Source of the DNA: Halosolutus amylolyticus
GTDB lineage: Archaea > Halobacteriota > Halobacteria > Halobacteriales > Natrialbaceae
Assembly: GCF_023566055.1 (NCBI RefSeq)
Contig: NZ_JALIQP010000002.1
Span: forward strand, 62,001-126,000
Reading direction: 5' to 3'
Length of the DNA: 64,000 bases
Part shown: positions 1 through 64,000 of the stretch, piece by piece
How the letters are laid out: each line of letters starts with the position of its first letter
Position numbering within the stretch: the first letter of the stretch is position 1
Translations under genes and position numbers: made by a program
Notes under the pieces: model-generated
Seen by the model: only the letters and a program-made list of their open reading frames with translations
Database searches by the model: none
Told to the model about the DNA's origin: nothing

Positions 1-172
1 TCCGATCGTACCCTCGCTCCGCGAGTTCCGCGTCGATGTCGGCCACGGAGTGTTCTGCCTCCGCGAGCATGTCGAGGATCATCGCCCGGACGGGTTCGTC
101 GACGGCGCTCGAGACGTTCGTGTCCCTGACCGCGATGTCTTCGACCGTGACGTCCGACGTGAATTCGGCCAT
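1..172 (-). CDS. winged-helix (ArsR-like) transcriptional regulator, 3' part missing from window
   Basis: Leftward gene that runs off the left edge; only its first 57 codons are seen. The protein begins MAEFTSDVTVEDIAVRDTNV and continues with a segment rich in short helices (VRAMILDML, SVADIDAEL) as expected for the first helices of a winged helix-turn-helix domain. It lies divergent from the HMA protein and P-type ATPase genes, which is the usual place for a metal-responsive repressor of an efflux pump. No metal-binding cysteines are visible in the part present. Family assignment rests on the fragment and the neighbourhood, so it is moderate; regulation of the adjacent pump is inference. Confidence 0.6.
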   Translation of the reverse strand, partial: MAEFTSDVTVEDIAVRDTNVSSAVDEPVRAMILDMLAEAEHSVADIDAELAERGYDR

Positions 173-350
173 TGAATGGCGAGGGTAGGCGGCCGATCCG
201 TAAAAGTCGTTCAGCCGAACGACGCCGGTCGGTCGAAGGATCGCCCCCTCACAATCGGGGGATCGCAGTCCGTACCGACGCACCCCCTAGACGAGTCGTT
301 TCACCGGTGGAAACGCCTGTGATGGTATTCGAACAGGTCATTTGAGTGAT

Positions 351-358
351 ATATTTAT
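351..358 (+). promoter_or_regulatory. TATA-like box of the metal transport operon
   Basis: The AT-rich octamer atatttat stands in GC-rich surroundings. An expected transcription start 25-27 bases downstream would give a leader of under 10 bases before the ATG at 390, which supports that start over the in-frame ATG at 342 lying upstream of the box. Confidence 0.6.
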
Positions 359-389
359 GTGGTGGTTTCGTAGGGGTACTCGAAGGGAA

Positions 390-605
390 ATGACGCAGAT
401 CACCGAATACCGTGTGACCGACTTCGACTGCCCGACCTGTGCGAGCAACGTCGAACGATCGCTCTCGAAGACCGACGGCGTCGATCGCGTCGAGGTTCAC
501 TACACGACGGGCCGCGTCGAGATCGAGTACGACGAGGCCGCCGTCGACCCCGAGACGTTCGAACGAACGATCGCGAACCAGGGGTACAGCCCACAGCCCA
601 GGTGA
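390..605 (+). CDS. free-standing heavy-metal-associated (HMA) domain protein
   Basis: A 71-residue protein made of one ferredoxin-like HMA domain. The metal-binding loop is DFDCPTCASNVE with Cys14 and Cys17 (CxxC), and the rest follows the usual beta-alpha-beta-beta-alpha-beta pattern (SKTDGVDRVEVHYTTG, VDPETFERTI). Such proteins carry Cu(I) or Zn(II) to P1B-type ATPases. The next gene, a P-type ATPase without its own N-terminal HMA domain, begins 6 bases downstream, so this is most likely its separate metal chaperone or regulatory domain. The start at 390 is preferred because a TATA-like box lies at 351-358; an in-frame upstream ATG at 342 would put the box inside the gene. Metal identity cannot be told from the sequence. 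Confidence 0.88.
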   Translation: MTQITEYRVTDFDCPTCASNVERSLSKTDGVDRVEVHYTTGRVEIEYDEAAVDPETFERTIANQGYSPQPR

Positions 606-611
606 TCGGAC

Positions 612-2585
612 GTGAACCTCGAGCGATACGTCCGAAAACACCGGCAACCGATCGTCGTCGCCGCCAGCGGCCTGCTCTTCGCGGTGGGCTGGAGCCTCGG
701 CTACGTCCACGACGTCGAACGGGCGAGCGCCGCGCTGATGATCCTCGCGGCGGTCGTCGGCGGCTACGACGTCGCGAAGAAGGCGTACTACACCCTCCGG
801 AGCGGCACCGTCGGGATCAACACCCTCGTCACGCTGGCCGCGATCGGGGCGATCGCCATCGGCGAGTACTGGGAAGCGGCAGCCGTCGTCTTCCTGTTCT
901 CGCTGGGCAACTATCTCGAGGCGCGGACGATGGGCAAGACCCGCAACGCCCTCCAGGAATTGCTCGAGATGACGCCGGAGACGGCGATCGTTCGGCGCGA
1001 GGGTGAGGACGTGGAAGTGCCCGCAATGGAAGTCGAAACGGGCGAAACCGTCATCGTCAAACCCGGCGCGAGGGTCCCCGTCGACGGCGAGGTCACCGAG
1101 GGTGAAAGCAGCGAGGGATCGGAGATCCCTCGAGCGAACGGGGAACCCGTGAGCGCGATCGACCAGTCCCCCGTCACGGGCGAGAGTGCCCCCGTCCCCA
1201 AGTCGGCGGGCGACGAGGTTTACGCCGGGACGATCAACCAGGAGGGCGCACTCGAGGTCGTCGCGACCGGCACGGGCACCGATACGACGCTCGAACGGAT
1301 CATCCGCCGCGTCGAGGAGGCCCAGGAGGCGAAAGCGCCGACGGAGACGATCATCGAGCGCTTCGCGAGGTACTACACGCCCGCGATCGTCGTGCTGGCG
1401 GCCGGGACGTACGCGGTCTCCGGGAACGCGATCGTCGCGCTGACTCTGCTGGTCATCGGCTGTCCCGGCGCGCTGGTCATCGGCCCGCCGGTCAGCATCG
1501 TGAGCGCGATCGGCAACGCGGCGCGATCGGGCGTCCTGATGAAAGGCGGCGAGCACCTCGAGACCGCGGGCAAGATCGACCTCGTCGCGTTCGACAAGAC
1601 GGGAACCCTGACGAAAGGCGAGACGACCGTCGCATCCGTCGAGGGGTTCGGCGTCGACGCCGACGCGGTGCTTCGCGACGCGGCGATCGCCGAGAAGAAG
1701 AGCGAACACCACCTCGCGGACGCGATCCTTGCGGCCGTCCGGGGCGACGACGACGGCTCCAGCGCGGCCCACCTGACCGACGGCGGAGCGATCACCGAAC
1801 GGCCGGGAGACGACGCGAGCGTCGCGTCGCCGACGATCCCCGATCCCGACGCGTTCGAGGTCGTCCCCGGGAAAGGCGTCGTCGCGAGCCACGACGATCG
1901 TCGGATCGTCGTCGGCAACCGCGCGCTCCTCGCCGAACGCGGGATCGAAGTCCCGGCCCCGATAGCGGACCACGTTCGCGAGCGCGAGGCGGCCGGCGAG
2001 ACGGCGGTCCACGTCGTCCGTGACGGCCAGGTCGTGGGCGTCGTCTCGCTTCGGGACGAACTCCGTCCCGCGGCGGCGGACGTCGTCGCGGACCTGCAGG
2101 ACGCCGGCGTCCGCACGGTGATGCTTACCGGAGACAACGAGCGTACCGCCCGCGCAGTGGCCGAAACGATCGGGATCGACGACTACCGGGCGGCACTGTT
2201 GCCCGAGGAGAAACAGGACGCCGTCCGATCGTTCCAGGAGGAGGGCCACGTCGTGGCGATGGTCGGCGACGGCATCAACGACGCACCCTCGCTGGCCACC
2301 GCCGACGTCGGGATCGCGATGGGCGCTGCCGGAACCGACACGGCGATCCAGACGGCCGACATGGCCCTGATGGCCGACGACCTGGAGCGCATTCCCTACG
2401 CCGTCTCGCTCAGCAAGGCGACCCGCTGGAACGTCGCGGAGAACGTCGCGATGGCCGTGGCGACGGTCGTCCTGTTGCTGGCCGGTGTCTTCGCCGGCTA
2501 CGTCCACATGGCGAGCGGTATGCTCGTCCACATCGGGAGCGTGCTGCTGGTCATCCTGAACGGCATGCGACTGTTGCGGTACTGA
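612..2585 (+). CDS. heavy-metal-translocating P-type ATPase (P1B) with a CPG membrane motif
   Basis: 657 residues, GTG start. It pumps a transition metal across the cytoplasmic membrane using ATP. Visible motifs: two N-terminal hydrophobic hairpins, actuator motif TGES, phosphorylation site DKTGTLT at Asp328, SEHH at about 364-367 (the HP locus, usually SEHP), hinge MLTGDN, and GDGINDAP near 552. The intramembrane metal motif is C284-P285-G286 instead of the common CPC, CPH or SPC, and the last membrane helix has VHIGSVLLVILN with His640 where zinc pumps of the ZntA type carry an Asp (DxG) and P1B-4 pumps carry HEG. There is no N-terminal HMA domain; that domain is encoded separately just upstream. 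Transport of some transition metal is secure, the specificity is not. Confidence 0.92.
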   Translation: MNLERYVRKHRQPIVVAASGLLFAVGWSLGYVHDVERASAALMILAAVVGGYDVAKKAYYTLRSGTVGINTLVTLAAIGAIAIGEYWEAAAVVFLFSLGNYLEARTMGKTRNALQELLEMTPETAIVRREGEDVEVPAMEVETGETVIVKPGARVPVDGEVTEGESSEGSEIPRANGEPVSAIDQSPVTGESAPVPKSAGDEVYAGTINQEGALEVVATGTGTDTTLERIIRRVEEAQEAKAPTETIIERFARYYTPAIVVLAAGTYAVSGNAIVALTLLVIGCPGALVIGPPVSIVSAIGNAARSGVLMKGGEHLETAGKIDLVAFDKTGTLTKGETTVASVEGFGVDADAVLRDAAIAEKKSEHHLADAILAAVRGDDDGSSAAHLTDGGAITERPGDDASVASPTIPDPDAFEVVPGKGVVASHDDRRIVVGNRALLAERGIEVPAPIADHVREREAAGETAVHVVRDGQVVGVVSLRDELRPAAADVVADLQDAGVRTVMLTGDNERTARAVAETIGIDDYRAALLPEEKQDAVRSFQEEGHVVAMVGDGINDAPSLATADVGIAMGAAGTDTAIQTADMALMADDLERIPYAVSLSKATRWNVAENVAMAVATVVLLLAGVFAGYVHMASGMLVHIGSVLLVILNGMRLLRY

Positions 2586-2617
2586 CGACTGATCGATCCG
2601 ATCCACATTACACGACA

Positions 2618-3265
2618 ATGACCGACACTACCACCGACCCCGACCGCACGAGCACGAACTGGAAAGTCGACTACGAGGACGTCGAACCGATCCGACTCCG
2701 TGACCCCGCCGCCGAGGCGCTGGCCGTCGTCGATCCGGACGACCCGATCGTCGTTACGTACGAGGACGTCGTGAAGGCGGCGGGCCACTCCTGTCCCACG
2801 GCGGCAGGTGCCTACCGCATCGCGCAGGCCGGCCTCGACGCGCTGTACCCCGGCGACGAACTCCCGGTCCGCGGCAACGTCGCGGTGCTCGCCGGCGGGC
2901 CGCGGGACGATCCGGCCTACGGCGTCACGTCTCGACTCGTCTCGTACGTCACGGGGGCCGCGGGCGAGGACGGCTTCGCCGGACTGGCCGGTGGCCACGG
3001 CGGCCGCAAGGACCTGCTCCGGTTCGGCGCGATCGGCGTCGACGGAATCGCCTTCGAGTTCACGCGCACCGACACCGACGAGACGGTCCGCATCACGTAC
3101 GACACGTCGAAGATCCCGGACGCCGGCCCGGCCACGCGGCACTTGCCGGCGCTGATCGAGGGCGACGCGACCGACGCGGAACGCGAGGAATTCACGGCGG
3201 CGTGGCACGATCGGGTCGACGCAATCTTGCGGGGCGATCGATACGTGACCGTCGATCCGCAGTAA
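2618..3265 (+). CDS. FmdE-like domain protein of the metal operon
   Basis: 215 residues, 32 bases after the ATPase stop and probably cotranscribed. Residues 45-155 resemble the FmdE family (named after formylmethanofuran dehydrogenase subunit E): an early GHSCPTAAGAYRIA helix with His57 and Cys59, followed by a beta-rich segment with AVLAGGP and a GGHGGRKDLLRFG loop. In this family the His and Cys take part in metal binding. Haloarchaea do not make methane, so a formylmethanofuran role is not expected; a role in handling the metal moved by the neighbouring ATPase is inferred from position only. The C-terminal 40 residues are acidic and helical. Family membership is fairly sure, function unknown. 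Confidence 0.65.
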   Translation: MTDTTTDPDRTSTNWKVDYEDVEPIRLRDPAAEALAVVDPDDPIVVTYEDVVKAAGHSCPTAAGAYRIAQAGLDALYPGDELPVRGNVAVLAGGPRDDPAYGVTSRLVSYVTGAAGEDGFAGLAGGHGGRKDLLRFGAIGVDGIAFEFTRTDTDETVRITYDTSKIPDAGPATRHLPALIEGDATDAEREEFTAAWHDRVDAILRGDRYVTVDPQ

Positions 3266-3309
3266 TACTACCGGATAACAGTCAGTGAATACTCGATCGC
3301 GTCTCGACG

Positions 3310-3330
3310 GCTGTCGTCAGCGACGACAGC
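3310..3330. repeat. 9-bp inverted repeat with 3-base loop
   Basis: GCTGTCGTC and GACGACAGC are perfect complements separated by AGC. It lies 45 bases beyond the stop of the FmdE-like gene and could act in its transcript end, but no clear T-tract follows directly. Confidence 0.6.
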
Positions 3331-3375
3331 GTCTCGAGTGCGATCGATGTATGAACCGTTTTGTCCGGCAGTATA

Positions 3376-3406
3376 AGCCGACGCCGTCTCGGAGACGGCG
3401 TCGGCT
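3376..3406. repeat. 31-bp near-perfect palindrome upstream of priS
   Basis: Two 15-base arms (AGCCGACGCCGTCTC and its exact complement) flank a single central G. It sits about 90 bases before the priS TATA-like box, between the metal operon and the replication genes. It could be a protein-binding operator, a terminator stem for the upstream operon, or a mobile short palindrome. Confidence 0.75.
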
Positions 3407-3467
3407 ACCGATTCCGACATCAGCGGACGGTGGTCCCCTGTACTGTCCGAGACGAACAGTCCAATAC

Positions 3468-3475
3468 AATTATAC
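3468..3475 (+). promoter_or_regulatory. TATA-like box of priS
   Basis: The sequence aattatac lies about 30 bases before the ATG at 3503, the spacing seen for leaderless haloarchaeal transcripts. Confidence 0.6.
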
Positions 3476-3502
3476 CGGACCCACCCCGAGTAGGCGAAGC
3501 GC

Positions 3503-4678
3503 ATGGAGGAGCGAACGAGGGCCTATCTTCGGGGGCGATTTCGCGATCACTACCGGCGGACGGAGCTATCGCCGCCGCCCGCGGCCAACGAACGCGAGTG
3601 GGGCTTCATCCCCTGGACCGACGGACCGGGGACGACCATGGTTCGGCACCGATCGTTACTCGAACTGGGGGACCTCTCGGAGTTTCTCGTCCGCAAGCGC
3701 CCGCGACACGTCTACTTCTCCGCGGGGCGCTTCCGCGATCCGGGAGCCAGTTCGATGAGCGAGAAGGACTGGCAGTCCGCGGACCTGGTCTTCGACCTGG
3801 ACGCCGACCACCTCCCCAACGTGACCCTCGGCGAGGACTCCTATGCGGAGATGCTCGCGACGTGCAAGGACGCCCTCCTCCGATTGCTGGACTTCCTCGA
3901 GAACGACTTCGGCTTCGACGATCTGGAAATCGTCTTCTCCGGCGGCCGGGGCTATCACGTCCACGTCCGCGACGAGTCCGTCCTGCACTTAGAACGGGAA
4001 CACCGCCGCGAGATCGTCGACTACGTCCGCGGCATCGGGCTGGACTTCGAGGAACTGATCGAGACCGAGACCGTCGCGGGGCTAGGTCGCGAGACGCCGA
4101 CAGAACGACGCACGCTACGGATCGACGGCGGCTGGGGCAACCGGATCCACACCCACTTCATGGCCTTCGTCGACGACCTCCTCGAGATGGAGGAGAAAGC
4201 CGCGCTCGATCGCCTCCAGCAGTTCGACGGCATCGGCGAGGGGAAAGCGCAGGCGACGCTGAACGCCGCCCGGAACAACCACGAGGGGCTCGAGGCGGGC
4301 AACGTCACCGTCCACACCGCGGTCGCGCAACTGGCCGAGCGGTTCGCGTCGACGGCCGTCGAACGGGACAACGCGCCGATCGACGAACCCGTCACCACCG
4401 ACACGAACCGGCTCATCCGGCTTCCCGGGAGCCTCCACGGCGGCAGCGGCCTCGAGACGGTCCGGCTCGATCGGGACGAGGTCGCCGACTTCGAACCGCT
4501 GGTCGACGCCGTCCCCGGGACGTTCCGCGGGCACGAGATCACGGTCGACGTCACCGACGGCGGCGAGGTCGAACTCGGGGGGAATAGTTTTACAGTCTCG
4601 GAGGGTGATCAGTCACTACCGGAGTACGTCGCCGTGTTTCTCATGGCGCGTGGCAGGGCTGAAAAGGAGAAAGAATGA
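3503..4678 (+). CDS. priS: DNA primase small (catalytic) subunit PriS
   Basis: 391 residues. It makes RNA/DNA primers for replication together with PriL. The catalytic acidic motif is seen as LVFDLDADH (Asp98, Asp100, both expected metal ligands) and the nucleotide-binding SGGRGYHVHV motif starts at Ser146; both are hallmarks of archaeal/eukaryotic primase small subunits. A later segment TTDTNRLIRLPGSLHGGSG holds the conserved C-terminal signature. The length agrees with haloarchaeal PriS. The stop overlaps the start of the GINS gene by four bases (ATGA), so the two should be translated as a coupled pair, an arrangement that fits their joint work at the replication fork. Confidence 0.96.
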   Translation: MEERTRAYLRGRFRDHYRRTELSPPPAANEREWGFIPWTDGPGTTMVRHRSLLELGDLSEFLVRKRPRHVYFSAGRFRDPGASSMSEKDWQSADLVFDLDADHLPNVTLGEDSYAEMLATCKDALLRLLDFLENDFGFDDLEIVFSGGRGYHVHVRDESVLHLEREHRREIVDYVRGIGLDFEELIETETVAGLGRETPTERRTLRIDGGWGNRIHTHFMAFVDDLLEMEEKAALDRLQQFDGIGEGKAQATLNAARNNHEGLEAGNVTVHTAVAQLAERFASTAVERDNAPIDEPVTTDTNRLIRLPGSLHGGSGLETVRLDRDEVADFEPLVDAVPGTFRGHEITVDVTDGGEVELGGNSFTVSEGDQSLPEYVAVFLMARGRAEKEKE

Positions 4679-5640
4679 ATCTAGACGAGTTGCGTTCGGT
4701 CCAGAGCAAGGAGCGCCAGAAGGACAGCCTCCAGAATTTGCGCCCCTCGTTCTACCAGGAGGTCGGCGACTACATCGCTGATCTCGAGGCCGAACGCGAT
4801 CGCGTCGCCGAACAGGCCGACGATCCGTTCTCCTCGCCCGAGGTGGGTCGGCTCACCGACGAGATCGAGACCGCCCGCGACGTCGTCGAGGCCATCTACG
4901 AGCGCCGCATGGGAAAACTCGTCAAACAGGCCAGCCTCTCTGCGGCCGGCATGCCGGCCGACGACGAGGGGCTGACGGCCGAAGAGCAGGACCTCTTTTC
5001 GGACCTCGTCGATCGGATCCAGTCGAACAAGGGTCGCGTCCTCGAGACGCTCGAGGGCGGTCCCGACGAGGCGGCGAGCGATGCCACACCGGCGACCACG
5101 GACGACGATCCCGTATCACCCGATGCACCGCCGACTCGGGACGACCCGGGGCAGGCCGATGCACCCCCGGCACCGCCCGAGGAACCCGTCCCCGAACAGG
5201 TCCCACCCGAAGACGGGCCCGCGACCGGGACCACGGCCGACGGTAGTGGCGTCACCCCCGCGGACGTGATGGGTGGCGACCCGGCGTCGACCGACCTGCC
5301 GGCCCGAGAAGGTGACGGAGACGAGACGCCGTCACCGCCGGACAGCCCCGATCCCGAACCGGCCGAGACGGACGTCCCCGGGGGCCCGTCCGATCGGGAT
5401 CGATCGGAACCCGCCACCGACGCGACACCCGCCGGGAACGATCGGTCCGCGGCAACCGGGGCCGGCGGGGACGATCGATCGGACGTCGATCGACTCACCG
5501 TGCGGATCACGCAGGACGTCGGCTCGATTCTCGGCGTCGACGACCGCGAGTACACCCTCTCGCGTGACGACGTGGTCACCCTGCCGGAACAGAACGCGAC
5601 GCCGCTCGTCGAACAGGAAGCGGCCGAACCGCTCGAATAA
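4675..5640 (+). CDS. GINS complex subunit (Gins51/Sld5-Psf1-like)
   Basis: 321 residues. The GINS complex links the MCM helicase to primase and polymerase at archaeal replication forks. The N-terminal 125 residues are the helical A domain (starting MNLDELRSVQSKERQKDS, with the EIETARDVVEAIYERRMGKL helix). Residues about 125-265 are a low-complexity, Pro/Asp-rich linker, much longer than in non-halophilic relatives. The final 50 residues (VRITQDVGSILGVDDREYTL, then VVTLPEQNATPLVEQ) form the small B domain; its C-terminal placement marks the Gins51 type. It is coupled to priS through an ATGA overlap, a pairing typical of haloarchaea. Confidence 0.9.
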   Translation: MNLDELRSVQSKERQKDSLQNLRPSFYQEVGDYIADLEAERDRVAEQADDPFSSPEVGRLTDEIETARDVVEAIYERRMGKLVKQASLSAAGMPADDEGLTAEEQDLFSDLVDRIQSNKGRVLETLEGGPDEAASDATPATTDDDPVSPDAPPTRDDPGQADAPPAPPEEPVPEQVPPEDGPATGTTADGSGVTPADVMGGDPASTDLPAREGDGDETPSPPDSPDPEPAETDVPGGPSDRDRSEPATDATPAGNDRSAATGAGGDDRSDVDRLTVRITQDVGSILGVDDREYTLSRDDVVTLPEQNATPLVEQEAAEPLE

Positions 5641-5716
5641 CCGGGTCCGATACGGACGCGCCGTTCGATCACGGACTAACGCGTGTAGGATCGCAGGGTG
5701 TGTATTTTACGATCAT

Positions 5717-5725
5717 AAAATATAC
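5717..5725 (+). promoter_or_regulatory. TATA-like box of the peroxiredoxin gene
   Basis: The run aaaatatac lies 25-33 bases before the ATG at 5750 and favours that ATG over the GTG at 5744. Confidence 0.65.
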
Positions 5726-5749
5726 AACTGTACTCGCTAACGTGTGGCT

Positions 5750-6226
5750 ATGCTCGACGTAGGCGACGACGCACCGGAGTTCGAACTGCCCAACCAGCAC
5801 GGCGAGACCGTCCGCCGCTCCGACTTCGAGGGGCAGCGACTCGTCGTGTACTTCTATCCACGCGCGAACACGGAGGGCTGTACCACCGAAGCCCGATCGT
5901 TCGACGACGCGAAACCGGCGTTCGACGATCGGGACGTCGCTATCGTCGGGATCAGCGACGATCCCGTCGACGACCTCGCCGACTTCGCGGGCGAGTACGA
6001 TCTCGAGTTCGACCTCCTCTCGGACGAGTTCGGCGAGGTCGCCACGCTGTACGAGTCCTACGGCGAGAAACACATGTTCGGGAACACCTTCGACGGCGTC
6101 TTCCGGAACACCTACCTCGTCGGTCCCGACGGGACGATCGAGGCGGTTTACGAGGGCGTCACGCCCGAGGGTCACGCGAAAGAGGTGCTCGCCGATCTCG
6201 ACGGCGCCGAAGTCGCCGCCGACTGA
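5750..6226 (+). CDS. bcp: thiol peroxidase of the Bcp/PrxQ peroxiredoxin family
   Basis: 158 residues, cytoplasmic. It reduces hydrogen peroxide and organic hydroperoxides at a reactive cysteine. The fold is marked by DDAPEFELPNQHGETV at the N-terminus and the active-site loop YPRANTEGCTTEA with the peroxidatic Cys44. No second cysteine is present, so it must work as a one-Cys enzyme that depends on an external thiol. Thr and Arg companions of the active site are present (Thr41). The gene stands alone behind a good TATA-like box, with a start at 5750 giving an essentially leaderless message. Confidence 0.93.
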   Translation: MLDVGDDAPEFELPNQHGETVRRSDFEGQRLVVYFYPRANTEGCTTEARSFDDAKPAFDDRDVAIVGISDDPVDDLADFAGEYDLEFDLLSDEFGEVATLYESYGEKHMFGNTFDGVFRNTYLVGPDGTIEAVYEGVTPEGHAKEVLADLDGAEVAAD

Positions 6227-6334
6227 GACGGGTCGGTCGGTCGGGACTGATCCGCCTGTCGTTCGCGTCGTTCGTCACGAACGCGCCGTTCGAAATTCGA
6301 TCGCGGACGCGATCGGCCGCCGCTCGTCGCGACC

Positions 6335-8599
6335 TTACTGGAAGGTGCGCCCGAGCTGGTCCTCTTCCTGGGCCGGTTCGGCCTGCTGGAACTCCTCTTC
6401 GATCTCCTCGTAGCGCTCGCGGGTCTCGGGGGTCACGCTCGGGTTGATCTCCTCTAAGGCGTGCTCGAAGTGTTCCTTGCTGATGCGGACGTTGCCGATC
6501 GTGTCGTCCATCTCCTCGGGGTCGACCGAGTTGATGAACTCGCGGCTCGCGGCCATCGACGCCTCGCGAGTGACGGCCTCGATGTCCGCGCCGACGTAGC
6601 CCTCGGTCTCGCTCGCCAGCCAGTCGAGGTCGACCGCGTCGGCCAGCGGCTTGTCGCGGGTGTGGACCTCGAAGATCTTCTTGCGGCCGTCCTCGTCCGG
6701 CACGGGGACGTGGACGTGACGGTCCAGCCGGCCGGGCCGGAGCAGGGCCGAGTCGATCAGGTCCGGCCGGTTGGTCGTCGCGATCACGACGACGTCCTCG
6801 AGTTCCTCGAGCCCGTCGAGTTCGGTCAGCAGCTGTGAGACGACGCGCTCGCCGACGCCGGAGTCACCCTGGCGCTGGCCGCGTTCGCCCGCGATCGAGT
6901 CGATCTCGTCGAAGAAGATCACGGTCGGGGCGTTCGAGCGCGCCTTCTCGAAGACCTCGCGGACCCCCTTCTCGGACTCGCCGACGTACTTGTTCAGCAG
7001 TTCGGGGCCCTTGATCGAGATGAAGTTCGACTCGGCCTCGTTGGCGACCGCCTTGGCGAGTAGCGTCTTCCCGGTGCCGGGCGGCCCGTACATGAGGACG
7101 CCCTTGGCGGCCTCCATGTCCAGGGTCTCGAACACCTGCGGGTAGTCCAGCGGCCACTGGATCGTCTCGCGCAGGCGCTCTTTGGTATCACCGAGTCCAC
7201 CGACGTCGTTCCAGGTGACGTCGGGGACTTCGACGAAGACCTCGCGCATCGCGGAGGGCTGGATTCCCTTGAGCGCCTCCTTGAAGTCCCCCTCGGACAC
7301 CTGCAGGGACTCGAGTACGTCCGCGTCGATCTCCTCGGACTCGAGGTCGAGTTCCGGCCGAATGCGCCGGAGCGCGTTCATCGCGCTCTCGCGGGCCAGC
7401 GACTCGAGGTCGGCCCCGACGAAGCCGTGCGTGTTGGCGGCGTAGTGATCGAGATCGATCGACTCGGTGAGGGGCATCCCGCGGGTGTGGACCTGCAGGA
7501 TCTCCTTGCGGCCGTCCTTGTCCGGAACGCCGATCTCGATCTCGCGATCGAATCGACCGCCACGGCGCAGTGCGGGGTCGATGTCGTCGATCCGGTTCGT
7601 CGCGGCGATGACGGTGACGCGACCGCGCTCCTCGAGGCCGTCCATCAGCGAGAGTAGCTGGGCGACCACGCGCCGCTCGACGTCGCCGCCGGCCTCCTCG
7701 CGCTTGGCCGCGATCGAGTCGAGTTCGTCGATGAAGATGATCGCGGGGGCGTTCTCCTCGGCCTCCTCGAACACCTCGCGGAGCTGCTCCTCGCTCTCGC
7801 CGTAGTACTTCGACATGATCTCCGGGCCGGAGATCGTCTCGAAGTGGGCGTCGATCTCGTTCGCCACGGCTTTCGCCATCAGCGTCTTCCCGGTCCCCGG
7901 CGGGCCGTGCAGGAGGACGCCCTTCGGCGGTTCGATGCCGAGCTGCTGGAACAGCTCGGGGTGGCGCATCGGCAGTTCGATCATCTCGCGGACCTGGTCG
8001 AGTTCGTCGTCCAGGCCGCCGATGTCCTCGTAGGTGACGTTCGGGACGCCCTCGGCGGCGGGTCCGCCGCCGGCACTGACCTGCTCGGCCGGCGTCTCGG
8101 AGATTTCGATGTTCGTCGAGTCCGTGATGACGACCGTGCCCGAGGGCGAGGTGCTCGCGATCTTCAGCGGCACCGACTGCCCGGAACTCGCCATCGGACC
8201 GAACGAGAGCGAGAACGGGACCGTCTGTCCTTCGGTGACGGCCTGTCCGCTCAGCTTGTCGCGAACGAGCGGGCCGATGTCACCGCGGATGCGAAGGTTC
8301 TGCGGGAGCGCCACGGTGACCGACTTCGCGGGACTGACGTCCGCGGGCTCGACCGTCACGCGGTCGTCGATCCCAACGTCGGCCTCCTGCCGGAGACGGC
8401 CGTCGATCCTGACGATCCCGCGGCCCTCGTCTTCGGGGTAGCCGGGCCAGACGCGAGCGACGGCCTGGCCGTCACCGTTGCCCTCGAGGACGATGTAGTC
8501 TCCGTTCTCGAGATCGAGTTCGCGCATCGAGACCCGATCGATCGCGGCCAGTCCGCGCCCTGCGTCTTTCTGTTTCAGTGGTTTGACAGTAAGTTTCAT
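6335..8599 (-). CDS. Cdc48/VAT-type AAA+ ATPase (double AAA unfoldase)
   Basis: 754 residues. A hexameric unfoldase that pulls apart proteins, probably for the proteasome. The double-psi-barrel/4beta N domain covers residues 1-180 ([16 protein letters not shown]). D1 has Walker A GPPGTGKT (Lys238), Walker [12 protein letters not shown] and the pore loop [10 protein letters not shown]2 has a second GPPGTGKT near residue 508, [13 protein letters not shown] and the pore loop [10 protein letters not shown]. The start at 8599 overlaps the stop of the upstream Hsp20-like gene (ATGA), so an apparently longer reading frame reaching further upstream is not used. The last 20 residues are acidic and Gln-rich ([14 protein letters not shown]), a tail that may bind partners. 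Confidence 0.95.
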
Positions 8600-8844
8600 C
8601 GGTGGCCCTCCATTTCGACAGTGAGCACGCCGTTTTGCATAAACGTGTGCGCGTCGTCCGCGTCGACCGGCAGTTCGAACTCGTACTGGTCGTCGTCGAC
8701 CACGACGATAACGGTATCGTCGACGAGGTCGACGGACGCGTCGGTCCGGGCCGCACCGAAGTCGACGGCCACGACCGTCTCGTCGTCGTACTCGTACTGC
8801 CGGGCGACCTGCCCGTCTTCGCGAGTGAATTGTTCGAGTGTCAT
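8596..8844 (-). CDS. small Hsp20-fold-like protein coupled to cdc48
   Basis: 82 residues starting [20 protein letters not shown]. The predicted all-beta pattern and the final [12 protein letters not shown], like the G-V/I-L motif at the end of alpha-crystallin domains, suggest a minimal Hsp20/CS fold (a haloarchaeal domain of unknown function). Its stop overlaps the Cdc48 start by four bases, so translation is coupled and a shared job in protein quality control is plausible. A TATA-like ttttata stretch near 8875-8883 supports transcription of the pair from here. A TTG two codons upstream (8850) is an alternative start. Confidence 0.75.
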
Positions 8845-8873
8845 CTTCAACTAACCCCAGGTAAGCATCCATA

Positions 8874-8883
8874 GTATAAAAAC
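8874..8883 (-). promoter_or_regulatory. TATA-like box of the Hsp20-like/cdc48 operon
   Basis: Read on the minus strand the sequence ggtttttata lies about 30-38 bases before the ATG at 8844, leaving a leader of less than ten bases. Confidence 0.55.
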
Positions 8884-9087
8884 CTTTCACCGGTTACCCC
8901 GGCGACGGCGTCCGAATACGAGAAAGATCGCTGTTCGCAGTTCACAGTAGATTGACTCGGTCGCGACGGGACAGGACAGCGGGTCAACCGTCCAACGGCG
9001 CCGCGTCACACGGGCTCCTGAATCCGCGACAGGCCCGTCATCCGGTAGCGCCGATGCCGCCTCGCTCGCGGTCGTCGTCGGATCGAG

Positions 9088-9096
9088 TCTTTATAC
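9088..9096 (+). promoter_or_regulatory. TATA-like box of the alpha/beta hydrolase gene
   Basis: tctttatac, 24-32 bases before the ATG at 9120; this decides the start in favour of 9120 over longer in-frame versions. Confidence 0.6.
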
Positions 9097-9119
9097 GGGC
9101 CCCTGTCGTTCCCATAGGT

Positions 9120-9896
9120 ATGGCAACGGTTACTCACCACGGCCGGGAGACGGCCTACGACGTGACGGATCGGAGCGGCGGTGGGCCGCCGATCTGCTTC
9201 GTCCACGGAAGCGGCGGGTCGCGCGACGCATGGAGTCCGCAACGACAGCTGGCCGATCGCGCACCGATCGTTCGCGTCGACCTGAGCGGGCACGGAAAGT
9301 CGGCGGACATCGACGCCGAACCGGGGTACGTTACGCTCTCGGCGTACGCGGACGACGTCATCGCCGTCGCGGAGGCCACGGACGCCCGGGTGCTCGTCGG
9401 GAACTCCCTCGGTGGAGCGGTCGTCCAGCACGTGTTGCTCGAACGCGACTTCCAGCCGAACGCGGCCGTCCTCACCGGCACCGGTGCGCGACTCGGCGTC
9501 CTCGAGGATCTCCTCGTCTGGCTCGAGGAGGACTTCGAACGGGCCGTCGACTTTCTCCACGACCCCGATCGTCTTTTTCACGACCCCGATCCGGAGATTA
9601 CAGAGCGATCGAAAGAGCGGATGTACGCGACCGGCCAGGCGGTGACCCGACGGGACTTCTTGACCTGCCACGAGTTCGACGTTCGCGATCGCGTCGCCGA
9701 GATCGACGTCCCCACGCTCGCGGTCTACGGCGAGTACGACCAGTTGACGCCGCCGTGGTTCCACGAGTACCTCGCGGACGAGATCGACGACGGAACCATT
9801 GCCGAGATCGACGACGCGGCCCACCTCGCGATGCTCGAACGACCCGACGCGTTCAACGCGGCCGTCGCGGACTTCCTCGACTCGATCGACTGGTGA
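9120..9896 (+). CDS. alpha/beta-fold hydrolase
   Basis: 258 residues, cytoplasmic. The oxyanion loop is FVHGSGGSRDAW, the nucleophile elbow is GNSLGG with Ser96, the acid is probably the Asp of YGEYDQLTPPW and the histidine is in AAHLAMLERPDAF, giving a complete Ser-Asp-His triad. The family includes esterases, haloperoxidase-like enzymes and C-C hydrolases; the substrate cannot be told. The gene is single, divergent from the Hsp20-like/cdc48 operon, and convergent with the small DUF7511-type gene. Confidence 0.9.
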   Translation: MATVTHHGRETAYDVTDRSGGGPPICFVHGSGGSRDAWSPQRQLADRAPIVRVDLSGHGKSADIDAEPGYVTLSAYADDVIAVAEATDARVLVGNSLGGAVVQHVLLERDFQPNAAVLTGTGARLGVLEDLLVWLEEDFERAVDFLHDPDRLFHDPDPEITERSKERMYATGQAVTRRDFLTCHEFDVRDRVAEIDVPTLAVYGEYDQLTPPWFHEYLADEIDDGTIAEIDDAAHLAMLERPDAFNAAVADFLDSIDW

Positions 9897-10141
9897 CCGT
9901 TCTGGATCGACGAGTGGGTCATCCGAAGCCGATCGCCCACCGATTGCGACACCCCCTCCGTGATCGGTCTGACGTGAGTCGCCACCGCTGGCCGGTGCTG
10001 CGGTCGGAAAGACGAGTGGCTGATATCGACGAAAAGGCGGGTCCCTGGTGTCGGTGAAACGGCGAGATCCGGAACTCTGTTCCCAACACGACGACCGGGG
10101 CGTCGGTCGATCGATCGCGATCGGCCGTACTGTGGCGGGCG

Positions 10142-10336
10142 CTACCGGCACTCGCGAAGCGAGACGAACGAGTCGCCGCTGGCGGTGATCCACTGGGTCG
10201 CCATCGCGTTCTCGTCCATCTCCCGTGGAAAGATCGTACACGCTGCGAGGTCGCCCTCGTCGACGGTCACGTGCTGGAAACGGGCCGTGTGATCGGACCC
10301 CGGACCGAGATCCCGGGGCGGTTGCGTCGTGGACAT
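10142..10336 (-). CDS. small haloarchaeal protein (DUF7511-like)
   Basis: 64 residues starting MSTTQPPRDLGPGSDHTARF. The centre carries ACTIFPREMDENAMATQWIT, which I recognise as the signature of a short family found only in haloarchaea (to my memory DUF7511). No enzyme motif is visible. An AT-rich stretch with a TATA-like box near 10373-10385 lies upstream on the minus strand. Function unknown. Confidence 0.75.
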   Translation of the reverse strand: MSTTQPPRDLGPGSDHTARFQHVTVDEGDLAACTIFPREMDENAMATQWITASGDSFVSLRECR

Positions 10337-10532
10337 AGTGGTCGCGCTACGTATCATCCGGTACGACGAGGATGGATATAAATATTGCCGATAAATATAC
10401 AATACGCCTTTGTGGTCATAATATGTCCTTATTATCCGTTCGGAAGACCGATCGACTGCTGTAACCGTCGGCTGGCGGTGACTGGGAAGAAACCGATCGC
10501 AGCGTGGCAGTGACGGTCGCCTCGGAATCGCG

Positions 10533-11345
10533 TCAGTAGAATTCGTCGAGATCGCTCTCCTCGTGGCTGTGTTCGTCGGCGGGGAACGAGCCGGACTCGA
10601 CGGCCGAGACGTAGTCGTCGACGGCGCATTCCATCTCCTCGCGGACCGCGCCGAACTGCTTCGAGAACGAGGGCGACCACTCGCTCAGCCCGACGGCGTC
10701 GTTGATCACGAGCACCTGTCCGTCACAGTCCGGTCCGGCACCGATCCCGATGGTCGGGATGTCGATCGCGTCGGTGACCTCGGCCGCGAGGTTCGACGGG
10801 ACGTGCTCCAGTACGAGCGAGAACGCGCCGGCCTCGGCGTGGGCCTGCGCGAGTTCGAGGATCCGGTCCGCGGCCTTCCGATCGGTCCCCTGTCGCGGGT
10901 AGCCGCCGTACTGGTTGACGTGCTGTGGCGTCAGGCCGAGGTGGGCCATCACCGGGATGCCCAGCTGGACCATCTTCTCGGTCAGGTCGATCGTGTGGGG
11001 CCCGCTCTCGATCTTGACGGCCTCCGCGCCCTCCTCTTTGAGCATCCGGCCGGCGTTCTCCAGACTGTCTTTCTCGTCGACGCCGAACGAGAGGAAGGGC
11101 ATGTCGGCCACGACCAGCGCGTCCTCGGTCGCCCGGGAGACGGCCCCGACGTGGTGGGCCATGCCGTCGACCGACACCGGGAGCGTCGTCTCGTGGCCCA
11201 GCGTCGCGTTCCCGACGCTGTCTCCGACGAGGATGACGTCGACTCCCGCATCGTCGACGATCGCGGCCGTCGGCGCGTCGTACGCCGTCAGCATGGTGAT
11301 CGGTTCGTCCCCCGCCTTTGCCCTGAGGTCCCGTACGGTAGGCAT
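10533..11345 (-). CDS. panB: 3-methyl-2-oxobutanoate hydroxymethyltransferase (ketopantoate hydroxymethyltransferase)
   Basis: 270 residues. It transfers a hydroxymethyl group from methylenetetrahydrofolate (or an archaeal counterpart) to 2-oxoisovalerate, the first step of pantothenate and coenzyme A synthesis. The TIM-barrel signatures are clear: MLTAYDAPTAAIVDDAGVD, VGDSVGNATLGHETTLPVSV (Asp and magnesium ligands), DMPFLSFG, VKIESG, AHLGLTPQHVNQYGGY, and GIGAGPDCDGQVLVINDAVG. Length matches the family. The C-terminal 25 residues are acidic and His-containing. It stands alone here. Confidence 0.96.
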   Translation of the reverse strand: MPTVRDLRAKAGDEPITMLTAYDAPTAAIVDDAGVDVILVGDSVGNATLGHETTLPVSVDGMAHHVGAVSRATEDALVVADMPFLSFGVDEKDSLENAGRMLKEEGAEAVKIESGPHTIDLTEKMVQLGIPVMAHLGLTPQHVNQYGGYPRQGTDRKAADRILELAQAHAEAGAFSLVLEHVPSNLAAEVTDAIDIPTIGIGAGPDCDGQVLVINDAVGLSEWSPSFSKQFGAVREEMECAVDDYVSAVESGSFPADEHSHEESDLDEFY

Positions 11346-11510
11346 ACGTACAGGTTCGTCCCCGGGAAGTAAACGTCACCGCTTGTGGATCGGTGTCCGA
11401 TCGCCGCGCCGGTAGACGGAGTCGCGAACTCACCTGCCTCGTTCACAGCCTTCGATCGGAACCCCGGAGGAACGCGGACGGTGTCGACGAGTCATCCGGT
11501 ATCTGTTATC

Positions 11511-11560
11511 CGTGTTGAATACCGCAGATGCGTACCGTGTTGAATACCGCAGATGCGTAC
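11511..11560. repeat. two tandem copies of a 25-bp unit
   Basis: The 25-base unit cgtgttgaataccgcagatg plus cgtac is present twice without interruption (11511-11535 and 11536-11560), in the gap between panB and the small zinc-ribbon gene. The copies are identical, so the duplication is recent. Confidence 0.9.
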
Positions 11561-11587
11561 GACGGACCCGTTGTCGGTCCGGAACGC

Positions 11588-11725
11588 TCAGAATTCGTAG
11601 TAGGCGATCCCCTTCCAGTTACAGTTGGGGCACTCGTCGGCGTCTTCTGCGAGCTTTTCGCCACAATTTCGACACTCGTACAGTTCTCTGCCGTTGCGGT
11701 TACACACCCTGTGAAGTACACTCAT
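11588..11725 (-). CDS. small zinc-ribbon protein
   Basis: 45 residues, too short for most gene finders: MSVLHRVCNRNGRELYECRN, then CGEKLAEDADECPNCNWKG and IAYYEF at the end. It has two CxxC knuckles (CRNC and CPNC) 12 residues apart, the arrangement of a rubredoxin-like zinc ribbon, plus one extra Cys near the N-terminus. The ATG at 11725 is followed by codon use in line with the genome. Function unknown; such proteins often bind nucleic acid or protein partners. Confidence 0.7.
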   Translation of the reverse strand: MSVLHRVCNRNGRELYECRNCGEKLAEDADECPNCNWKGIAYYEF

Positions 11726-12023
11726 TTCGGCACCCCCTCGATTGGGCATCTGGGTGTCAGCCACATAACGGTATCTGCTACCAAACCATCGAGTGTTGAC
11801 AACGGTTCACCCGTTGAGCAACACGCACTGTCTGTGCAGTACCGACTGTGCGTTTTTATCGGGTTCTGTCGACCGAAGCGCGGCGAATACGGCTGTATGG
11901 CCCCTCCCAATACTAGACACGGACAGTCACTGCACACCCGATCGCACGACGGGAGTGCGGTCCGGAACGATCGAAGCGAGCGAGAATCGCGGACAGTGCG
12001 ATCGGTTTGGAAATCGGTTCGGC
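11726..12023. other. intergenic stretch without a supported gene
   Basis: About 300 bases between the zinc-ribbon gene and the 86-bp palindrome. Open frames here lack typical acidic composition and one runs through the palindrome. A TATA-like tttttat at about 11850-11856 on the plus strand precedes an ATG at 11897, but the frame that follows is basic and unconvincing. Confidence 0.5.
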
Positions 12024-12109
12024 CTATAGTAGCAACTGAAACGATTTACACACTGATCGCACAGCCATCCTGCGATCAGGTGTGCATTGACTTTCAGTTG
12101 CTACTATAG
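12024..12109. repeat. dispersed palindromic repeat, family 1, copy A (86 bp)
   Basis: Perfect 18-bp terminal inverted repeats CTATAGTAGCAACTGAAA at both ends (12024-12041 and 12092-12109) and an inner hairpin TGATCGCA/TGCGATCA. A second, decayed copy lies at 24698-24782 with the inner half well conserved (tacacactgatcgca, tgcgatcaggtgtgcattga). The right end overlaps the FAD-oxidase gene and supplies its last codons (Y-S-S-N) and TGA stop. No transposase is present, so it resembles a MITE or REP-type element or a mobile terminator. Confidence 0.85.
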
Positions 12110-13500
12110 TCTGCTGGCTTCACGTTCTGATTCAGCCGGAAGCGGTTCTCCGGGTCGTACTCGTTTTTCGCCTCGACGAGTCGGTCGTAGTTCTCGCCGT
12201 ACGCGTTCCGCTCGCGGCCTTCATGGTCGCCCTCGAAGTTGACGTACGTCCCGCCGGTCGCACCTTCGGCGAGCGCGTCGTGGCACGCTCGCACCCACTC
12301 GATGCAGACGTCGTCTTTCGTCGGCTCTTCCCATCGGGCGGCGACGCTGACGATGAACTCCGTGTCCCGGTGCGGGTATGCGGTCGCGTCCGAGGGAACG
12401 TCGTTAACGGCCCCGCCGACCTGGTGGATGAGGATCTCGGATTGCGGGGTCGGGGCCCGTTCGGCGTACTCGACGATGGTGTCGATCGTCCCTTCGCCGA
12501 GCGCCCTGAAATTGGGCGCCTTCCAGTAGTTTCGGGCGCCCTCGACGTACAGATCGTCCATGAGGCGCTGGGCCTCCGTATAGCGCGTCGGTTCGACGGC
12601 GTCGGCGATAGGATCGCCGAACTCGCGGAGCGGTTCGAGCACCGCCTCACCCTCGTCGAGATTGCCGGCGTAGAACCCCATCAGTACGAGAACCGTGGTA
12701 CCGTGAACGTCTTCGGGAATGAACGGGAGCGGCGGCGCCGCCACGCTGTTCGCCCAGACGGCGCACTCCCGGGGTACGTCTCGCGTGAACTCCTCGTAGC
12801 GGGCGAGCAGGTCGGGTGCGTCCTCGTACGGGTAGACGATCGGTCCGAAGAGTACCTCGGGGCCGACCTCGTGGAGGTCGAACTCGAACGACGTGACGAT
12901 CCCGAAGTTGCCGCTCCCGCCGCGGATCGCCCAGAAGAGCTCCTGGTTCTCCTCATCGCTGGCGCGGACGGGCTCCCCGTCCGCGGTGACGACGTCGACC
13001 GACCGAAGGTTGTCGATCGAGAGGCCGTACTTACGGCTGAGCCAGCCGATCCCGCCGCCGAGCGTGACGCCAGCGACGCCGGTCGTCGAGATGACGCCGC
13101 CGGGCGTCGCCAGACCGAACGCCTGGGTCTCGTGGTCGAGGTCGGCCATCGTCGCACCGGGCCCGACGCGGGCGGTCTGGGCTTCGGGATCGACCCGCAC
13201 CGACGTCATCGAGGAGAAGTCGATCGTGAGACCGTCGTCACAGATGGCGTTGCCGGCGACGTTGTGGCCGCCGCCTTTGACGGAGAGTGGAAGATCGTAC
13301 TTGCGGGCGAACGCCACCGCAGTCACCACGTCGGCTGTCCCGGTAGGGCGGACGACGACGGCCGGTTCCCGGTCGATCGTCGCGTTCCAGATCGATCGGG
13401 CCTCGTCGTAGCCGTCGTCTCCGGGCTGGAGCACCGCACCGTGGATCTGGTGATCGAGCGTTTCGTATTCGGACTCGTCGACCGGAGCGTTGAGACTCAT
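12094..13500 (-). CDS. FAD-linked oxidase with BBE-like domain
   Basis: 468 residues. The N-terminal FAD-binding domain (residues 40-215) contains AVVVRPTGTADVVTAVAFAR, the GGGHNVAG loop whose His normally carries a covalent flavin bond, and VAGVTLGGGIGWLSRKYGLS. The C-terminal berberine-bridge-enzyme-like motif NYDRLVEAKNEYDPENRFRL ends the protein. Members oxidise alcohols, sugars or alkaloids with oxygen; the substrate here is unknown. No usual bicovalent Cys is obvious. The stop codon and last four residues come from the family 1 palindrome at 12024-12109, meaning the original C-terminus was probably changed by its insertion. Confidence 0.92.
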   Translation of the reverse strand: MSLNAPVDESEYETLDHQIHGAVLQPGDDGYDEARSIWNATIDREPAVVVRPTGTADVVTAVAFARKYDLPLSVKGGGHNVAGNAICDDGLTIDFSSMTSVRVDPEAQTARVGPGATMADLDHETQAFGLATPGGVISTTGVAGVTLGGGIGWLSRKYGLSIDNLRSVDVVTADGEPVRASDEENQELFWAIRGGSGNFGIVTSFEFDLHEVGPEVLFGPIVYPYEDAPDLLARYEEFTRDVPRECAVWANSVAAPPLPFIPEDVHGTTVLVLMGFYAGNLDEGEAVLEPLREFGDPIADAVEPTRYTEAQRLMDDLYVEGARNYWKAPNFRALGEGTIDTIVEYAERAPTPQSEILIHQVGGAVNDVPSDATAYPHRDTEFIVSVAARWEEPTKDDVCIEWVRACHDALAEGATGGTYVNFEGDHEGRERNAYGENYDRLVEAKNEYDPENRFRLNQNVKPADYSSN

Positions 13501-13819
13501 TAGGAACGCCTCATGCGGGGTACGATCACGAGGAATAGATAGGCATCTAGTGGCGATCCGGCACCCACTGCTGTTCGTGCAACCGTTGCAAGACTACACA
13601 GGGGTGCTCGAAGAGAGTTCTCCGAATGGAATCCTTCTCCCCCTGCGATCGTCCTCTTTTGGGACGGTCGAAGCGAGCGTCACCACCGACAGAGGGGGCA
13701 CGCTATGCTGCGCGATCGCCGAACCCCATCGCTGGCCGAGACGTTCACCGAAACTACCTGTACTCGCTACCGATCGCGCACCCGCGATGCTTATTAGTTC
13801 CCGGTCGACACCTTCGAAC
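13501..13819. other. divergent intergenic region
   Basis: About 320 bases between the divergent FAD-oxidase and DUF5822-like genes. It should hold both promoters: an AT-richer ggaatagataggcat near 13531-13545 for the leftward gene and ttattag near 13789-13796 for the rightward one. No further gene is supported. Confidence 0.5.
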
Positions 13820-14056
13820 GTGCCAGAACCCGTCGAAACCACGAATCCCGACGGCGTCGACTACGGCTGGGTGATGCAGGTCACCTTCGTCACGACCATC
13901 ATCGTCGGCGCGCCGATCGTCACACTCCTCTCGACCACCGCCGACCTGCCGACGTGGGGCGCGCGGGCCGAGTTCGCCGTCCGCGTCGGGGCCGTCGTCT
14001 GGCTGGTCGTCGCGCTCTCCGTGTTCGCGTACGCGAAGCGCCACCAGTCCGACTGA
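13820..14056 (+). CDS. small membrane protein (DUF5822-like)
   Basis: 78 residues, GTG start (MPEPVETTNPDGVDYGWVMQ). Two predicted membrane helices: QVTFVTTIIVGAPIVTLLS and VRVGAVVWLVVALSVFAYA, ending in a basic KRHQSD tail, which suggests both ends are cytoplasmic. I recognise the DGVDYGWVMQ opening as typical of a haloarchaeal family (to my memory DUF5822). The GTG lies about 27 bases after a TATA-like ttattag. Function unknown. Confidence 0.75.
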   Translation: MPEPVETTNPDGVDYGWVMQVTFVTTIIVGAPIVTLLSTTADLPTWGARAEFAVRVGAVVWLVVALSVFAYAKRHQSD

Positions 14057-14098
14057 CGTCCCGAGTGCCGATGCTCGTTTCTTCGCGGCTGGCCCGTG

Positions 14099-14638
14099 CT
14101 AGACGCCCGAGGGCCCGTCTCCCACGTATTCGAACGCGACCCCGGCCCTGTCGGCCGTCCGTTCGTCGGTCGCCGAGTCGCCGATAAAGAGCGTCCGATC
14201 GGGCGCGACGTCGAGTTCGGCCACTGCCTTGAGCAGCGGTTCCGGATGGGGTTTCTGGTTCGAGACCGTGTCCCGGCCGACGACGACGTCGACGCCGTCC
14301 GTGAGGTCGTGTTCGTCGAGCGCGATCCGACAGGCCGCCTCGCAGTTGAGCGAGCAGACGCCGATTTGCGTCTCTCGATCGGGCAGTTCGTCCGCCCGGG
14401 GGAGCCGGCGTGAACGCCGGGCACCTGCCCGCTCGTACTCCGCGATCGCGGCCTCGACGTCGTCGGCGACGTCCAGTTCGCTGGCGGCCTCGAGCATGTC
14501 CCACAGGCCGTTCCCCGGCGGTTCGAGATCGGCAGCGTGGTAGACTCCACGGACCTCGCGTTCGACGGCCTCCCAGTCGACGTCGAGGTGGACGAGCGTC
14601 CCATCGAGATCGTAGACGACGGCGTCGTAGTCGGTCAC
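14099..14638 (-). CDS. HAD-family phosphatase (phosphoglycolate-phosphatase-like)
   Basis: 179 residues, GTG start at 14638. HAD motif I is VYDLDGTL (nucleophile Asp10, Asp12), motif III lysine is in NQKPHPEPLLK, and motif IV is FIGDSATDERTADRAG. The helical cap is short. Haloacid-dehalogenase phosphatases of this shape act on small phosphate esters; the substrate is unknown. Motif II is weak (VCSLN instead of the usual T/S-N-G form). A longer in-frame version with upstream starts would add a basic, poorly coded segment and was rejected. A small in-gene hairpin CCGGCG-TGAA-CGCCGG lies at 14405-14420. Confidence 0.82.
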   Translation of the reverse strand: MTDYDAVVYDLDGTLVHLDVDWEAVEREVRGVYHAADLEPPGNGLWDMLEAASELDVADDVEAAIAEYERAGARRSRRLPRADELPDRETQIGVCSLNCEAACRIALDEHDLTDGVDVVVGRDTVSNQKPHPEPLLKAVAELDVAPDRTLFIGDSATDERTADRAGVAFEYVGDGPSGV

Positions 14639-14745
14639 GGTGGCTGATACGAGCGGCGAGCGAATAGTGACTTCGGTCCTCGGGTAGATGCCGGCGCGAC
14701 GTGCGGGCCGCCGCGATCGAGCGTCGGCCGCCCCTTCCCACGGCG

Positions 14746-14827
14746 TCATACGGATTGCTGTGACGATGTACCGGCGCACCGCCGCCCGGATCGCGGTTGC
14801 GCCGGAAATGACGTACAGTAAACCGTA

Positions 14828-14830
<3 letters not shown>
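14746..14830. repeat. dispersed palindromic repeat, family 2, copy 1 (85 bp)
   Basis: Ends are TCATACGG and CCGTATCA with a GC-rich inner hairpin (CCGGCGCA... to ...TTGCGCCGG). Related copies lie at 37668-37752 and 51681-51766. The right end overlaps the TGA stop of the leftward acyl-CoA dehydrogenase gene (14828-14830), so the element starts exactly as TGATACGG from the gene's point of view. Confidence 0.88.
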
Positions 14831-15952
<1,122 letters not shown>

Positions 15953-16181
15953 GCGTCTCGGTACGAACCCATCACACAAATATTGCCAGTAATTCGATCG
16001 GTCCACGGAGCGACCGGCGGATCGGCGGCCGATCGGATCGGCGCTCCCACAGGGGCCGTCCACTCGTTGAGGCGCGGAATACCCTGCTGAAGTCTTCCTC
16101 CCGGCGATCCGCTCTGGCGACTGTGTAATCCAGAGGGAATTAACGCCCACAATATATTTATTTCTTGTATTTCCAGAACAT

Positions 16182-16190
16182 CTATATAAT
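16182..16190 (+). promoter_or_regulatory. TATA-like box of the lipoprotein gene
   Basis: ctatataat, 24-32 bases before the ATG at 16214. A second AT-rich run (aatatattta) lies at 16151-16160. Confidence 0.6.
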
Positions 16191-16213
16191 CCCGCTGTCA
16201 CGGTTCGTCTGAA

Positions 16214-17335
16214 ATGGAAGAGATTTCACGACGTGGGTTACTCAGAAACGGGAGTGCGGGGGTTTTCGCAGTCGGGACTGCGGGGCTGGCAGGGTGTACC
16301 AGTTCCATTCCGGGGTTCGGTGACGATTACAGCGGGGCCAACATAAAGAACTGGCTCGTCGGCTTCTCGTTCGCCGACTTCTTCCAGGAAAGCGAGTGGA
16401 AAGAGACGCTGTACCAGGGGGGCGAAATCGACGACAGCGAGCGGGAGATCGACTTCGCCTACGTCGCTCCCGAACCGTTCCTCGATCACGAAGAGGAACT
16501 CAGCGGCTACTCACAGAAGATGCTGGAGGGAGAGGAGTTGCGAGGGAAGATCGGCGTTCCCCTGATGGAGACCGACTGGGCGCTCACGCAATCGGTCACC
16601 TGGCAGTACAGCTACTCGTACGAGGAAGAAACCTGGGGCGGCGACACCCAGACCGTCGAGGATCGGGGGAACACCGGCGTCAGTATCGGGATCGCGAGCG
16701 GTTCGTTCGACACCGACGACATCGCGGACAACCTCGAACGCTGGATCGACGACAGAACCCCGGACGAAGTCGATGGCACGGAGTACGAACTCGCGAGCGA
16801 AGGCGAGTACGAGGGGTACCAGCTGTACCAGTACGAAGTCGAGAACACCGTCTTCGCCGTCGACAGCAATCACGTCCTCGAAGTTTCGGGTGGCGACTAC
16901 CTGGATACGATCGAGTTGGCCGAGGCGGTCCTCGACGTCCGGTGGAACCAGGAGAACCGTCTCGCGGACGAAGAGGACGGCGAGGCGCTTCTGAGCCGGT
17001 TCGATACGGGCCACTACTCCACCGGGACGCTCCACGAACCGCTCAGTTCCGACGAGGACGACACGCCATCCTGGCAGGGGAGCCCGGATCTCGCGGAGTA
17101 CGAGGAGGGCCTCGTCGGCAAAACGACCTCCTACGAACTGGACGGATCCGAGACTGACATCTCCGAGATCTACCTCTACGAAACCGAACGCGACGCGGAC
17201 GCCGAGACGCTTCGGGAACACGTCGACGTCAACCGCGACCTCCGTGACGACTGGCCGACGATGGAGGACTACTCGATCAGCGATCACGATCGGACCCTAG
17301 TCCTCAACGGAACGATGCGGACGCGAATCGTCTGA
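16214..17335 (+). CDS. Tat-exported lipoprotein of unknown function
   Basis: 373 residues. The N-terminus SRRGLLRNGSAGVFAVGTAG has a twin-arginine motif (Arg6, Arg7), a hydrophobic core and a lipobox LAGC with Cys28, so the mature protein should be lipid-anchored outside the cell after folding in the cytoplasm. The body is acidic, Tyr/Glu-rich and beta-prone (QSVTWQYSYSYEEETWGG), with a repeated style of segments such as LYQYEVENTVFAVDSNHVLE. I do not recognise a named domain. Single gene behind its own promoter and convergent with the HTH regulator that follows. Confidence 0.85.
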   Translation: MEEISRRGLLRNGSAGVFAVGTAGLAGCTSSIPGFGDDYSGANIKNWLVGFSFADFFQESEWKETLYQGGEIDDSEREIDFAYVAPEPFLDHEEELSGYSQKMLEGEELRGKIGVPLMETDWALTQSVTWQYSYSYEEETWGGDTQTVEDRGNTGVSIGIASGSFDTDDIADNLERWIDDRTPDEVDGTEYELASEGEYEGYQLYQYEVENTVFAVDSNHVLEVSGGDYLDTIELAEAVLDVRWNQENRLADEEDGEALLSRFDTGHYSTGTLHEPLSSDEDDTPSWQGSPDLAEYEEGLVGKTTSYELDGSETDISEIYLYETERDADAETLREHVDVNRDLRDDWPTMEDYSISDHDRTLVLNGTMRTRIV

Positions 17336-17448
17336 ATCGCGTCACACGGCAGTCCACGGACTGCAGTCCCCCGTTTTTCGCAATTCGATCGCGGTGGGGA
17401 CAGCTCGCTGACCACCGCGTAACGCTGGTCCGGAACCGGGTCACCCTG

Positions 17449-18126
17449 TCAGTCGGTCGCCATCTCTCCCGTCGGGTCTTCGATCTGCTCGCTCGCCAGG
17501 ACACGGTTCGCTCGCCGGAGTCGTTCGGACAACGCCTGGTGGGAGATGTCGAGTTCGTTGGCCAGTTCTTCGAGGGAGATCTCCCGCGGGACGTCGTAGT
17601 ACCCCTGCCGGTACGCCTCGGCGATCGCCTCTCGCTGGGGGTCGGTCAGGGCCGCGGTCGCCTCGAGGTCGTCGTCCTGGTCGGCTTCGACCATCCGGCG
17701 CACGTCGACGTGGACCCCCTCGGTCTCGATCTCCGAAACGGCGCTGGACAGTTCGTCGCGGTGGGGAAACAGGAGTCGAACTGTCCACTGGCCGTCGGCA
17801 AACTGGGCGTCGAGCACCGTCCCGCCGTGGGTGTAGAGCGCACAGCAGACCGAGCCGACGCCGTCGCCGTACTGGAGGCGGTACAGCCACTCCCCGGCGT
17901 CTGCGTTCTCGAGCAACTGGAGGTGTTCGTCGACCGTCGGATCGTCGTCGAGCGCGTCCTCGATGCGGCCCCGATCGACGTTCGAGAACCAGACCAGCGG
18001 CATCGTCCGCGTCGGGCCTTCGGCGACGACGCTTTCGACGCGGAGTTCGAGGTCCGGGAGCGTCTGGAGCGTGTCTGCGAGTGCGAACTCCTCGGCCGAG
18101 AGTGTGAGTTCTGCGATCGTCGTCAT
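17449..18126 (-). CDS. bacterio-opsin-activator (bat)-type HTH regulator
   Basis: 225 residues. The N-terminal two thirds form a ligand- or partner-binding domain typical of haloarchaeal Bat-like proteins (LPLVWF-type strand seen as TMPLVWFSNVDRGRIEDAL, and GGTVLDAQFADGQWTVRLLF). Residues 165-215 are the HTH_10 DNA-binding domain: LTDPQREAIAEAYRQGYYDV, then REISLEELANELDISHQALS and ERLRRANRVL. It should act as a one-component transcription regulator. Target unknown; the neighbouring lipoprotein gene and HAD gene are candidates only by position. Confidence 0.88.
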   Translation of the reverse strand: MTTIAELTLSAEEFALADTLQTLPDLELRVESVVAEGPTRTMPLVWFSNVDRGRIEDALDDDPTVDEHLQLLENADAGEWLYRLQYGDGVGSVCCALYTHGGTVLDAQFADGQWTVRLLFPHRDELSSAVSEIETEGVHVDVRRMVEADQDDDLEATAALTDPQREAIAEAYRQGYYDVPREISLEELANELDISHQALSERLRRANRVLASEQIEDPTGEMATD

Positions 18127-18514
18127 CGTGTCACCTCTACGTGTGCGCTCGAGTCCGGTTGGCGAACAACGCGGCTGTCATGTGGGTACGTGGACTCGAC
18201 GCGTCTCATAAGTGTGTCAGCCGATCCACTCGGACGGTGACGAGAGCGGGCATCGACGCTGTCCGAATCGATCGGCAGTGCTCCGGGTTCGGGACGGCAG
18301 TTCGCCGGAAACTCGCCGCGTCGACGCCGTCTGACGCTCTCGTTCGGATCGTGCTGGTAGAACCAACAGCGCCGGTACCGATGACGAGCAGGCCTTTGTG
18401 TTCCAGCGTTTTAAGAACGGGCGACGAACTGGCCGCCGAACCGGATCCGTGTCGGCCGGCAGTCGATCGAGCGGACCGACCAGGAGCCACGTCGAGCGGC
18501 CGGATCGAAGCCGG
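18127..18514. other. intergenic stretch, no supported gene
   Basis: About 390 bases upstream of the bat-type regulator and downstream of the HAD-like gene (both leftward). Frames in this stretch are basic and lack haloarchaeal codon character. A TATA-like gttttaag sits near 18408-18416, without a convincing frame behind it. Confidence 0.45.
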
Positions 18515-19831
18515 CTATTCGAGCCGAGCGAGGCGATTGAGCGCGTAGATCGTCTGCAAGACGTCCACGCTCTTTCCCTGATCGAAGACGAGTTCGTCAG
18601 TCTCGAGGACGTGTTCCAGGGTGTCGCGGGAGGCGTGTTCCGGTGCGGCTGCGATCCCCGCGTCGGTCTCGTCGACCCACTGCATCACCCGGAGATCGCT
18701 CTTCGAGTCGCCCATCACCAGCGCGAACGGATCGCCGACGCCGAGTACCTCGAGCGCTCGCTCGACCCCGACGACCTTGTTGAGTTCCAGACTGCCGATC
18801 TCGGCCGCGTCGGCCTCGTAGTAGGCGACGTCGATCCGATCCAGGATCTCGGTCAGGGTTTCGGGCACCGCGTCGACGTCGAGATCCGGGTAGGCCGCCT
18901 CACCTTCGAGGACACCCCTGATCTCGGGATCCTGCGCGGCGTAGAAGGCACGGGTCCAGTCGCGGACGGCTTCCCCCTCGAGTACGATATCGCCGTTGGC
19001 GTCGCTCGCGTCGCCCTCGCCGTCGTCACCGCTGGTCTCGCGCTCGTCGTCGAGACCGAGCGCCGTCCCTACCGCGTCCGCGAGCAGGTCGATCAGGTAC
19101 ACCAGCGCTTCGTCGATGATCTCGCGTGCCTTCGAGGACCCGGTCTCGTAGTTGGGCTTCATCGTGACGTTGAACTCGTTGCCCTGCAGGTGACAGCCCC
19201 GCCGCAGGTTCTCAGGGGCCCCCGGAAGCACGCGCGATCGCACGTCGTCGAAGACGTCGCGGATCTCCGCGTCCAGGTCCTCGTAGAGGAGTTGCTTCGT
19301 CTCCGCGCCGTGGCCCGGCGTGAACACGCCCGTCCCGGCCTCGTAGACGATCGAGAGATCCCCCGAGTGGACGATCTCGCTGCCGAGCCCCTGGATCGCG
19401 AACCCCTTGACGTTCTCCAGGGTCTGACCCGTACAGATGACGATCGGAACCCCGGCCTCGTGGAACTCCGTCAGTACGTGGAGCGTGTCCCGCGGAATCT
19501 CGTTGTCGGTGCCGCCGGCCGAGCGGAGCGTCTCGTCGACGTCCAGGACGAGGACGTTCACCGCGCGGCCGTACTTGGCGTCGAGGTCGAGCGCGGTGAA
19601 CGCCTGGTCGCGGGTCGCGCGGGCCGCGATCTCCGCGAACGTCTCACCGGCCGCGAAGTCCGATCGGATCTCGTCTTTCCGCTCCTCGAGTTCCTCCTGG
19701 ACGCCCTGCCAGTGTTCGAGGGCGACCCGGGAGTCGACGGCCGGAAAGACGTCGACGAACTCCTGGTACTCCCGTAACGTCTTCGTGTCGTACTCGTCGT
19801 AGAGGCGATAGACGAGGTCGTATCGTTCCAT
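18515..19831 (-). CDS. HAD-superfamily hydrolase with N-terminal extension
   Basis: 438 residues. The HAD nucleophile motif is LVLDVDETLRSAGG (Asp-x-Asp), about residue 95, motif II is VPIVICTGQT and the late motif is FALVMGDSKSDLRVMQWVD, which together match the Cof/sucrose-phosphatase-like branch. An N-terminal 90-residue helical extension (REYQEFVDVFPAVDSRVALE) and an acidic insert about residues 255-275 (DDERETSGDDGEGDASDANG) are unusual. Phosphatase activity on a sugar or other small phosphate is likely, substrate unknown. Confidence 0.8.
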   Translation of the reverse strand: MERYDLVYRLYDEYDTKTLREYQEFVDVFPAVDSRVALEHWQGVQEELEERKDEIRSDFAAGETFAEIAARATRDQAFTALDLDAKYGRAVNVLVLDVDETLRSAGGTDNEIPRDTLHVLTEFHEAGVPIVICTGQTLENVKGFAIQGLGSEIVHSGDLSIVYEAGTGVFTPGHGAETKQLLYEDLDAEIRDVFDDVRSRVLPGAPENLRRGCHLQGNEFNVTMKPNYETGSSKAREIIDEALVYLIDLLADAVGTALGLDDERETSGDDGEGDASDANGDIVLEGEAVRDWTRAFYAAQDPEIRGVLEGEAAYPDLDVDAVPETLTEILDRIDVAYYEADAAEIGSLELNKVVGVERALEVLGVGDPFALVMGDSKSDLRVMQWVDETDAGIAAAPEHASRDTLEHVLETDELVFDQGKSVDVLQTIYALNRLARLE

Positions 19832-19939
19832 GTCCCCTACAGGCGTCGGCAGTGGGATAATCGTTTCCAGTCGGCATGCGTCGTGGCCACCGTCGGCCGG
19901 CCGCGACCGGGGACATGGCCGTGGGTCCGCCTCACAGCC

Positions 19940-19948
19940 TTTATAAAA
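19940..19948 (+). promoter_or_regulatory. TATA-like box of gfcR
   Basis: tttataaaa, 24-32 bases before the ATG at 19972; it fixes the start there. Confidence 0.7.
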
Positions 19949-19971
19949 GCCGCACGCGAATTCGAGGACAT

Positions 19972-20628
19972 ATGAAAAACGTGGACGACCTCATCGAGAG
20001 TGCAGCCGAACTCGCCTCTCGAGGGCTCTCGAAGGGCGAAATTGCCGACGAGTTGAACGTCTCCCGGGAAACCGCGAGCTGGCTCGTCGAGCGAAGCGGC
20101 GCGACGACGCAACCGACCGACCAGGCCACACCCGAGTCCGCCCAACCCCGTGCGAACGGGCCGCAGGACATCCACGTGGACTGGTCGGCGATCGGTCGCG
20201 ACAGCAAGCGCATGGGCGCGATCGCGGAAGCGATGGCCGACATGCTCGCCAAGCACGGGGAGGACGTCGACCTCACGATCGGGATCGAGAAGGCCGGCGG
20301 CCCGATCGCGACGCTCGTCGCGCGCGAACTGGAGACCGACCTGGGGACCTATACCCCCGCGAAACACCAGTGGGAGGAAGGCGACATCGAGGAACTCGGA
20401 GGCACGTTCTCGCGGAACTTCGCCGGTATCCGCGACCGGGAGTGTTACATCGTCGACGACACGATCACGAGCGGCACGACGATGCGCGAGACGATCGAGG
20501 CCATCCGTGCGGAGGGCGGCGAACCGCTGGCCTGTATCGTGCTGGCGGACAAACAGGGCCTCGAGGAACTCGAGGGCGTCCCCGTCTACTCGCTGTTGCA
20601 GGTCATCAGCGTCGGCCAGGAGGAGTGA
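19972..20628 (+). CDS. gfcR: GfcR: HTH domain fused to an orotate-phosphoribosyltransferase-like domain
   Basis: 218 residues. Residues 1-50 form a helix-turn-helix (LSKGEIADELNVSRETASWL). Residues 70-218 form a type I phosphoribosyltransferase fold with the PRPP loop CYIVDDTITSGTTMRET. In haloarchaea this architecture is the transcription regulator GfcR, known in Haloferax to control genes of glycolysis, gluconeogenesis and sugar uptake through TATA-adjacent sites; the PRTase part probably senses a phosphorylated ligand rather than catalysing. An actual orotate phosphoribosyltransferase is less likely because of the HTH fusion. Leaderless message. Confidence 0.9.
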   Translation: MKNVDDLIESAAELASRGLSKGEIADELNVSRETASWLVERSGATTQPTDQATPESAQPRANGPQDIHVDWSAIGRDSKRMGAIAEAMADMLAKHGEDVDLTIGIEKAGGPIATLVARELETDLGTYTPAKHQWEEGDIEELGGTFSRNFAGIRDRECYIVDDTITSGTTMRETIEAIRAEGGEPLACIVLADKQGLEELEGVPVYSLLQVISVGQEE

Positions 20629-20700
20629 CGCGGCCCGGCAGTCGCTGACCGATCGTGACGTCGGTGTTCAAAAAACGGAGTTCGCGGAGACGGGTCGGTC

Positions 20701-21663
20701 CTAGCCGTGGATGCCCATCGCTTCGATCTGTTCCTGGTAGCGGTTCCGGATCGTCACTTCGGTCACCTGGGCAACGTCTGCGACCTCGCGCTGGGTCTTC
20801 TTCTCGTTGCAAAGCAGCGACGCGGCGTAGATCGCGGCCGCAGCGTAGCCGGTGGGTGACTTGCCCGAGAGGAGCCCTTCCTCGGCCGTCTTCTCGATGA
20901 TCTCGTTGGCCTTGGTCTGGACCTCTTCGGAGAGTTCGAGTTCGGAGCAGAATCGCGGGACGTACTTTTTCGGGTCGACGGGGCGCATCTCGAGACCGAG
21001 TTCCTGCGAGATGTACCGATACGTGCGACCGATCTCTTTCCGTTCGACGCGTGAGACTTCCGAAATCTCTTCGAGACTGCGCGGGATCCCTTCCTTTCGA
21101 CAGGCGGCGTACAGTGCCGACGTCGCGACGCCCTCGATCGAGCGGCCCCGGATGAGGTCCTCCTTGAGCGCGCGTCGATAGATGACCGACGCGACCTCGC
21201 GGACCGACCGCGGGACCCCCAGCGCGGATGCCATCCGGTCGATTTCGCTGAGCGCGAACTGCAGGTTTCGTTCGCCGGCGTCTTTCGTTCGAATGCGCTC
21301 CTGCCACTTGCGCAGCCGGTGCATCTGGCTGCGCTTTTTCGAGGAGATGGACCGCCCGTACGCGTCCTTGTCCTTCCAGTCGATCGTCGTCGTCAGCCCC
21401 TTGTCGTGCATCGTCTGGGTCGTCGGCGCGCCGACGCGGGACTTCTCCTGTCGTTCCTGGTGGTTGAACGCCCGCCACTCAGGGCCGGGGTCGATCTTTT
21501 CTTCCTCCACGACGAGCCCACAGTCTTCACAGATGAGCTCACCCCGGTCGGAGTCCTTTACGAGATTGTCCGATTCACACTCGGGGCAGGCACGTACCCC
21601 CTCCTGATCCTCGGTCTCGTCCGTCTCACGCGTTCGCTCCCGCTGGCGGGTGGACCGTGTCAT
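20701..21663 (-). CDS. tfb: transcription initiation factor IIB (TFB)
   Basis: 320 residues. N-terminal zinc ribbon with CPEC and CEDC knuckles ([20 protein letters not shown]), a B-finger/linker with the conserved [19 protein letters not shown], then two cyclin repeats ([20 protein letters not shown] and [20 protein letters not shown]), ending in the [23 protein letters not shown]. It bridges TBP on the TATA box and RNA polymerase. Haloarchaea keep several TFBs; which paralogue this is cannot be told. An AT-rich promoter lies just upstream on the minus strand. Confidence 0.97.
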
Positions 21664-21690
21664 CGCACTTTTATAGTAGTATCACCAAAG

Positions 21691-21698
21691 TATATAAA
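21691..21698 (-). promoter_or_regulatory. TATA-like box of tfb
   Basis: Minus-strand tttatata, 28-35 bases before the ATG at 21663. A second TATA-like ctataaaa lies only ten bases from the ATG and is probably too close to serve. Confidence 0.55.
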
Positions 21699-21825
21699 CC
21701 CTTGGGAAGGGTTTTCGGGTAATGGTACGTATCTGCCGAAAACAGCACATCTGGGACCTCAGACGCGAAGTTTACGATTTGGAACCGGAAAGCCTTTATC
21801 CCAATCCTACCGACCGCAGCCACGA

Positions 21826-22419
21826 ATGCCGGTCATCGAGTGCGACGTCGACGCGGCCCGCGATCGTCTCGAGCAAGCAGGTGTCAGCGTCGAAACCGGG
21901 AACACGGATCACGAGCGATGGCGTGCGAGCCGCGGCAACGCGACCGCAATCGCGTACGACGACAAAGTGGTGATCCAGGGCGGGACGCCGCGGGATCTCG
22001 AGGCACTGCTCCGGGAGGACGGCGGTCGCGCGCACGTCTACTTCGACGGTGCGGCCCGCGGTAACCCGGGGCCGGCGGCGATCGGCTGGGTGATCGTCAC
22101 GGGCGACGGAATCGTCGCCGAAGGGAGCGAGCGGATCGGGCGCGCGACGAACAACCAGGCCGAGTACGAGGCGCTCGTCGCCGCCCTCGAAGCGGCCCGC
22201 GACTACGGCTACGACGAGGTCCACCTGCGCGGCGACTCCGAACTGATCGTCAAACAGGTCCGCGGCGAGTACGACACGAACGATCCCGAACTGCGCGAGA
22301 AGCGCGTAACCGTCCACGAACTCCTCGCCGCGTTCGACGAGTGGACCATAGAGCACGTCCCGCGCGAAGTCAACGATCGGGCGGACGGGCTGGCGAACGA
22401 GGCCCTCGACGCGGCCTGA
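21826..22419 (+). CDS. rnhA: ribonuclease HI, archaeal type
   Basis: 197 residues. It cuts RNA in RNA-DNA hybrids. Residues 1-65 are an N-terminal extension (MPVIECDVDAARDRLEQAGV). The RNase H domain follows: AHVYFDGAARGNPGPAAIGW (first catalytic Asp), NNQAEYEALVAALEAARDYG (Glu), VHLRGDSELIVKQVRGEY (Asp) and EVNDRADGLANEAL (last Asp), so the DEDD set is complete. A TATA-like cctttatc at 21793-21800 supports the ATG at 21826 as a leaderless start. The following gene is the conserved companion found behind rnhA in haloarchaea. Confidence 0.95.
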   Translation: MPVIECDVDAARDRLEQAGVSVETGNTDHERWRASRGNATAIAYDDKVVIQGGTPRDLEALLREDGGRAHVYFDGAARGNPGPAAIGWVIVTGDGIVAEGSERIGRATNNQAEYEALVAALEAARDYGYDEVHLRGDSELIVKQVRGEYDTNDPELREKRVTVHELLAAFDEWTIEHVPREVNDRADGLANEALDAA

Positions 22420-22490
22420 CCCGCCGACCGGGACGGGTGAACGACCGCGGACCGGCAAGGGGAAAATCCCTCGAGCACGAACGAGCCGAC

Positions 22491-23120
22491 ATGGACGATC
22501 GGAACGCGACCGACGCCGACGACGAGAGCGAACTCCCGGCCGACGTCGTCGACGACGCCGAACGACTCACCAGGCTCGAACGACAGGCGATCGACGAGAA
22601 CGAACGCACGGCGTACGCAGAGCGCCGCGACGACCTGCTCGCCGATCACGGGTTCACGTCTCGCGTCCGGGACGATTCCGGAGCCGCCACGCTCGTGCTC
22701 CACCCCGCGGAGTGGCTCGCGGACGGCGTCGTCCGGACCGATCGCATCGACGACACCTCGCGCGCGATCGAAATTCCGCTGGAAGGGGCGGACAACCCGG
22801 ACGACTGGGACGCAGTCGACGAACGCAACCGGGAACTCGCCCGCGAAGTCGAGGCAGTTCACGGCGACGTCCACGGTGCCAACGCGGCCGCACTCGCCGA
22901 TTTCCTGGGCAATCACTACGCGAAGCCGATCGAATCGGCGACGGCCGCCGAACTCGAGGAGTTCCGATCGGAGTACTTCGTGCGCAACGCCTGGCCCAGC
23001 GAAAAACAACGGCAGGTAATCGACGACTCGATCAGACTCGTCTTCGAGACGGCCGGTGAACCGGTGCCCGGATTCCAGGTTCAGTCGTCGTCTGCGAACG
23101 ACGGGACGCCACGCTCGTAA
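22491..23120 (+). CDS. conserved haloarchaeal protein of the rnhA operon
   Basis: 209 residues, acidic, starting MDDRNATDADDESELPADVV. Positions 25-60 are helical with many charges (AERLTRLERQAIDENERTAY) and the middle is a mixed alpha/beta segment (GAATLVLHPAEWLADGVVRT). I recognise it as the protein usually annotated as rnhA operon protein in haloarchaea; no enzyme motif is visible. It begins 71 bases after rnhA on the same strand. The final 20 residues are Ser/Gln-rich and probably disordered. Function unknown. Confidence 0.7.
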   Translation: MDDRNATDADDESELPADVVDDAERLTRLERQAIDENERTAYAERRDDLLADHGFTSRVRDDSGAATLVLHPAEWLADGVVRTDRIDDTSRAIEIPLEGADNPDDWDAVDERNRELAREVEAVHGDVHGANAAALADFLGNHYAKPIESATAAELEEFRSEYFVRNAWPSEKQRQVIDDSIRLVFETAGEPVPGFQVQSSSANDGTPRS

Positions 23121-23143
23121 CTCGTCGAGCGGGTGGTCCCGGA

Positions 23144-23512
23144 TTACTGGTTACTGTAGCTCTCGTCGACGATGTCGCGGATCTCGTCGGCGCGATCGTC
23201 GTCCGTGACGACCTTCGAGAGGGTCCACTGGATGCCGTCGAGGACCGCGTCGTAGCCGTCGTCGGTCAGCGAGTACTGGTTCGTTCGCTTGTCCAGTTCG
23301 CTCTTTTCTACCAGTCCGAGGTCGACGAGTTCGTCGAGGTTGGGGTAGAGTCGCCCGTGGTTTACTTCGGTTCCGTAGTACTCCTCGAGTTCGCGCTTGA
23401 TCGCCAGCCCGTACATGGGTTCTTTGGCGAGGATGACGAGGATGTTGTTCTGGAACGCGGTCAGGTCGCGTGCAATACTCTGTTCGCCGGTGATTGATTG
23501 TGCCTCTGACAT
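23144..23512 (-). CDS. PadR-family transcriptional regulator
   Basis: 122 residues. The PadR winged helix spans residues 18-95: DLTAFQNNILVILAKEPMYG, LAIKRELEEYYGTEVNHGRL, YPNLDELVDLGLVEKSELDK, then TNQYSLTDDGYDAV for the wing. The C-terminal 30 residues are acidic. Haloarchaeal PadR proteins bind DNA as dimers to regulate stress or secondary genes. It lies between the rnhA operon and the pyrophosphatase gene and is divergent from the latter, so autoregulation or control of ppa is possible but unproven. Confidence 0.9.
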   Translation of the reverse strand: MSEAQSITGEQSIARDLTAFQNNILVILAKEPMYGLAIKRELEEYYGTEVNHGRLYPNLDELVDLGLVEKSELDKRTNQYSLTDDGYDAVLDGIQWTLSKVVTDDDRADEIRDIVDESYSNQ

Positions 23513-23715
23513 ACGTGTGCAAATGTCACCAGACTATTTAAGACTTGCCAACTATTTGCCCACTTCGGTCGATCAGACGAGGCTAATCGACATCCGCGGG
23601 CCCCGGTACGCTGGTGCGACCGGATCTCGTCCCTCGGCTGTCTGGAAGCCGTCAACTGGAAGATGAAACTCGATTACGAAAGTACTTTTTGATCCACCCG
23701 TGGAGTTTCCGGTAC

Positions 23716-24249
23716 ATGGTCAATCTCTGGGAAGACTTAGAGACCGGACCGAACCCGCCAGAAGAGATCTACGCCGTCGTGGAGTGTCTCAAGGGCGAGC
23801 GCAACAAGTACGAGTACGACAAGGACGTCCCCGGCGTCGTCCTCGATCGCGTGCTCCACAGCAACGTCCACTACCCGTCGGACTACGGCTTCATCCCGCA
23901 GTCGTACTACGACGACGAGGACCCCTTCGACGTGCTCGTCCTCGTCGAGGACCAGACGTTCCCCGGCTGTGTCATCGAGGCTCGCCCGGTCGCGCTGATG
24001 AAGATGGACGACGACGGGGAACAGGACGACAAGGTCATCGCCGTGCCCGCCGAAGATCCCCGGTACGACCACATCGAGGACCTCGAGGACATCCCGCAAC
24101 AGCAACTCGACGAGATCGACGAGTTCTTCGCGACCTACAAGAACTTAGAGGAGGGCAAGGAAGTCGAGACGCAGGGCTGGGAGGACAAGCAGGCGGCCTA
24201 CGACGCGATCGAGCACGCCCAGGACCTCTACGAGGAACACTTCGAGTAG
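23716..24249 (+). CDS. ppa: inorganic pyrophosphatase (family I)
   Basis: 177 residues. It splits pyrophosphate and so drives nucleotide and tRNA-charging reactions. Family I signatures: ERNKYEYDKD, VHYPSDYGFIPQSYYDDEDP with the metal-binding Asp residues of DEDPFDVLVLV, VIAVPAEDPRYDHIEDLEDI and NLEEGKEVETQGWEDKQAAY. Length fits the hexameric archaeal and bacterial enzymes. The ATG at 23716 agrees with the family start (MVNLWEDLETGPNPPEEIYA). Confidence 0.96.
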   Translation: MVNLWEDLETGPNPPEEIYAVVECLKGERNKYEYDKDVPGVVLDRVLHSNVHYPSDYGFIPQSYYDDEDPFDVLVLVEDQTFPGCVIEARPVALMKMDDDGEQDDKVIAVPAEDPRYDHIEDLEDIPQQQLDEIDEFFATYKNLEEGKEVETQGWEDKQAAYDAIEHAQDLYEEHFE

Positions 24250-24446
24250 CCGCTCCGTCGGCAATTACAGCGGAAGCAGGGAGGAGGCCCACGGCTTCAG
24301 TCGTGGGAGAAGTCAGGACCGCGGTGTCGCTTCGACTCCGTTTCCTGCCTTCCGTTTCACGGTCGTGGCCAACCCGGACCAGGGGTGCCATTCGATTCAC
24401 GGGAGTTATCCGGCCGCCCGCGACTCATGCATTATGAGCATGGGTA

Positions 24447-24454
24447 ATTTTATT
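24447..24454 (+). promoter_or_regulatory. TATA-like box of a small ORF
   Basis: attttatt, 28-35 bases before the ATG at 24482. Confidence 0.45.
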
Positions 24455-24481
24455 GGGTGCAGGACCGTAGCTACTCCTGTC

Positions 24482-24607
24482 ATGGCAGCCACCAACCCGT
24501 CCGCCCGCGACTCCTCGTCGGCCCCCAGTTCCGACACCGGCGCCGGAATGAATCATCCGACGGTCGTCCCGACGAACTTCGATCCCGAGGACGACGATCG
24601 AGAGTAG
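24482..24607 (+). CDS. small acidic protein of unknown function
   Basis: 41 residues: MAATNPSARDSSSAPSSDTG followed by AGMNHPTVVPTNFDPEDDDR and E. It is Ser/Ala-rich first and acidic at the end, with no cysteine and no membrane segment. A TATA-like box at the right distance and haloarchaeal composition favour a real gene; a family 1 palindrome lies 90 bases downstream. The NHPTVVPTNFDPEDDD stretch looks like a conserved tail, but I cannot name a family. Confidence 0.5.
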   Translation: MAATNPSARDSSSAPSSDTGAGMNHPTVVPTNFDPEDDDRE

Positions 24608-24697
24608 GCTGGCCACCCGCCCCGCTCTTCAGCCCCCGATTCGTCGGTCCCCCGTCTCGTTCCTCGCTGCCGTTCGATCGCGGATCGGCCAGTCCGA

Positions 24698-24782
24698 CTA
24701 TAGTAACGACTGGAACGAGTTACACACTGATCGCAAGGCGGCTTGCGATCAGGTGTGCATTGATCTTCAGTGGCTGCGATAG
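24698..24782. repeat. dispersed palindromic repeat, family 1, copy B (85 bp)
   Basis: Matches the copy at 12024-12109, best in the inner part (ttacacactgatcgca and tgcgatcaggtgtgcattga are identical). The outer arms have drifted (ctatagtaacgactgg on the left, cagtggctgcgatag on the right), while the inner stem TGATCGCAAG-GCGG-CTTGCGATCA is perfect over ten pairs. Confidence 0.8.
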
Positions 24783-24887
24783 AACCAGTCAGGATTGCCG
24801 CGACCTGCGACACGAGCCCTGTCGCTCCTTCTCGGAAATCGTGTCTCGAAACGAACCTTCTTGTATACGGTCGAACTACGACCGCCC

Positions 24888-26231
24888 ATGGGTCTGTTCG
24901 ATCGATTGCGGGGCGACGGCGATCCCAGGGTCGCATTTATCGGGATCGACGGCGTACCGTATAGCCTCTTGTCGGAACACGAGGAACTGTTTCCCAACTT
25001 CGCCGCCCTCGCCGACGAGGGAACGGCGAGCGAAATCTCCAGCATCGTCCCGCCCGAATCGAGCGCCTGCTGGCCGTCACTCACGACGGGGATGAACCCC
25101 GGCGAAACCGGCGTCTACGGCTTCCAGGATCGCGAAGTCGGTACGTACGACACCTACGTTCCGATGGGTCGAGAGGTGCAGGCCGATCGGGTCTGGGACC
25201 GCGTCCAGGAGGCGGGTCGCCAGTCGACGGTGCTGAACGTCCCCGTCACCTTCCCGCCACAGCGGAACGTCCAGCGGATGGTCTCCGGCTTTCTCTCTCC
25301 CGGTCTCGACAAGGCCGCCTATCCGGACGACGTCCGGGACCACCTCGAGTCGATCGACTACCGGATCGACGTCGATCCGAAACTCGGTCACGAGGACGAC
25401 AAGGCCGCGTTCATCGAGGACGCCCACGCCACGGTCGACGCCCGGTTCGAGGCGTTCGAACACTACATCGAGGAAGACGACTGGGACCTGTTCTTCGGCG
25501 TCTTCATGACGACCGATCGGGTCAACCACTTCCTGTTCAAAGACTACGAGCGAGACGGCGAGTACCGAGACGAGTTTCTGGACTTCTATAAGAAGATCGA
25601 CGATTACATCGGTCGCCTGCGAGAGGCGATGCCGGAAGACGTCACGCTGATCGTCGCCTCGGACCACGGCTTTACGAGCCTCGACTACGAGGTCCACTTC
25701 AACGAGTGGCTCCGGGAACAGGGCTGGCTCTCCTTCGAGACCGACGACCCCGAGGAACTCGGCGACATCGCCTCGGACACGAAAGCGTACTCGTTCATCC
25801 CCGGCCGTTTCTACATCAACCTCGAGGGCCGCGAACCGCGCGGATCGGTCCCCGAAGACGAGTACGACGCCGTCCGGGACGAACTCAAGGCCGACCTCGA
25901 GGCCCTCGAAGGGCCGGACGGGCGGGCAGTCGTCGAACGCGTCGTCGAGAAGGAGGACGCGTTCCGGGGCGACCACGACGACATTGCGCCCGACCTCGTC
26001 GCCATCCCGAACAAGGGCTTCGACCTCAAGTCGGGATTCAAGGCCGACTCCGAAATCTTCGACACCGGGCCCCGCAACGGCATGCACAGCTTCGACGACA
26101 CCGCCCTGTACATCGACCATCCCGAGGCGTCGATCGGCGACGCCGACCTCTTCGACATCACGCCGACGATCCTCGACCTGATGGACGTCGAGTACAGTCG
26201 CGGCGACTTCGACGGCGCGAGTCTCGTCTAG
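24888..26231 (+). CDS. alkaline-phosphatase-superfamily protein (type I phosphodiesterase/nucleotide pyrophosphatase-like)
   Basis: 447 residues. The N-terminus has VAFIGIDGVPYSLL (metal Asp) and the nucleophile region PPESSACWPSLTTGMNPGET, where a Ser/Thr is expected to attack. Later metal motifs are MTTDRVNHF, LIVASDHGFTSLDYEVHFNE and MHSFDDTALYIDHP. The overall plan matches AP-superfamily phosphodiesterases such as cofactor-independent phosphoglycerate mutase relatives and nucleotide pyrophosphatases; archaeal members are often linked to glycolipid or nucleotide-sugar work. Substrate unknown. A TATA-like ttgtatac near 24861-24868 supports the start at 24888 as leaderless. Confidence 0.88.
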   Translation: MGLFDRLRGDGDPRVAFIGIDGVPYSLLSEHEELFPNFAALADEGTASEISSIVPPESSACWPSLTTGMNPGETGVYGFQDREVGTYDTYVPMGREVQADRVWDRVQEAGRQSTVLNVPVTFPPQRNVQRMVSGFLSPGLDKAAYPDDVRDHLESIDYRIDVDPKLGHEDDKAAFIEDAHATVDARFEAFEHYIEEDDWDLFFGVFMTTDRVNHFLFKDYERDGEYRDEFLDFYKKIDDYIGRLREAMPEDVTLIVASDHGFTSLDYEVHFNEWLREQGWLSFETDDPEELGDIASDTKAYSFIPGRFYINLEGREPRGSVPEDEYDAVRDELKADLEALEGPDGRAVVERVVEKEDAFRGDHDDIAPDLVAIPNKGFDLKSGFKADSEIFDTGPRNGMHSFDDTALYIDHPEASIGDADLFDITPTILDLMDVEYSRGDFDGASLV

Positions 26232-26286
26232 GATCGCCGTCCGCAGTTCGATTCCGTTTTCCGGGCGCGGGGACCGAACCTCGGGT

Positions 26287-26706
26287 ATGGAAGAAGTGAT
26301 CCACGCCCGCGGCCACGAGCACGTCACCGCCGAACACGTGAGCACGTTCGAGGTGACGACCGACGACTATCTCACTCCTGCCGGCGACTGCATTCTCGCG
26401 ATCGAAGCCGATCGCGCGCCGGCGGACTTCGATTCCGACTTCGTCACAGCCTGCCAGGACCGGGACGCGACGATCACGGTGACGATCGAGGCCGACGGCC
26501 ACACCGAGACCGTTGAGGGACGAGGTCACCCCGACCTCGAGTTCACCAACGAGCGAAGCGCAGTCGGACGGACCAGCGACTACGTGGACGACCGGACGGT
26601 CGTGACCGGGGCCGAGTTCGCGGCCGAGGGGTTCGATCGTGACCTCGTCGACGCGCTGGCCGACGGTGCCGAGGCGACGGTGACGATCGGCGTCGAGCGA
26701 CGCTGA
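26287..26706 (+). CDS. DUF371-family protein
   Basis: 139 residues. The opening EEVIHARGHEHVTAEHVSTFEVT and the segment ITVTIEADGHTETVEGRGHP followed by LEFTNERSAVGRTSDYVDDR are typical of DUF371, an archaeal family whose few structures show a small beta barrel. Several His residues are conserved near the start. No function is established. It lies 55 bases after the phosphodiesterase gene on the same strand. Confidence 0.85.
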   Translation: MEEVIHARGHEHVTAEHVSTFEVTTDDYLTPAGDCILAIEADRAPADFDSDFVTACQDRDATITVTIEADGHTETVEGRGHPDLEFTNERSAVGRTSDYVDDRTVVTGAEFAAEGFDRDLVDALADGAEATVTIGVERR

Positions 26707-26787
26707 CTGGTGGGGAACCGCACGGTGAGACGAGCGATCGATTCCGGTTCCGTCGTCGTTTTGGGTGCCGCGTGCGAAGGGCGCTCC

Positions 26788-27600
26788 ATGAGTGACGATC
26801 CGGAGCCTGCGGTCAACATCAGCGGCGGGACGGCCGGCGGTGGCGCGCCCGCCGAGTTCGATCCGGCGACCGCCGACACGCGGGCCGAGCGCGTGGTCGA
26901 CCGGCTCGGCGAACTGTACTGGCAGAAATCCTACGGCGGCCGGGACGCCTTCACCTGTCTCGTACGGACGATCCTGAGCCAGAATACGAGCGACAAGGCG
27001 AGCCAGCCGGCCCACGACGCGCTGATCTCGAAGTACGACGGTGAGGGCGTCGATCTCGCCGAGTCGCTCGCGAACGCCGAGCAGTCGACGCTCGCGGAGA
27101 CGATCAGTTCCGCCGGGCTGTACAACCAGAAGTCCGAGATCCTCATCGCGACCGCCGAGTGGGTACTCGAGGAGTTCGGCTCTGCGGTCGCCTTCGACGA
27201 GTTCGTCACGGACGAGGGCCCGGAGACGGTCCGCGAAACCCTGCTCGAAGTGCGGGGCGTCGGTCCCAAGACCGCCGACTGCGTCCTGCTGTTCGCGGGC
27301 GGTCGCGGCGGCGTCTTTCCGGTCGACACGCACGTCCACCGGATCTACCGCCGGCTGGGAATTGCCGATCCCGACGCCGATCACGAGGACGTTCGGGCCG
27401 TCCTCGAACGCGACGTCCCCGCCGCGAAGTGCGGCTTCGGCCACACCGCGACGATCCAGTTCGGTCGCGAGTACTGCACGGCGCGGAAACCAGCCTGTCT
27501 CGACGACCCCGACGCGTGTCCGATGGCCGACCTGTGCGATCAGGTCGGCGTCTACCCGGCGTCCGACGAGGTCGTCGACCCCGCCGCGACGATCGAGTGA
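26788..27600 (+). CDS. nth: endonuclease III (DNA glycosylase/AP lyase)
   Basis: 270 residues. It removes oxidised pyrimidines and nicks the abasic site. The HhH motif is LLEVRGVGPKTADCVLLFAG with the Schiff-base Lys, and the catalytic Asp is in FPVDTHVHRIYRRLG. Four C-terminal cysteines for a [4Fe-4S] cluster are present in REYCTARKPACLDDPDACPM and DLC, but spaced C-x6-C-x6-C-x5-C, four residues longer in the middle than the common C-x6-C-x2-C-x5-C. An N-terminal Gly-rich 35-residue extension precedes the domain. The ATG at 26788 is chosen because coding quality drops upstream. Confidence 0.93.
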   Translation: MSDDPEPAVNISGGTAGGGAPAEFDPATADTRAERVVDRLGELYWQKSYGGRDAFTCLVRTILSQNTSDKASQPAHDALISKYDGEGVDLAESLANAEQSTLAETISSAGLYNQKSEILIATAEWVLEEFGSAVAFDEFVTDEGPETVRETLLEVRGVGPKTADCVLLFAGGRGGVFPVDTHVHRIYRRLGIADPDADHEDVRAVLERDVPAAKCGFGHTATIQFGREYCTARKPACLDDPDACPMADLCDQVGVYPASDEVVDPAATIE

Positions 27601-27780
27601 GTACGGATTCGGACCCCGATCGTGAACCTGACGCGACGATCCGCATCCGTTCCTCGCCATTCTCGGATTCGAAACACGGGACTCGGACGGCCACCGGATC
27701 GTTGCGTTGCCGATCAGCTACCGGGTCGTACACCAGTAGTCGACAACTGAATCGTACCGTCGCCAACCAACCGCGTGGCC

Positions 27781-27821
27781 GAATCGCGCGCTCGCCGCTC
27801 ATCGATGCGAGCGCGCGATTC
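27781..27821. repeat. 15-bp perfect inverted repeat, hairpin
   Basis: GAATCGCGCGCTCGC and its exact complement flank an 11-base loop. It lies in the gap between the convergent nth and aCPSF1 genes and may help end transcription from either side. Confidence 0.8.
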
Positions 27822-27842
27822 ACGGGGGAGGGCTGGCCGATC

Positions 27843-27870
27843 GCGCGGCGCGCGGATCCGCGCGCCGCGC
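27843..27870. repeat. 28-bp perfect palindrome
   Basis: Fourteen-base arms, GCGCGGCGCGCGGA and its complement, with no loop. Next to it (27887-27925) an aagggcgagtgagg motif is present twice. Both lie between the convergent nth and aCPSF1 genes, a 325-base gap with no supported gene. Confidence 0.85.
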
Positions 27871-27925
27871 TGCGTGGTGGACATGAAAAGGGCGAGTGAG
27901 GCCTGCCAAGGGCGAGTGAGGGCTT

Positions 27926-29860
27926 TCAGAGGAAGCGGAAGGTCTCGAGGTTCTTCGGCGCGAAGGTTCGCATGTCGAACTCGTGGTAGAGCGCGCTCGA
28001 GAGGTCCTGCGTGGAGCGTTCGTCGCCGTGGACGCAGAGCACCTTCTCGGGCCGGGGGTTCATCGTCCGCACGAAGTTCTCGAGGCCGGCCCGATCGGCG
28101 TGGCCGGAGAAGCCGTCGACGGTTTCGACGTTCATGTTCAGCGAGAGGGTGCCGCGGCCGCCGCCGTTGCCCATCGCGCCCACTTCGCTGGTGGGGATCT
28201 CGTCCCAGCCGTTCTGGATGCGCCGGCCGAGGGTCCCCTGGGCCTGGTAGCCGACGAAGACGAGCGTCGAGTCCGGATCGGGGCCGATGTGGCTGAGCCA
28301 GGACATGATCGGGCCGCCGGTGACCATCCCCGAGGTCGAGAGGATGATGCAGGGTTCGCCGTCGGCGACGTCCTGTCGCTCCTCCTCGCCGCCGTCGATG
28401 TGGTTGAACTCCTCGGCGAGGAACGGGTTCTCGTCCTCGTGGAAGATCCGATCGCGCAGGTCGTCGCGCAGGTACTCGGGGTAGGTCGTGTGGATGGCGG
28501 TCGCCTCCCAGATCATCCCGTCGAGGTGGACCGGCATCGAGGGGATATCACCGCTTCGCATCGCCTCTTCGAGGACGAGCATGATCTCCTGGGAGCGCCC
28601 GACCGCGAACGCGGGGATGAGGACCTTGCCGCCCTCGTCGTAGGTGTCCTTGATAACCTGTTTCAGCTTCCGTTCGGAGTCTTCCTGGTCGGTCTGGTAG
28701 TCGTTGCGACCGCCGTAGGTCGACTCGAGGACGAGCGTCTCGACGCGCGGGAAGTCGTTGGTCGCGCCGTTGAACAGGCGGGTGTCCTCGTAGTGGATGT
28801 CGCCGGAGAACGCGACGTTGTAGAGGCCGTCGCCGATGTGGAAGTGCGAGACGGCCGAGCCGAGAATGTGGCCAGCGTTGTGGAACGTGAGTTTGACGTC
28901 GGGCGCGATGTCGGTGACGTCGCCGTACTCGAGCGGGATCGTGTGCTTGATCGCCTCGCGGACCTGCTCGCTCTCGTAGGGCGGGGTGCGTCCCTCCTTG
29001 GCCGCGACGTCGAGGTAGTCGAGCGTCAGCAGTCCCATCAGGTCCCGCGTGGGTTCGGTACAGTAGATCGGCCCATCGTAGCCGTACTTAAACAGGAGCG
29101 GAATGAGCGCGGAGTGATCGAGGTGGGCGTGGGTGAGGACGACCGCGTCGATCGTCTGGGGACCCGCACCGAGCGCTTCAGGGGCGTGGAGGTAGGGAAC
29201 TTCGCCTTCGGCGCCCGGTTTGTCGCCGCAGTCGATGAGAATCCGCGTTTCGGGGGTCGAGAGGATGAAGGAGGCGCGGCCGACCTCGCGACAGCAGCCC
29301 AGCGTGGTGATGCGGACGTACTCGTCGTCGGACATCTCCTCGCGGTGGATCTGTCGGCCGACCTTCTCGAGGATGTCCCGGCGCTCGTCGCGTTCCTGCT
29401 TGAGGAAGCTCCGGACGTTCGAGACCGTCGAGGACTCGATCGGCGGCGTGCGGACGACTTCGGGCGTCCAGCCGACGTTCTTGGTGATGTCCCGGAGCGT
29501 CGAGCCGTGGCGGCCGATCACCATGCCGGGCTTTTCGGCCTCGATGACGACCTCGCCGGTGTCGGCGTGGAAGTCGAGGTCGGTAACGCCCGCCTCGTCC
29601 GGGATGACGTTCATGATCTGCTCGCGAGCCTCGTCGGGTCGCGAGAGAACGCTCGGGTCCGGACGGACGGTGATGCGTTTGCGGAGTTTGCTCGCGAGCT
29701 TCCGGATCAGGTCGCCCTGCTGGGCGAATTTCTTCGGATCGCGCGTGTAGACCACCAGTTCCGGGCCTTCGTATTTCACCGAGGAGACCGAGATATCGGT
29801 CGGTAACTCGCTCGTGATCTCTGCTTTCAGATCGTCGAGTTGCTGCTCTACAGTACTCAT
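27926..29860 (-). CDS. aCPSF1 (FttA): KH-domain beta-CASP ribonuclease and transcription termination factor
   Basis: 644 residues. Archaeal aCPSF1/FttA cleaves nascent RNA at U-rich sites and ends transcription. Residues 1-160 hold two KH-like domains (AEKPGMVIGRHGSTLRDITK carries the GxxG-type loop). The metallo-beta-lactamase core has THAHLDHSALIP (HxHxDH), NAGHILGSAVSHF and FSGDIHYED, and the beta-CASP part has STSGMVTGGPIMSWL and a late His in FSGHAD and LCVHGDE, so the two-zinc site looks complete. The start MSTVEQQLDDLKAEI at 29860 is the family's usual start. Gene alone on its strand, facing nth. Confidence 0.95.
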   Translation of the reverse strand: MSTVEQQLDDLKAEITSELPTDISVSSVKYEGPELVVYTRDPKKFAQQGDLIRKLASKLRKRITVRPDPSVLSRPDEAREQIMNVIPDEAGVTDLDFHADTGEVVIEAEKPGMVIGRHGSTLRDITKNVGWTPEVVRTPPIESSTVSNVRSFLKQERDERRDILEKVGRQIHREEMSDDEYVRITTLGCCREVGRASFILSTPETRILIDCGDKPGAEGEVPYLHAPEALGAGPQTIDAVVLTHAHLDHSALIPLLFKYGYDGPIYCTEPTRDLMGLLTLDYLDVAAKEGRTPPYESEQVREAIKHTIPLEYGDVTDIAPDVKLTFHNAGHILGSAVSHFHIGDGLYNVAFSGDIHYEDTRLFNGATNDFPRVETLVLESTYGGRNDYQTDQEDSERKLKQVIKDTYDEGGKVLIPAFAVGRSQEIMLVLEEAMRSGDIPSMPVHLDGMIWEATAIHTTYPEYLRDDLRDRIFHEDENPFLAEEFNHIDGGEEERQDVADGEPCIILSTSGMVTGGPIMSWLSHIGPDPDSTLVFVGYQAQGTLGRRIQNGWDEIPTSEVGAMGNGGGRGTLSLNMNVETVDGFSGHADRAGLENFVRTMNPRPEKVLCVHGDERSTQDLSSALYHEFDMRTFAPKNLETFRFL

Positions 29861-30222
29861 AGGTCGCCAATTGGGCTTGCGTGAACTCGCCGACGGGGAG
29901 CCGACGTGTCGTCCCGGAACCGACCCCGGGCGATCGGCGACGAACGGATCTCGTCGCCGTCCCGGTCCCTGCCGACCACCGATAGCCACTCGTGTGTGGG
30001 TCCTGATAGCGACGGGGAGTGATGTCGGACTGTGACGGGGTTCGGATACCGTCTCGTGTTCCGGATCATCCTGTCAAGTTCCGTGCGTGACGACACGCTC
30101 CCAGGTCGGTCGTCCTGGTCCGTGCGGGAAGATTCCAGGGAGAACCCGCTTACTCGACGCTATTCTTTGCGTGGTATAAAAGCCTTCGCAAAAATCAGGG
30201 CCCTTCGACACGTTGTCCACCT
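29861..30222. other. divergent intergenic region with a TATA-like box
   Basis: About 360 bases between aCPSF1 and the DUF5809-like gene. The only strong signal is ggtataaaa at 30173-30181, about 45 bases before the rightward start, which would leave a leader of roughly 18 bases. No further gene or stable hairpin was recognised. Confidence 0.5.
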
Positions 30223-30705
30223 ATGGAACTGACACCGGACCGCGTCGTTGCCGAACGCGACTGGGTCGTACAGCGTGCTGACCGCGTCGTTCCGCTCATC
30301 AACGACGTCCGATCGGATCTCGGCGCGGCCTTCGATACCGACGTCGATCCGGTGACCGACGAGCAGTACCGCGCGGAAGTCGACGCCGTCTTCGCCGACG
30401 GCGACCTGGCGGTCAACGTCGCGGCGATGGTCGCCATCCTCCGCAGGCTAGACGTCGAGGGGGACTATCCCGGCTTTATCGTCGACGAGATTCTGGGTCG
30501 AGAACTCGCGGCGACGATCGCCGGCACGCAACCCCTGCGGACGCTGGGCGAGGCGACGTTTCACTACGCGGACGTGCAGGTCCACGGCGGCGACGACGAG
30601 AACGCTGGCGTCGACGACCTGGAGGCGGCGCTCGCGGCTGGCTTCCAGGAGCGCATTCCCGGCTGGAACTGGACCGAGCGCGAGAGTCCGTTCAGCGTCG
30701 ACTGA
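30223..30705 (+). CDS. conserved haloarchaeal protein (DUF5809-like)
   Basis: 160 residues, acidic and mostly helical, starting MELTPDRVVAERDWVVQRAD. A conserved-looking centre reads LAVNVAAMVAILRRLDVEGD followed by PGFIVDEILGREL; the end is PGWNWTERESPFSVD. No catalytic residues or membrane spans are visible. I associate it with the haloarchaeal DUF5809 family from memory. Function unknown. Confidence 0.65.
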   Translation: MELTPDRVVAERDWVVQRADRVVPLINDVRSDLGAAFDTDVDPVTDEQYRAEVDAVFADGDLAVNVAAMVAILRRLDVEGDYPGFIVDEILGRELAATIAGTQPLRTLGEATFHYADVQVHGGDDENAGVDDLEAALAAGFQERIPGWNWTERESPFSVD

Positions 30706-30759
30706 CGGGGCAGAAGCCGAGTTTCGGTGTCGACCGGCCGGCGGAAAGAAGAAGCGTTC

Positions 30760-31305
30760 TCAGGAGTCGGAGGAGTCGTCGTCCGCCGAACCGTCGTCGC
30801 CGTTCTCCGATTCGTCGGTGTCCTCGTTCGCCGTCTCGTTCTCCGCTCCCTCCTCGGGGACGGGTCCCTGCTGTTGTTGCTGTTGCTCGATGATCAGGTC
30901 GTAAGCCTCGCTCCCGTACAGCACGGTCAGGGGGCCGCTTCGGAGTGCGCCGAGGATTGCCCCGTCGTCGCCGTCGATCAGGTACAGCCCCTCGACCTCG
31001 TCTGAGGACTCCTCGACCGTCACGTCCTCCTCGTCGACGTAGGATTCGAACTCGTCGATCGCGTCCTGACGGCGCTGTTCGACCTCCTCCTGGAACTCGA
31101 CCCGATCGATCTCGCCCGATTCGAGCTGGTCGTAGAGCTCTTCGACGTCCGCCTGTGCTACGTCGACGACGGCGGTGAGGCGGTCGTCCCCGTTCTCGTC
31201 TTCGTCCTGATTCAACAGACTGGCGTCGGTACAGCCCGCGATCGACGCTGCGGCGCCCGTGCCGGCGATCCGAAGGAATCGGCGGCGATCGTGCTCTGTG
31301 GTCAT
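30760..31305 (-). CDS. Tat-exported lipoprotein, small and acidic
   Basis: 181 residues. The start MTTEHDRRRFLRIAGTGAAA contains a twin-arginine motif and leads to a lipobox IAGC with Cys25. The mature part has a helical, charged segment (DVEELYDQLESGEIDRVEFQ), a short beta segment (LYLIDGDDGAILGALRSG), a run of six glutamines near residue 142 and an Asp/Glu/Ser-rich tail of about 35 residues. No known domain. Probably a surface-anchored protein of unknown role. Confidence 0.8.
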   Translation of the reverse strand: MTTEHDRRRFLRIAGTGAAASIAGCTDASLLNQDEDENGDDRLTAVVDVAQADVEELYDQLESGEIDRVEFQEEVEQRRQDAIDEFESYVDEEDVTVEESSDEVEGLYLIDGDDGAILGALRSGPLTVLYGSEAYDLIIEQQQQQQGPVPEEGAENETANEDTDESENGDDGSADDDSSDS

Positions 31306-31422
31306 GTCGTGCTCGAACGCCACTCCCCGGAGAAATAAGGGTTTTTGACAGCCAGTCACACGTTTGGCGTCGCTGCGACGGGTCCGGGCCCCTTTTATTC
31401 GGCCGTGAGCAATCTCGAGACA

Positions 31423-32166
31423 GTGACAGCCAGTCCCCACACCTCGCGAGCGGTCACGCTCGAGCAGCCTTCGCTCGCGGCCGCGTGCGAGGCGATCGCC
31501 GACGGGCTCGAGCGGGAGGCCCTGGTCACGGTGTTCGGTCGCTGTACCGTCGACTACGAGGGTCGAGCCGCCAGCACCCTCGACGCGGGCGATCGCCACG
31601 TCATGCTGAAACCCGACGGCGCGGCGCTGGTCCACACCCACGAGGGCCAGCAACCGGTCAACTGGCAGCCGCCCGGCTGCGACCACGACGTCGCCTGCAC
31701 GGACGAGACCCTCCTTCTCGAGAGCCGCCGATCGACGCCGGACGAACGGCTCAGCGTGCGATTCCAGCAGGTGCTACAGGTCTCGGCCTTCTCGGGCACC
31801 GACACGAACGAACTCGCACTCGAGGGAACGGAGGAAGATCTCCGCCAGCGGATCCTCGACGAACCCGCCCTGCTCGAGGACGGGTTCACGCCGCTCGCGA
31901 CCGAACGCGACACCCCGGCCGGCGCCGTGGACATCTACGGCGAGGACGCGTCCGGTCGCGCCGTCGTCGTCGAACTCAAGCGCCGCCGGGTCGGCCCGGA
32001 CGCCGTGAGTCAACTGCGACGGTACGTCGACGCCCTCGAACGCGACCTCCACGCCGACGCCGCCGTTCGTGGCCTGCTCGTCGCCCCGTCGGTGACCGAC
32101 CGGGCCGATCGGCTCCTGGCCGATCACGGTCTCGAGTTCGTCGCGCTGGAGCCGACGGCGGAGTGA
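31423..32166 (+). CDS. nucS: endonuclease NucS
   Basis: 247 residues. NucS cuts DNA at mismatches and branched structures and acts with PCNA. The N-terminal half is the beta domain (FGRCTVDYEGRAASTLDAGD, LVHTHEGQQPVNWQPPGCDH). The C-terminal RecB-like nuclease has the Asp of GAVDIYGED and the ExK motif VVVELKRRRVGPDAVSQLRR. A TATA-like ttttatt at 31393-31399 makes the GTG at 31423 (MTASPHTSRAV) a leaderless start; the GTG at 31405 is the alternative. Having both NucS and MutS in one window shows two mismatch systems side by side. Confidence 0.92.
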   Translation: MTASPHTSRAVTLEQPSLAAACEAIADGLEREALVTVFGRCTVDYEGRAASTLDAGDRHVMLKPDGAALVHTHEGQQPVNWQPPGCDHDVACTDETLLLESRRSTPDERLSVRFQQVLQVSAFSGTDTNELALEGTEEDLRQRILDEPALLEDGFTPLATERDTPAGAVDIYGEDASGRAVVVELKRRRVGPDAVSQLRRYVDALERDLHADAAVRGLLVAPSVTDRADRLLADHGLEFVALEPTAE

Positions 32167-32182
32167 ATCGCCGACGTCCGAC

Positions 32183-32638
32183 TCAGGGCGCGTACGTCCC
32201 CTCGAGCGTCGCCTCGTCGATCACGTGGCCCTCGATCGCCGACTCGAGCGCGTCGGCGTCGGTGTCAGCGCCGAGGTCGAGCGTCGTGTCCAGCGCGTAG
32301 AGGGTGAACACGTAGGTGTGTTCCCGGTCCGGCGGGTTCGGCCCGCCGTAGCCCGGTTCACCGTAGTCGTTCGTCCCCTCGTCGGCGTCGTCCGGGCTCC
32401 AGTCTTCGGGAATCTCCGTCCGCTCCGGCGGGACGTTCCAGACGACCCAGTGGTCCCACACCTTCCCCGCCGGCTCGACCGCGTCGGGGTCGTCTATCAC
32501 CAGGGCCAGCGACTCGGCGTCGTCCGGCACGCCGTCGATCAACAGCGGCGGGTTGACGTCGTCGTGCTGGTAGCCGTACTTTTCGGGGATCCGATCGCCG
32601 TCGTCGAACGCAGGACTCGTCAGGGACAGGGAGGACAT
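32183..32638 (-). CDS. YbhB/YbcL-type PEBP-family protein
   Basis: 151 residues. Phosphatidylethanolamine-binding-protein fold: LTSPAFDDGDRIPEKYGYQH, then DVNPPLLIDGVPDDAESLAL, VIDDPDAVEPAGKVWDHWVV with the DPD and DHW ligand-site motifs, and GYGGPNPPDREHTYVFTLYA (GPxPP loop and HxY). Intracellular; bacterial and archaeal members have no firm function. The ATG at 32638 is preferred over a GTG one codon upstream. Convergent with nucS. Confidence 0.93.
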   Translation of the reverse strand: MSSLSLTSPAFDDGDRIPEKYGYQHDDVNPPLLIDGVPDDAESLALVIDDPDAVEPAGKVWDHWVVWNVPPERTEIPEDWSPDDADEGTNDYGEPGYGGPNPPDREHTYVFTLYALDTTLDLGADTDADALESAIEGHVIDEATLEGTYAP

Positions 32639-32738
32639 CACTCGGCTCTCCCACCTCGTCCACGAAGAAAGTTACACAGTGGCGCGGTGACGTCGATGTC
32701 AGCGCGCACTTATCCCTCTCGATTTCCTAAGGCGGTCG

Positions 32739-33206
32739 ATGTCACTTGCATCTCGTCTTTCGAACCGTCGCGGTAGCGAGTCTGCGGACCGATCCGAATC
32801 GTCCGCGTCGTCGACCGACGAACCGGTGTCCGACACCGCGCTCTTCCGCCTGGGACGCGTCCTCTTCGGGGGCGTCCTCGCGTTCAACGCGATCGACAAC
32901 CTGCGGAACCTCGAGGAACGAATCGGCTACGCAGAATTCAAGGGCGCGCCCGAACCCGACCGTACCGTCCCCGCGGCCAGCGTCGGCCTCCTGCTCGGCG
33001 GACTCGGCGTCGCCCTCTGGAAACTCCCGGCCGCGGCCGCGCTCGGGATCGCCGGCTTCCTGGCCGGCACGACGCCCGTGATGCACGACTTCTGGAATCA
33101 GGACGACGAGGAGGAGAAACAACAGGAGCAGATCCAGTTCCTCAAAAACACCGCGCTGTTCGGCGCCACACTGGCGTTCGTCCGCGTCGCCCGCCGTTCG
33201 AGGTAA
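32739..33206 (+). CDS. DoxX-like membrane protein
   Basis: 155 residues. After a Ser/Glu-rich 32-residue N-terminus come hydrophobic segments ALFRLGRVLFGGVLAFNAID, VGLLLGGLGVALWKLPAAAA and LGIAGFLAGTTPVMHDFWNQ, and a last one at FLKNTALFGATLAFVRVARR, giving about four membrane helices. The arrangement and the THDFW-like motif (MHDFWNQDD) are those of the DoxX/SURF4 family. Physiological role unclear; some relatives are linked to thiol redox or thiosulphate:quinone systems. Confidence 0.8.
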   Translation: MSLASRLSNRRGSESADRSESSASSTDEPVSDTALFRLGRVLFGGVLAFNAIDNLRNLEERIGYAEFKGAPEPDRTVPAASVGLLLGGLGVALWKLPAAAALGIAGFLAGTTPVMHDFWNQDDEEEKQQEQIQFLKNTALFGATLAFVRVARRSR

Positions 33207-33253
33207 CCCTCGCCGTTTTCTCACCCAGTCGTCGCCGTTCCCCACCCGTTCGA

Positions 33254-36010
33254 CTACTCCTCGAGCAGCCGTTTCAGCCGATCGAGTTCCGTCAGCGCCT
33301 CGACGGGAGTGAGGTGTGCGAGGTCGAGCGCCCGGAGTTCGGCGGCGACGTCGGTCGGCACGTCACCTACGTCGGAGCGTGGCTCCGACGAGGATCGCGA
33401 ACCAGGGGTTCGCTCACCCCCGTCTGCGGTCGCCTGCCCCGTTCCCGCGTCGTCGACTGGCGACACCTCGGACTGGTCCCGGTCGTCCCCGGCGATCGGA
33501 TCGTCGGCCGCCTCCGCGACCAAATCCCGCGATCGATCCACTACCGACTCCGGAACGCCGGCGGCGGTCGCGACTTCGACCCCGTAGGACCCCGTCGCCG
33601 CGCCGGGGGCGATCTCGTGGTGGAAGACGACCTCGCCATCCTCCTGGTCGACCTCGAAGTGGAGCGTGAACGCGGCCGGGAGGTCGTCCGCGAGTTCGGT
33701 CAGCGGGTGGTGATGCGTCGCAAAGAGCGTCGTCGCGCCGACCTCGTCGTGGAGGTGTTCGGTGATCGCCTGCGCGATCGCGAGACCGTCCGCGGTCGAC
33801 GTGCCGCGGCCCACCTCGTCCAACAGCACGAGCGATCGCTCGTCGGCCTCCCGGAGGATCGTCGCGAGTTCGTCCATCTCGACCATGAACGTCGATCGGC
33901 CGCCGGCGATGTCGTCGCTGGCACCCACGCGGGTGAAGATCCGCTCGACCGGCGTCAGCCGGGCCGATCGCGCGGGGACGAAACTGCCGACCTGCGCGAG
34001 GAGGACGATCTGGGCCACCTGCCGCATGTACGTCGACTTCCCCGACATGTTGGGGCCGGTGATCACCGCCAGCCGCCGATCGTCGTCGAACCGGGCGTCG
34101 TTCGGAACGAACGACTCCTGCGTGCGCTCGACGACCGGGTGGCGGCCGCCCTCGACGTCGATGACGAGGCCGTCGTCGCCTCCGGTTCCGTCCCGATCGA
34201 GGATCTCGGGCCGACAGTAGTCGTACTGGGCCGCGGCGGTGGCCAGCGAGACGAGCGCGTCGAGCGTCGCGACGGCGTCGGCGAGCGCCTGCACGCGTTC
34301 GACCTCCTCGGCGATCTCGCGGCGTACCTCCCGGAACAGTTCGTACTCGCGTTCGTCCGCGCGCTCTTCCGCGCCGACGATCTCGTCCTCGCGCTCCTTG
34401 AGTTCGGGCGTGACGAACCGCTCGGAGTTTTTCAGCGTCTGGCGGCGCTGGTAGTTCTCCGGCACCGCGTCGAGGTTGGGGTTGGTCACCTCGATGTAGT
34501 AGCCGTGGACCGAGTTGTAGCCGACCTTCAGCGAGTCGATCCCGGTCCGGTCCCGTTCCGCCTCCTCGAGGTCGTCGATCCACTGTTTGCCGTTCCGGGC
34601 CGTCTCGCGCAACGCGTCCAGGTCCTCGTCGTACCCCTCGGCGATGATCCCGCCCTCGGTGATCTCGATCGGCGGGTCCGCGACGATCGCGTCCTCGATC
34701 AACTCGCGGACGTCGGCGAGCGGGTCGAGGTTGGCGTGGAGGTCCTGGAGGCGGTCGCAGTCGGCGTCGGCGAGTTGCGCCCGGATCTCGGGGACGACCG
34801 CCAGCGTGTCCCGGAGCGAGCGCAGGTCCCGCGCGTTGGCTCGCTCGCGGGAGATGCGACCGATCAGTCGCTCCAGGTCGTAGACGTCCCGCAGGCGGTC
34901 GTGGAGCCGTTCCCGCCGCTGGACCGCCCCCGTGAGTTCGTCGACGGCATCGTGGCGGGCCGCGATCCGATCGGGATCGAGCAACGGCCGGCGGAGCCAG
35001 TCCCGGAGTTTGCGGCCGCCGAGAGCGCTGGCGGTCTCGTCGAGCACGCCGACCAGCGTGGCGTCCTCGCGGCCGTAGACGGCCCGCGGCTCGAACAGTT
35101 CGAGGCTCCGCAGGGCGACGGCGTCGAGGAGGAGGTACTCGCGGGGATCGTACCGGGTGAGGCGGGTGATGTACTCGAGTCGGTGGGCCGAATCGGCCGC
35201 GAAGACGGCGTCGACGCGCCGGTCGTCGTCCTCCCCGCGTTCGCCCTCGTGTTCCCCGCCGCGGACGTACTCGGCGTAGGCGAGCAACGCGCCGCAGGCC
35301 CGAATCTCCGCGTCGCTGGCGAGCAGTGCATCCGGGTTCCGGAAGTAGGTCGAGAGTTTCTCGCCGGCCCGATCGCGATCGAACGCGCGGGCGTCGAACG
35401 GCGTCACCATGCAGTCCTCGGGGACGAGGTCGGCCGGAGCGTCGGGACCGACGACCGCCTCGGAGGGGTCGAACCGGCTCACCTCGTCGGCGATCGACTC
35501 GCTCGCGGTCGAACTCGTCGCGAGGAAGTCGCCGGTCGAGACGTCGAGGAGGGAGAGCGCGAGGGCGTCGCCGTCCCGCGCGATCGCGGCGACGAAGTTG
35601 TTGTCGTCGCCCGCGAGCAGTTCGTCCTCGGTGAGCGTCCCCGGCGTGATCACGCGGGTGACCGCCCGCTCGACGACGCCGGAGGTCTCGCCCGGTTCCT
35701 CGACCTGGTCGGCGACCGCGACCCGGTACCCCGCCTCGAGCAACTCCTCGACGTACGACTCGGCGTTGTCGATCGGGATGCCGGCCATCGGGTACTCGCC
35801 GGTGCTGTCCTCGCGACTGGTGAGCGTGATCTCGAGCAGTCGCGCGGTGCGTTCGGCGGCCTCGCAGAAGGTCTCGTAGAAGTCCCCGACCTGGAAGAGT
35901 ACGAGCGCGTCGTCGTAGCGCGCACAGAGGTCGTGGTACTGGCGCATCATCGGCGTCAACTCGTCGCGTTTCTCGGCCATCGCGTCGGGCGGGCCAAGCG
36001 CCGAATCCAT
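33254..36010 (-). CDS. mutS: DNA mismatch repair protein MutS
   Basis: 918 residues. It recognises mismatches and starts repair with MutL (not in this window). The mismatch-binding N-terminus has [20 protein letters not shown] (the F-x-E wedge as FYE). The ATPase end has [20 protein letters not shown] (Walker A), [20 protein letters not shown] and LFATHHHPL. Between the ATPase and the conserved C-terminal helix lies a long low-complexity linker (about residues 815-885) that holds a perfect 9-bp hairpin at 33370-33390. The start at 36010 gives the family-typical length; a shorter start at MAEKRDELT ten codons in is possible. Confidence 0.95.
33370..33390. repeat. 9-bp hairpin inside the mutS linker
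   Basis: CGTCGGAGC-GTG-GCTCCGACG. On the coding strand it encodes S-S-E-P-R-S-D, much like the S-A-E-P-R-S of the hairpin units in the multi-ferredoxin gene at 52999-53017. Confidence 0.7.
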
Positions 36011-36167
36011 GTCTCAATTCCGCCGCCGCACGGGGAAATACCTTGCTGGATCTCTCCCCGGATCGATCGCGGTCGATCGGTTCTCTGCTCGACTGATCGA
36101 GTCGTCTGACTGTCACGCTATCGGAAAAAACGTATTACGGGGGCTCTCGAAGAGGGGAGTGATTGAC

Positions 36168-37670
36168 ATGGAACCGGGCTCGTCGATCGGTCGGGTACTC
36201 GCGTTTCTGGCCGTCACGCTGCTGATCAGCAGCGCCCTCGTCGGCGTCGCCGTCGCCGCGCCGTCGAGCACGACCGACGCCGGCCTGCTGGAGTCGGAGC
36301 GCACCGATCGCGTCGGCGCCATCGACGACGAACTGAACGACACGACCGGGACCCTCGAGAACACGACGAACGAGACCACGGACACGATCGAGAACACGAC
36401 GAACGAGACGACAGACGCGATCGCGACCGTCACGAACGAGACGACCGACGCCCTCGCGAACACCACCGACGAAACGACGGACGCCGTCGAGAATACGACG
36501 TCCGAGACGACCGACGCCGTGGAGAACACGACGAACGAAACTACCGGCGAACTGGACGACCCCGTCACCAACACGACCGAGGACGCCGTCACGGGCGTCT
36601 CCGACGGCCTCGAAAACACGACGGGGACGACGACCGATCTCGTCGACGACGGCGTCGAACTGACGGCCGACCTCGTCCAGTACACCGTCGACGAGACGAC
36701 CGGCACGATCGAGTACACGGTCACCGGAACGACGAGCCTCGTCGACGACACTGTGGCGGAGACGGGGACGCTCGCCACCCTCGAGATCGACGACCGGCGC
36801 GCGCAGTCGTCGGCATCGATCGAGCGGCCGGAAGCCGAGTCGTCGAGCGAAGACGGGGCGACCGCTTCGGATGCGGACTCGGACGACGCAGGGACGAGCG
36901 GCGACGAGACGGGCGACGCCGATCGATCGAGTCCGGATACGTCGTCGACCGCCGCCGACGCCGTCCTGGTCGGCCTCATGGGTGCGATGACCGCGACGGG
37001 TGCCGCGGCCGGCGGGTCCGGCGCCGGCGCTGGCGGTGCGGGTGGATCGTCGGCCACCGCGAGGGCGCTTCGCCACCTCCGGCACGCGAGAGCCGAGTTC
37101 CCGTGGAAGCTCTTCCCGATCTTCAAGTACAGCCGCTACGACGACTCCGATCCGCTCGAGAACGATCGGCGTCGGGCGGTCTACGAGACGATCGAAGCCG
37201 ATCCGGGCTGTTACCTCTCGCGGATCAGCGAACGAAGCGACGTCTCCCTCTCGACGGTCCGCCACCACGTCCGCATTCTCGAGGACGAAGGACTGGTGTC
37301 GACCGCCAAGATCAACGGGAAACGGCGGTACTACGTCGAGAACGAGACGCCGGCGGACTCTCGAGAGGACGGCGACGCCGTCCGTGACGTCGCACTCCAC
37401 GCCGCGCTCGACGAACCCGCCAAACGCGACGTCCTCGAGACCCTCGCCGACCTCGGCCGGGCACCCAACGGGCGACTCGCGGACGCCCTCGATCGGGACC
37501 CGAGCACGGTCTCGCACCACCTCTCCTCGCTCGCGGACGACGGGCTCGTCGTCCGCGAACGCGACGGCCGATCGATGGTCAACGAACTCGCCCCGCGAGT
37601 CGAGGCGGTCCTCGCCGACGAGGGGGCGGCGGGGGCCGACGCCTCGTCGCCGACTCCGGCCGACGATTGA
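36168..37670 (+). CDS. membrane-anchored protein with Thr-rich outer repeats and two winged-helix domains
   Basis: 500 residues. A signal-like segment RVLAFLAVTLLISSALVGVA ends near AVAA (residue 30). Residues 55-150 are repeats of the pattern N-T-T-N-E-T-T-D-x-I/V/A-E, very rich in N-x-T sequons and so possibly glycosylated outside the cell. A hydrophobic, Gly/Ala-rich segment AADAVLVGLMGAMTATGAAA (262-285) could cross the membrane. Then two ArsR/MarR-like winged helices: YLSRISERSDVSLSTVRHHV (about 350-370) and RLADALDRDPSTVSHHLSSL (about 440-460). The plan suggests a one-component sensor with an outside receptor and cytoplasmic DNA binding. A GTG at 36159 is an alternative start that fits the TATA-like gtattacg at 36131-36138 slightly better. 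Confidence 0.82.
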   Translation: MEPGSSIGRVLAFLAVTLLISSALVGVAVAAPSSTTDAGLLESERTDRVGAIDDELNDTTGTLENTTNETTDTIENTTNETTDAIATVTNETTDALANTTDETTDAVENTTSETTDAVENTTNETTGELDDPVTNTTEDAVTGVSDGLENTTGTTTDLVDDGVELTADLVQYTVDETTGTIEYTVTGTTSLVDDTVAETGTLATLEIDDRRAQSSASIERPEAESSSEDGATASDADSDDAGTSGDETGDADRSSPDTSSTAADAVLVGLMGAMTATGAAAGGSGAGAGGAGGSSATARALRHLRHARAEFPWKLFPIFKYSRYDDSDPLENDRRRAVYETIEADPGCYLSRISERSDVSLSTVRHHVRILEDEGLVSTAKINGKRRYYVENETPADSREDGDAVRDVALHAALDEPAKRDVLETLADLGRAPNGRLADALDRDPSTVSHHLSSLADDGLVVRERDGRSMVNELAPRVEAVLADEGAAGADASSPTPADD

Positions 37671-37752
37671 TACGGTCTGCTGTACCGGGTTACCGGTGCA
37701 ACCGTGACCGCCCTGCGGTTGCACTGGAACTGACTTCCAGTCGTCCGTACGA
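37668..37752. repeat. dispersed palindromic repeat, family 2, copy 3 (85 bp, diverged)
   Basis: Begins TGATACGG, where TGA is the stop codon of the preceding winged-helix gene, and ends CCGTACGA. Inner arms CCGGTGCAACCG and CGGTTGCACTGG pair fully if one G-T pair is allowed. Compared with copies 1 and 2 it has changes in both arms that keep the pairing (GGTGCAACC against GGCGCAACC). Confidence 0.75.
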
Positions 37753-37913
37753 GCGCGATCGGGACGCCGATCGAGCGAGCGATTCCAGGCACCGCTCGCG
37801 AGCCTCTCGGCGATATCGTGACAGAAACAGCCCAACGCTACAGTCGCGACTGACGGCCCCCGGACGGGGTGTGACGAGTGCTCCCGGGAGTGCCGGGCGT
37901 GATCCGTCGGCGC

Positions 37914-38456
37914 CTAGCCCTCGAACGACGTCGTGTCGCCGCGCCGGTAGCGATCGAGTCGCCGGTAGCCGTGGACGGTGCCCTCGGTGTCGAGTTCGAT
38001 CTCGTACCGACCGATGATGTCCTGCGTGTCGGGCACCGATCGGCGTTCGACGACCTCGACGACCGCGCGCCAGCCGTCATCGGTCGGCGCGATTTCGCTG
38101 ACGGCGTCGAACTCCCGGCCGATAAGTTGGCCCGCAGTCGATCGGACGGTCTCGCGAATGGCGAGGACGCCCGCGATCTCCTCCCGATCGGCGTCGACGT
38201 CGGCGTCGACGGTCTCCGGATCGACTCGTTCCTCGGCGGTCATGTCGGCCGCGGGCGATTGTCGGCCCTCGCTTTCGGTTTCCTGTTCGTCCGCTCGCTC
38301 CTCCTGTTCGACGGCCTGGCTGTCGTTCACGGTTGGATCACTCTCGTCGTGCTGGTAACAGAACCCATCGTCCTGGGCTGGCCGCGAGCAGCGCTCGCCG
38401 TCCCCGGTGAGCGCCATGCACTGGTCCGCTTGTTGTTTCGTGTCGGCTTCGGCCAT
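37914..38456 (-). CDS. gvpO: gas vesicle protein GvpO with an added zinc-knuckle-like N-terminus
   Basis: 180 residues. The C-terminal 85 residues are the GvpO domain (VRSTAGQLIGREFDAVSEIA, GWRAVVEVVERRSVPDTQDI, IGRYEIELDTEGTVHGYRRL). GvpO is required for gas vesicle formation in haloarchaea, probably in assembly or gene expression. Residues 13-36 form a compact C-x9-C-x9-C-x2-H motif (CMALTGDGERC, GFCYQH) resembling short zinc-binding modules seen in phage and other proteins; classic haloarchaeal GvpO lacks it to my knowledge. An acidic, Gln-rich linker joins both parts. It lies last in the leftward gvpA-N-O operon. Confidence 0.9.
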   Translation of the reverse strand: MAEADTKQQADQCMALTGDGERCSRPAQDDGFCYQHDESDPTVNDSQAVEQEERADEQETESEGRQSPAADMTAEERVDPETVDADVDADREEIAGVLAIRETVRSTAGQLIGREFDAVSEIAPTDDGWRAVVEVVERRSVPDTQDIIGRYEIELDTEGTVHGYRRLDRYRRGDTTSFEG

Positions 38457-38502
38457 GGTCGTGGTAGATCTCGGTGTGCGTGCTGTACGTTCACAGAGCG
38501 AC

Positions 38503-39531
38503 TCAGATCGTCTCGGCGATCGTCGACCGCAGCGCGTCGACGTCGTCGACGCCCTGGCCCGCGATCTTCGGCGCGAGAACGTCGGTGAAGACGTCCGTCA
38601 GCACCTGCTCGTCGATCGTGCCGTTCTCGGACGCGCCGTCGAAGACGGCCACGCCCTTCGCGGCCGTGATCGCCGCGCGCGTGCCGACGACCATCTCGAG
38701 TTCGTCGCGGAGTTTGCGGGTCGTCGCGACGATCGTCGCGACGTCGTCGTCGGAGAGGTCGACGTGTGCGGCGACGATCTCCCGTTCGGTCTCTTCGTCG
38801 TAGAAATCGACGTGGACGCCGACGAACCGATCGAGCAACGCGTCCTGTTGCCGGTGGACGCCGGCGTACTCGACGTCGTTCGACGTGAGGATCACGCGGA
38901 AGTCGGGGTGGACCTCGAGCGTCCGGTCGTCGCCGCGTTTGCCCGGTCGCTCGAGGACGCCCTCCTCGAGCACCGAGAGCAACACGTTGTGGGCTTCCGG
39001 ATCGCTCCGCGAGAACTCGTTGTAGACGAGCGTCGCGCCCTCCCGGACCGCGACCGAGAGGGGGTTGTCGACCCACCGCTGGCGGACGATCTGGGTCTTC
39101 TTGTCCACGCCGCTGACGTACCGATCGTGTTCCTCGTATCGCTCCCCGCCCGCGTGTTCACCGACGAGCGCGGCGGTGTCGACGGCCTCGTCGCCGTTGA
39201 GCCAGACGACCGGACGGCCGCGTTCGGCCGCGGCCGACAGTGCGAGTGCCGTCTTCCCACAGCCCGTCGGGCCGATCAGGTGAACCGGCTGGTCCGCGTC
39301 GAGCCAGCCGGTGATCCGATCGCGGAGCGACGCGACTGTGTCGGTCTCGACGAACGGCTCGGGAACGACCGCCTCGGGATCCGCGAGCGGGCTATCGCCG
39401 TTCCGATCGCCGGCCTGCGACGCCTTTCGCGCGAGTTCTTTCTTCGCTCGTCGGCCCTCCTTGCGCTCGCGATCGCGTCTGATCTTGCGGCCGCGCACCT
39501 TGCGCTTGCGGGAAGACGAGTCGCCGGCCAT
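38503..39531 (-). CDS. gvpN: gas vesicle AAA+ ATPase GvpN
   Basis: 342 residues. MoxR-like AAA+ protein that helps gas vesicles grow to full width. Walker A is GPTGCGKT (87-94), Walker B region GATLVYNEFSRSDPEAHNVL, sensor HPDFRVILTSNDVEYAGVHR and the arginine-finger region RQQDALLDRFVGVHVDFYDE. The first 48 residues form a strongly basic extension (SRKRKVRGRKIRRDRERKEG), unusual for a haloarchaeal protein and perhaps for docking to acidic partners. Its ATG overlaps the gvpA stop by one base (TAATG), so the two are translated together. Confidence 0.95.
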   Translation of the reverse strand: MAGDSSSRKRKVRGRKIRRDRERKEGRRAKKELARKASQAGDRNGDSPLADPEAVVPEPFVETDTVASLRDRITGWLDADQPVHLIGPTGCGKTALALSAAAERGRPVVWLNGDEAVDTAALVGEHAGGERYEEHDRYVSGVDKKTQIVRQRWVDNPLSVAVREGATLVYNEFSRSDPEAHNVLLSVLEEGVLERPGKRGDDRTLEVHPDFRVILTSNDVEYAGVHRQQDALLDRFVGVHVDFYDEETEREIVAAHVDLSDDDVATIVATTRKLRDELEMVVGTRAAITAAKGVAVFDGASENGTIDEQVLTDVFTDVLAPKIAGQGVDDVDALRSTIAETI

Positions 39532-39818
39532 TATTCGGTCGCTGACTGTGGCGACGACTCCGGCCGCGGCTCGACCTCGAGCTCCTCGAGTTCCTCGAGA
39601 TCGCCCTCCGCGGTGGCCTGCTCAATTTTCGCAATCTCCTCCGCGTAGTGCAGGAACGTATCGACCGAGGCGACGACGACGCGGGCCTCGATCGTCAGCA
39701 ACTCGATCCCGACGACCGAGATGCGCGCCCAGACGTCGATGACGACGCCCTTGTCGAGAATGCGGTCCAGTACTTCCGCGAGACTCGAGGAGTCGGGTCT
39801 GCGTTGTGGTTGTGCCAT
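39531..39818 (-). CDS. gvpA: major gas vesicle structural protein GvpA
   Basis: 95 residues. GvpA builds the ribbed shell. The core [20 protein letters not shown], then [20 protein letters not shown] and [14 protein letters not shown] is nearly the standard haloarchaeal sequence (helix 1, beta hairpin, helix 2). The C-terminal tail ([20 protein letters not shown]...) is about 18 residues longer and more acidic than the 76-79-residue GvpA of Halobacterium and Haloferax. First gene of the leftward operon and divergent from gvpF. Confidence 0.97.
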
Positions 39819-40141
39819 AGCTACATCCGCTCGTTCACGCCACCTTCGTAACACGGCTTGCACTGCGACTGCAAGCCGCCAAGAAGAACGCCTGACGGCC
39901 CCGGCTCGAGCGCGTCGGAACGCCCAGCACGGTGGCTCGCGAGACGCGCGATACGACTATCAGGGACCGATCGCCACGGGGTCGTCCCACTGCCATTGCA
40001 AGCACCACGGTAAGGCCGCGGGGGCGCAAACGTCGCGTGACGAGTTATCACAGTCGCAGTATCGTTCCAGAACGCGATCGAACAGCTATCCCGCACCGTA
40101 CGGCCGACCACGACCGCTACCCCCGAGCACGTCCCCGACCG
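39819..40141. promoter_or_regulatory. divergent gvpA/gvpF control region
   Basis: 323 bases between the two gvp operons. It contains a perfect hairpin CGGCTTGCA-ctgcgac-TGCAAGCCG at 39854-39878, 36-60 bases before the gvpA start, a place where activators bind in other haloarchaeal gvp loci. I see no match to the GvpE-type activator sequence known from Halobacterium and Haloferax, in line with the lack of a gvpE gene. TATA-like signals are weak on both sides (gtgttacg for gvpA, agctatc for gvpF). Confidence 0.55.
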
Positions 40142-40759
40142 ATGACACACCGCTACGTCTACGGCGTCGTCGACTCCGACGACGTCGAGTTCGAGACCGA
40201 CGCCGTCGCCGGAGCGACGCAGATCTACACGATCGCACACCGCCGACTCGGTGCCGTCGTCTCCGACATCGACACGACAGATCCCGAAGAGACCGACGAG
40301 GACGCGCAGCGCCACGACGACGTCCTCCGCGAGATCATGGACGACGGCCACACGGTCGTCCCGATGCAGTTCGGCATGGCCTTCGAGAGCGATCGGGCGC
40401 TGAAGAACGTCCTCCGGGGCGCTCGCCCCGCGTTCCGCCGGGCGATGAACGACGTCGAGGGCCGGATCGAACTCGGCGTCAAGATCGTCCGCGACGAGGA
40501 CGACGACGTCGATCGGGGGACGATCGAGGAGTCGGTCGCGGACGAACTCGAACCGATCGCGGCACAGTCCGTCGCGAACGACCTGTTCAGCGATCGCCTC
40601 GTGCTCAATCGGTCCTACCTCGTCGAACGCGACGACCGCGAGGTGTTCGACGCGGCGATCGCGCGACTCGAGGACGAGCACGAGGATCTCACGTTCCGCT
40701 ACACGGGTCCGTTCGCGCCGTACAGTTTCGTCGACGTCAAGATCGGGGCCCAGCGCTAA
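40142..40759 (+). CDS. gvpF: gas vesicle protein GvpF
   Basis: 205 residues. GvpF belongs to the GvpF/GvpL family and binds GvpA during the first steps of vesicle assembly. It starts MTHRYVYGVVDSDDVEFETD, contains VVPMQFGMAFESDRALKNVL (the conserved P-x-x-F region after the N-terminal domain) and ends FRYTGPFAPYSFVDVKIG, the usual C-terminal signature. First gene of the rightward gvp operon; gvpG follows after two bases. Confidence 0.95.
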   Translation: MTHRYVYGVVDSDDVEFETDAVAGATQIYTIAHRRLGAVVSDIDTTDPEETDEDAQRHDDVLREIMDDGHTVVPMQFGMAFESDRALKNVLRGARPAFRRAMNDVEGRIELGVKIVRDEDDDVDRGTIEESVADELEPIAAQSVANDLFSDRLVLNRSYLVERDDREVFDAAIARLEDEHEDLTFRYTGPFAPYSFVDVKIGAQR

Positions 40760-40761
40760 CC

Positions 40762-41016
40762 ATGTTCATCCTCGACGACCTCCTGTTTCGACCGATCGTC
40801 GGCATCGTCGACACGCTCCACACGCTGGCGCTCGACGAACTGTACGACGTGGAGGGACTCGAGGACGACCTCAAGGAGAACCAGTTGCTGTACGAACTCG
40901 GCGAGCGCTCCGAGGAGGAGTACCGGCGCCGGAAGGAGGAACTCGAGGAGGAACTCGAGATCGCGCGGGAGATCCACGAGGAACTCGCGAGCGGCCGCGT
41001 GGAGGTGAAACGATAA
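40762..41016 (+). CDS. gvpG: gas vesicle protein GvpG
   Basis: 84 residues. Short, highly charged coiled-coil protein: MFILDDLLFRPIVGIVDTLH at the hydrophobic N-terminus, then YELGERSEEEYRRRKEELEE and LEIAREIHEEL. This is the standard GvpG plan. GvpG is one of the minor proteins needed for nucleation. Its stop shares a base with the gvpH start (TAATG). Confidence 0.93.
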   Translation: MFILDDLLFRPIVGIVDTLHTLALDELYDVEGLEDDLKENQLLYELGERSEEEYRRRKEELEEELEIAREIHEELASGRVEVKR

Positions 41017-41873
41017 TGAGTGACAGGACCGACGACAGCGACGACGAACCGGCCGACGACCACCGCGACGAGTCCGAAGATCTCGAGGAGTTCGATGCGA
41101 CCGACGAGTCGGCCGACCGCCCGATCGACGGCGACGACGCCGGTCCCGGAACCGACGAGAGCGAAGCCGAGCCGTCGGAGTCGGAGCAGGACGATAGAGA
41201 TCCGTCGGAGCCGAAGCGGGTCGATCGAGAGTCGACCGAGGCCGCGTCCGGGGACGCTCGTCACGATGGGGACGAGTCCGATCGTGACGGGGACGAGTCC
41301 GATCGGAGCGACGACGACCGGCGAGCGGCGCCCCGGGATCCACACCCCCACACACGGGCGGCAAACGCTGGCTCGGACGACGGCCACTGGCTCTCGAACC
41401 TGATCGACGCGCTCGAGCGACTCGAGGGGAGTTCGACGTCGGGTCAGCGCCGCAGTGACAGGACGGTTCTCGACTACGACGTCTCGATCGGTACGGCGTT
41501 CGACTCGGACGACGACGAGTCGGCGGAGTCGCCGTTCGGATCGCGTCCGATCGACGAGTCGGGGGAATCGCGGCGGGACCGGCCGCGAAAACGCCGTCGT
41601 CGCAACAGTTCCACGGGCGGCCACCACCTGACGACCCGGACCGGCGAGGACGAACTGCTGGTGACGGCCGACGTCGCCAGCGCCGACCCGGACGACGTTA
41701 CGGTCGGCTTCGACGACGGCACGCTCGTCGTCGCCGTCGGCGACCGAGAAATCGATCGGGTCGACGTTCCCTGGACCGATCGATCGGCGGACGCGACGAT
41801 CAAGAACGGAATCCTGACCGTCGAAGTGACGCCTGGGACCCGATCGACGGACGAGGTGGACGACGATGAGTGA
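41016..41873 (+). CDS. gvpH: gas vesicle protein GvpH with Hsp20-like domain
   Basis: 285 residues. Residues 1-115 are a very acidic, low-complexity region rich in Asp/Glu/Ser/Arg. The C-terminal 75 residues (ELLVTADVASADPDDVTVGF, VVAVGDREIDRVDVPW, IKNGILTVEVTP) form an alpha-crystallin-like domain, as in known GvpH proteins, which keep other Gvps soluble. The acidic N-terminal region is longer than I expect from Halobacterium GvpH. The end overlaps the next gene by eight bases. Confidence 0.88.
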   Translation: MSDRTDDSDDEPADDHRDESEDLEEFDATDESADRPIDGDDAGPGTDESEAEPSESEQDDRDPSEPKRVDRESTEAASGDARHDGDESDRDGDESDRSDDDRRAAPRDPHPHTRAANAGSDDGHWLSNLIDALERLEGSSTSGQRRSDRTVLDYDVSIGTAFDSDDDESAESPFGSRPIDESGESRRDRPRKRRRRNSSTGGHHLTTRTGEDELLVTADVASADPDDVTVGFDDGTLVVAVGDREIDRVDVPWTDRSADATIKNGILTVEVTPGTRSTDEVDDDE

Positions 41874-42795
41874 CGGGGACTCCTTCGCGCGTCTGCTCGC
41901 GGACGCGGAGGACTGCCTGACGAACCTCGACGACTGTCTCGGCGGCGTGGAGGATCTGGACGAACTCGACGCCGACACCCTCGAAGGGGTCCAGTCGGAC
42001 CTCGACACGCTCACGCGGGTCGCGACGGAGACCGGCGAGTTGCTCGAGGCGCTCGACCTGACCGACCTGCCGGAGGCCGTCGACGCCGACGAGTTGTTCG
42101 AGGCGATCGACGCCGGCGAAATTCCGGACGCCCTCGCCGACGAAGACACGGGCGTCGGCGACGTCGTCGAGTTCACGCAGGTGTTCCGGGCGATCGACCT
42201 GCTGGAGGCGTGGGACGCCACGGACCTGACCGACATCTGGGCGGAGAAACGCGAACTGGACGACGCGATCGAGGCGGCTGCCGACGAGGGTGAGGACGCA
42301 AGCGCGGTCGAGAAGGCCGCCGCGACCGTCGCGGACGACGACGAGTCCCTGCTCGGCGACGAGGACGGGGACCTGATCGGCGACGACGACGAGGATCTGA
42401 TCGAGACAGACGTGGATCCGGTGGAAGGGACGAAGGAAGCGCTCGGCAAACCCGACGTCGCCGAGGATCCCGAGGCCTACCAGGTGTTCATCCAGAAGCA
42501 GGCGATGAAGGGACTCGATGCGTTCCGGGAGGCGCTGCTCGAGACCAACGCGAAGTTCGAGCGCCTGTACGAGATCAACCGCGAGAAGATGCGCCGCCAG
42601 GACACCAGCACGAACTCCCGGAACCCGACGGCGGCGTCGACGATCCAGACCGATCGGCGCGACCTCGGCGGCGGGGCCCGTCACGCGACGGTGCCACAGC
42701 AGGTCAAACTCTCGACGGCCCCCAGTCGCAAGCGGATCTACGGCCGGCGGTTCGAGATCGAGCGACAGAAACGGAGGACCGACAATGACGACTGA
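41866..42795 (+). CDS. large acidic protein in the gvpI position of the gas vesicle operon
   Basis: 309 residues, overlapping gvpH by eight bases. Residues 1-110 are helical and acidic (FARLLADAEDCLTNLDDCLG, VVEFTQVFRAIDLLEAWDAT), followed by an Asp-rich stretch (residues about 155-190) and a helix QAMKGLDAFREALLETNAKF. The last 60 residues turn basic and end SRKRIYGRRFEIERQKRRTD. In Halobacterium this slot holds the small basic GvpI; only the C-terminus here is comparable in charge, so this may be a very enlarged GvpI-like protein or a different protein that replaced it. I do not recognise a named domain. Two Cys (17 and 24) are present, a rarity in Gvps. Confidence 0.75.
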   Translation: MSDGDSFARLLADAEDCLTNLDDCLGGVEDLDELDADTLEGVQSDLDTLTRVATETGELLEALDLTDLPEAVDADELFEAIDAGEIPDALADEDTGVGDVVEFTQVFRAIDLLEAWDATDLTDIWAEKRELDDAIEAAADEGEDASAVEKAAATVADDDESLLGDEDGDLIGDDDEDLIETDVDPVEGTKEALGKPDVAEDPEAYQVFIQKQAMKGLDAFREALLETNAKFERLYEINREKMRRQDTSTNSRNPTAASTIQTDRRDLGGGARHATVPQQVKLSTAPSRKRIYGRRFEIERQKRRTDNDD

Positions 42796-42883
42796 TTCAC
42801 CACTCAAACGACGGGAGTATCGGGCGGGAACTGCACCACGATCGGGAGGATCCGGCTCGGGAGGTGAGCGCCGTGCCGCATGA
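42785..42883 (+). CDS. micro-ORF bridging to gvpJ
   Basis: 32 residues (MTTDSPLKRREYRAGTAPRS, then [12 protein letters not shown]). Its ATG lies in the last codons of the previous gene (overlap of eleven bases) and its TGA lies eleven bases inside gvpJ, so it closes the only sizeable gap in the gvp operon. The product is basic and Gly/Arg/Ser-rich. It may be a coupling leader, a remnant of a basic gvpI, or a real small protein; protein evidence is lacking. Confidence 0.45.
   Translation: MTTDSPLKRREYRAGTAPRSGGSGSGGERRAA
42860..42867 (+). promoter_or_regulatory. Shine-Dalgarno site of gvpJ
   Basis: ggaggtga, five bases before the GTG at 42873. It favours that start ([10 protein letters not shown]) over the in-frame GTG at 42864, which lies inside the site. 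Confidence 0.65.
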
Positions 42884-43439
42884 TTTCCAGCCCAGCCGCC
42901 AGAAGACCGACCTCGCCGACGTCATCGAGATGCTCCTCGACAAGGGGATCGTCATCAACGCCGACATCGCCGTCTCGATCGGCGACACGCAACTGCTCGG
43001 CGTACAGATCCGGGCCGCGATCGCCTCCTTCGAGACGGCTGCCAAGTACGGCCTCGAGTTTCCGGAAGGCACCGATATGCGGCGGCTCGCGGCGGCGGTC
43101 GGCGAACCGGAACTCGCGGAGATGGAGCGACCGAACCCCGTCATCGATCCCACCCGCGGCGTCAACGTGACGCCGAATCCCGAAGAGGGCGGCGACGACG
43201 AATCGGGCGACGGCGGGGAGGGCGACGACGAGAGCGGCTCGCTCGACATCGAGGAGGATCGCGTGTCCGAACGGGTCGGGAAGCGGCCCGATCCCGAGCG
43301 GCCGACCAGCGGCGGGTTCGACCTGCTCAGTGACGATGCGGACGACGATGGGGAGGACGCGGCAGACGACGAAGCCGGGAGCGACGAGGGAGGGACAGAG
43401 GACGAAGCGGAAGCGGCCCCCGAAACGGAGGAGTCCTGA
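42873..43439 (+). CDS. gvpJ: gas vesicle protein GvpJ
   Basis: 188 residues. GvpA-family minor shell or nucleation protein. The GvpA-like core is [40 protein letters not shown] and [17 protein letters not shown]. The C-terminal 100 residues are an acidic, low-complexity tail ([20 protein letters not shown] and [18 protein letters not shown]), longer than in most GvpJ, which are about 100-115 residues. Start chosen from the Shine-Dalgarno position. Confidence 0.93.
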
Positions 43440-43440
43440 G

Positions 43441-43785
43441 ATGCCCACGATCGACGTCGGCGACGGCGAGGACGCGCGCCAGGGACTCGTCACACTCGTC
43501 GTGACCGTCGTCGAACTCCTGCTCGAGGCCCTCGAACGCGAGGCGGTCCGCCGCATGGAGTCGGGAAACCTTGCCGACGAAGAAATCGATCGGCTCGGGA
43601 CCCAACTGGCGACGATCGAGGCCGAAATCGAACAGATCAAGGAAGACGAAGGGATCGAGGAGGGGGTCGACGACCTCCGTGGCGACCTGGACGGACTGGT
43701 CAGCGACGCGATCGAACGGTTCGACGAGGAACCGGAGGCCCACCGGAAGCCCGGCTACTCCGTGTTCGGAGGTGAGGAGCCGTGA
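43441..43785 (+). CDS. gvpK: gas vesicle protein GvpK
   Basis: 114 residues. GvpK signature: [40 protein letters not shown] and [20 protein letters not shown]. It is a minor protein needed for vesicle assembly. It begins one base after the gvpJ stop and overlaps gvpL by four bases. Confidence 0.95.
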
Positions 43786-44678
43786 GTTCCGACGACCCGG
43801 AGACGATGACCGATCGCGATCGACGGGGGGAATCCCCGGACGACGAGGGACTCCCGGAGATCGAGGAGGGGCGGTACCTCTACTGTCTCGTCCGGGCCGA
43901 CGGGGACGAGACCATCGACACGACCGGCGTGGATGGCGAACCGGTCTCGCTGCTCACGGTCGACGGCGTCGGGGCCGTCGTCCACCAGTGTGACACGATC
44001 TACGACTCGGCCGACCTCACGGAGGTCAAGCGGTGGCTCGTCCGGCACCAGACGGTCGTCGACGAGGCCGGCGAGGCGTTCGGCACGCCGATCCCCTTCC
44101 AGTTCGACACGATCCTCCGCGGCGGCGACGAGGGACTCCGCGAGTGGCTCCGCGAGGAGTACGAGACGATCGATCGGGCCCTGTCCGAACTGGCGGGCCA
44201 CTGGGAGTACCGCGTCGAGGTCGTCGAGACCGATCCGATCGACGACGAGGCGCTGCTCGAGCGCGACGATCGGCTTCGCGAACTCGACGAGCGGATCGAC
44301 GCGTCGGAAGAGGGCGCCGCGTTCCTCCTCGAGAAACAGTACGAGCAGCGGGTCAGGGAACTCCAGCAGGCGCGCCGGGAGTCGCTGAGCGACGACCTCC
44401 AGGGACGTCTCGACGACGTGACCCGGGAGGTCCACGCGCTCGAGCGCTCGCCCAGTGCGACGCTCGGGGACGGATCGGCCGACGGTGCGCCGGCGACGGA
44501 CGGCGAGACGCTCTGTCGGCTCACCCTGCTCGCCCACGAAGACGACGAGGAGGCGGTCGGGTCGATCCTCGACGACGTCGCGGCGAACCCCGGACTCGAG
44601 GTCAGGTTCACGGGCCCGTGGCCGCCGTACACGTTCGCGCCGGAACTCGGCGACGACGAGGGAGCAACCCAGCCATGA
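43782..44678 (+). CDS. gvpL: gas vesicle protein GvpL
   Basis: 298 residues, GTG start preceded by ggaggtg (43769-43775). GvpF/L-family protein that interacts with most other Gvps. N-terminal domain starts [20 protein letters not shown] after a 30-residue acidic leader; [20 protein letters not shown] marks the middle; a long coiled coil follows ([31 protein letters not shown]); the end is [16 protein letters not shown], the family signature. Overlaps gvpM by four bases. Confidence 0.95.
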
Positions 44679-45064
44679 GACCGAGACGAGACGACGAGAC
44701 GTTCGTCGACGTGATCGACGTGTTGCTCAGGGACGGTATCGTCGTCCGTGCGGACGTAATCGTCTCGGTCGCGGAAATTCCGCTCGTCGGGATCAAACTC
44801 ACGGCGATGCTCGCCGGGATGGAGACGATGAACGAGTACGGCGTCTTCGAGGAGTGGGACGCCAGACAGCGCCGACGGGCGATCAGTCGGGGGCAGTACG
44901 AGGGCGGCGATTCCGGCGAGCAGGTGGCCGACGACGTGTACGACCGACTCACCGTCGGTCACAGGGACGGGGACGCCGACGCCGATGGAGAACGTGCGGC
45001 CGCGGAGAGCGACTCCAGCGGCGAAAGCGGCGACTCCAGCGGGGCTGTCGAAGACGATCGGTGA
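44675..45064 (+). CDS. gvpM: gas vesicle protein GvpM
   Basis: 129 residues. GvpA-family minor protein: FVDVIDVLLRDGIVVRADVI, VSVAEIPLVGIKLTAMLAGM and ETMNEYGVFEEWDARQRRRA. Halobacterium GvpM is about 84 residues, so the last 45 residues here (acidic, ending SDSSGESGDSSGAVEDDR) are an added tail, as also seen in this locus for GvpA and GvpJ. Last gene of the rightward gvp operon. Confidence 0.94.
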   Translation: MRPRRDDETFVDVIDVLLRDGIVVRADVIVSVAEIPLVGIKLTAMLAGMETMNEYGVFEEWDARQRRRAISRGQYEGGDSGEQVADDVYDRLTVGHRDGDADADGERAAAESDSSGESGDSSGAVEDDR

Positions 45065-45207
45065 CCACGATCGAAACTGAAACGGTTGGCATCAGAACAA
45101 TCGACGGCGACACGGGCGGCGTGTCGTGGAGGGACGATCACGTCCAGAGCCGCGATCGAGTGGTAGCGCTGTCCAGCCGTCCGTCGCCCCCAGGCGGGGG
45201 CGATCGG

Positions 45208-45423
45208 TCAAGCCTGCTTCGGCCGTTCCTTCGTGAGTTCGACGTCGCCGGAGACGGTGGCCTCGTCCCGATCGTCGTCGTAGACGTACTGGCCGGTTCC
45301 CTCGCAGAGGGTACACTCGTAGGTCTCGGAGATCTCGTTGATCATCTCCCCGTCCTCGAAGTAGACGCGGCTCTGGGTAATCTGCAGGAACTGGGGGGTC
45401 TCGCAGTTAGTGCAGGTGATCAT
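45208..45423 (-). CDS. small zinc-ribbon protein (DUF7130-like)
   Basis: 71 residues with two CxxC knuckles, CTNC at 4-7 and CTLC near 37-40, framing a beta-rich centre (FLQITQSRVYFEDGEMINEI). The tail is charged (VSGDVELTKERPKQA). I recognise a haloarchaeal rubredoxin-like family (to my memory DUF7130). A TATA-like ataac on the minus strand at about 45450-45456 gives a leaderless start. Function unknown; convergent with the gvp operon. Confidence 0.8.
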   Translation of the reverse strand: MITCTNCETPQFLQITQSRVYFEDGEMINEISETYECTLCEGTGQYVYDDDRDEATVSGDVELTKERPKQA

Positions 45424-46194
45424 ATCGAGTGGGTCAGGCCGGTCGGTTGTAGTTATCCGGCTTGTAACCGAAAGTGAGGGTTTCCTATGGCCGTCTTACT
45501 CCCGAAACCGCCACGCCACGACGCCCGAATCGTGTGGTGAAGTCGCATGCCCCCGTCCGGACGACAGGCGGTGCGTAACCGACCTCTAACCGGCGCTTAA
45601 TCACCGGGCAGCGATGGAGTACGACCGATCTCGAAACCACGGCGCGATCGCTGGAAGGGGTCGGTTATCCGGGGCCGAAACGGGCGGTTCGACCGATCGC
45701 GTGGGCCGAGGGACTCGGTCCTGATGATCCCACCCGGCTATCGCTGGGCCGGCCCGCCGTCGCAGGGAAAGCGGGAACGGGCGGCCGGATACTGCAAGCA
45801 GGACCGTTTATGCGGGGGCTAGCGGCCGAGGGAGCCGATCGCCGGAATCGTAGCGCTTCCCTGTTCGCGAGGTAGTCCGTCCCTTGCTGTGGATCGGGAA
45901 CGCTACCGGGTGCAAAACCGCCGTATAACAAATGGGGGTTCGCTCGTTGGCCTCACGTGCGGGGATGGAACGCCCCGCCGGGTACACGCCAGGCCCAGAC
46001 CACAACGCGCTGACCAGCCGATTGCGTGCGTTCGTGCCCGGATCGCTCGGAAGTGGACTCGCCCCCGCTTCGAGTTAGCTCATGTCTCTCACGCCAGGCG
46101 GGCTCCCGCCCCCGCCCGGCTTCCAGCACACGACCGGCGACCGATCGGTCTCGATCGGACGACGCGTCGTCGAACGGTTCCTCCCGCCCGTCGA
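45424..46194. other. long gene-free stretch with a strong stem-loop
   Basis: About 770 bases with no convincing protein gene on either strand. A plus-strand TATA-like cgtttatg lies at 45806-45813, and downstream the arms GTAGCGCTTCCC (45850-45861) and GGGAACGCTAC (45896-45906) can pair over eleven bases with one bulge. A second TATA-like gtataac is at 45922-45928, and GCGGGG/CCCCGC arms lie near 45959-45978. I could not match it to SRP RNA, RNase P RNA or a tRNA. A non-coding RNA is possible. Confidence 0.45.
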
Positions 46195-47262
46195 TCAGCC
46201 CGAGAACTCGGTAACGACGGGGATGCCGATCGTCTCGTAGTCGTCCATCGAGGCCAGCGTCTCGGGGAGTTCGTCGAGCGTGAGCGTCTCGCCGATGATC
46301 TTCCCCGGTTCGAGGGTGTCCTGTGCGATCAGGTCGAACAGTTCCTCGTATCGGACCAGCGGCATCCCGAACGAGCCGTGGAAGTCGATCTCCTGCATCG
46401 TCATCTGGTCGATGGGCAGGTCGATCCGGCCCTCTTCCTCGCCGGTGGTCAGGCCGACCTGGACGTGGGTGCCCCGCGTCCCGAGGCTGGCGATCGAGTT
46501 CTGGCACGTCTCCGCGATCCCCAGCGCGTCGATCGAGACGTCCGCGCCGCCGCCAGCCAGCGCCTTCACTTCGTTGGCCGGGTTCTCGACCTCGGTCACG
46601 TTGACCGTCTCGACGGCCCCCAGTTCGCGGGCGCGTTCGAGTTTGTCCTCGCGGACGTCGACCGCGATCGGGTGCGCGCCGAGCGCGCTGGCGATGTGGA
46701 TCGCCGAGAGCCCGACGCCGCCGCAGCCGTGGACCGCGACCCAGTCGCCGGGCCGGAAGTCCGCCCGGTCGGCCAGGGCGTGGTACGCCGTCATGAACCG
46801 ACAGCCCAGCCCAGCCATTTCTGCGAAATCGACGTCGTCCGGGAGTTTCACGCAGTTGAAGTCGGCCTCGCGGACGGGGAACGCCTCGGCGAACGCCCCC
46901 GGCGAGATGCTCGTGAATCCGAGCGGGATGACCGTCTCGCAGTTGTTGGCCCGTCCCTCCCGACAGTGCGAACAGGTCCCGTCGCCGAGGTGGAACGGGA
47001 CCGTGACCCGATCGCCCTCCGAGAGCGTCTCGACGTCCTCACCGACCGCCGAGACGACGCCGGCGGGTTCGTGGCCGAGGATCTGGCCCTCGGGCGTTTG
47101 CACGCCGACCCAGCTCCAGTCGCCCTGCCAGCCGTGCCAGTCGCTCCGGCAGACCCCGCAGGCCTCCGTCTCGACGATGACCTGGTCCGGTTCCGGCTCC
47201 GGATATTCTACGTCCTGCACTTCGAGCAACTCCCCGTGTTCTTCGAGTACGGCCGCTCGCAT
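46195..47262 (-). CDS. zinc-dependent medium-chain alcohol dehydrogenase
   Basis: 355 residues. NAD(P)-dependent oxidation of an alcohol. Catalytic-zinc ligands are in ACGVCRSDWHGW (Cys38) and GHEPAG (His64, Glu65), with Cys near 153 in GLGCRFMTAYHAL. The structural-zinc lobe has Cys97, Cys100 and Cys108 (TCSHCREGRANNC), but Asp94 stands where the first of the four cysteines normally is. The Rossmann motif is VAVHGCGGVGLSAIHIASAL, and the Asp in IAVDVREDKL suggests NAD preference. Substrate unknown; a single gene. Confidence 0.93.
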   Translation of the reverse strand: MRAAVLEEHGELLEVQDVEYPEPEPDQVIVETEACGVCRSDWHGWQGDWSWVGVQTPEGQILGHEPAGVVSAVGEDVETLSEGDRVTVPFHLGDGTCSHCREGRANNCETVIPLGFTSISPGAFAEAFPVREADFNCVKLPDDVDFAEMAGLGCRFMTAYHALADRADFRPGDWVAVHGCGGVGLSAIHIASALGAHPIAVDVREDKLERARELGAVETVNVTEVENPANEVKALAGGGADVSIDALGIAETCQNSIASLGTRGTHVQVGLTTGEEEGRIDLPIDQMTMQEIDFHGSFGMPLVRYEELFDLIAQDTLEPGKIIGETLTLDELPETLASMDDYETIGIPVVTEFSG

Positions 47263-47331
47263 ACGGTGACAATTCAGCGAGCGAGTACAAAAGTGTGGGA
47301 GGTGTTCACGAGCTTCGCATCCCCGGTTCCC

Positions 47332-47739
47332 TCACCGCGACCCGACCAGCAGGTCCGAACTCTCGGGCGAGAGTTCGACGGTGACGTTCTGGCGGGTCTG
47401 GTCGTCGATCTGGTCGATGTTCCGCGTCAGCACTTCGAGGACGTCCTCGGGCTCGGGGTAGACGAGCAGGTTGCCGTCCCCGTCTTCCATCACGAGTTGC
47501 GTGTCCGCGAGGGTCACCTGGTCCTCCTCGATCCGGGCCACGATCGCCGGAAGCGCCTCCGCACCGCCGACGTCACCCTCCTCGACTTTGGCGATGTACA
47601 CCGTCTCGACGCCGATCAGGTCCTTGTACTCCCGGACCACTTCCGCACACGCGACCATGTCCCGCGTGATGGCCGTCTTCGCGTCGTTCCCGTGGGTCCC
47701 CTCGTAGCAGTGGTTGCAGACCCGGAGTTCCATTCGCAT
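47332..47739 (-). CDS. conserved haloarchaeal protein of unknown function
   Basis: 135 residues. It starts MRMELRVCNHCYEGTHGNDA with a single CxxC (Cys8, Cys11) and a His, then a mixed alpha/beta body (MVACAEVVREYKDLIGVETV, LPAIVARIEEDQVTLADTQL) ending acidic. One CxxC alone is not a full zinc ribbon, so metal binding would need the His or a dimer. I do not recognise the family. Start could also be the ATG two codons later (MELRV). Confidence 0.7.
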   Translation of the reverse strand: MRMELRVCNHCYEGTHGNDAKTAITRDMVACAEVVREYKDLIGVETVYIAKVEEGDVGGAEALPAIVARIEEDQVTLADTQLVMEDGDGNLLVYPEPEDVLEVLTRNIDQIDDQTRQNVTVELSPESSDLLVGSR

Positions 47740-47856
47740 GTTTCCCTGCTAGCGATGAACAGGCAAGGGAATTTTCGTGAGCGGACGTGAGAGTCAGCGG
47801 TAGTTGCAGATTCCCGGCCAACCGTTAAAGGCCGCCGGGCACGTACGTGGCATTCG

Positions 47857-49659
47857 ATGACACGGGACACTCCGCCGCGCCTCCTGCGGGTCGACTGCAC
47901 GACCCGGACCGTCACCAGCGAGCGGATCCCGGAAGCGTGGCTCGAGGCCTACGTCGGCGGCAAAGGTCTCGGCGCGCGGTACCTCTACGAGGAACTCGAG
48001 GCGGGGACGGACCCGCTCGCGCCCGAGAACGTCCTGCTGTTCATGCTCGGGCCGGTCTCGGGACTGACGCCCGGCGAGGCCCGGTACGCGGCGATCACGA
48101 AGTCCCCGCTGACCGGGACCTTCCTCGACTCCTACGGCGGCGGGAGCTTTCCCGATCGACTCGCCGGCTCGCTCGGGGCACACATGGGCATTCTCGTGAC
48201 CGGCCGATCGGACGAACCGATCGTCCTCGAGATCGAGGACGGCGAGGCGACGATCGATTCCGCGGCCGACTGCTGGGGGGCCGACGCGGCGGCGACCTGC
48301 GAGGCGTTTCCCGACGCGGCCGTCGCCTGCGTCGGCCCCGCGGGCGAACACGGCGTCCAGTACGCGACGATCGCCTCCGACGGCGGCGACCACCACGCCG
48401 GACGCGGCGGTGCCGGGACCGTGATGGGATCGAAGCGGCTCAAGGCGGTCGTCGCCCACGGGGACCCCCTCGACGAGCACGTTGCCCTCCGAGAGCGCTA
48501 CGAACGGGCGTTCGCCGAGAGCGACGCCGGCCGCTGGCAGCGGGCGAGCGAGACGCTCGAGACGATCGACTTCGCGAACGAGGTGGGCGTCCTGCCCACC
48601 CGGGGCTGGCAGGAGGGGCAGTTCGACGGCGCGAGCGAGATCGGGATCGAGGCCGTCCGCGAGAACGCGCTCGAACGCGAGCGCGAGGACGAGGCCGTTC
48701 CCGGCGGCTTCCGCGTCGAGAGCGAGGAGGGTGACAGCGTCCCGCGCGGCGCGACGCCGATCGTCCTCGGGGCCGGTCTCGGGATCGACGACTTCGACGC
48801 CGTCGCCGCGCTCGGGGCGATCTGCGACCGCCTCGCGCTCGACGTGATCACGGCCGGGAACGCCGTGGCCTGGGCCGTCCGCGCGAGCGAGGACGGGATA
48901 CTCGACCGGGACCTCTCGTTCGGCGACTACGAGGCCGCCAGGGACCTGATCCGCGAGATCGCGACCCGGGAGACGCCGCTCGGCGACGCCCTCGCGGACG
49001 GGATCGACGCCGCGGCCCGCGAGTTCGGCGGCGAGCGGTCGATCCCGACCGTGAAAGGGATGGACCTGTCGTCGTACGACCCTCGCGGTGCCGAGACGAT
49101 GGCGCTCGCCTACGCGACGAGCGATCGCGGCGCCTGTCACCGCCGCGCCCGACCCGTCGAGACCGAGGCGCTGGGCCGATCGTGGGCGAGCGATCGCGCC
49201 CGGGTCGCCGCCGTCGTCGGCGAGCAGAACCGGCGGGCCGTCCGCTGGTGCCTGATCGCCGACGACTTCCTCGATGGCGCGCTGGCCGATCTCGGGGCCG
49301 AGTGGCTCGCCGCCGTGGGCCGGTCGTACGATCGGGACGCCCTCGCGACCGCGGGCGAGCGAGTCTGGACGCTGATCCGTCTGTTCAACGTTCGCGAGGG
49401 GTTCGACCGGGCCGACGACGACCTGCCGGCCGCCCTGCTCGACCCGCCCGCTGACGGCGACTGCGCGATCGATCCGGCGGCGTTCGAGTCGCTGCTCGAT
49501 CAGTACTACGAGTATCGCGGCTGGGACGAGGCGGGGCGACCGACCCGCGAGACCGTTCGACGACTCGGACTGGCGTCGGTCGTCGACGACGCGACGCCCG
49601 TTCCCGCGGCGGACGCGGCCGGGGAGGACGGGCCGCCGGGGGTGACCGAGGATGACTGA
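47857..49659 (+). CDS. aldehyde ferredoxin oxidoreductase family protein lacking the Fe-S cysteine loop
   Basis: 600 residues. The family holds tungsten-pterin enzymes that oxidise aldehydes with ferredoxin. Preserved parts: LEAYVGGKGLGARYLYEELE, GPVSGLTPGEARYAAITKSP, DSYGGGSFPDRLAGSLGAHM, HAGRGGAGTVMGSKRLKAVV, VLPTRGWQEGQFDGASEI, TVKGMDLSSYDPRGAETMAL and AYATSDRGACHRRARPVETE. Where active enzymes have the CxxCxxxC ligands of their [4Fe-4S] cluster, this one has AVPGGFRVES (279-288) with no Cys; only the later Cys of AVRWCLIADDF remains. It therefore may bind the pterin without a cluster, or serve a different role. Overlaps the next gene by eight bases. Confidence 0.88.
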   Translation: MTRDTPPRLLRVDCTTRTVTSERIPEAWLEAYVGGKGLGARYLYEELEAGTDPLAPENVLLFMLGPVSGLTPGEARYAAITKSPLTGTFLDSYGGGSFPDRLAGSLGAHMGILVTGRSDEPIVLEIEDGEATIDSAADCWGADAAATCEAFPDAAVACVGPAGEHGVQYATIASDGGDHHAGRGGAGTVMGSKRLKAVVAHGDPLDEHVALRERYERAFAESDAGRWQRASETLETIDFANEVGVLPTRGWQEGQFDGASEIGIEAVRENALEREREDEAVPGGFRVESEEGDSVPRGATPIVLGAGLGIDDFDAVAALGAICDRLALDVITAGNAVAWAVRASEDGILDRDLSFGDYEAARDLIREIATRETPLGDALADGIDAAAREFGGERSIPTVKGMDLSSYDPRGAETMALAYATSDRGACHRRARPVETEALGRSWASDRARVAAVVGEQNRRAVRWCLIADDFLDGALADLGAEWLAAVGRSYDRDALATAGERVWTLIRLFNVREGFDRADDDLPAALLDPPADGDCAIDPAAFESLLDQYYEYRGWDEAGRPTRETVRRLGLASVVDDATPVPAADAAGEDGPPGVTEDD

Positions 49660-50413
49660 CCGGATCGACCTCGACGACCTCGAGCCCGAACCGGAGGCGG
49701 ACGACCCCGACGGGAACGACGGCGACTGGGTGTGGCGCGACGACGGCGATCCGGACGCCGAACCCGACGCTCCGCCCTCCGAGCCCTCGTCGGCCGATCG
49801 GGATCGGGGCGGTGCGAGGGCGAGCGCGAACGGCGCGGAGGCGAACGCCACCGACGCCGATCCATCGGACGCTCCGGCACCGCACGTCCCGAAAACGGGC
49901 GACAGGACGCCGGCCGGAATTCCGGCCGCAGGACGCAGCGGAGACGCATCGCGATCGGCCGGTGCGGAAGCGGGCGGTACCGGACCCTCAGCACCCCGGC
50001 CGATGGGTGCCGACGCGGCGACGGGCCCCCACGGCGGCGGTGCCGACGACATGACGATGGCGATCACGTACGACGCCGTCCGGGACCTCGAACGGCCGGC
50101 CCGGGTCTTCGCGGGCGCAACGTGGGCCGACTGGATCGGCATCGTCGGCGACGTCCCCGCTCACGTGATCCAGAAGTTCCAGCGCGACCACGGGATCGAC
50201 GCGGACTTCTTCAACGGAACCGGGACGGCCCCGGCCGAACGACTGGCCGAGATCGATCGCAACTCGATGTTCTACGCCGATCGGCTGGTCCTCGTCGGCC
50301 GCGCGGGTGCGGACGAATCGATCGCCGAGGACGCCGGCTGGGAGTTCGTCCCGCTCTCGGAAGCGGCCGCGAAGGCCGACTGGGACCTCGCGTCGGACGA
50401 CGACGCGGCGTGA
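49652..50413 (+). CDS. DUF7124-like haloarchaeal protein, companion of the AOR relative
   Basis: 253 residues. The first 125 residues are disordered, acidic then Ala/Ser/Gly-rich. The C-terminal domain (MAITYDAVRDLERPARVFAG, ATWADWIGIVGDVPAHVIQK, MFYADRLVLVGRAGADESIA) is compact and appears conserved; I associate it from memory with the haloarchaeal DUF7124 family. The eight-base overlap with the AOR-like gene points to a joint function, perhaps a partner subunit. No metal or cofactor motif seen. Confidence 0.7.
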   Translation: MTDRIDLDDLEPEPEADDPDGNDGDWVWRDDGDPDAEPDAPPSEPSSADRDRGGARASANGAEANATDADPSDAPAPHVPKTGDRTPAGIPAAGRSGDASRSAGAEAGGTGPSAPRPMGADAATGPHGGGADDMTMAITYDAVRDLERPARVFAGATWADWIGIVGDVPAHVIQKFQRDHGIDADFFNGTGTAPAERLAEIDRNSMFYADRLVLVGRAGADESIAEDAGWEFVPLSEAAAKADWDLASDDDAA

Positions 50414-50542
50414 TCGATCGCTCGATCCGCCGCCGGGGCCGTGAGCCGATTCGATCGTCGCGTATCGATCGAAATCCGTGACACTCACTGCGAGAGACCG
50501 TTCACGGTGGGAATTTTCACCGTGGGGAACGATACCACGGCC

Positions 50543-50800
50543 ATGGGGATCCGAACTGCAATCGACCACAACCCGCTCATCGCGTTCGGCCTGCTGTTCG
50601 CGGCGGCCTGGACCGCGCTGATCGGACTCACCGTCGTGAACCGGATGGGCGGTCTCACACCCGGCAACTGGGTCGGACAGCACGGCTTCGGCGGCCTGAT
50701 GGGCGTGATCGTGATGGGCGCGTTCCTCGGACTGATCCTGCTCGCGTTCGGTGCGCTCGGCGAACCGGATCCGGCGCCCGAGGAGTGGCCGCCCGAGTAA
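50543..50800 (+). CDS. small membrane protein
   Basis: 85 residues, start MGIRTAIDHNPLIAFGLLFA. Two membrane helices are clear: IAFGLLFAAAWTALIGLTVV and LMGVIVMGAFLGLILLAFGA, with a short loop VNRMGGLTPGNWVGQHGFGG between and an acidic Pro-rich tail. It follows the DUF7124-like gene after 129 bases. Function unknown. Confidence 0.75.
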   Translation: MGIRTAIDHNPLIAFGLLFAAAWTALIGLTVVNRMGGLTPGNWVGQHGFGGLMGVIVMGAFLGLILLAFGALGEPDPAPEEWPPE

Positions 50801-51003
50801 CCCGCTAACCGACCTGCGTAACCCACATCCGACCTGCGACACCTCACCGTGCGACGCACTATGTACGCCGACCCGACACGCTGTGGACGATCGTATCGTC
50901 TCGGACGCGAACCGACTACCGCCTCGTTTCGGCCGCCTCACTCCGTCGAGGATCCGACTCGCCGGCCGATCGAGAGCGAGACGAACGCGGACGGACAGTC
51001 GCG

Positions 51004-51357
51004 ATGACGCTCTCGATCACCGTCAGCGACCGGTTCCGGGAGGCGGCCGCCGACTGGGGCGACGATCGACTCGTGGACGAGGAACGGGCGCTCGAGACCA
51101 AGGCCGAACAGGCACTGCTCGAGATCGAACACCTCGTCGCCGGCGCCAGCGAGGTGTCGTTCGAGGTCGAGGGCGAGACGATCCACCACGACCCGAGCGA
51201 CGACCTCGAGGCGTTCCTCGAGCGACAGGCCGACGCGTACGGACTCGACCCGGCGGACGTGCTCGCCCTCCACGTCGACCTCTTCGCTCGCGCGTTTCTC
51301 GAGGACGAGGGTGGCTCCGGGCCGGACTGGTCCGACGATCCTCGTCCCGGGCGGTGA
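51004..51357 (+). CDS. acidic haloarchaeal protein of unknown function
   Basis: 117 residues: MTLSITVSDRFREAAADWGD, a helix ERALETKAEQALLEIEHLVA, then SFEVEGETIHHDPSDDLEAF and LALHVDLFARAFLEDE. Acidic, without cysteine or membrane span. I see no named domain. Codon use and composition agree with a real gene; role unknown. Confidence 0.65.
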   Translation: MTLSITVSDRFREAAADWGDDRLVDEERALETKAEQALLEIEHLVAGASEVSFEVEGETIHHDPSDDLEAFLERQADAYGLDPADVLALHVDLFARAFLEDEGGSGPDWSDDPRPGR

Positions 51358-51471
51358 GTCGGCGATCGGAGACGGTCCCGCGATCGACTCGCTCACCCCG
51401 CTCGTCCGCTCGGACGAAAGCGCCGCCCGAAACCGGTTAGCGGACCTGACAGACAGCCCGATCGCCACAAA

Positions 51472-51479
51472 GCTATATC
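51472..51479 (+). promoter_or_regulatory. TATA-like box of a small ORF
   Basis: gctatatc, 27-34 bases before the ATG at 51506. Confidence 0.55.
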
Positions 51480-51505
51480 CGTGCTACCGGTACACATGAG
51501 CCTGT

Positions 51506-51673
51506 ATGACCCACACGAATTGGCGACCGAACCCGGGTCTCGACAAGAAGCGCGCAAAGGAGGTCTGGTACCACACCGCGCCACACGACGTCAACGACGG
51601 CGAAGTGGACGGAGAAGTTTCGTTCGACGACGAGATTCTGGAGCCGTTCCGCGACGACGAGAGCGACGAGTAA
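51506..51673 (+). CDS. small acidic protein
   Basis: 55 residues: MTHTNWRPNPGLDKKRAKEV, then WYHTAPHDVNDGEVDGEVSF and DDEILEPFRDDESDE. Basic first third, acidic end, good haloarchaeal composition and a TATA-like box at leaderless distance. An overlapping frame starting at the ATG ten bases earlier is basic and unlikely. Convergent with the TorD-like gene; the family 2 palindrome begins eight bases after its stop. Function unknown. Confidence 0.7.
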   Translation: MTHTNWRPNPGLDKKRAKEVWYHTAPHDVNDGEVDGEVSFDDEILEPFRDDESDE

Positions 51674-51680
51674 CTCCTCC

Positions 51681-51766
51681 TCATACGGTTTACTGTACGT
51701 CAGTTCCGGCGCAACCGCGATCCGGGCGGCGGTTGCGCCGGTACATCGTTACAGCAATCCGTATCA
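51681..51766. repeat. dispersed palindromic repeat, family 2, copy 2 (86 bp)
   Basis: Ends TCATACGG and CCGTATCA; nearly identical to the reverse complement of the copy at 14746-14830, including tttactgtacgtca, ccgcgatccgggcggcggt and acagcaatccgtat. The right end contains the TGA stop (51764-51766) of the leftward TorD-like gene. Because the orientation is opposite relative to the neighbouring stop, either end of the element can supply TGATACGG. Confidence 0.88.
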
Positions 51767-52396
51767 GGCCATCTGCATCGCGATATCCTCCTCGAACGCG
51801 ACGTATCCCTGCAGGATCGCCGCGACGGCAACGTAGAACCGTTCGTCGGTTTCCTCGCGGACGTCGGCGGCGAGGTCGTCGATCCACGCCGAGAGGTGCT
51901 CCTCGTGGAAGACGCGCTGGTAGCCGAACGTCTCCTCGTGACCCTGGCGCTGCTGTCGGATCAGGTACCGGAGGAAGGCGAGTTCCACGGCGACGTAATC
52001 GTTCTCCTCGGGGTACTCCTCGGGCGGCGACCAGCCGGCGGCCCCGTAACTCGCCTCGACCTGTGCCAGCCCCGACCCGCGGAAGTCGGTGTCCTCGCGG
52101 TAATAGGTTTCGTGGGCCATGATCTGCGGTCGCGGGCCGACGAACAGGCGCGTGAATTCCCGTTCCAGTTCGTCCCGGACGGCCCCGGGATTGCGGTCCG
52201 CGTTCGCCTCGACGAACGCCCGCAACTCGTCGAATCCCCGATCGAGGTCAGCGCTGACGCTCTCGTTCGGAAGCCGAACTTCGCCGCTCAGTAGCGTTTC
52301 GACGAACGACTCGCTCGGGACGTCCGCGAACGCGTCGATCAGGAAGGTCACGAGTTCGAGCCTGGCGTCGTACAGCGCCTCCTGGTCGACGCTCAT
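51764..52396 (-). CDS. TorD/DmsD-family chaperone for molybdoenzyme maturation
   Basis: 210 residues, all-helical. Proteins of this family bind the Tat signal of molybdopterin enzymes until the cofactor is in place. Signatures: LEREFTRLFVGPRPQIMAHE (the family Y/F-x-x-L-F-x-G-P pattern), YYREDTDFRGSGLAQVEASY and NDYVAVELAFLRYLI. It is coupled by ATGA overlap to the multi-ferredoxin gene and lies back-to-back with the formate-dehydrogenase operon whose catalytic subunit has a Tat signal, so that subunit is the likely client. Stop codon shared with the family 2 palindrome. Confidence 0.88.
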   Translation of the reverse strand: MSVDQEALYDARLELVTFLIDAFADVPSESFVETLLSGEVRLPNESVSADLDRGFDELRAFVEANADRNPGAVRDELEREFTRLFVGPRPQIMAHETYYREDTDFRGSGLAQVEASYGAAGWSPPEEYPEENDYVAVELAFLRYLIRQQRQGHEETFGYQRVFHEEHLSAWIDDLAADVREETDERFYVAVAAILQGYVAFEEDIAMQMA

Positions 52397-54615
52397 TCGC
52401 TCCCACCTCGATCGTACAGGAGCGTGGCGCGACAGTCGCCACAGTAGTCGAAGATGCTCCCCGACGCGCTCGGTGCGAGGCCGGCGACGACGTCGCCGAC
52501 TTCCTCCTGGATCTTCTCGGCGGATCCCTCGCTCGCGAACGGCGTGCCGCAGTGTGCACACTCGCGCATCGAGCCCTCGAACACCTCGACCCACGGGTCG
52601 CCGTCCCGGCGCTCGGGAAGCAGGGTGAGATCGAGCCCGTCTCGCATGGTCATGACGTCCTCGATGCAGCCCTCCTCGCAGGTCCCGCAGTTGACGCATC
52701 GCTCGTGGTTGAACTCGAGGGTCGCGGTCTCCTCGTCGCGCCGGATCGCGTCCGTCGGACAGAGGTTCGAACAGGTCGGCGTGAGCGTACAGCCCTCCGC
52801 GACGTCCATCCGGGCGAAGTCTTTCAGGCCGCGGATCACGTCCCGATCGGGATCCGCGTGGTCGACGATCGTCCGGACGCTCTCGAGGGTCCAGCCGTGA
52901 CTGTCGAACGGCGGGTTCTCCCGGTCGGCGTCGCCGAACTCCGTTCGGCTGCTCGTGGAGCGTAGCTCCACGCTGCCGCCGGACTGCGTCCGGCTGTTCG
53001 CGGAACGTGGTTCCGCGCTGTCGATCCCGCCGGTGGCTTCGTGCTCGCCGACGGGGATCGGTGAGTCGTCCAGTTCGACGGCGAACGTCGAGATGTCCTC
53101 GACGAACGCCCCGTGATCGTCGGGATCGGGCGCGAAGAACCCGATGCGTTCGCCGAGACCGAGGTCCGTCGTCGCCCGGTTGAGGCGGTCCACGAGTTCG
53201 GACTTCGGATCGGGGCCCGAGTGCAGGCAGTCGCCGCCGCAGCCGACGATCGCGACGCCGTCCGCGCCGCAGGCCAGTGCGTGCATCGCGTGAGCCTCCC
53301 CAACGGTGTCCGTACAGTTCACGTGGACGGGAAGGATCGGCGGGTATTCGATTTCGGCCTTGCCAGCGGCGGCCAGGCGGCCGTACTCGGCCAGCGCGTC
53401 GTCCGCCCGTTCCGAGCAGACGAACGCGACGATCGGGGAGTCGACGTCCGTTCCCGATCGATCGAGGAGCCAGCCGCCTTCCTCGTCGGTCGGCCGGAGG
53501 AGGGCCTCGACTTCGCGAGCGATCCGCTCGTTCGACTGCTCGCGAAGCCTCGTCGCACCCGTGGGACAGGCGCTGGTACAGGCCCCGCAGTTCTGGCAGG
53601 CGTCCTTGTGGAACTCGACCGCGTCGATGCGCGATCGCTCGACCGCGTCGTGGGGGCAGGCCTCGACGCACTCGTTGCACCCCGGCTGACTCGAGTTCCC
53701 GGCCGCGCAGACGTCCATCTCGAGGTCGAGGTGGTCCGGTTTCTCGATCCCTCCGAGGAGGTCTTTCACGGCCGAGATTGTCGCCGCGTCGATCGGCGCG
53801 GTGTAGAAGCCGATCCGGCCGCCCCTGGTGCGCCGATCGGCGGCCGGGTAGACGATCTGGTCGAACTCGAGCGTGCGATCGACGCCCGCGAGATCGATCG
53901 CGTCGGTCGGACAGACGTCGGTCCACTCGCCGTCGGGCGCGTCGGGATCGATATCGACCGGGTAGCGCGTCACCGCGCCGTCCGGCCCGTCGTGGACGCA
54001 CTTCATACAGGAGATGCAGTCCTCGGTTACGCGGGCGTCGAGACGGACCGAAAACTCGCCGTAGCGTCCGTCGACGTCGACGACGCGTCCGCGCTCGATC
54101 GTCACGTCGTCCAGGTCCGCCGCGGCGTCGACGTACTCGTTGCCGTCCGCGATCAGGGTAACGTCGGCGTCGTCCGCGAGTGCGGCGGCCGTTTCGGGAT
54201 CGGCGACGACCGCCACGCTGTCGCCCGCTTCCCGCGAGATCGATCGGGAGACCGACTCCGCCTCGAGCCCCGCGTGCCGGGCGTTGACCATACGGGCCGT
54301 CTTGGCCGTCGCACCGGCCTCGTCGTGGACCCAGCCGGCGCTCTCGCGCTGGTCGACGAACGAGACGCCGTCGGGGTGGACCCCCTGTTGCTCGGCGACA
54401 CGTTCGATCGTCCGCTGGGCCCCTCGCTCGGGACAGGTCACGATCAACTGGTCGAGATCGTACTCGTCGATCACCTCCTCCATCGCGGGTAGCCCGTCCT
54501 GACAGAGCAGGCTCGAACTCGCCGCGACCTCGACCCCCTCGATCCCCTCTCGAACCCCCTCGAGATCGACGTCACAGGTGTCAGCACACGAACAGGCGAA
54601 ACTCCCGACTCTCAT
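52393..54615 (-). CDS. multi-ferredoxin protein with MvhD-like domain
   Basis: 740 residues, cytoplasmic. Approximate order: an N-terminal HdrA-like part with four Cys near the start (CSCADTC); a ferredoxin segment (CISCMKC near 204); a ferredoxin pair near 305-353 (CNECVEACPHDA, CQNCGACTSACPTG); an MvhD/FlpD-like electron-transfer domain near 395-485 (IVAFVCSERADDALAEYGRL, GVAIVGCGGDCLHSG); a variable linker near 515-570; a further ferredoxin pair (CTLTPTCSNLCPTDA, CVNCGTCEEGC); and a terminal zinc ribbon (CAHCGT, YCGDCR). MvhD-type domains pass electrons to HdrA-like bifurcating enzymes in methanogens. Being divergent from the formate dehydrogenase, it may carry electrons between that enzyme and ferredoxin, or regulate it. 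Confidence 0.85.
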   Translation of the reverse strand: MRVGSFACSCADTCDVDLEGVREGIEGVEVAASSSLLCQDGLPAMEEVIDEYDLDQLIVTCPERGAQRTIERVAEQQGVHPDGVSFVDQRESAGWVHDEAGATAKTARMVNARHAGLEAESVSRSISREAGDSVAVVADPETAAALADDADVTLIADGNEYVDAAADLDDVTIERGRVVDVDGRYGEFSVRLDARVTEDCISCMKCVHDGPDGAVTRYPVDIDPDAPDGEWTDVCPTDAIDLAGVDRTLEFDQIVYPAADRRTRGGRIGFYTAPIDAATISAVKDLLGGIEKPDHLDLEMDVCAAGNSSQPGCNECVEACPHDAVERSRIDAVEFHKDACQNCGACTSACPTGATRLREQSNERIAREVEALLRPTDEEGGWLLDRSGTDVDSPIVAFVCSERADDALAEYGRLAAAGKAEIEYPPILPVHVNCTDTVGEAHAMHALACGADGVAIVGCGGDCLHSGPDPKSELVDRLNRATTDLGLGERIGFFAPDPDDHGAFVEDISTFAVELDDSPIPVGEHEATGGIDSAEPRSANSRTQSGGSVELRSTSSRTEFGDADRENPPFDSHGWTLESVRTIVDHADPDRDVIRGLKDFARMDVAEGCTLTPTCSNLCPTDAIRRDEETATLEFNHERCVNCGTCEEGCIEDVMTMRDGLDLTLLPERRDGDPWVEVFEGSMRECAHCGTPFASEGSAEKIQEEVGDVVAGLAPSASGSIFDYCGDCRATLLYDRGGSE
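52933..53017. repeat. two 40-bp units, each of two short hairpins, inside the multi-ferredoxin gene
   Basis: Unit 1 (52933-52972): GCCGAAC-tcc-GTTCGGC and CGTGGAGC-gta-GCTCCACG. Unit 2 (52978-53017): GCCGGAC-tgc-GTCCGGC and CGCGGAAC-gtg-GTTCCGCG. The arms differ between units at three pairs, each change being matched on the other arm. The units encode a 15-residue repeat in the protein linker (S-A-E-P-R-S-A-N-S-R-T and S-V-E-L-R-S-T-S-S-R-T). Confidence 0.85.
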
Positions 54616-54876
54616 CCCATCCTGCTATTCCGTGATACGGTAATAGCGTTATGTGACTGATCGATGACTTTCTCCGGGTATTTCACGAGTTAATCACTCG
54701 TAATGGTCACTTTGTTCTTTGAGTGGATGCTACTCTAGTCCACAGATAATTTTCACAAATATTGGGCAAGCAAATATTCATGGTCGCTAGCGGGGAAGGG
54801 GGTCTATGGGAATGGGTATCAGTGACACGGTATCGCGATCGATCGCTTCCCTCGATCCACCCGTGGTGGCACTCCC
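54616..54876. promoter_or_regulatory. AT-rich divergent control region of the formate dehydrogenase module
   Basis: About 260 bases, much richer in A/T than the surroundings. It holds an operator-like dyad ACGAGT-taatc-ACTCGT at 54685-54701 and two direct copies of caaatatt (54756-54763 and 54771-54778), 15 bases apart, which could be TATA-like or activator sites for the rightward fdh genes. The leftward gene start (54615) is near atacggtaatagcg. Confidence 0.6.
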
Positions 54877-57800
54877 ATGAGCACCGATCAGGAGCCGGTA
54901 ACGATCGACCTCGATCGGCGCTCGTTCGTGAAAGCGAGCGCGCTCGCCGGCGGCCTGTTCCTCGGCGGCGGGGTCACCGGACACGTCCTCGGTGGGGCAC
55001 AGGAGGACGAGGACGGCGTCGTCGACGACGCGGATACGTCGAAGGTGATCTGCAACTACTGTGCCGTCGGCTGTGGGTTCAAGGCGGTCAAGGAGGGCGA
55101 CTCCTTCACCGCGATGGAGCCCTGGCACGAGAATCCGATCAACAACGGGTCGCTCTGTTCGAAAGGGGCCGGTATCCTCGAGACCGAGCACTCGCCCAAG
55201 CGGCTCAAACACCCGATGCGCAAGGAGGACGGCGAGTGGCAGAAGGTCTCCTGGAACGAGGCCTACCGGGAGATCGCCGACACCTGGCAGGAGACGATCG
55301 ACGAGTACAGCCGCGAGAGCGTCATGCTGCTGGGAAGCGCTCACCACGCCAACGAGGAGGCCTACGCCATCAGGAAACTCGCGGCCTTCATGGGGACCAA
55401 CAACGTCGACCACCAGGCGCGGATCTGTCACTCCCCGACCGTCACCGGGCTGGCGAACACCTGGGGGTTCGGCGCGATGACGAACACGATCAACGACTAC
55501 CGCAACTTCAACCTGCTCATCATCCTCGGGCAGAACCCCGCCGAATCACACCCGATCGCGATGCAACACATCCTGGAGGGGCAGGCCCGCGGCGGAACGA
55601 TCGTCTCGATCGACCCGCGGTACACGAAGACCTCGGCGCACGCCGATTACTACTACCGGATGCGGCCCGGGACGGACGTCGCGCTGGTGATGGGACTAAT
55701 CAACTACGTCCGCGAACAGGGCGAACTCGACGACGAGTTCCTCGACGACCGCGTGATGGGGTGGCCCGACGCCGCGACGGAACTCGACCAGTACGACCTC
55801 GAGACGGTCGCCGACATCACCTGGCTCGACGTGGCGCAACTCGAGGAGATCGGCGACCTGATCGTCGAGAACAAGCCCCACATCCAGGTGGAGTGGGCGA
55901 TGGGCGGCACCCAGCACAACAACGGAACCCAGAACATCCGCTCGTACGCGCTGTTCAGCCTCGCGACCGGGAGTGCGGCCCGATCGGGCGGCGGCCTGCA
56001 GGTCATGCGCGGCCACGCGAACGTCCAGGGGGCGACGGACCTCGGCGTGGACGCGAGCATCCTGCCGGGCTACTACGGCGTCGACTCGCCGGGCTCGTGG
56101 GAGCACTGGGCGGGCGTCTGGGACGAGAGTCCCTGGACCAGCGGGAGCACCTCCTTCGAGGAGATTTACGACCGGTTCGAGATGATGCCCGACGAGATGT
56201 GGAACGCCCTCGAGGTGCCGGCCCAGGTCGAAGAGGAGGAGTCCACCGAGGACGAAGAGGGAGAGGACACCGACAGCGAGGCCGAACAGGAGGGCGAGGA
56301 GGACGGCCTCGAGGAGACCGAAGACGCGCCGCTGGAGGAACCCGACCCGCAGTCGCTGATGTTCCAGCGCGGGCTGACCGTCGCCCGCTGGTACGAGGCG
56401 GCGCTGGAGCAGGAGAACCGCCTCCTCGAATCGGAGCTCTACCAGCCCGAGCCGCTGAAGATGGCGTTCTTCTGGGGTCACTCGGCCAACTCCATCAGCG
56501 AGATGGACCGGATGAAACAGGCCATGGAGAACCTGGACCTGCTGGTCGTCGTCGACGTCTTCCCGGCGGTCGCGGGGACGCTCCCCGACGACGCCGACGT
56601 GCTCCTGTTGCCGGCCTCGAGCCAGTACGAGCACGTCCGATCGGTGACGAACTCCCACCGATCGGTCCAGTGGAGCCAGGCCGCCGGCCCGCCGGCGCAC
56701 AACTCGCGGCCCGACCTCCGGATCATGCAGGAACTGGCCCACGAGATGGGCTTTGGCGAACACTTCGACTGGGGGTCCGGCCCGGAGATCCACAACGGCC
56801 AGAGCTCCTACGAGGACGCCCTCCGGGAGATCAACCTCGGCGTCCGCTCGATCGGCTACCAGCAGTCGCCCGAAAAGCTCCAGCAACACCAGGAGTACGA
56901 CTGGGCGTTCAGCACGGAGACCCTCCGGGCGGACACCGACGGACTGCCCGTCGACGGCGACTACTGGTCGTTGCCCTGGCCCTACTGGGGCGACGACCAC
57001 CCCGGCTCGCCGATCATCTGGACGAAGGAGGCCGACCCGCGCGACGGCGGCCACGACTTTCGCGAGAACTGGGGCATGATGGCCCCGACCCCGGACGAGT
57101 GGGAGGAGATGAACGTCGACAAGGAGTACCCGATGCAGGAGACCTACGATCAGGACGGCGAGGACGGCCTCAACCTGATCGCCGGCTCGTTCGAGGCCCC
57201 GTGGTGGGACGACCAGGAAATCAACGGCGTCCCGTCGTACCCGGGCTATGCGACGATCCTGCCGGACGATCGGGCCGACGCGTCGACCCAGACGATGCCG
57301 GTCGAGATGGCCCTCGACGAGGAGACGTCGGTGTACGACGCGGCCCAGGAGATCGCCGACCAGTACGACGACGTCGACGTCGATCCCGCGGAGTACGAGG
57401 AGTACGACTACGCACAACCGGATCCGCCGACGGGCCGTGGGAAGGCACGAGCGATCGTCTGGAACTTCCTCGACACGGTGCCGGTCCACCGGGAACCCGT
57501 CGAGAGCCCGCGACCGGACCTCGTCGAGGAGTGGCCGGCCAACGGCGACCAGACCAACTTCTGGCGACTCGACCAGAACAACGCGACGGTCCAGCAGCGG
57601 GCGACGGAGGCGGTCCACACCGACCTCGGGAGCGACGCCGAGGACGGTCGAACCCTCATCATGACGTCGGGTCGGCAGGTCGAACACCAGGGCGGCGGGG
57701 CGGAGACGCGAAACAACGAGTACACCGCCGATCGCCAGCCGCACATGTACGCGGAGATCAGCCCCAGCCTCGCGGAGGACCTCGACGTCGTCGGCGGCGA

Positions 57801-58191
57801 CGACCACGTGGTCGTCACGTCGGCCGACAAGGGGTCGATCCTCGTGAAAGCGAACGTGACCAACCGGGTCAACGGCGAGGAGATCTTCCTCCCGTACCAC
57901 TGGGGCGGAGTCTTCCACGGCCAGGATCGCTCCGACAACTGGCCGGACGGAACCGAGCCGCTGGCGATCGGCGAGAGCGCGAACATCATCACGCCGAGCG
58001 GGTTCGACGCGGAGACCCAGATGCAGGAGACGAAGTCGGGCGTCGTCCACGTCCAGAAGGCCACCCAGGGGGTGGTCGACGACCTGGACCTGGAGTTCAT
58101 CGACTACCCGCAGGACGAGCACGGACTCGGCGGACAGAAGCAGTACGACGTCCGCGAGTGGGACGTCATGGAGGGAGGTGACCAACTATGA
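54877..58191 (+). CDS. fdhA: formate dehydrogenase catalytic (alpha) subunit, Mo/W-bis-MGD, Tat-exported
   Basis: 1104 residues. It oxidises formate to CO2 on a bis-molybdopterin cofactor. The N-terminus DLDRRSFVKASALAGGLFLG is a Tat signal. A [4Fe-4S] site is formed by Cys59, Cys62, Cys66 and Cys94 (CNYCAVGCGF, LCSKG). The active-site segment VDHQARICHSPTVTGLAN matches FdnG/FdoG, with Cys184 in place of selenocysteine and the following His185 conserved; the next GFGAMTNTINDYRN also matches. The C-terminal dinucleotide domain ends TSGRQVEHQGGGAETRNNEY and later IFLPYHWGGVF. Residues about 448-491 are an acidic insert absent from bacterial enzymes. The overlapping downstream genes encode partner subunits. 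Confidence 0.9.
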   Translation: MSTDQEPVTIDLDRRSFVKASALAGGLFLGGGVTGHVLGGAQEDEDGVVDDADTSKVICNYCAVGCGFKAVKEGDSFTAMEPWHENPINNGSLCSKGAGILETEHSPKRLKHPMRKEDGEWQKVSWNEAYREIADTWQETIDEYSRESVMLLGSAHHANEEAYAIRKLAAFMGTNNVDHQARICHSPTVTGLANTWGFGAMTNTINDYRNFNLLIILGQNPAESHPIAMQHILEGQARGGTIVSIDPRYTKTSAHADYYYRMRPGTDVALVMGLINYVREQGELDDEFLDDRVMGWPDAATELDQYDLETVADITWLDVAQLEEIGDLIVENKPHIQVEWAMGGTQHNNGTQNIRSYALFSLATGSAARSGGGLQVMRGHANVQGATDLGVDASILPGYYGVDSPGSWEHWAGVWDESPWTSGSTSFEEIYDRFEMMPDEMWNALEVPAQVEEEESTEDEEGEDTDSEAEQEGEEDGLEETEDAPLEEPDPQSLMFQRGLTVARWYEAALEQENRLLESELYQPEPLKMAFFWGHSANSISEMDRMKQAMENLDLLVVVDVFPAVAGTLPDDADVLLLPASSQYEHVRSVTNSHRSVQWSQAAGPPAHNSRPDLRIMQELAHEMGFGEHFDWGSGPEIHNGQSSYEDALREINLGVRSIGYQQSPEKLQQHQEYDWAFSTETLRADTDGLPVDGDYWSLPWPYWGDDHPGSPIIWTKEADPRDGGHDFRENWGMMAPTPDEWEEMNVDKEYPMQETYDQDGEDGLNLIAGSFEAPWWDDQEINGVPSYPGYATILPDDRADASTQTMPVEMALDEETSVYDAAQEIADQYDDVDVDPAEYEEYDYAQPDPPTGRGKARAIVWNFLDTVPVHREPVESPRPDLVEEWPANGDQTNFWRLDQNNATVQQRATEAVHTDLGSDAEDGRTLIMTSGRQVEHQGGGAETRNNEYTADRQPHMYAEISPSLAEDLDVVGGDDHVVVTSADKGSILVKANVTNRVNGEEIFLPYHWGGVFHGQDRSDNWPDGTEPLAIGESANIITPSGFDAETQMQETKSGVVHVQKATQGVVDDLDLEFIDYPQDEHGLGGQKQYDVREWDVMEGGDQL

Positions 58192-58871
58192 CACAGCAGG
58201 AGCCGTCCGGACCGATGCTGAGCCAGGGCGTGATGAGTACCGGCGAGGGGATGCGGATCTTCCCCGACGTCGAGGCCTGTATCGACTGTGGCGGCTGCGT
58301 CGTCGCCTGCAAGCGCACCTGGGATCGCGAGGTCCAGAACCAGCGCATCGACATCACGACGATGGCCGAGGGGACCGCGGGCCCCCAGGGCGAGAACGCC
58401 AGCAAGACCGATCGGCTGGTCGCCGGCGAGAACCCCGGCGAGACGAGCCTCCCGATGCAGTGTTATCACTGCGAGAACGCCCCCTGCGTGTCGGTCTGCC
58501 CGACGAACGCCCTGCAGAAGGAAGACGACGGCTTCGTGACGGTGACCGAGGACCTCTGCGTGGGCTGTCAGTACTGCCTGTCGGCGTGCCCGTTCGGCGC
58601 GCCGCAGTTCCCGGACAGCAACGACGGCACGGCCCAGATCTTCGGTACCGGCGGTATCATGGACAAGTGTACCGGCTGTCGCCCGCGACAGGAGGCCGGG
58701 AAGGGGCCCGCCTGTGCCGAGGAGTGTGCGACCAACGCGATCCTCGTCGGCAGCGCCGGCGAAATCGCGGACGAACTCGAGAAACGCGGCAGTGGCTCGT
58801 TCTTCAACGACGAGGCCATGGAGATCATCTTCGGCGCGGACGACGCCCAGCACTTCCAGGACAATGAGTGA
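58188..58871 (+). CDS. fdhB: formate dehydrogenase Fe-S (beta) subunit
   Basis: 227 residues, preceded by ggaggtg (58174-58180) and overlapping the alpha gene by four bases. It carries electrons from the alpha subunit toward the membrane part. Four cysteine sets suit four [4Fe-4S] clusters: CIDCGGCVVACKR, CYHCENAPCVSVCPTNA, CVGCQYCLSACPFGAPQFPD and CTGCRPRQEAGKGPACAEEC. This is the HybA/FdnH/DmsB plan. No signal peptide, so it should travel with the alpha subunit through Tat. Confidence 0.93.
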   Translation: MTQQEPSGPMLSQGVMSTGEGMRIFPDVEACIDCGGCVVACKRTWDREVQNQRIDITTMAEGTAGPQGENASKTDRLVAGENPGETSLPMQCYHCENAPCVSVCPTNALQKEDDGFVTVTEDLCVGCQYCLSACPFGAPQFPDSNDGTAQIFGTGGIMDKCTGCRPRQEAGKGPACAEECATNAILVGSAGEIADELEKRGSGSFFNDEAMEIIFGADDAQHFQDNE

Positions 58872-59601
58872 CGACCGACCACCGGACGATCCCGACGATC
58901 GCGCCGGCGGGCCAACCGCCCCGAGCGACGACTCGCCCGCAGACGAACCGACCAGCTACCGTGAGGACGGGCCGGCCGACGATCCGGCCGATCGCGTCGG
59001 CGACGCACACCCTGACGATGCGCCCGACGAACCGCCTCGCGAGGGACAGGCGAACGGCGGCTACAGCGACGAGCGATCGCAGGAGACCGCCGAGGGAGAA
59101 CACGCCGCGCCGCCCGAGGAACCGCGCGATACGGAGACCGAAACCGGGACCGGCGGCCTCTCGGACCGCGCCGCGTTCTGGATCAGCGCCCTCATCGGCG
59201 TCGTCCTCTCGGTCGGCTCGATCGCGCTCGTCTCGGGCCAGGCCCCGTTCTTCGAGGACCTCCTGCGCGTCCGGCCCACCGTCGAGGGGGGTGGCGTCGG
59301 CGCGGACTGGGTCGTCGGCAACACGGAGCCCGTACTCGAGTGGCTGATCGTGCTGGTCCACTTCGCGGACGTCGTCCTGGGGATCTTCATCCTCGTGATC
59401 CTGTTCATCCACTGGGCCGCGTTCCGTCGGCTGGCCGCACGGATGCAACCGCCGGGTGCGAGGACGCGCACGCGGGAAACGACCACCGCGACCGACGGCG
59501 GCGGAAACACCGCGACCAGCGGCGGCGCGAGTCCCCGTGAGGGGAGCACGTCGCCCGACGATCGCTCGTCCGAGCCGCCCAGCGGAGGTGATCCGACGTG
59601 A
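58864..59601 (+). CDS. membrane subunit of the formate dehydrogenase operon, unrecognised family
   Basis: 245 residues. The first 100 residues are acidic and disordered (many Asp, Pro, Glu). Two membrane helices follow: FWISALIGVVLSVGSIALVS and WLIVLVHFADVVLGIFILVI, with a short loop that holds no Cys or Fe-S ligand. The tail after residue 200 is basic then Ser/Gly-rich. It overlaps the beta gene by eight bases and the cytochrome gene by four. It could anchor the complex or help the b-type subunit; it does not resemble the single-helix anchor of bacterial FdnH. Confidence 0.75.
   Translation: MSDDRPPDDPDDRAGGPTAPSDDSPADEPTSYREDGPADDPADRVGDAHPDDAPDEPPREGQANGGYSDERSQETAEGEHAAPPEEPRDTETETGTGGLSDRAAFWISALIGVVLSVGSIALVSGQAPFFEDLLRVRPTVEGGGVGADWVVGNTEPVLEWLIVLVHFADVVLGIFILVILFIHWAAFRRLAARMQPPGARTRTRETTTATDGGGNTATSGGASPREGSTSPDDRSSEPPSGGDPT
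59584..59590 (+). promoter_or_regulatory. Shine-Dalgarno site of the cytochrome b subunit gene
   Basis: ggaggtg (followed by atc), seven bases before the GTG at 59598; supports that start. Confidence 0.65.
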
Positions 59602-60638
59602 CGAACCTCGATCACGGCAAGTTCTCGCGGGCCACCACGATGTTCCACTCGCTGCTGGCGCTGACGGTGTTCGTCCTGTTCTTTACGGGCTACGCGATCG
59701 CGTTCAACACGGAACTGTGGTGGCTGGTCGAACTGATGGGGGGCAACGAGGGGGTGCTCTCGATCCACCGGCTGGCCGGCTTCACGCTGATCCTCCTGAC
59801 CGGGTTCTGGGTCCCCTACATGCTCATCCGATCGAGCAGTCGATCGAATTTCGGCGAGATCCTGCCGGACCTGCAGGACGATACGGCGGCGTTCGTCCAG
59901 GACGTCAAGTTCGCGCTCGGCCGGGCCGACGAACGCCACCCGGCCGCCCGCCAGTTCGCCGGCTACAAGGCCGACGAGGTGCCGCTTCTGTCCTACGTCG
60001 GCAAGGGCGTCGTCGCCATCTTTACGATCGAACTGATCCTGCTGATGCTCTCGGGACTGCTCATCTGGCGGAAGACGTGGCTGATCGACGTCTACAACTC
60101 CCAGTCGGTCGTGATGGCGTTCGTCGCGTTCCACGGCCTGCTCGGAATCATCATGCTGATGGGGGTGATGTTCCACACCTTCGAGCACGGCTTCCACCCC
60201 GCCTTCTACCCGGTCGAGATGAAGGCGTTCCTGCCGAAAGAGCAGACGCCGAACTTCCACGGCGATCCCGAGGAGTACGAGACGACGGGGATCGAGCGCC
60301 TCCAGCTCAGACCCTCGTGGCGGTGGGCGACGAACGTCGTCGGCGTACTGGTCGTCGTCGGCATCGTCAGCGTCCTCATGGCCAGTCTCGAGTACGGCGG
60401 CTACCCCGTGCCGGACGCGCTCGTGTTCGGCGAGGGCAGCGTCGTGCGGACGATCGGGATCAACGTCGGCATCTTCGTCCTCCTGCTCGGACTCGTGCTC
60501 TCGATGTACGGGAACGTCCTGCGAGCGCGCTACATGCGCCAGCGCCGCGAGGAACCGACGGCGGCCAGGCCCGCCGCCGACGGTGGCGAATCCGACGTTC
60601 AGGGAGAGGGAACCGCCGCGAGCGGAACCGACGACTGA
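59598..60638 (+). CDS. formate dehydrogenase cytochrome b (gamma) subunit
   Basis: 346 residues, GTG start. It takes electrons from the Fe-S subunit and should pass them to menaquinone. Membrane helices: TTMFHSLLALTVFVLFFTGY, LSIHRLAGFTLILLTGFWVP, KGVVAIFTIELILLMLSGLL, MAFVAFHGLLGIIMLMGVMF, VVGVLVVVGIVSVLMASLEY and a last one near 295-317. Histidines in MFHSLLAL, SIHRLAG, AFHGLLG and MFHTFEHGFHP are well placed as haem ligands, as in FdnI/FdoI. The C-terminus is long, charged and cytoplasmic. Ends the operon. Confidence 0.9.
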   Translation: MTNLDHGKFSRATTMFHSLLALTVFVLFFTGYAIAFNTELWWLVELMGGNEGVLSIHRLAGFTLILLTGFWVPYMLIRSSSRSNFGEILPDLQDDTAAFVQDVKFALGRADERHPAARQFAGYKADEVPLLSYVGKGVVAIFTIELILLMLSGLLIWRKTWLIDVYNSQSVVMAFVAFHGLLGIIMLMGVMFHTFEHGFHPAFYPVEMKAFLPKEQTPNFHGDPEEYETTGIERLQLRPSWRWATNVVGVLVVVGIVSVLMASLEYGGYPVPDALVFGEGSVVRTIGINVGIFVLLLGLVLSMYGNVLRARYMRQRREEPTAARPAADGGESDVQGEGTAASGTDD

Positions 60639-60776
60639 CACTCCCGTTTCGTCCGTTCCACCCCCGATATTCGAACTTTGTATCCCGACGCTCTTCGAGC
60701 CGCACACCGCGACGATATCGTCGAAATCCGACCGGTCCGTCGGGGATTTACGTCGCTGGCCGCAGTAGACGATTCC

Positions 60777-60956
60777 ATGGCGAGCCTCGTGTACTCGATC
60801 TACGCGATCGCCGTCCTGATCGTCGCCGCCGGGGGCCTCCTCGCGGTCGTGTTCGGGACGCCCGACCCCGGCGGCGAGTCGACCCGCGGCTACGACGTCC
60901 TCGCGATCGGCGCCGCCCTGTTCATCCTCGCGCTGGTCGGCACGTTCTTCTTCTAG
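60777..60956 (+). CDS. small two-helix membrane protein
   Basis: 59 residues. Hydrophobic segments VYSIYAIAVLIVAAGGLLAV and DVLAIGAALFILALVGTFFF with a short polar loop (FGTPDPGGESTRGY). The ATG at 60777 lies about 28 bases after a TATA-like gatttacg, so the gene has its own leaderless promoter. It follows the fdh operon but probably is not part of it. Function unknown. Confidence 0.65.
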   Translation: MASLVYSIYAIAVLIVAAGGLLAVVFGTPDPGGESTRGYDVLAIGAALFILALVGTFFF

Positions 60957-61108
60957 GGGCGACCGGGGTCCGGCGACGACCGGGACGGCCGGCCGGAGAC
61001 CCATCCGGCGATCCTGCGCCTGCGCTGGACGGCACCCGGTTTCGATCGGCCCGACCGTCCTCCCGATCGGAGCGGAGGACGCATACGGACGCGGACCCAC
61101 GGGACCGT

Positions 61109-61819
61109 ATGGGACAGTCGAACGCCGAGGAGTCGACCGGAGAGCGATCGGGCCGGGATCGGGCGATCCGGGACCCGGCGCTCGCGGAACCGATCGGGGA
61201 GACGCCGTCGCTGGTCCCGACAGCGACGGCAACCGCGACGTTCGGGATGGGCTGTTTCTGGGGTCCCGACGCCCGGTTCGGGGCGATCGAGGGCGTCGTC
61301 CGAACGCGTGTCGGCTACGCCGGCGGGACGACACCGGATCCGGCCTACTACTCGCTCGGCGATCACACCGAGGTCGTCCAGGTCGAGTACGATCCCGACG
61401 TGCTGTCGTACCAAAATCTGCTCGACGTCTTCTGGGCGAACCACGACTGGCGATCGACCGCGCCGAAACGCCAGTACCGGGGCGTCGTCCTCGCCCACGA
61501 CGACGATCAGCGCGAGGCCGCCACGCGGCATCGGGCGGCCCTCGAAGAACGAACCGGCCAGTCCGCCACGACCGCCGTGGAGACGCTCGACGAGTTCACT
61601 CGTGCGGAGGACTATCACCAGAAGTACGAACTCCGATCGACGCCGATCGCCGGGGACGAACTCGCAGACCTGTACGGCGACGCGTTCGTCGACTCGACGG
61701 TCGTCGCGCGTCTCAACGGATTCGTCGCCGGCCACGGCGACCCGGACCAGCGTCGCGGGTGGCTGTCGCGACTGGATCTGTCGCCGGCCGTCGTGTCGGA
61801 ACTCCGCAGACGTCTCTGA
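61109..61819 (+). CDS. msrA: peptide methionine-S-sulfoxide reductase MsrA
   Basis: 236 residues. It repairs oxidised methionine. The active-site motif is GMGCFWGPDARFG with Cys49, followed by RVGYAGGTTPDPAYYSLGDH and AEVVQ-type strand (TEVVQVEYDPDVLSYQNLLD), then FWANHDWRSTAPKRQYRGVV and AEDYHQKYELR. The bacterial consensus has GE after the tryptophan, here GP. The family usually has 170-180 residues; the first 40 residues here are an added acidic leader. Confidence 0.94.
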   Translation: MGQSNAEESTGERSGRDRAIRDPALAEPIGETPSLVPTATATATFGMGCFWGPDARFGAIEGVVRTRVGYAGGTTPDPAYYSLGDHTEVVQVEYDPDVLSYQNLLDVFWANHDWRSTAPKRQYRGVVLAHDDDQREAATRHRAALEERTGQSATTAVETLDEFTRAEDYHQKYELRSTPIAGDELADLYGDAFVDSTVVARLNGFVAGHGDPDQRRGWLSRLDLSPAVVSELRRRL

Positions 61820-61910
61820 GCCGCCGATCTCGTTCGTGGACCCGAGGTCGAACCGCCCTTCACGGGGGAGCTATTTTGCCGACCCCATCCTACTAGCGGG
61901 TAGAGACGCG

Positions 61911-62060
61911 ATGACCACTCCCTGCGCGAACTGCGGTGAGGCCGTCCCCACCGATCGTTACCACGTTTACCTGGCGACGGACGAGGTCGTCGAGGTGCAC
62001 CTCTGTGAGGGCTGTCGGTACAAGTTCGTCACGGCGGACTGGGTACAGGCCGTCGTCTAG
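61911..62060 (+). CDS. small two-knuckle zinc protein
   Basis: 49 residues with CANC near the start and CEGC near residue 34 (TPCANCGEAVPTDRYHVYLA, VEVHLCEGCRYKFVTADWVQ), enough for one zinc ribbon. A weak TATA-like ctattttg at 61871-61878 lies upstream. Function unknown; similar short proteins are frequent in haloarchaea. Confidence 0.75.
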   Translation: MTTPCANCGEAVPTDRYHVYLATDEVVEVHLCEGCRYKFVTADWVQAVV

Positions 62061-62155
62061 GACCGGATCGTCATGGCGCTCGATCCGGCCCGATCGACGA
62101 GTCGTCGCCGCGACGGGACCGCGATCCGGGACCGATCGGCCCCAGGGTGACGAGA

Positions 62156-62296
62156 TCAGGCGTGCTGGAGGTCGTGAATGCTCACCCAGTGCTCGGTGAA
62201 CTCGGCCTCGTGATCGCTGGCGTACCTGTTCGCGTCGGCCCAGTCCGCGAACTCGCGATCGAGATCGCAGCTATCGCACCGGAGCTGGTATGCCAT
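62156..62296 (-). CDS. small CxxC protein
   Basis: 46 residues: MAYQLRCDSCDLDREFADWA followed by DANRYASDHEAEFTEHWVSI and HDLQHA. One CxxC plus several His residues (positions 29, 36, 40, 45) could make a Cys2His2 zinc site. A TATA-like tttaagc on the minus strand about 27 bases before the ATG fits a leaderless transcript. Function unknown. Confidence 0.72.
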   Translation of the reverse strand: MAYQLRCDSCDLDREFADWADANRYASDHEAEFTEHWVSIHDLQHA

Positions 62297-62421
62297 ACTG
62301 TATCGTACTACACGGCCCCGCTTAAACGTTCGTCGCGGGAAATCGCCAGCCGCTGGCTTCCCGGAGCGTGTCACGACCCCTCTCGTACCCATCGCCCTCT
62401 CGGTGTCCTTCGTGAACGTCG

Positions 62422-63228
62422 TCACGGCGCGACCTCGCGAATCCGGACCCCGTACTCGTCCGGCAGATCGTCGACCTCGACGCGGACCTGGAGTACGGAG
62501 ACGTTCGGCGCTGTGGCTTTCCGTTCCATGATCGCGCGCTGTTCCCGCTCGAACGACGCGTCGCCGGTCTTGATCTCGACGACGTACGTCCGGAGCGTCG
62601 CGCCCGTCGACTCGCGACGAGCCTCCGCGACCGCGTCGGGGTCCCACCGCGCTTTGGTGCCGTCGGCCAGCCGCATCGTCACCGCGTCGGGGTCGCGCAG
62701 TCGGACCGTCAGGTCCGCTCCGTCGATCCCGAGATCCCGTCGCACGAAGTAGGAAAGCGCCGGCGGGTTCGTCCGCGGCGTCGTCACCAGGGCCTGCCCG
62801 ATCGCACCGTACTGGTTCGCGCCCGGCTGGAAGGCCCACGTCGTCGCGTCGGGATCGATCGGTTCGTCCCGGTACCGAACCGGCCGTGGGATCAGGTAGG
62901 CGTCCGCCCGCGTCTCGTCCTGCGGTGCGACGGCCTGGAGTCGAACGCGAACGCCGCCGTCGGTCGTCATCTCGTCGGCGAACGCCGCCGCCTCCTGCCG
63001 GGACCCGAACTCGAGTCGTCGACCCTCCTCCGCGGCGATCGCACCCACTGCGGCGTTTCGCTCGCAGGCACTCGTCTTGAGTTCGAGCACGAACGGGTCC
63101 TGGGACGAACGATCGCTGCTCGCACGCTCGGTTCGACCGTCGGCCTGGCGACCGCTCGCCTCGATCGGTTCCTCGTCGTCGAACTGGAACAGGTTCGTCT
63201 GGTCGTCATCCCCGGGCACGACGATCAC
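62422..63228 (-). CDS. possible PD-(D/E)xK nuclease-fold protein
   Basis: 268 residues, GTG start. The C-terminal third has ADGTKARWDPDAVAEARRES and TYVVEIKTGDASFEREQRAI, where Glu-x-Lys follows a strand and a helix with Gln/Arg, the look of a PD-(D/E)xK nuclease core; the preceding Asp may be D in RWDPDA. The middle part (YLIPRPVRYRDEPIDPDATT) has no known match. The first 45 residues are acidic and disordered. The assignment is from a motif only. No restriction or repair gene is adjacent. Confidence 0.55.
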   Translation of the reverse strand: MIVVPGDDDQTNLFQFDDEEPIEASGRQADGRTERASSDRSSQDPFVLELKTSACERNAAVGAIAAEEGRRLEFGSRQEAAAFADEMTTDGGVRVRLQAVAPQDETRADAYLIPRPVRYRDEPIDPDATTWAFQPGANQYGAIGQALVTTPRTNPPALSYFVRRDLGIDGADLTVRLRDPDAVTMRLADGTKARWDPDAVAEARRESTGATLRTYVVEIKTGDASFEREQRAIMERKATAPNVSVLQVRVEVDDLPDEYGVRIREVAP

Positions 63229-63460
63229 CGTCTCCGTCTGCTGTCGTCACGACGTGTTCCGTCTCTCGTGGGCGTGACCTGAAGGTGGCGATCGACCGTC
63301 GTCCACTTCCTTCTCGCCAGTAGCTGGACACCGCGTCGCGGGCTCACGGCGTCGATCAGCGACAGCGGATCGGGACAGTGAGGTCCACCGCGGGGATCGA
63401 TCGGGGCGGACCGTCGCCGGATCTGTTCTGTCCTGGCGTCGAGTCCGTCACGACGCGGCG

Positions 63461-64000
63461 CTAGCAGTCGTCGGCGGTGCCGGATGCCTCGTCCGGATTC
63501 GATTCTTCGGGTTCCGTGACCCACACGAAGTCGTCGTCTTCGCTCTGTTCCTCGCCGTCGTCCGACGATTCGTCCCCCTCGTCGGTTTCGTCCGTCCCGT
63601 CGGTTTCGTCCGTCTCGTTCTCGTCTTCGGAACCGTCTTCGCCCCCGGTGTCTTCTTCGCCCGCACCGTCACCCTCGCTGTCCGTTTCCTGCTCGTCGTC
63701 CCCGAGGCGCTTCTCGATCCAGTCGAGAATATCGTCCCTGTCGTGGTGCGGTGCCGTCGTGTCGCCACCAAGTTCGAGGGTCGGGGTGAACGAGACGTCG
63801 TCCGCTGCCGCCGCTGCGGCGACCTGCTCGACCTCGTCGTCGTACTCCCCCACCCTGGCACGATCGACGATCGCCTCGGCGTTGGCGACGCCCGCCGATT
63901 GGAGTCGCTCCTCGAGGTCGTCGTAGTCGACGGTCCCGCTCGGCGTGTCGGCGACCGTCTCGCGGTGGAATCGCCAGTACCCGTCGGGGTCTTCGTCCCA
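63461..64000 (-). CDS. DsbA-like thioredoxin-fold protein, 5' part outside window
   Basis: The visible C-terminal 179 residues start inside DPDGYWRFHRETVADTPSGT, continue LEERLQSAGVANAEAIVDRA and VSFTPTLELGGDTTAPHHDR, then DDILDWIEKRLG. This resembles the C-terminal half of the DsbA/thioredoxin-like family (helical insert, cis-Pro loop as FTPTLELGG, last helix), which forms or breaks disulfides. The CxxC would lie in the missing part. The last 65 residues are a Glu/Asp/Thr tail, ending in a Cys. The true start lies beyond 64000. Confidence 0.75.
   Translation of the reverse strand, partial: WDEDPDGYWRFHRETVADTPSGTVDYDDLEERLQSAGVANAEAIVDRARVGEYDDEVEQVAAAAAADDVSFTPTLELGGDTTAPHHDRDDILDWIEKRLGDDEQETDSEGDGAGEEDTGGEDGSEDENETDETDGTDETDEGDESSDDGEEQSEDDDFVWVTEPEESNPDEASGTADDC

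Follow-up and report, generated by a model that had tools for sequence, protein, structure and literature searches.

Two 45-bp palindromic units in a ferredoxin gene of Halosolutus amylolyticus, and a family of such units dispersed through Halobacteriales

Two palindromic units in a ferredoxin gene

The window analysed here, a stretch of 64,000 nucleotides from Halosolutus amylolyticus, carries on its minus strand the gene for a 740-aa protein with several ferredoxin domains. In the linker ahead of the C-terminal ferredoxin domain, positions 52933-53022 consist of two 45-bp units, of which copy 2 lies farther downstream in the host gene. The features of the locus are:

52393..54615, minus strand: host gene (ORF) for the 740-aa protein, with Pfam FlpD at 395-515 and several Fer4-family (4Fe-4S ferredoxin) domains
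52930..52932, unstranded: boundary triplet GTC (on the coding strand a GAC codon), conserved beside hairpin A across the family
52933..52977, minus strand: element copy 2, 45 bp, encoding SVELRSTSSRTEFG with G before; covariance model match of 70.5 bits; specific to this species
52933..52949, unstranded: hairpin A of copy 2, GCCGAAC TCC GTTCGGC
52954..52972, unstranded: hairpin B of copy 2, CGTGGAGC GTA GCTCCACG
52978..53022, minus strand: element copy 1, 45 bp, encoding DSAEPRSANSRTQSG; covariance model match of 77.6 bits; common to same-genus orthologues
52978..52994, unstranded: hairpin A of copy 1, GCCGGAC TGC GTCCGGC
52999..53017, unstranded: hairpin B of copy 1, CGCGGAAC GTG GTTCCGCG

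Each unit is made up of hairpin A (7 bp), a 4-nt spacer, hairpin B (8 bp) and a 5-nt spacer. The arms of the four hairpins measure 7, 8, 7 and 8 bp, all are perfect and all loops are 3 nt long, in agreement with an earlier note on this DNA, which had described two tandem units with two hairpins and three-base loops apiece at 52933-53017; its unit length of 40 bp is corrected here to 45 bp, with the unit ending at the GTC of 53020-53022. The copies repeat with a 45-bp period and are 78% identical (22% different). Their 10 differences in 45 positions are divided among stems (6), loops (2) and spacers (2), and the six stem differences form three fully compensated pairs, just as the note had read them: arms that differ at three base pairs, each offset on the partner arm.

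We compared this arrangement with a null in which the synonymous codons of the linker peptide were resampled with local codon usage. Among 200,000 resampled linkers, 154,104 contained no such hairpin, 42,133 contained one, 3,665 two and 98 three, and none contained four. The four-hairpin observation is therefore real and beyond chance, and the codon-shuffled null that the note had proposed as a check did not refute it. A lone hairpin is unremarkable, because about a fifth of the resampled linkers contain at least one; the remainder of the host gene has one. The background of short palindromes is high in the DNA of the window, which holds 86 perfect hairpins of at least 7 bp with loops of 3-6 nt, as compared to 16-36 in mononucleotide shuffles.

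Orthologues of the ferredoxin gene differ by whole units. The window gene has two, those of the same-genus genomes G001 and G002 have one each, as has that of Natrialba asiatica, and the remaining orthologues whose linker was read have none; copy 2 is absent from G001, G002 and Natrialba asiatica alike. Copy 1 matches its G001 counterpart at 45/45 positions and differs from the G002 unit by one loop, changed from GCA to its exact reverse complement TGC, while outside the unit the gene is 9.6% and 15.9% different, respectively. The Natrialba asiatica unit has the same position and the same stems with another loop. Since copy 1 and the G001 unit are the same in genes that are otherwise 9.6% divergent, and copy 2 differs from copy 1 at 10/45 positions, copy 2 appears to be no recent tandem duplicate and would be better explained as a second, diverged member of the family that may have joined, in this species, a unit which the genus already had. 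A ferredoxin-like protein with two consecutive unit-like segments, GVEHSSTSSQRGSRAD-DSVEPCSTSSRPAAD, occurs in two genomes of the genus (L103, L259).

A dispersed family and its insertion sites

One more copy in the window genome lies inside a HerA-like ATPase gene, and genome-wide scans with covariance models revealed many others. A first model, built from four copies, was searched in 51 relatives at E <= 0.5 and matched in 47 of them, many matches lying below 1e-8. A second model, built from 102 copies and applied at E <= 1e-4, matched in 28 of the 33 sampled genomes of the same order (Halobacteriales), whereas among about 164 further genomes of the phylum just 2 had matches, each of them weak; these counts are lower bounds, since the phylum scan scored 30 candidates per genome. 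The highest score in GC-rich bacterial control replicons was 26 bits, as compared to 40-80 bits for family copies. In the window genome about 14 copies score above 40 bits, and at E <= 0.001 two genomes of genus g33 yielded 46 and 48 matches. The element is thus dispersed across Halobacteriales and scarcely found elsewhere in the phylum. We found no description of such a family in haloarchaea in the open literature searched.

The copies lie in genes for unrelated conserved proteins, including a HerA-like ATPase, MetX, PurD, aldehyde dehydrogenase, formate dehydrogenase-like proteins, an MBL-fold protein, a peptidase and histidine kinases, with MetX, PurD and aldehyde dehydrogenase confirmed by PDB matches and several of the other names resting on our reading of the sequences. 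In MetX and PurD the insert is opposite a gap in the best PDB homologue, where homologues have a shorter turn, and in aldehyde dehydrogenase it precedes the region aligned to the PDB homologue. The HerA-like gene gives a pair of empty and filled sites: the empty LYDDDGELK of many genomes becomes the filled LYD[DSAEQSSASSRTQSG]DDGELK, an insertion of exactly 45 nt. The ferredoxin and HerA-like genes therefore both show whole-unit presence or absence, which had been proposed as the test between insertion and gradual change and which, together with dispersal in unrelated genes, supports the earlier suggestion of an inserted, copy-spreading palindrome. On the gene tree the HerA-like insertion changes in presence 4-6 times, changes that could represent gain, precise loss or gene exchange. 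In the HerA-like gene of G001 (L209) the first hairpin is as elsewhere at this site and the second is different (GCGGG CAGAA CCCGC), as if a module had been exchanged. The formate dehydrogenase-like hosts (L114, L144) are from other haloarchaea; in the window, the gene adjoining the ferredoxin gene (54877-58191) by eye resembles such a protein. In PurD of L086, near residue VARATENSSGEQSDPRESAGD, there is a second extra segment relative to PurD of L093, which may be another, decayed insert.

Insertions prefer one orientation and one reading frame. The encoded peptide is D-SxExxSxSSRTxSGD, read in one frame in 65 of the 71 copies with a clear coding frame; one further copy encodes this peptide once an indel is allowed for, and of the remaining 5 at least 3 give a peptide of this kind with the order of hairpins reversed. 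All six frames of the window unit, read directly from the sequence, are open, and therefore the frame preference probably comes from filtering of the peptide and not from stop codons. The element also accounts for the SxExxSxSSRTxSGD-type peptides by which conserved haloarchaeal proteins are interrupted, and for tandem arrays at kinase N-boxes.

These arrays, NLFRN[SVEHGSTSSRTESGD]n, sit exactly at the N-box (NLFRN-SVEHG) of many histidine kinases and comprise one to several tandem units of 45-48 bp (L108:746-886; L079, L088, L097, L100, L122, L127, L133, L151), while other kinases of the same genomes have no units. The kinase N-box is either a birthplace or a hot spot of the element. An origin there, followed by expansion as tandem 45-bp units and later spread, would place the arrays where they are found and would be compatible with the reading preferred below; the start of the element, SVEHGS, resembles the N-box, but the same resemblance would equally make the N-box an insertion hot spot, and we regard such an origin as rather unlikely. 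Outside genes, similar hairpins in genus g33 are joined into longer intergenic arrays with related flanks. Mosaics in this genus combine numerous short hairpins with CTGYC-like spacers and include the element (L109-L112 around 650-940; L265-L269, L271, L274, L275), and about 120-290 bp of related sequence is common to several of these loci.

We also examined how copies might move. Flanking triplets match no more often than by chance, and a 3-nt target-site duplication was seen in 0/54 informative copies. GTC (the GAC codon) stands beside hairpin A in 80/98. A Y1 transposase acting in trans is not indicated: PF01797 had no match in the element-bearing genomes G001, G002, G155 and G052 and was abundant in one genome without element matches. 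We found no mobilising enzyme and observed no transposition event. Viral carriage was likewise rejected, as two pattern matches in viral contigs proved to be lone hairpins within unrelated coding sequence; the patterns tried brought up no true copy in viral contigs, phage records gave no match, and plasmid blastn returned weak or short matches, many of them bacterial.

Base pairing in the family and how it may be maintained

Across 102 aligned copies, 97.3% of stem cells were paired, and in 83/85 copies residues 3 and 8 of the peptide were coupled as A-A, V-T, E/D-S or G-P, figures that are partly selected in that the covariance model favours well-paired sequences. None of 500 shuffles reached the observed pairing values, and 14 of the 15 pairs had two-sided changes. 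The coupled sites are the second codon position of residue 3 and the first codon position of residue 8, a coupling that has no protein logic and is predicted by base pairing. Less affected by the model are the variety of pair types between sites and the contrast of stems and loops at one site: among same-site orthologous copies, stems vary at 2/60 sites and loops plus spacers at 15/24 (p = 9e-9), the stems being frozen and the loops changing in two genes (HerA and ferredoxin). Stems are moreover specific to their site across species (GGAGC for HerA, GGAAC for the ferredoxin gene), and the copies seen today therefore seem to have been inherited or exchanged along with the site instead of being fresh insertions. 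In same-site copies the stems are being maintained, and base pairing rather than the protein would dictate the amino acids that the element encodes. In addition, G-T or T-G pairs make up only 19 of about 1,500 stem cells (about 1%), a rarity that argues for pairing of DNA, not RNA.

In the reading that we prefer, at a probability of roughly 0.7, the window units are copies of a non-autonomous, dispersed, 45-bp palindromic element of haloarchaea that is maintained at the DNA level and kept only where its peptide is tolerated. Copies would enter as hairpin-forming DNA, mostly beside a GAC codon, at places where the protein has an acidic surface turn or an interdomain linker. Given a length of 45, divisible by three, and an open frame, host selection would then retain only those insertions that add the hydrophilic peptide SxExxSxSSRTxSGD. 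The stems would stay perfect because the DNA hairpin itself is copied, corrected or recognised. A DNA-hairpin process of this kind would fit the perfect stems, the scarcity of G-T pairs, the inverted loop and the absence of a transposase.

The strongest rival holds that template-switch replication creates and repairs the hairpins, so that quasi-palindromes in GC-rich genes are perfected and their loops inverted without any mobile element. A template-switch process that keeps hairpins perfect has been described for RNA hairpins (PMC8794818), and the ferredoxin units of G001 and G002, identical except that one loop is exactly reverse-complemented, are what it would produce, as is the swapped second hairpin of the G001 HerA-like copy. 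Reverse-complement loop pairs within the family point weakly the same way (p = 0.04 for hairpin B and 0.19 for hairpin A); as a family-wide symmetry, loop inversion is weak. Comparison of orthologous copies, however, showed no stem pair with compensated changes, and template switching leaves unexplained both the exact 45-nt empty sites and the presence of the same 45-nt family sequence in unrelated genes. The earlier suggestion that template switching perfects the hairpins has in its favour the inverted loop of one orthologous pair, with weak backing from the loops of the family and none from orthologous stems. As a full explanation it is improbable; it stays a rival or a contributor.

That the peptide is selected as a flexible acidic or polar linker, with the palindromes as a by-product, would agree with the strong preference for one reading frame, with the MetX and PurD inserts at turns that are shorter in PDB homologues and with the aldehyde dehydrogenase insert ahead of the aligned region. 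Codon resampling of the same peptide never yields four hairpins, however, residues 3 and 8 co-vary as base pairing predicts, and similar hairpins occur in intergenic arrays, which together make this account very improbable. A functional RNA or mRNA structure, for example one that causes pausing between domains, would likewise keep same-site stems frozen and loops variable, but this suggestion of the earlier note is disfavoured, and has at most a slim chance, given the rarity of G-T pairs, the unrelated hosts and positions, the lack of copies in most orthologues, the existence of intergenic copies and an Rfam search that returned no family at gathering score.

On the preferred reading of a DNA-level element, a more far-reaching proposal can be made tentatively, and we hold it to be somewhat less probable than its negation: that these units constitute a class of archaeal coding palindromes that may spread through core genes without a transposase by copying of DNA hairpins, with pairing dictating pairs of amino acids, and that may originate in histidine-kinase N-boxes.

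Comparison with known palindromic repeats

Several known repeats resemble the element in part. Like the GTAG REP/RAYT systems and the PATEs, it is non-autonomous hairpin DNA in repeated copies; it differs from the former in having no GTAG tag and in that the Y1 transposase does not track it, and from the latter, IS200/IS605-derived repeats that occur in Haloquadratum (PMC3119063), in that PATEs are related to IS605 ends and have their palindromes near their termini. A MITE of the DDE type is not indicated, the target-site duplication expected of one having been found in 0/54 copies at 3 nt. The small mobile repeats (SMR) of Haloquadratum are also haloarchaeal, transposase-free and without target duplication (PMC3119063), but SMR-A is about 110 bp long with terminal inverted repeats, whereas the element has two separate hairpins in 45 bp and lies mostly in coding genes.

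The closest likenesses are to two bacterial groups. Rickettsia palindromic elements (RPE) are short palindromic DNA inserted in frame in the genes of unrelated conserved proteins, with no dedicated transposase known (PMC10969869, PMC3733652), and the element shares with them in-frame insertion in coding genes and presence or absence as a whole in orthologues. The RPEs first described measure about 150 bp (PMC10969869), as compared to 45 bp here, with 3-nt loops on two hairpins of 7-8 bp, and the element is further set apart from RPE descriptions by its archaeal range, its nearly fixed reading frame and its family-wide compensated stems. CGTC-tagged REPs (Di Nocera 2013), known from a survey that lists bacterial phyla only (PMC3733652), are short hairpin modules, single or clustered, with intragenic copies and no associated transposase. 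The element is similar in all these respects and has a GTC-containing motif at one foot, namely CGTC in 60, TGTC in 18 and CCTC in 3 of 98 copies, where the first C may merely reflect the frequency of codons that start with G. CGTC-REPs, however, have loops of 4-5 nt, A-T at the first and second stem positions and a CCA tail, whereas the loops here are 3 nt long in 100/102 copies for hairpin A and 96/102 for hairpin B, stems start with GC or GT in 79/98 copies and most hairpins are followed by TGYY or CTGN. By these comparisons the element is analogous to RPE and CGTC-REPs without their defining features, and we class it as neither. Transposase-free palindromic repeats in genes, such as these two, have so far had no known mechanism. 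The present family occurs widely among haloarchaea, which include genetically tractable species, and recurs at defined empty and filled sites in core genes. Its compensated stems, frozen stems and loop inversions provide a built-in read-out by which mobility, template switching and selection can be told apart.
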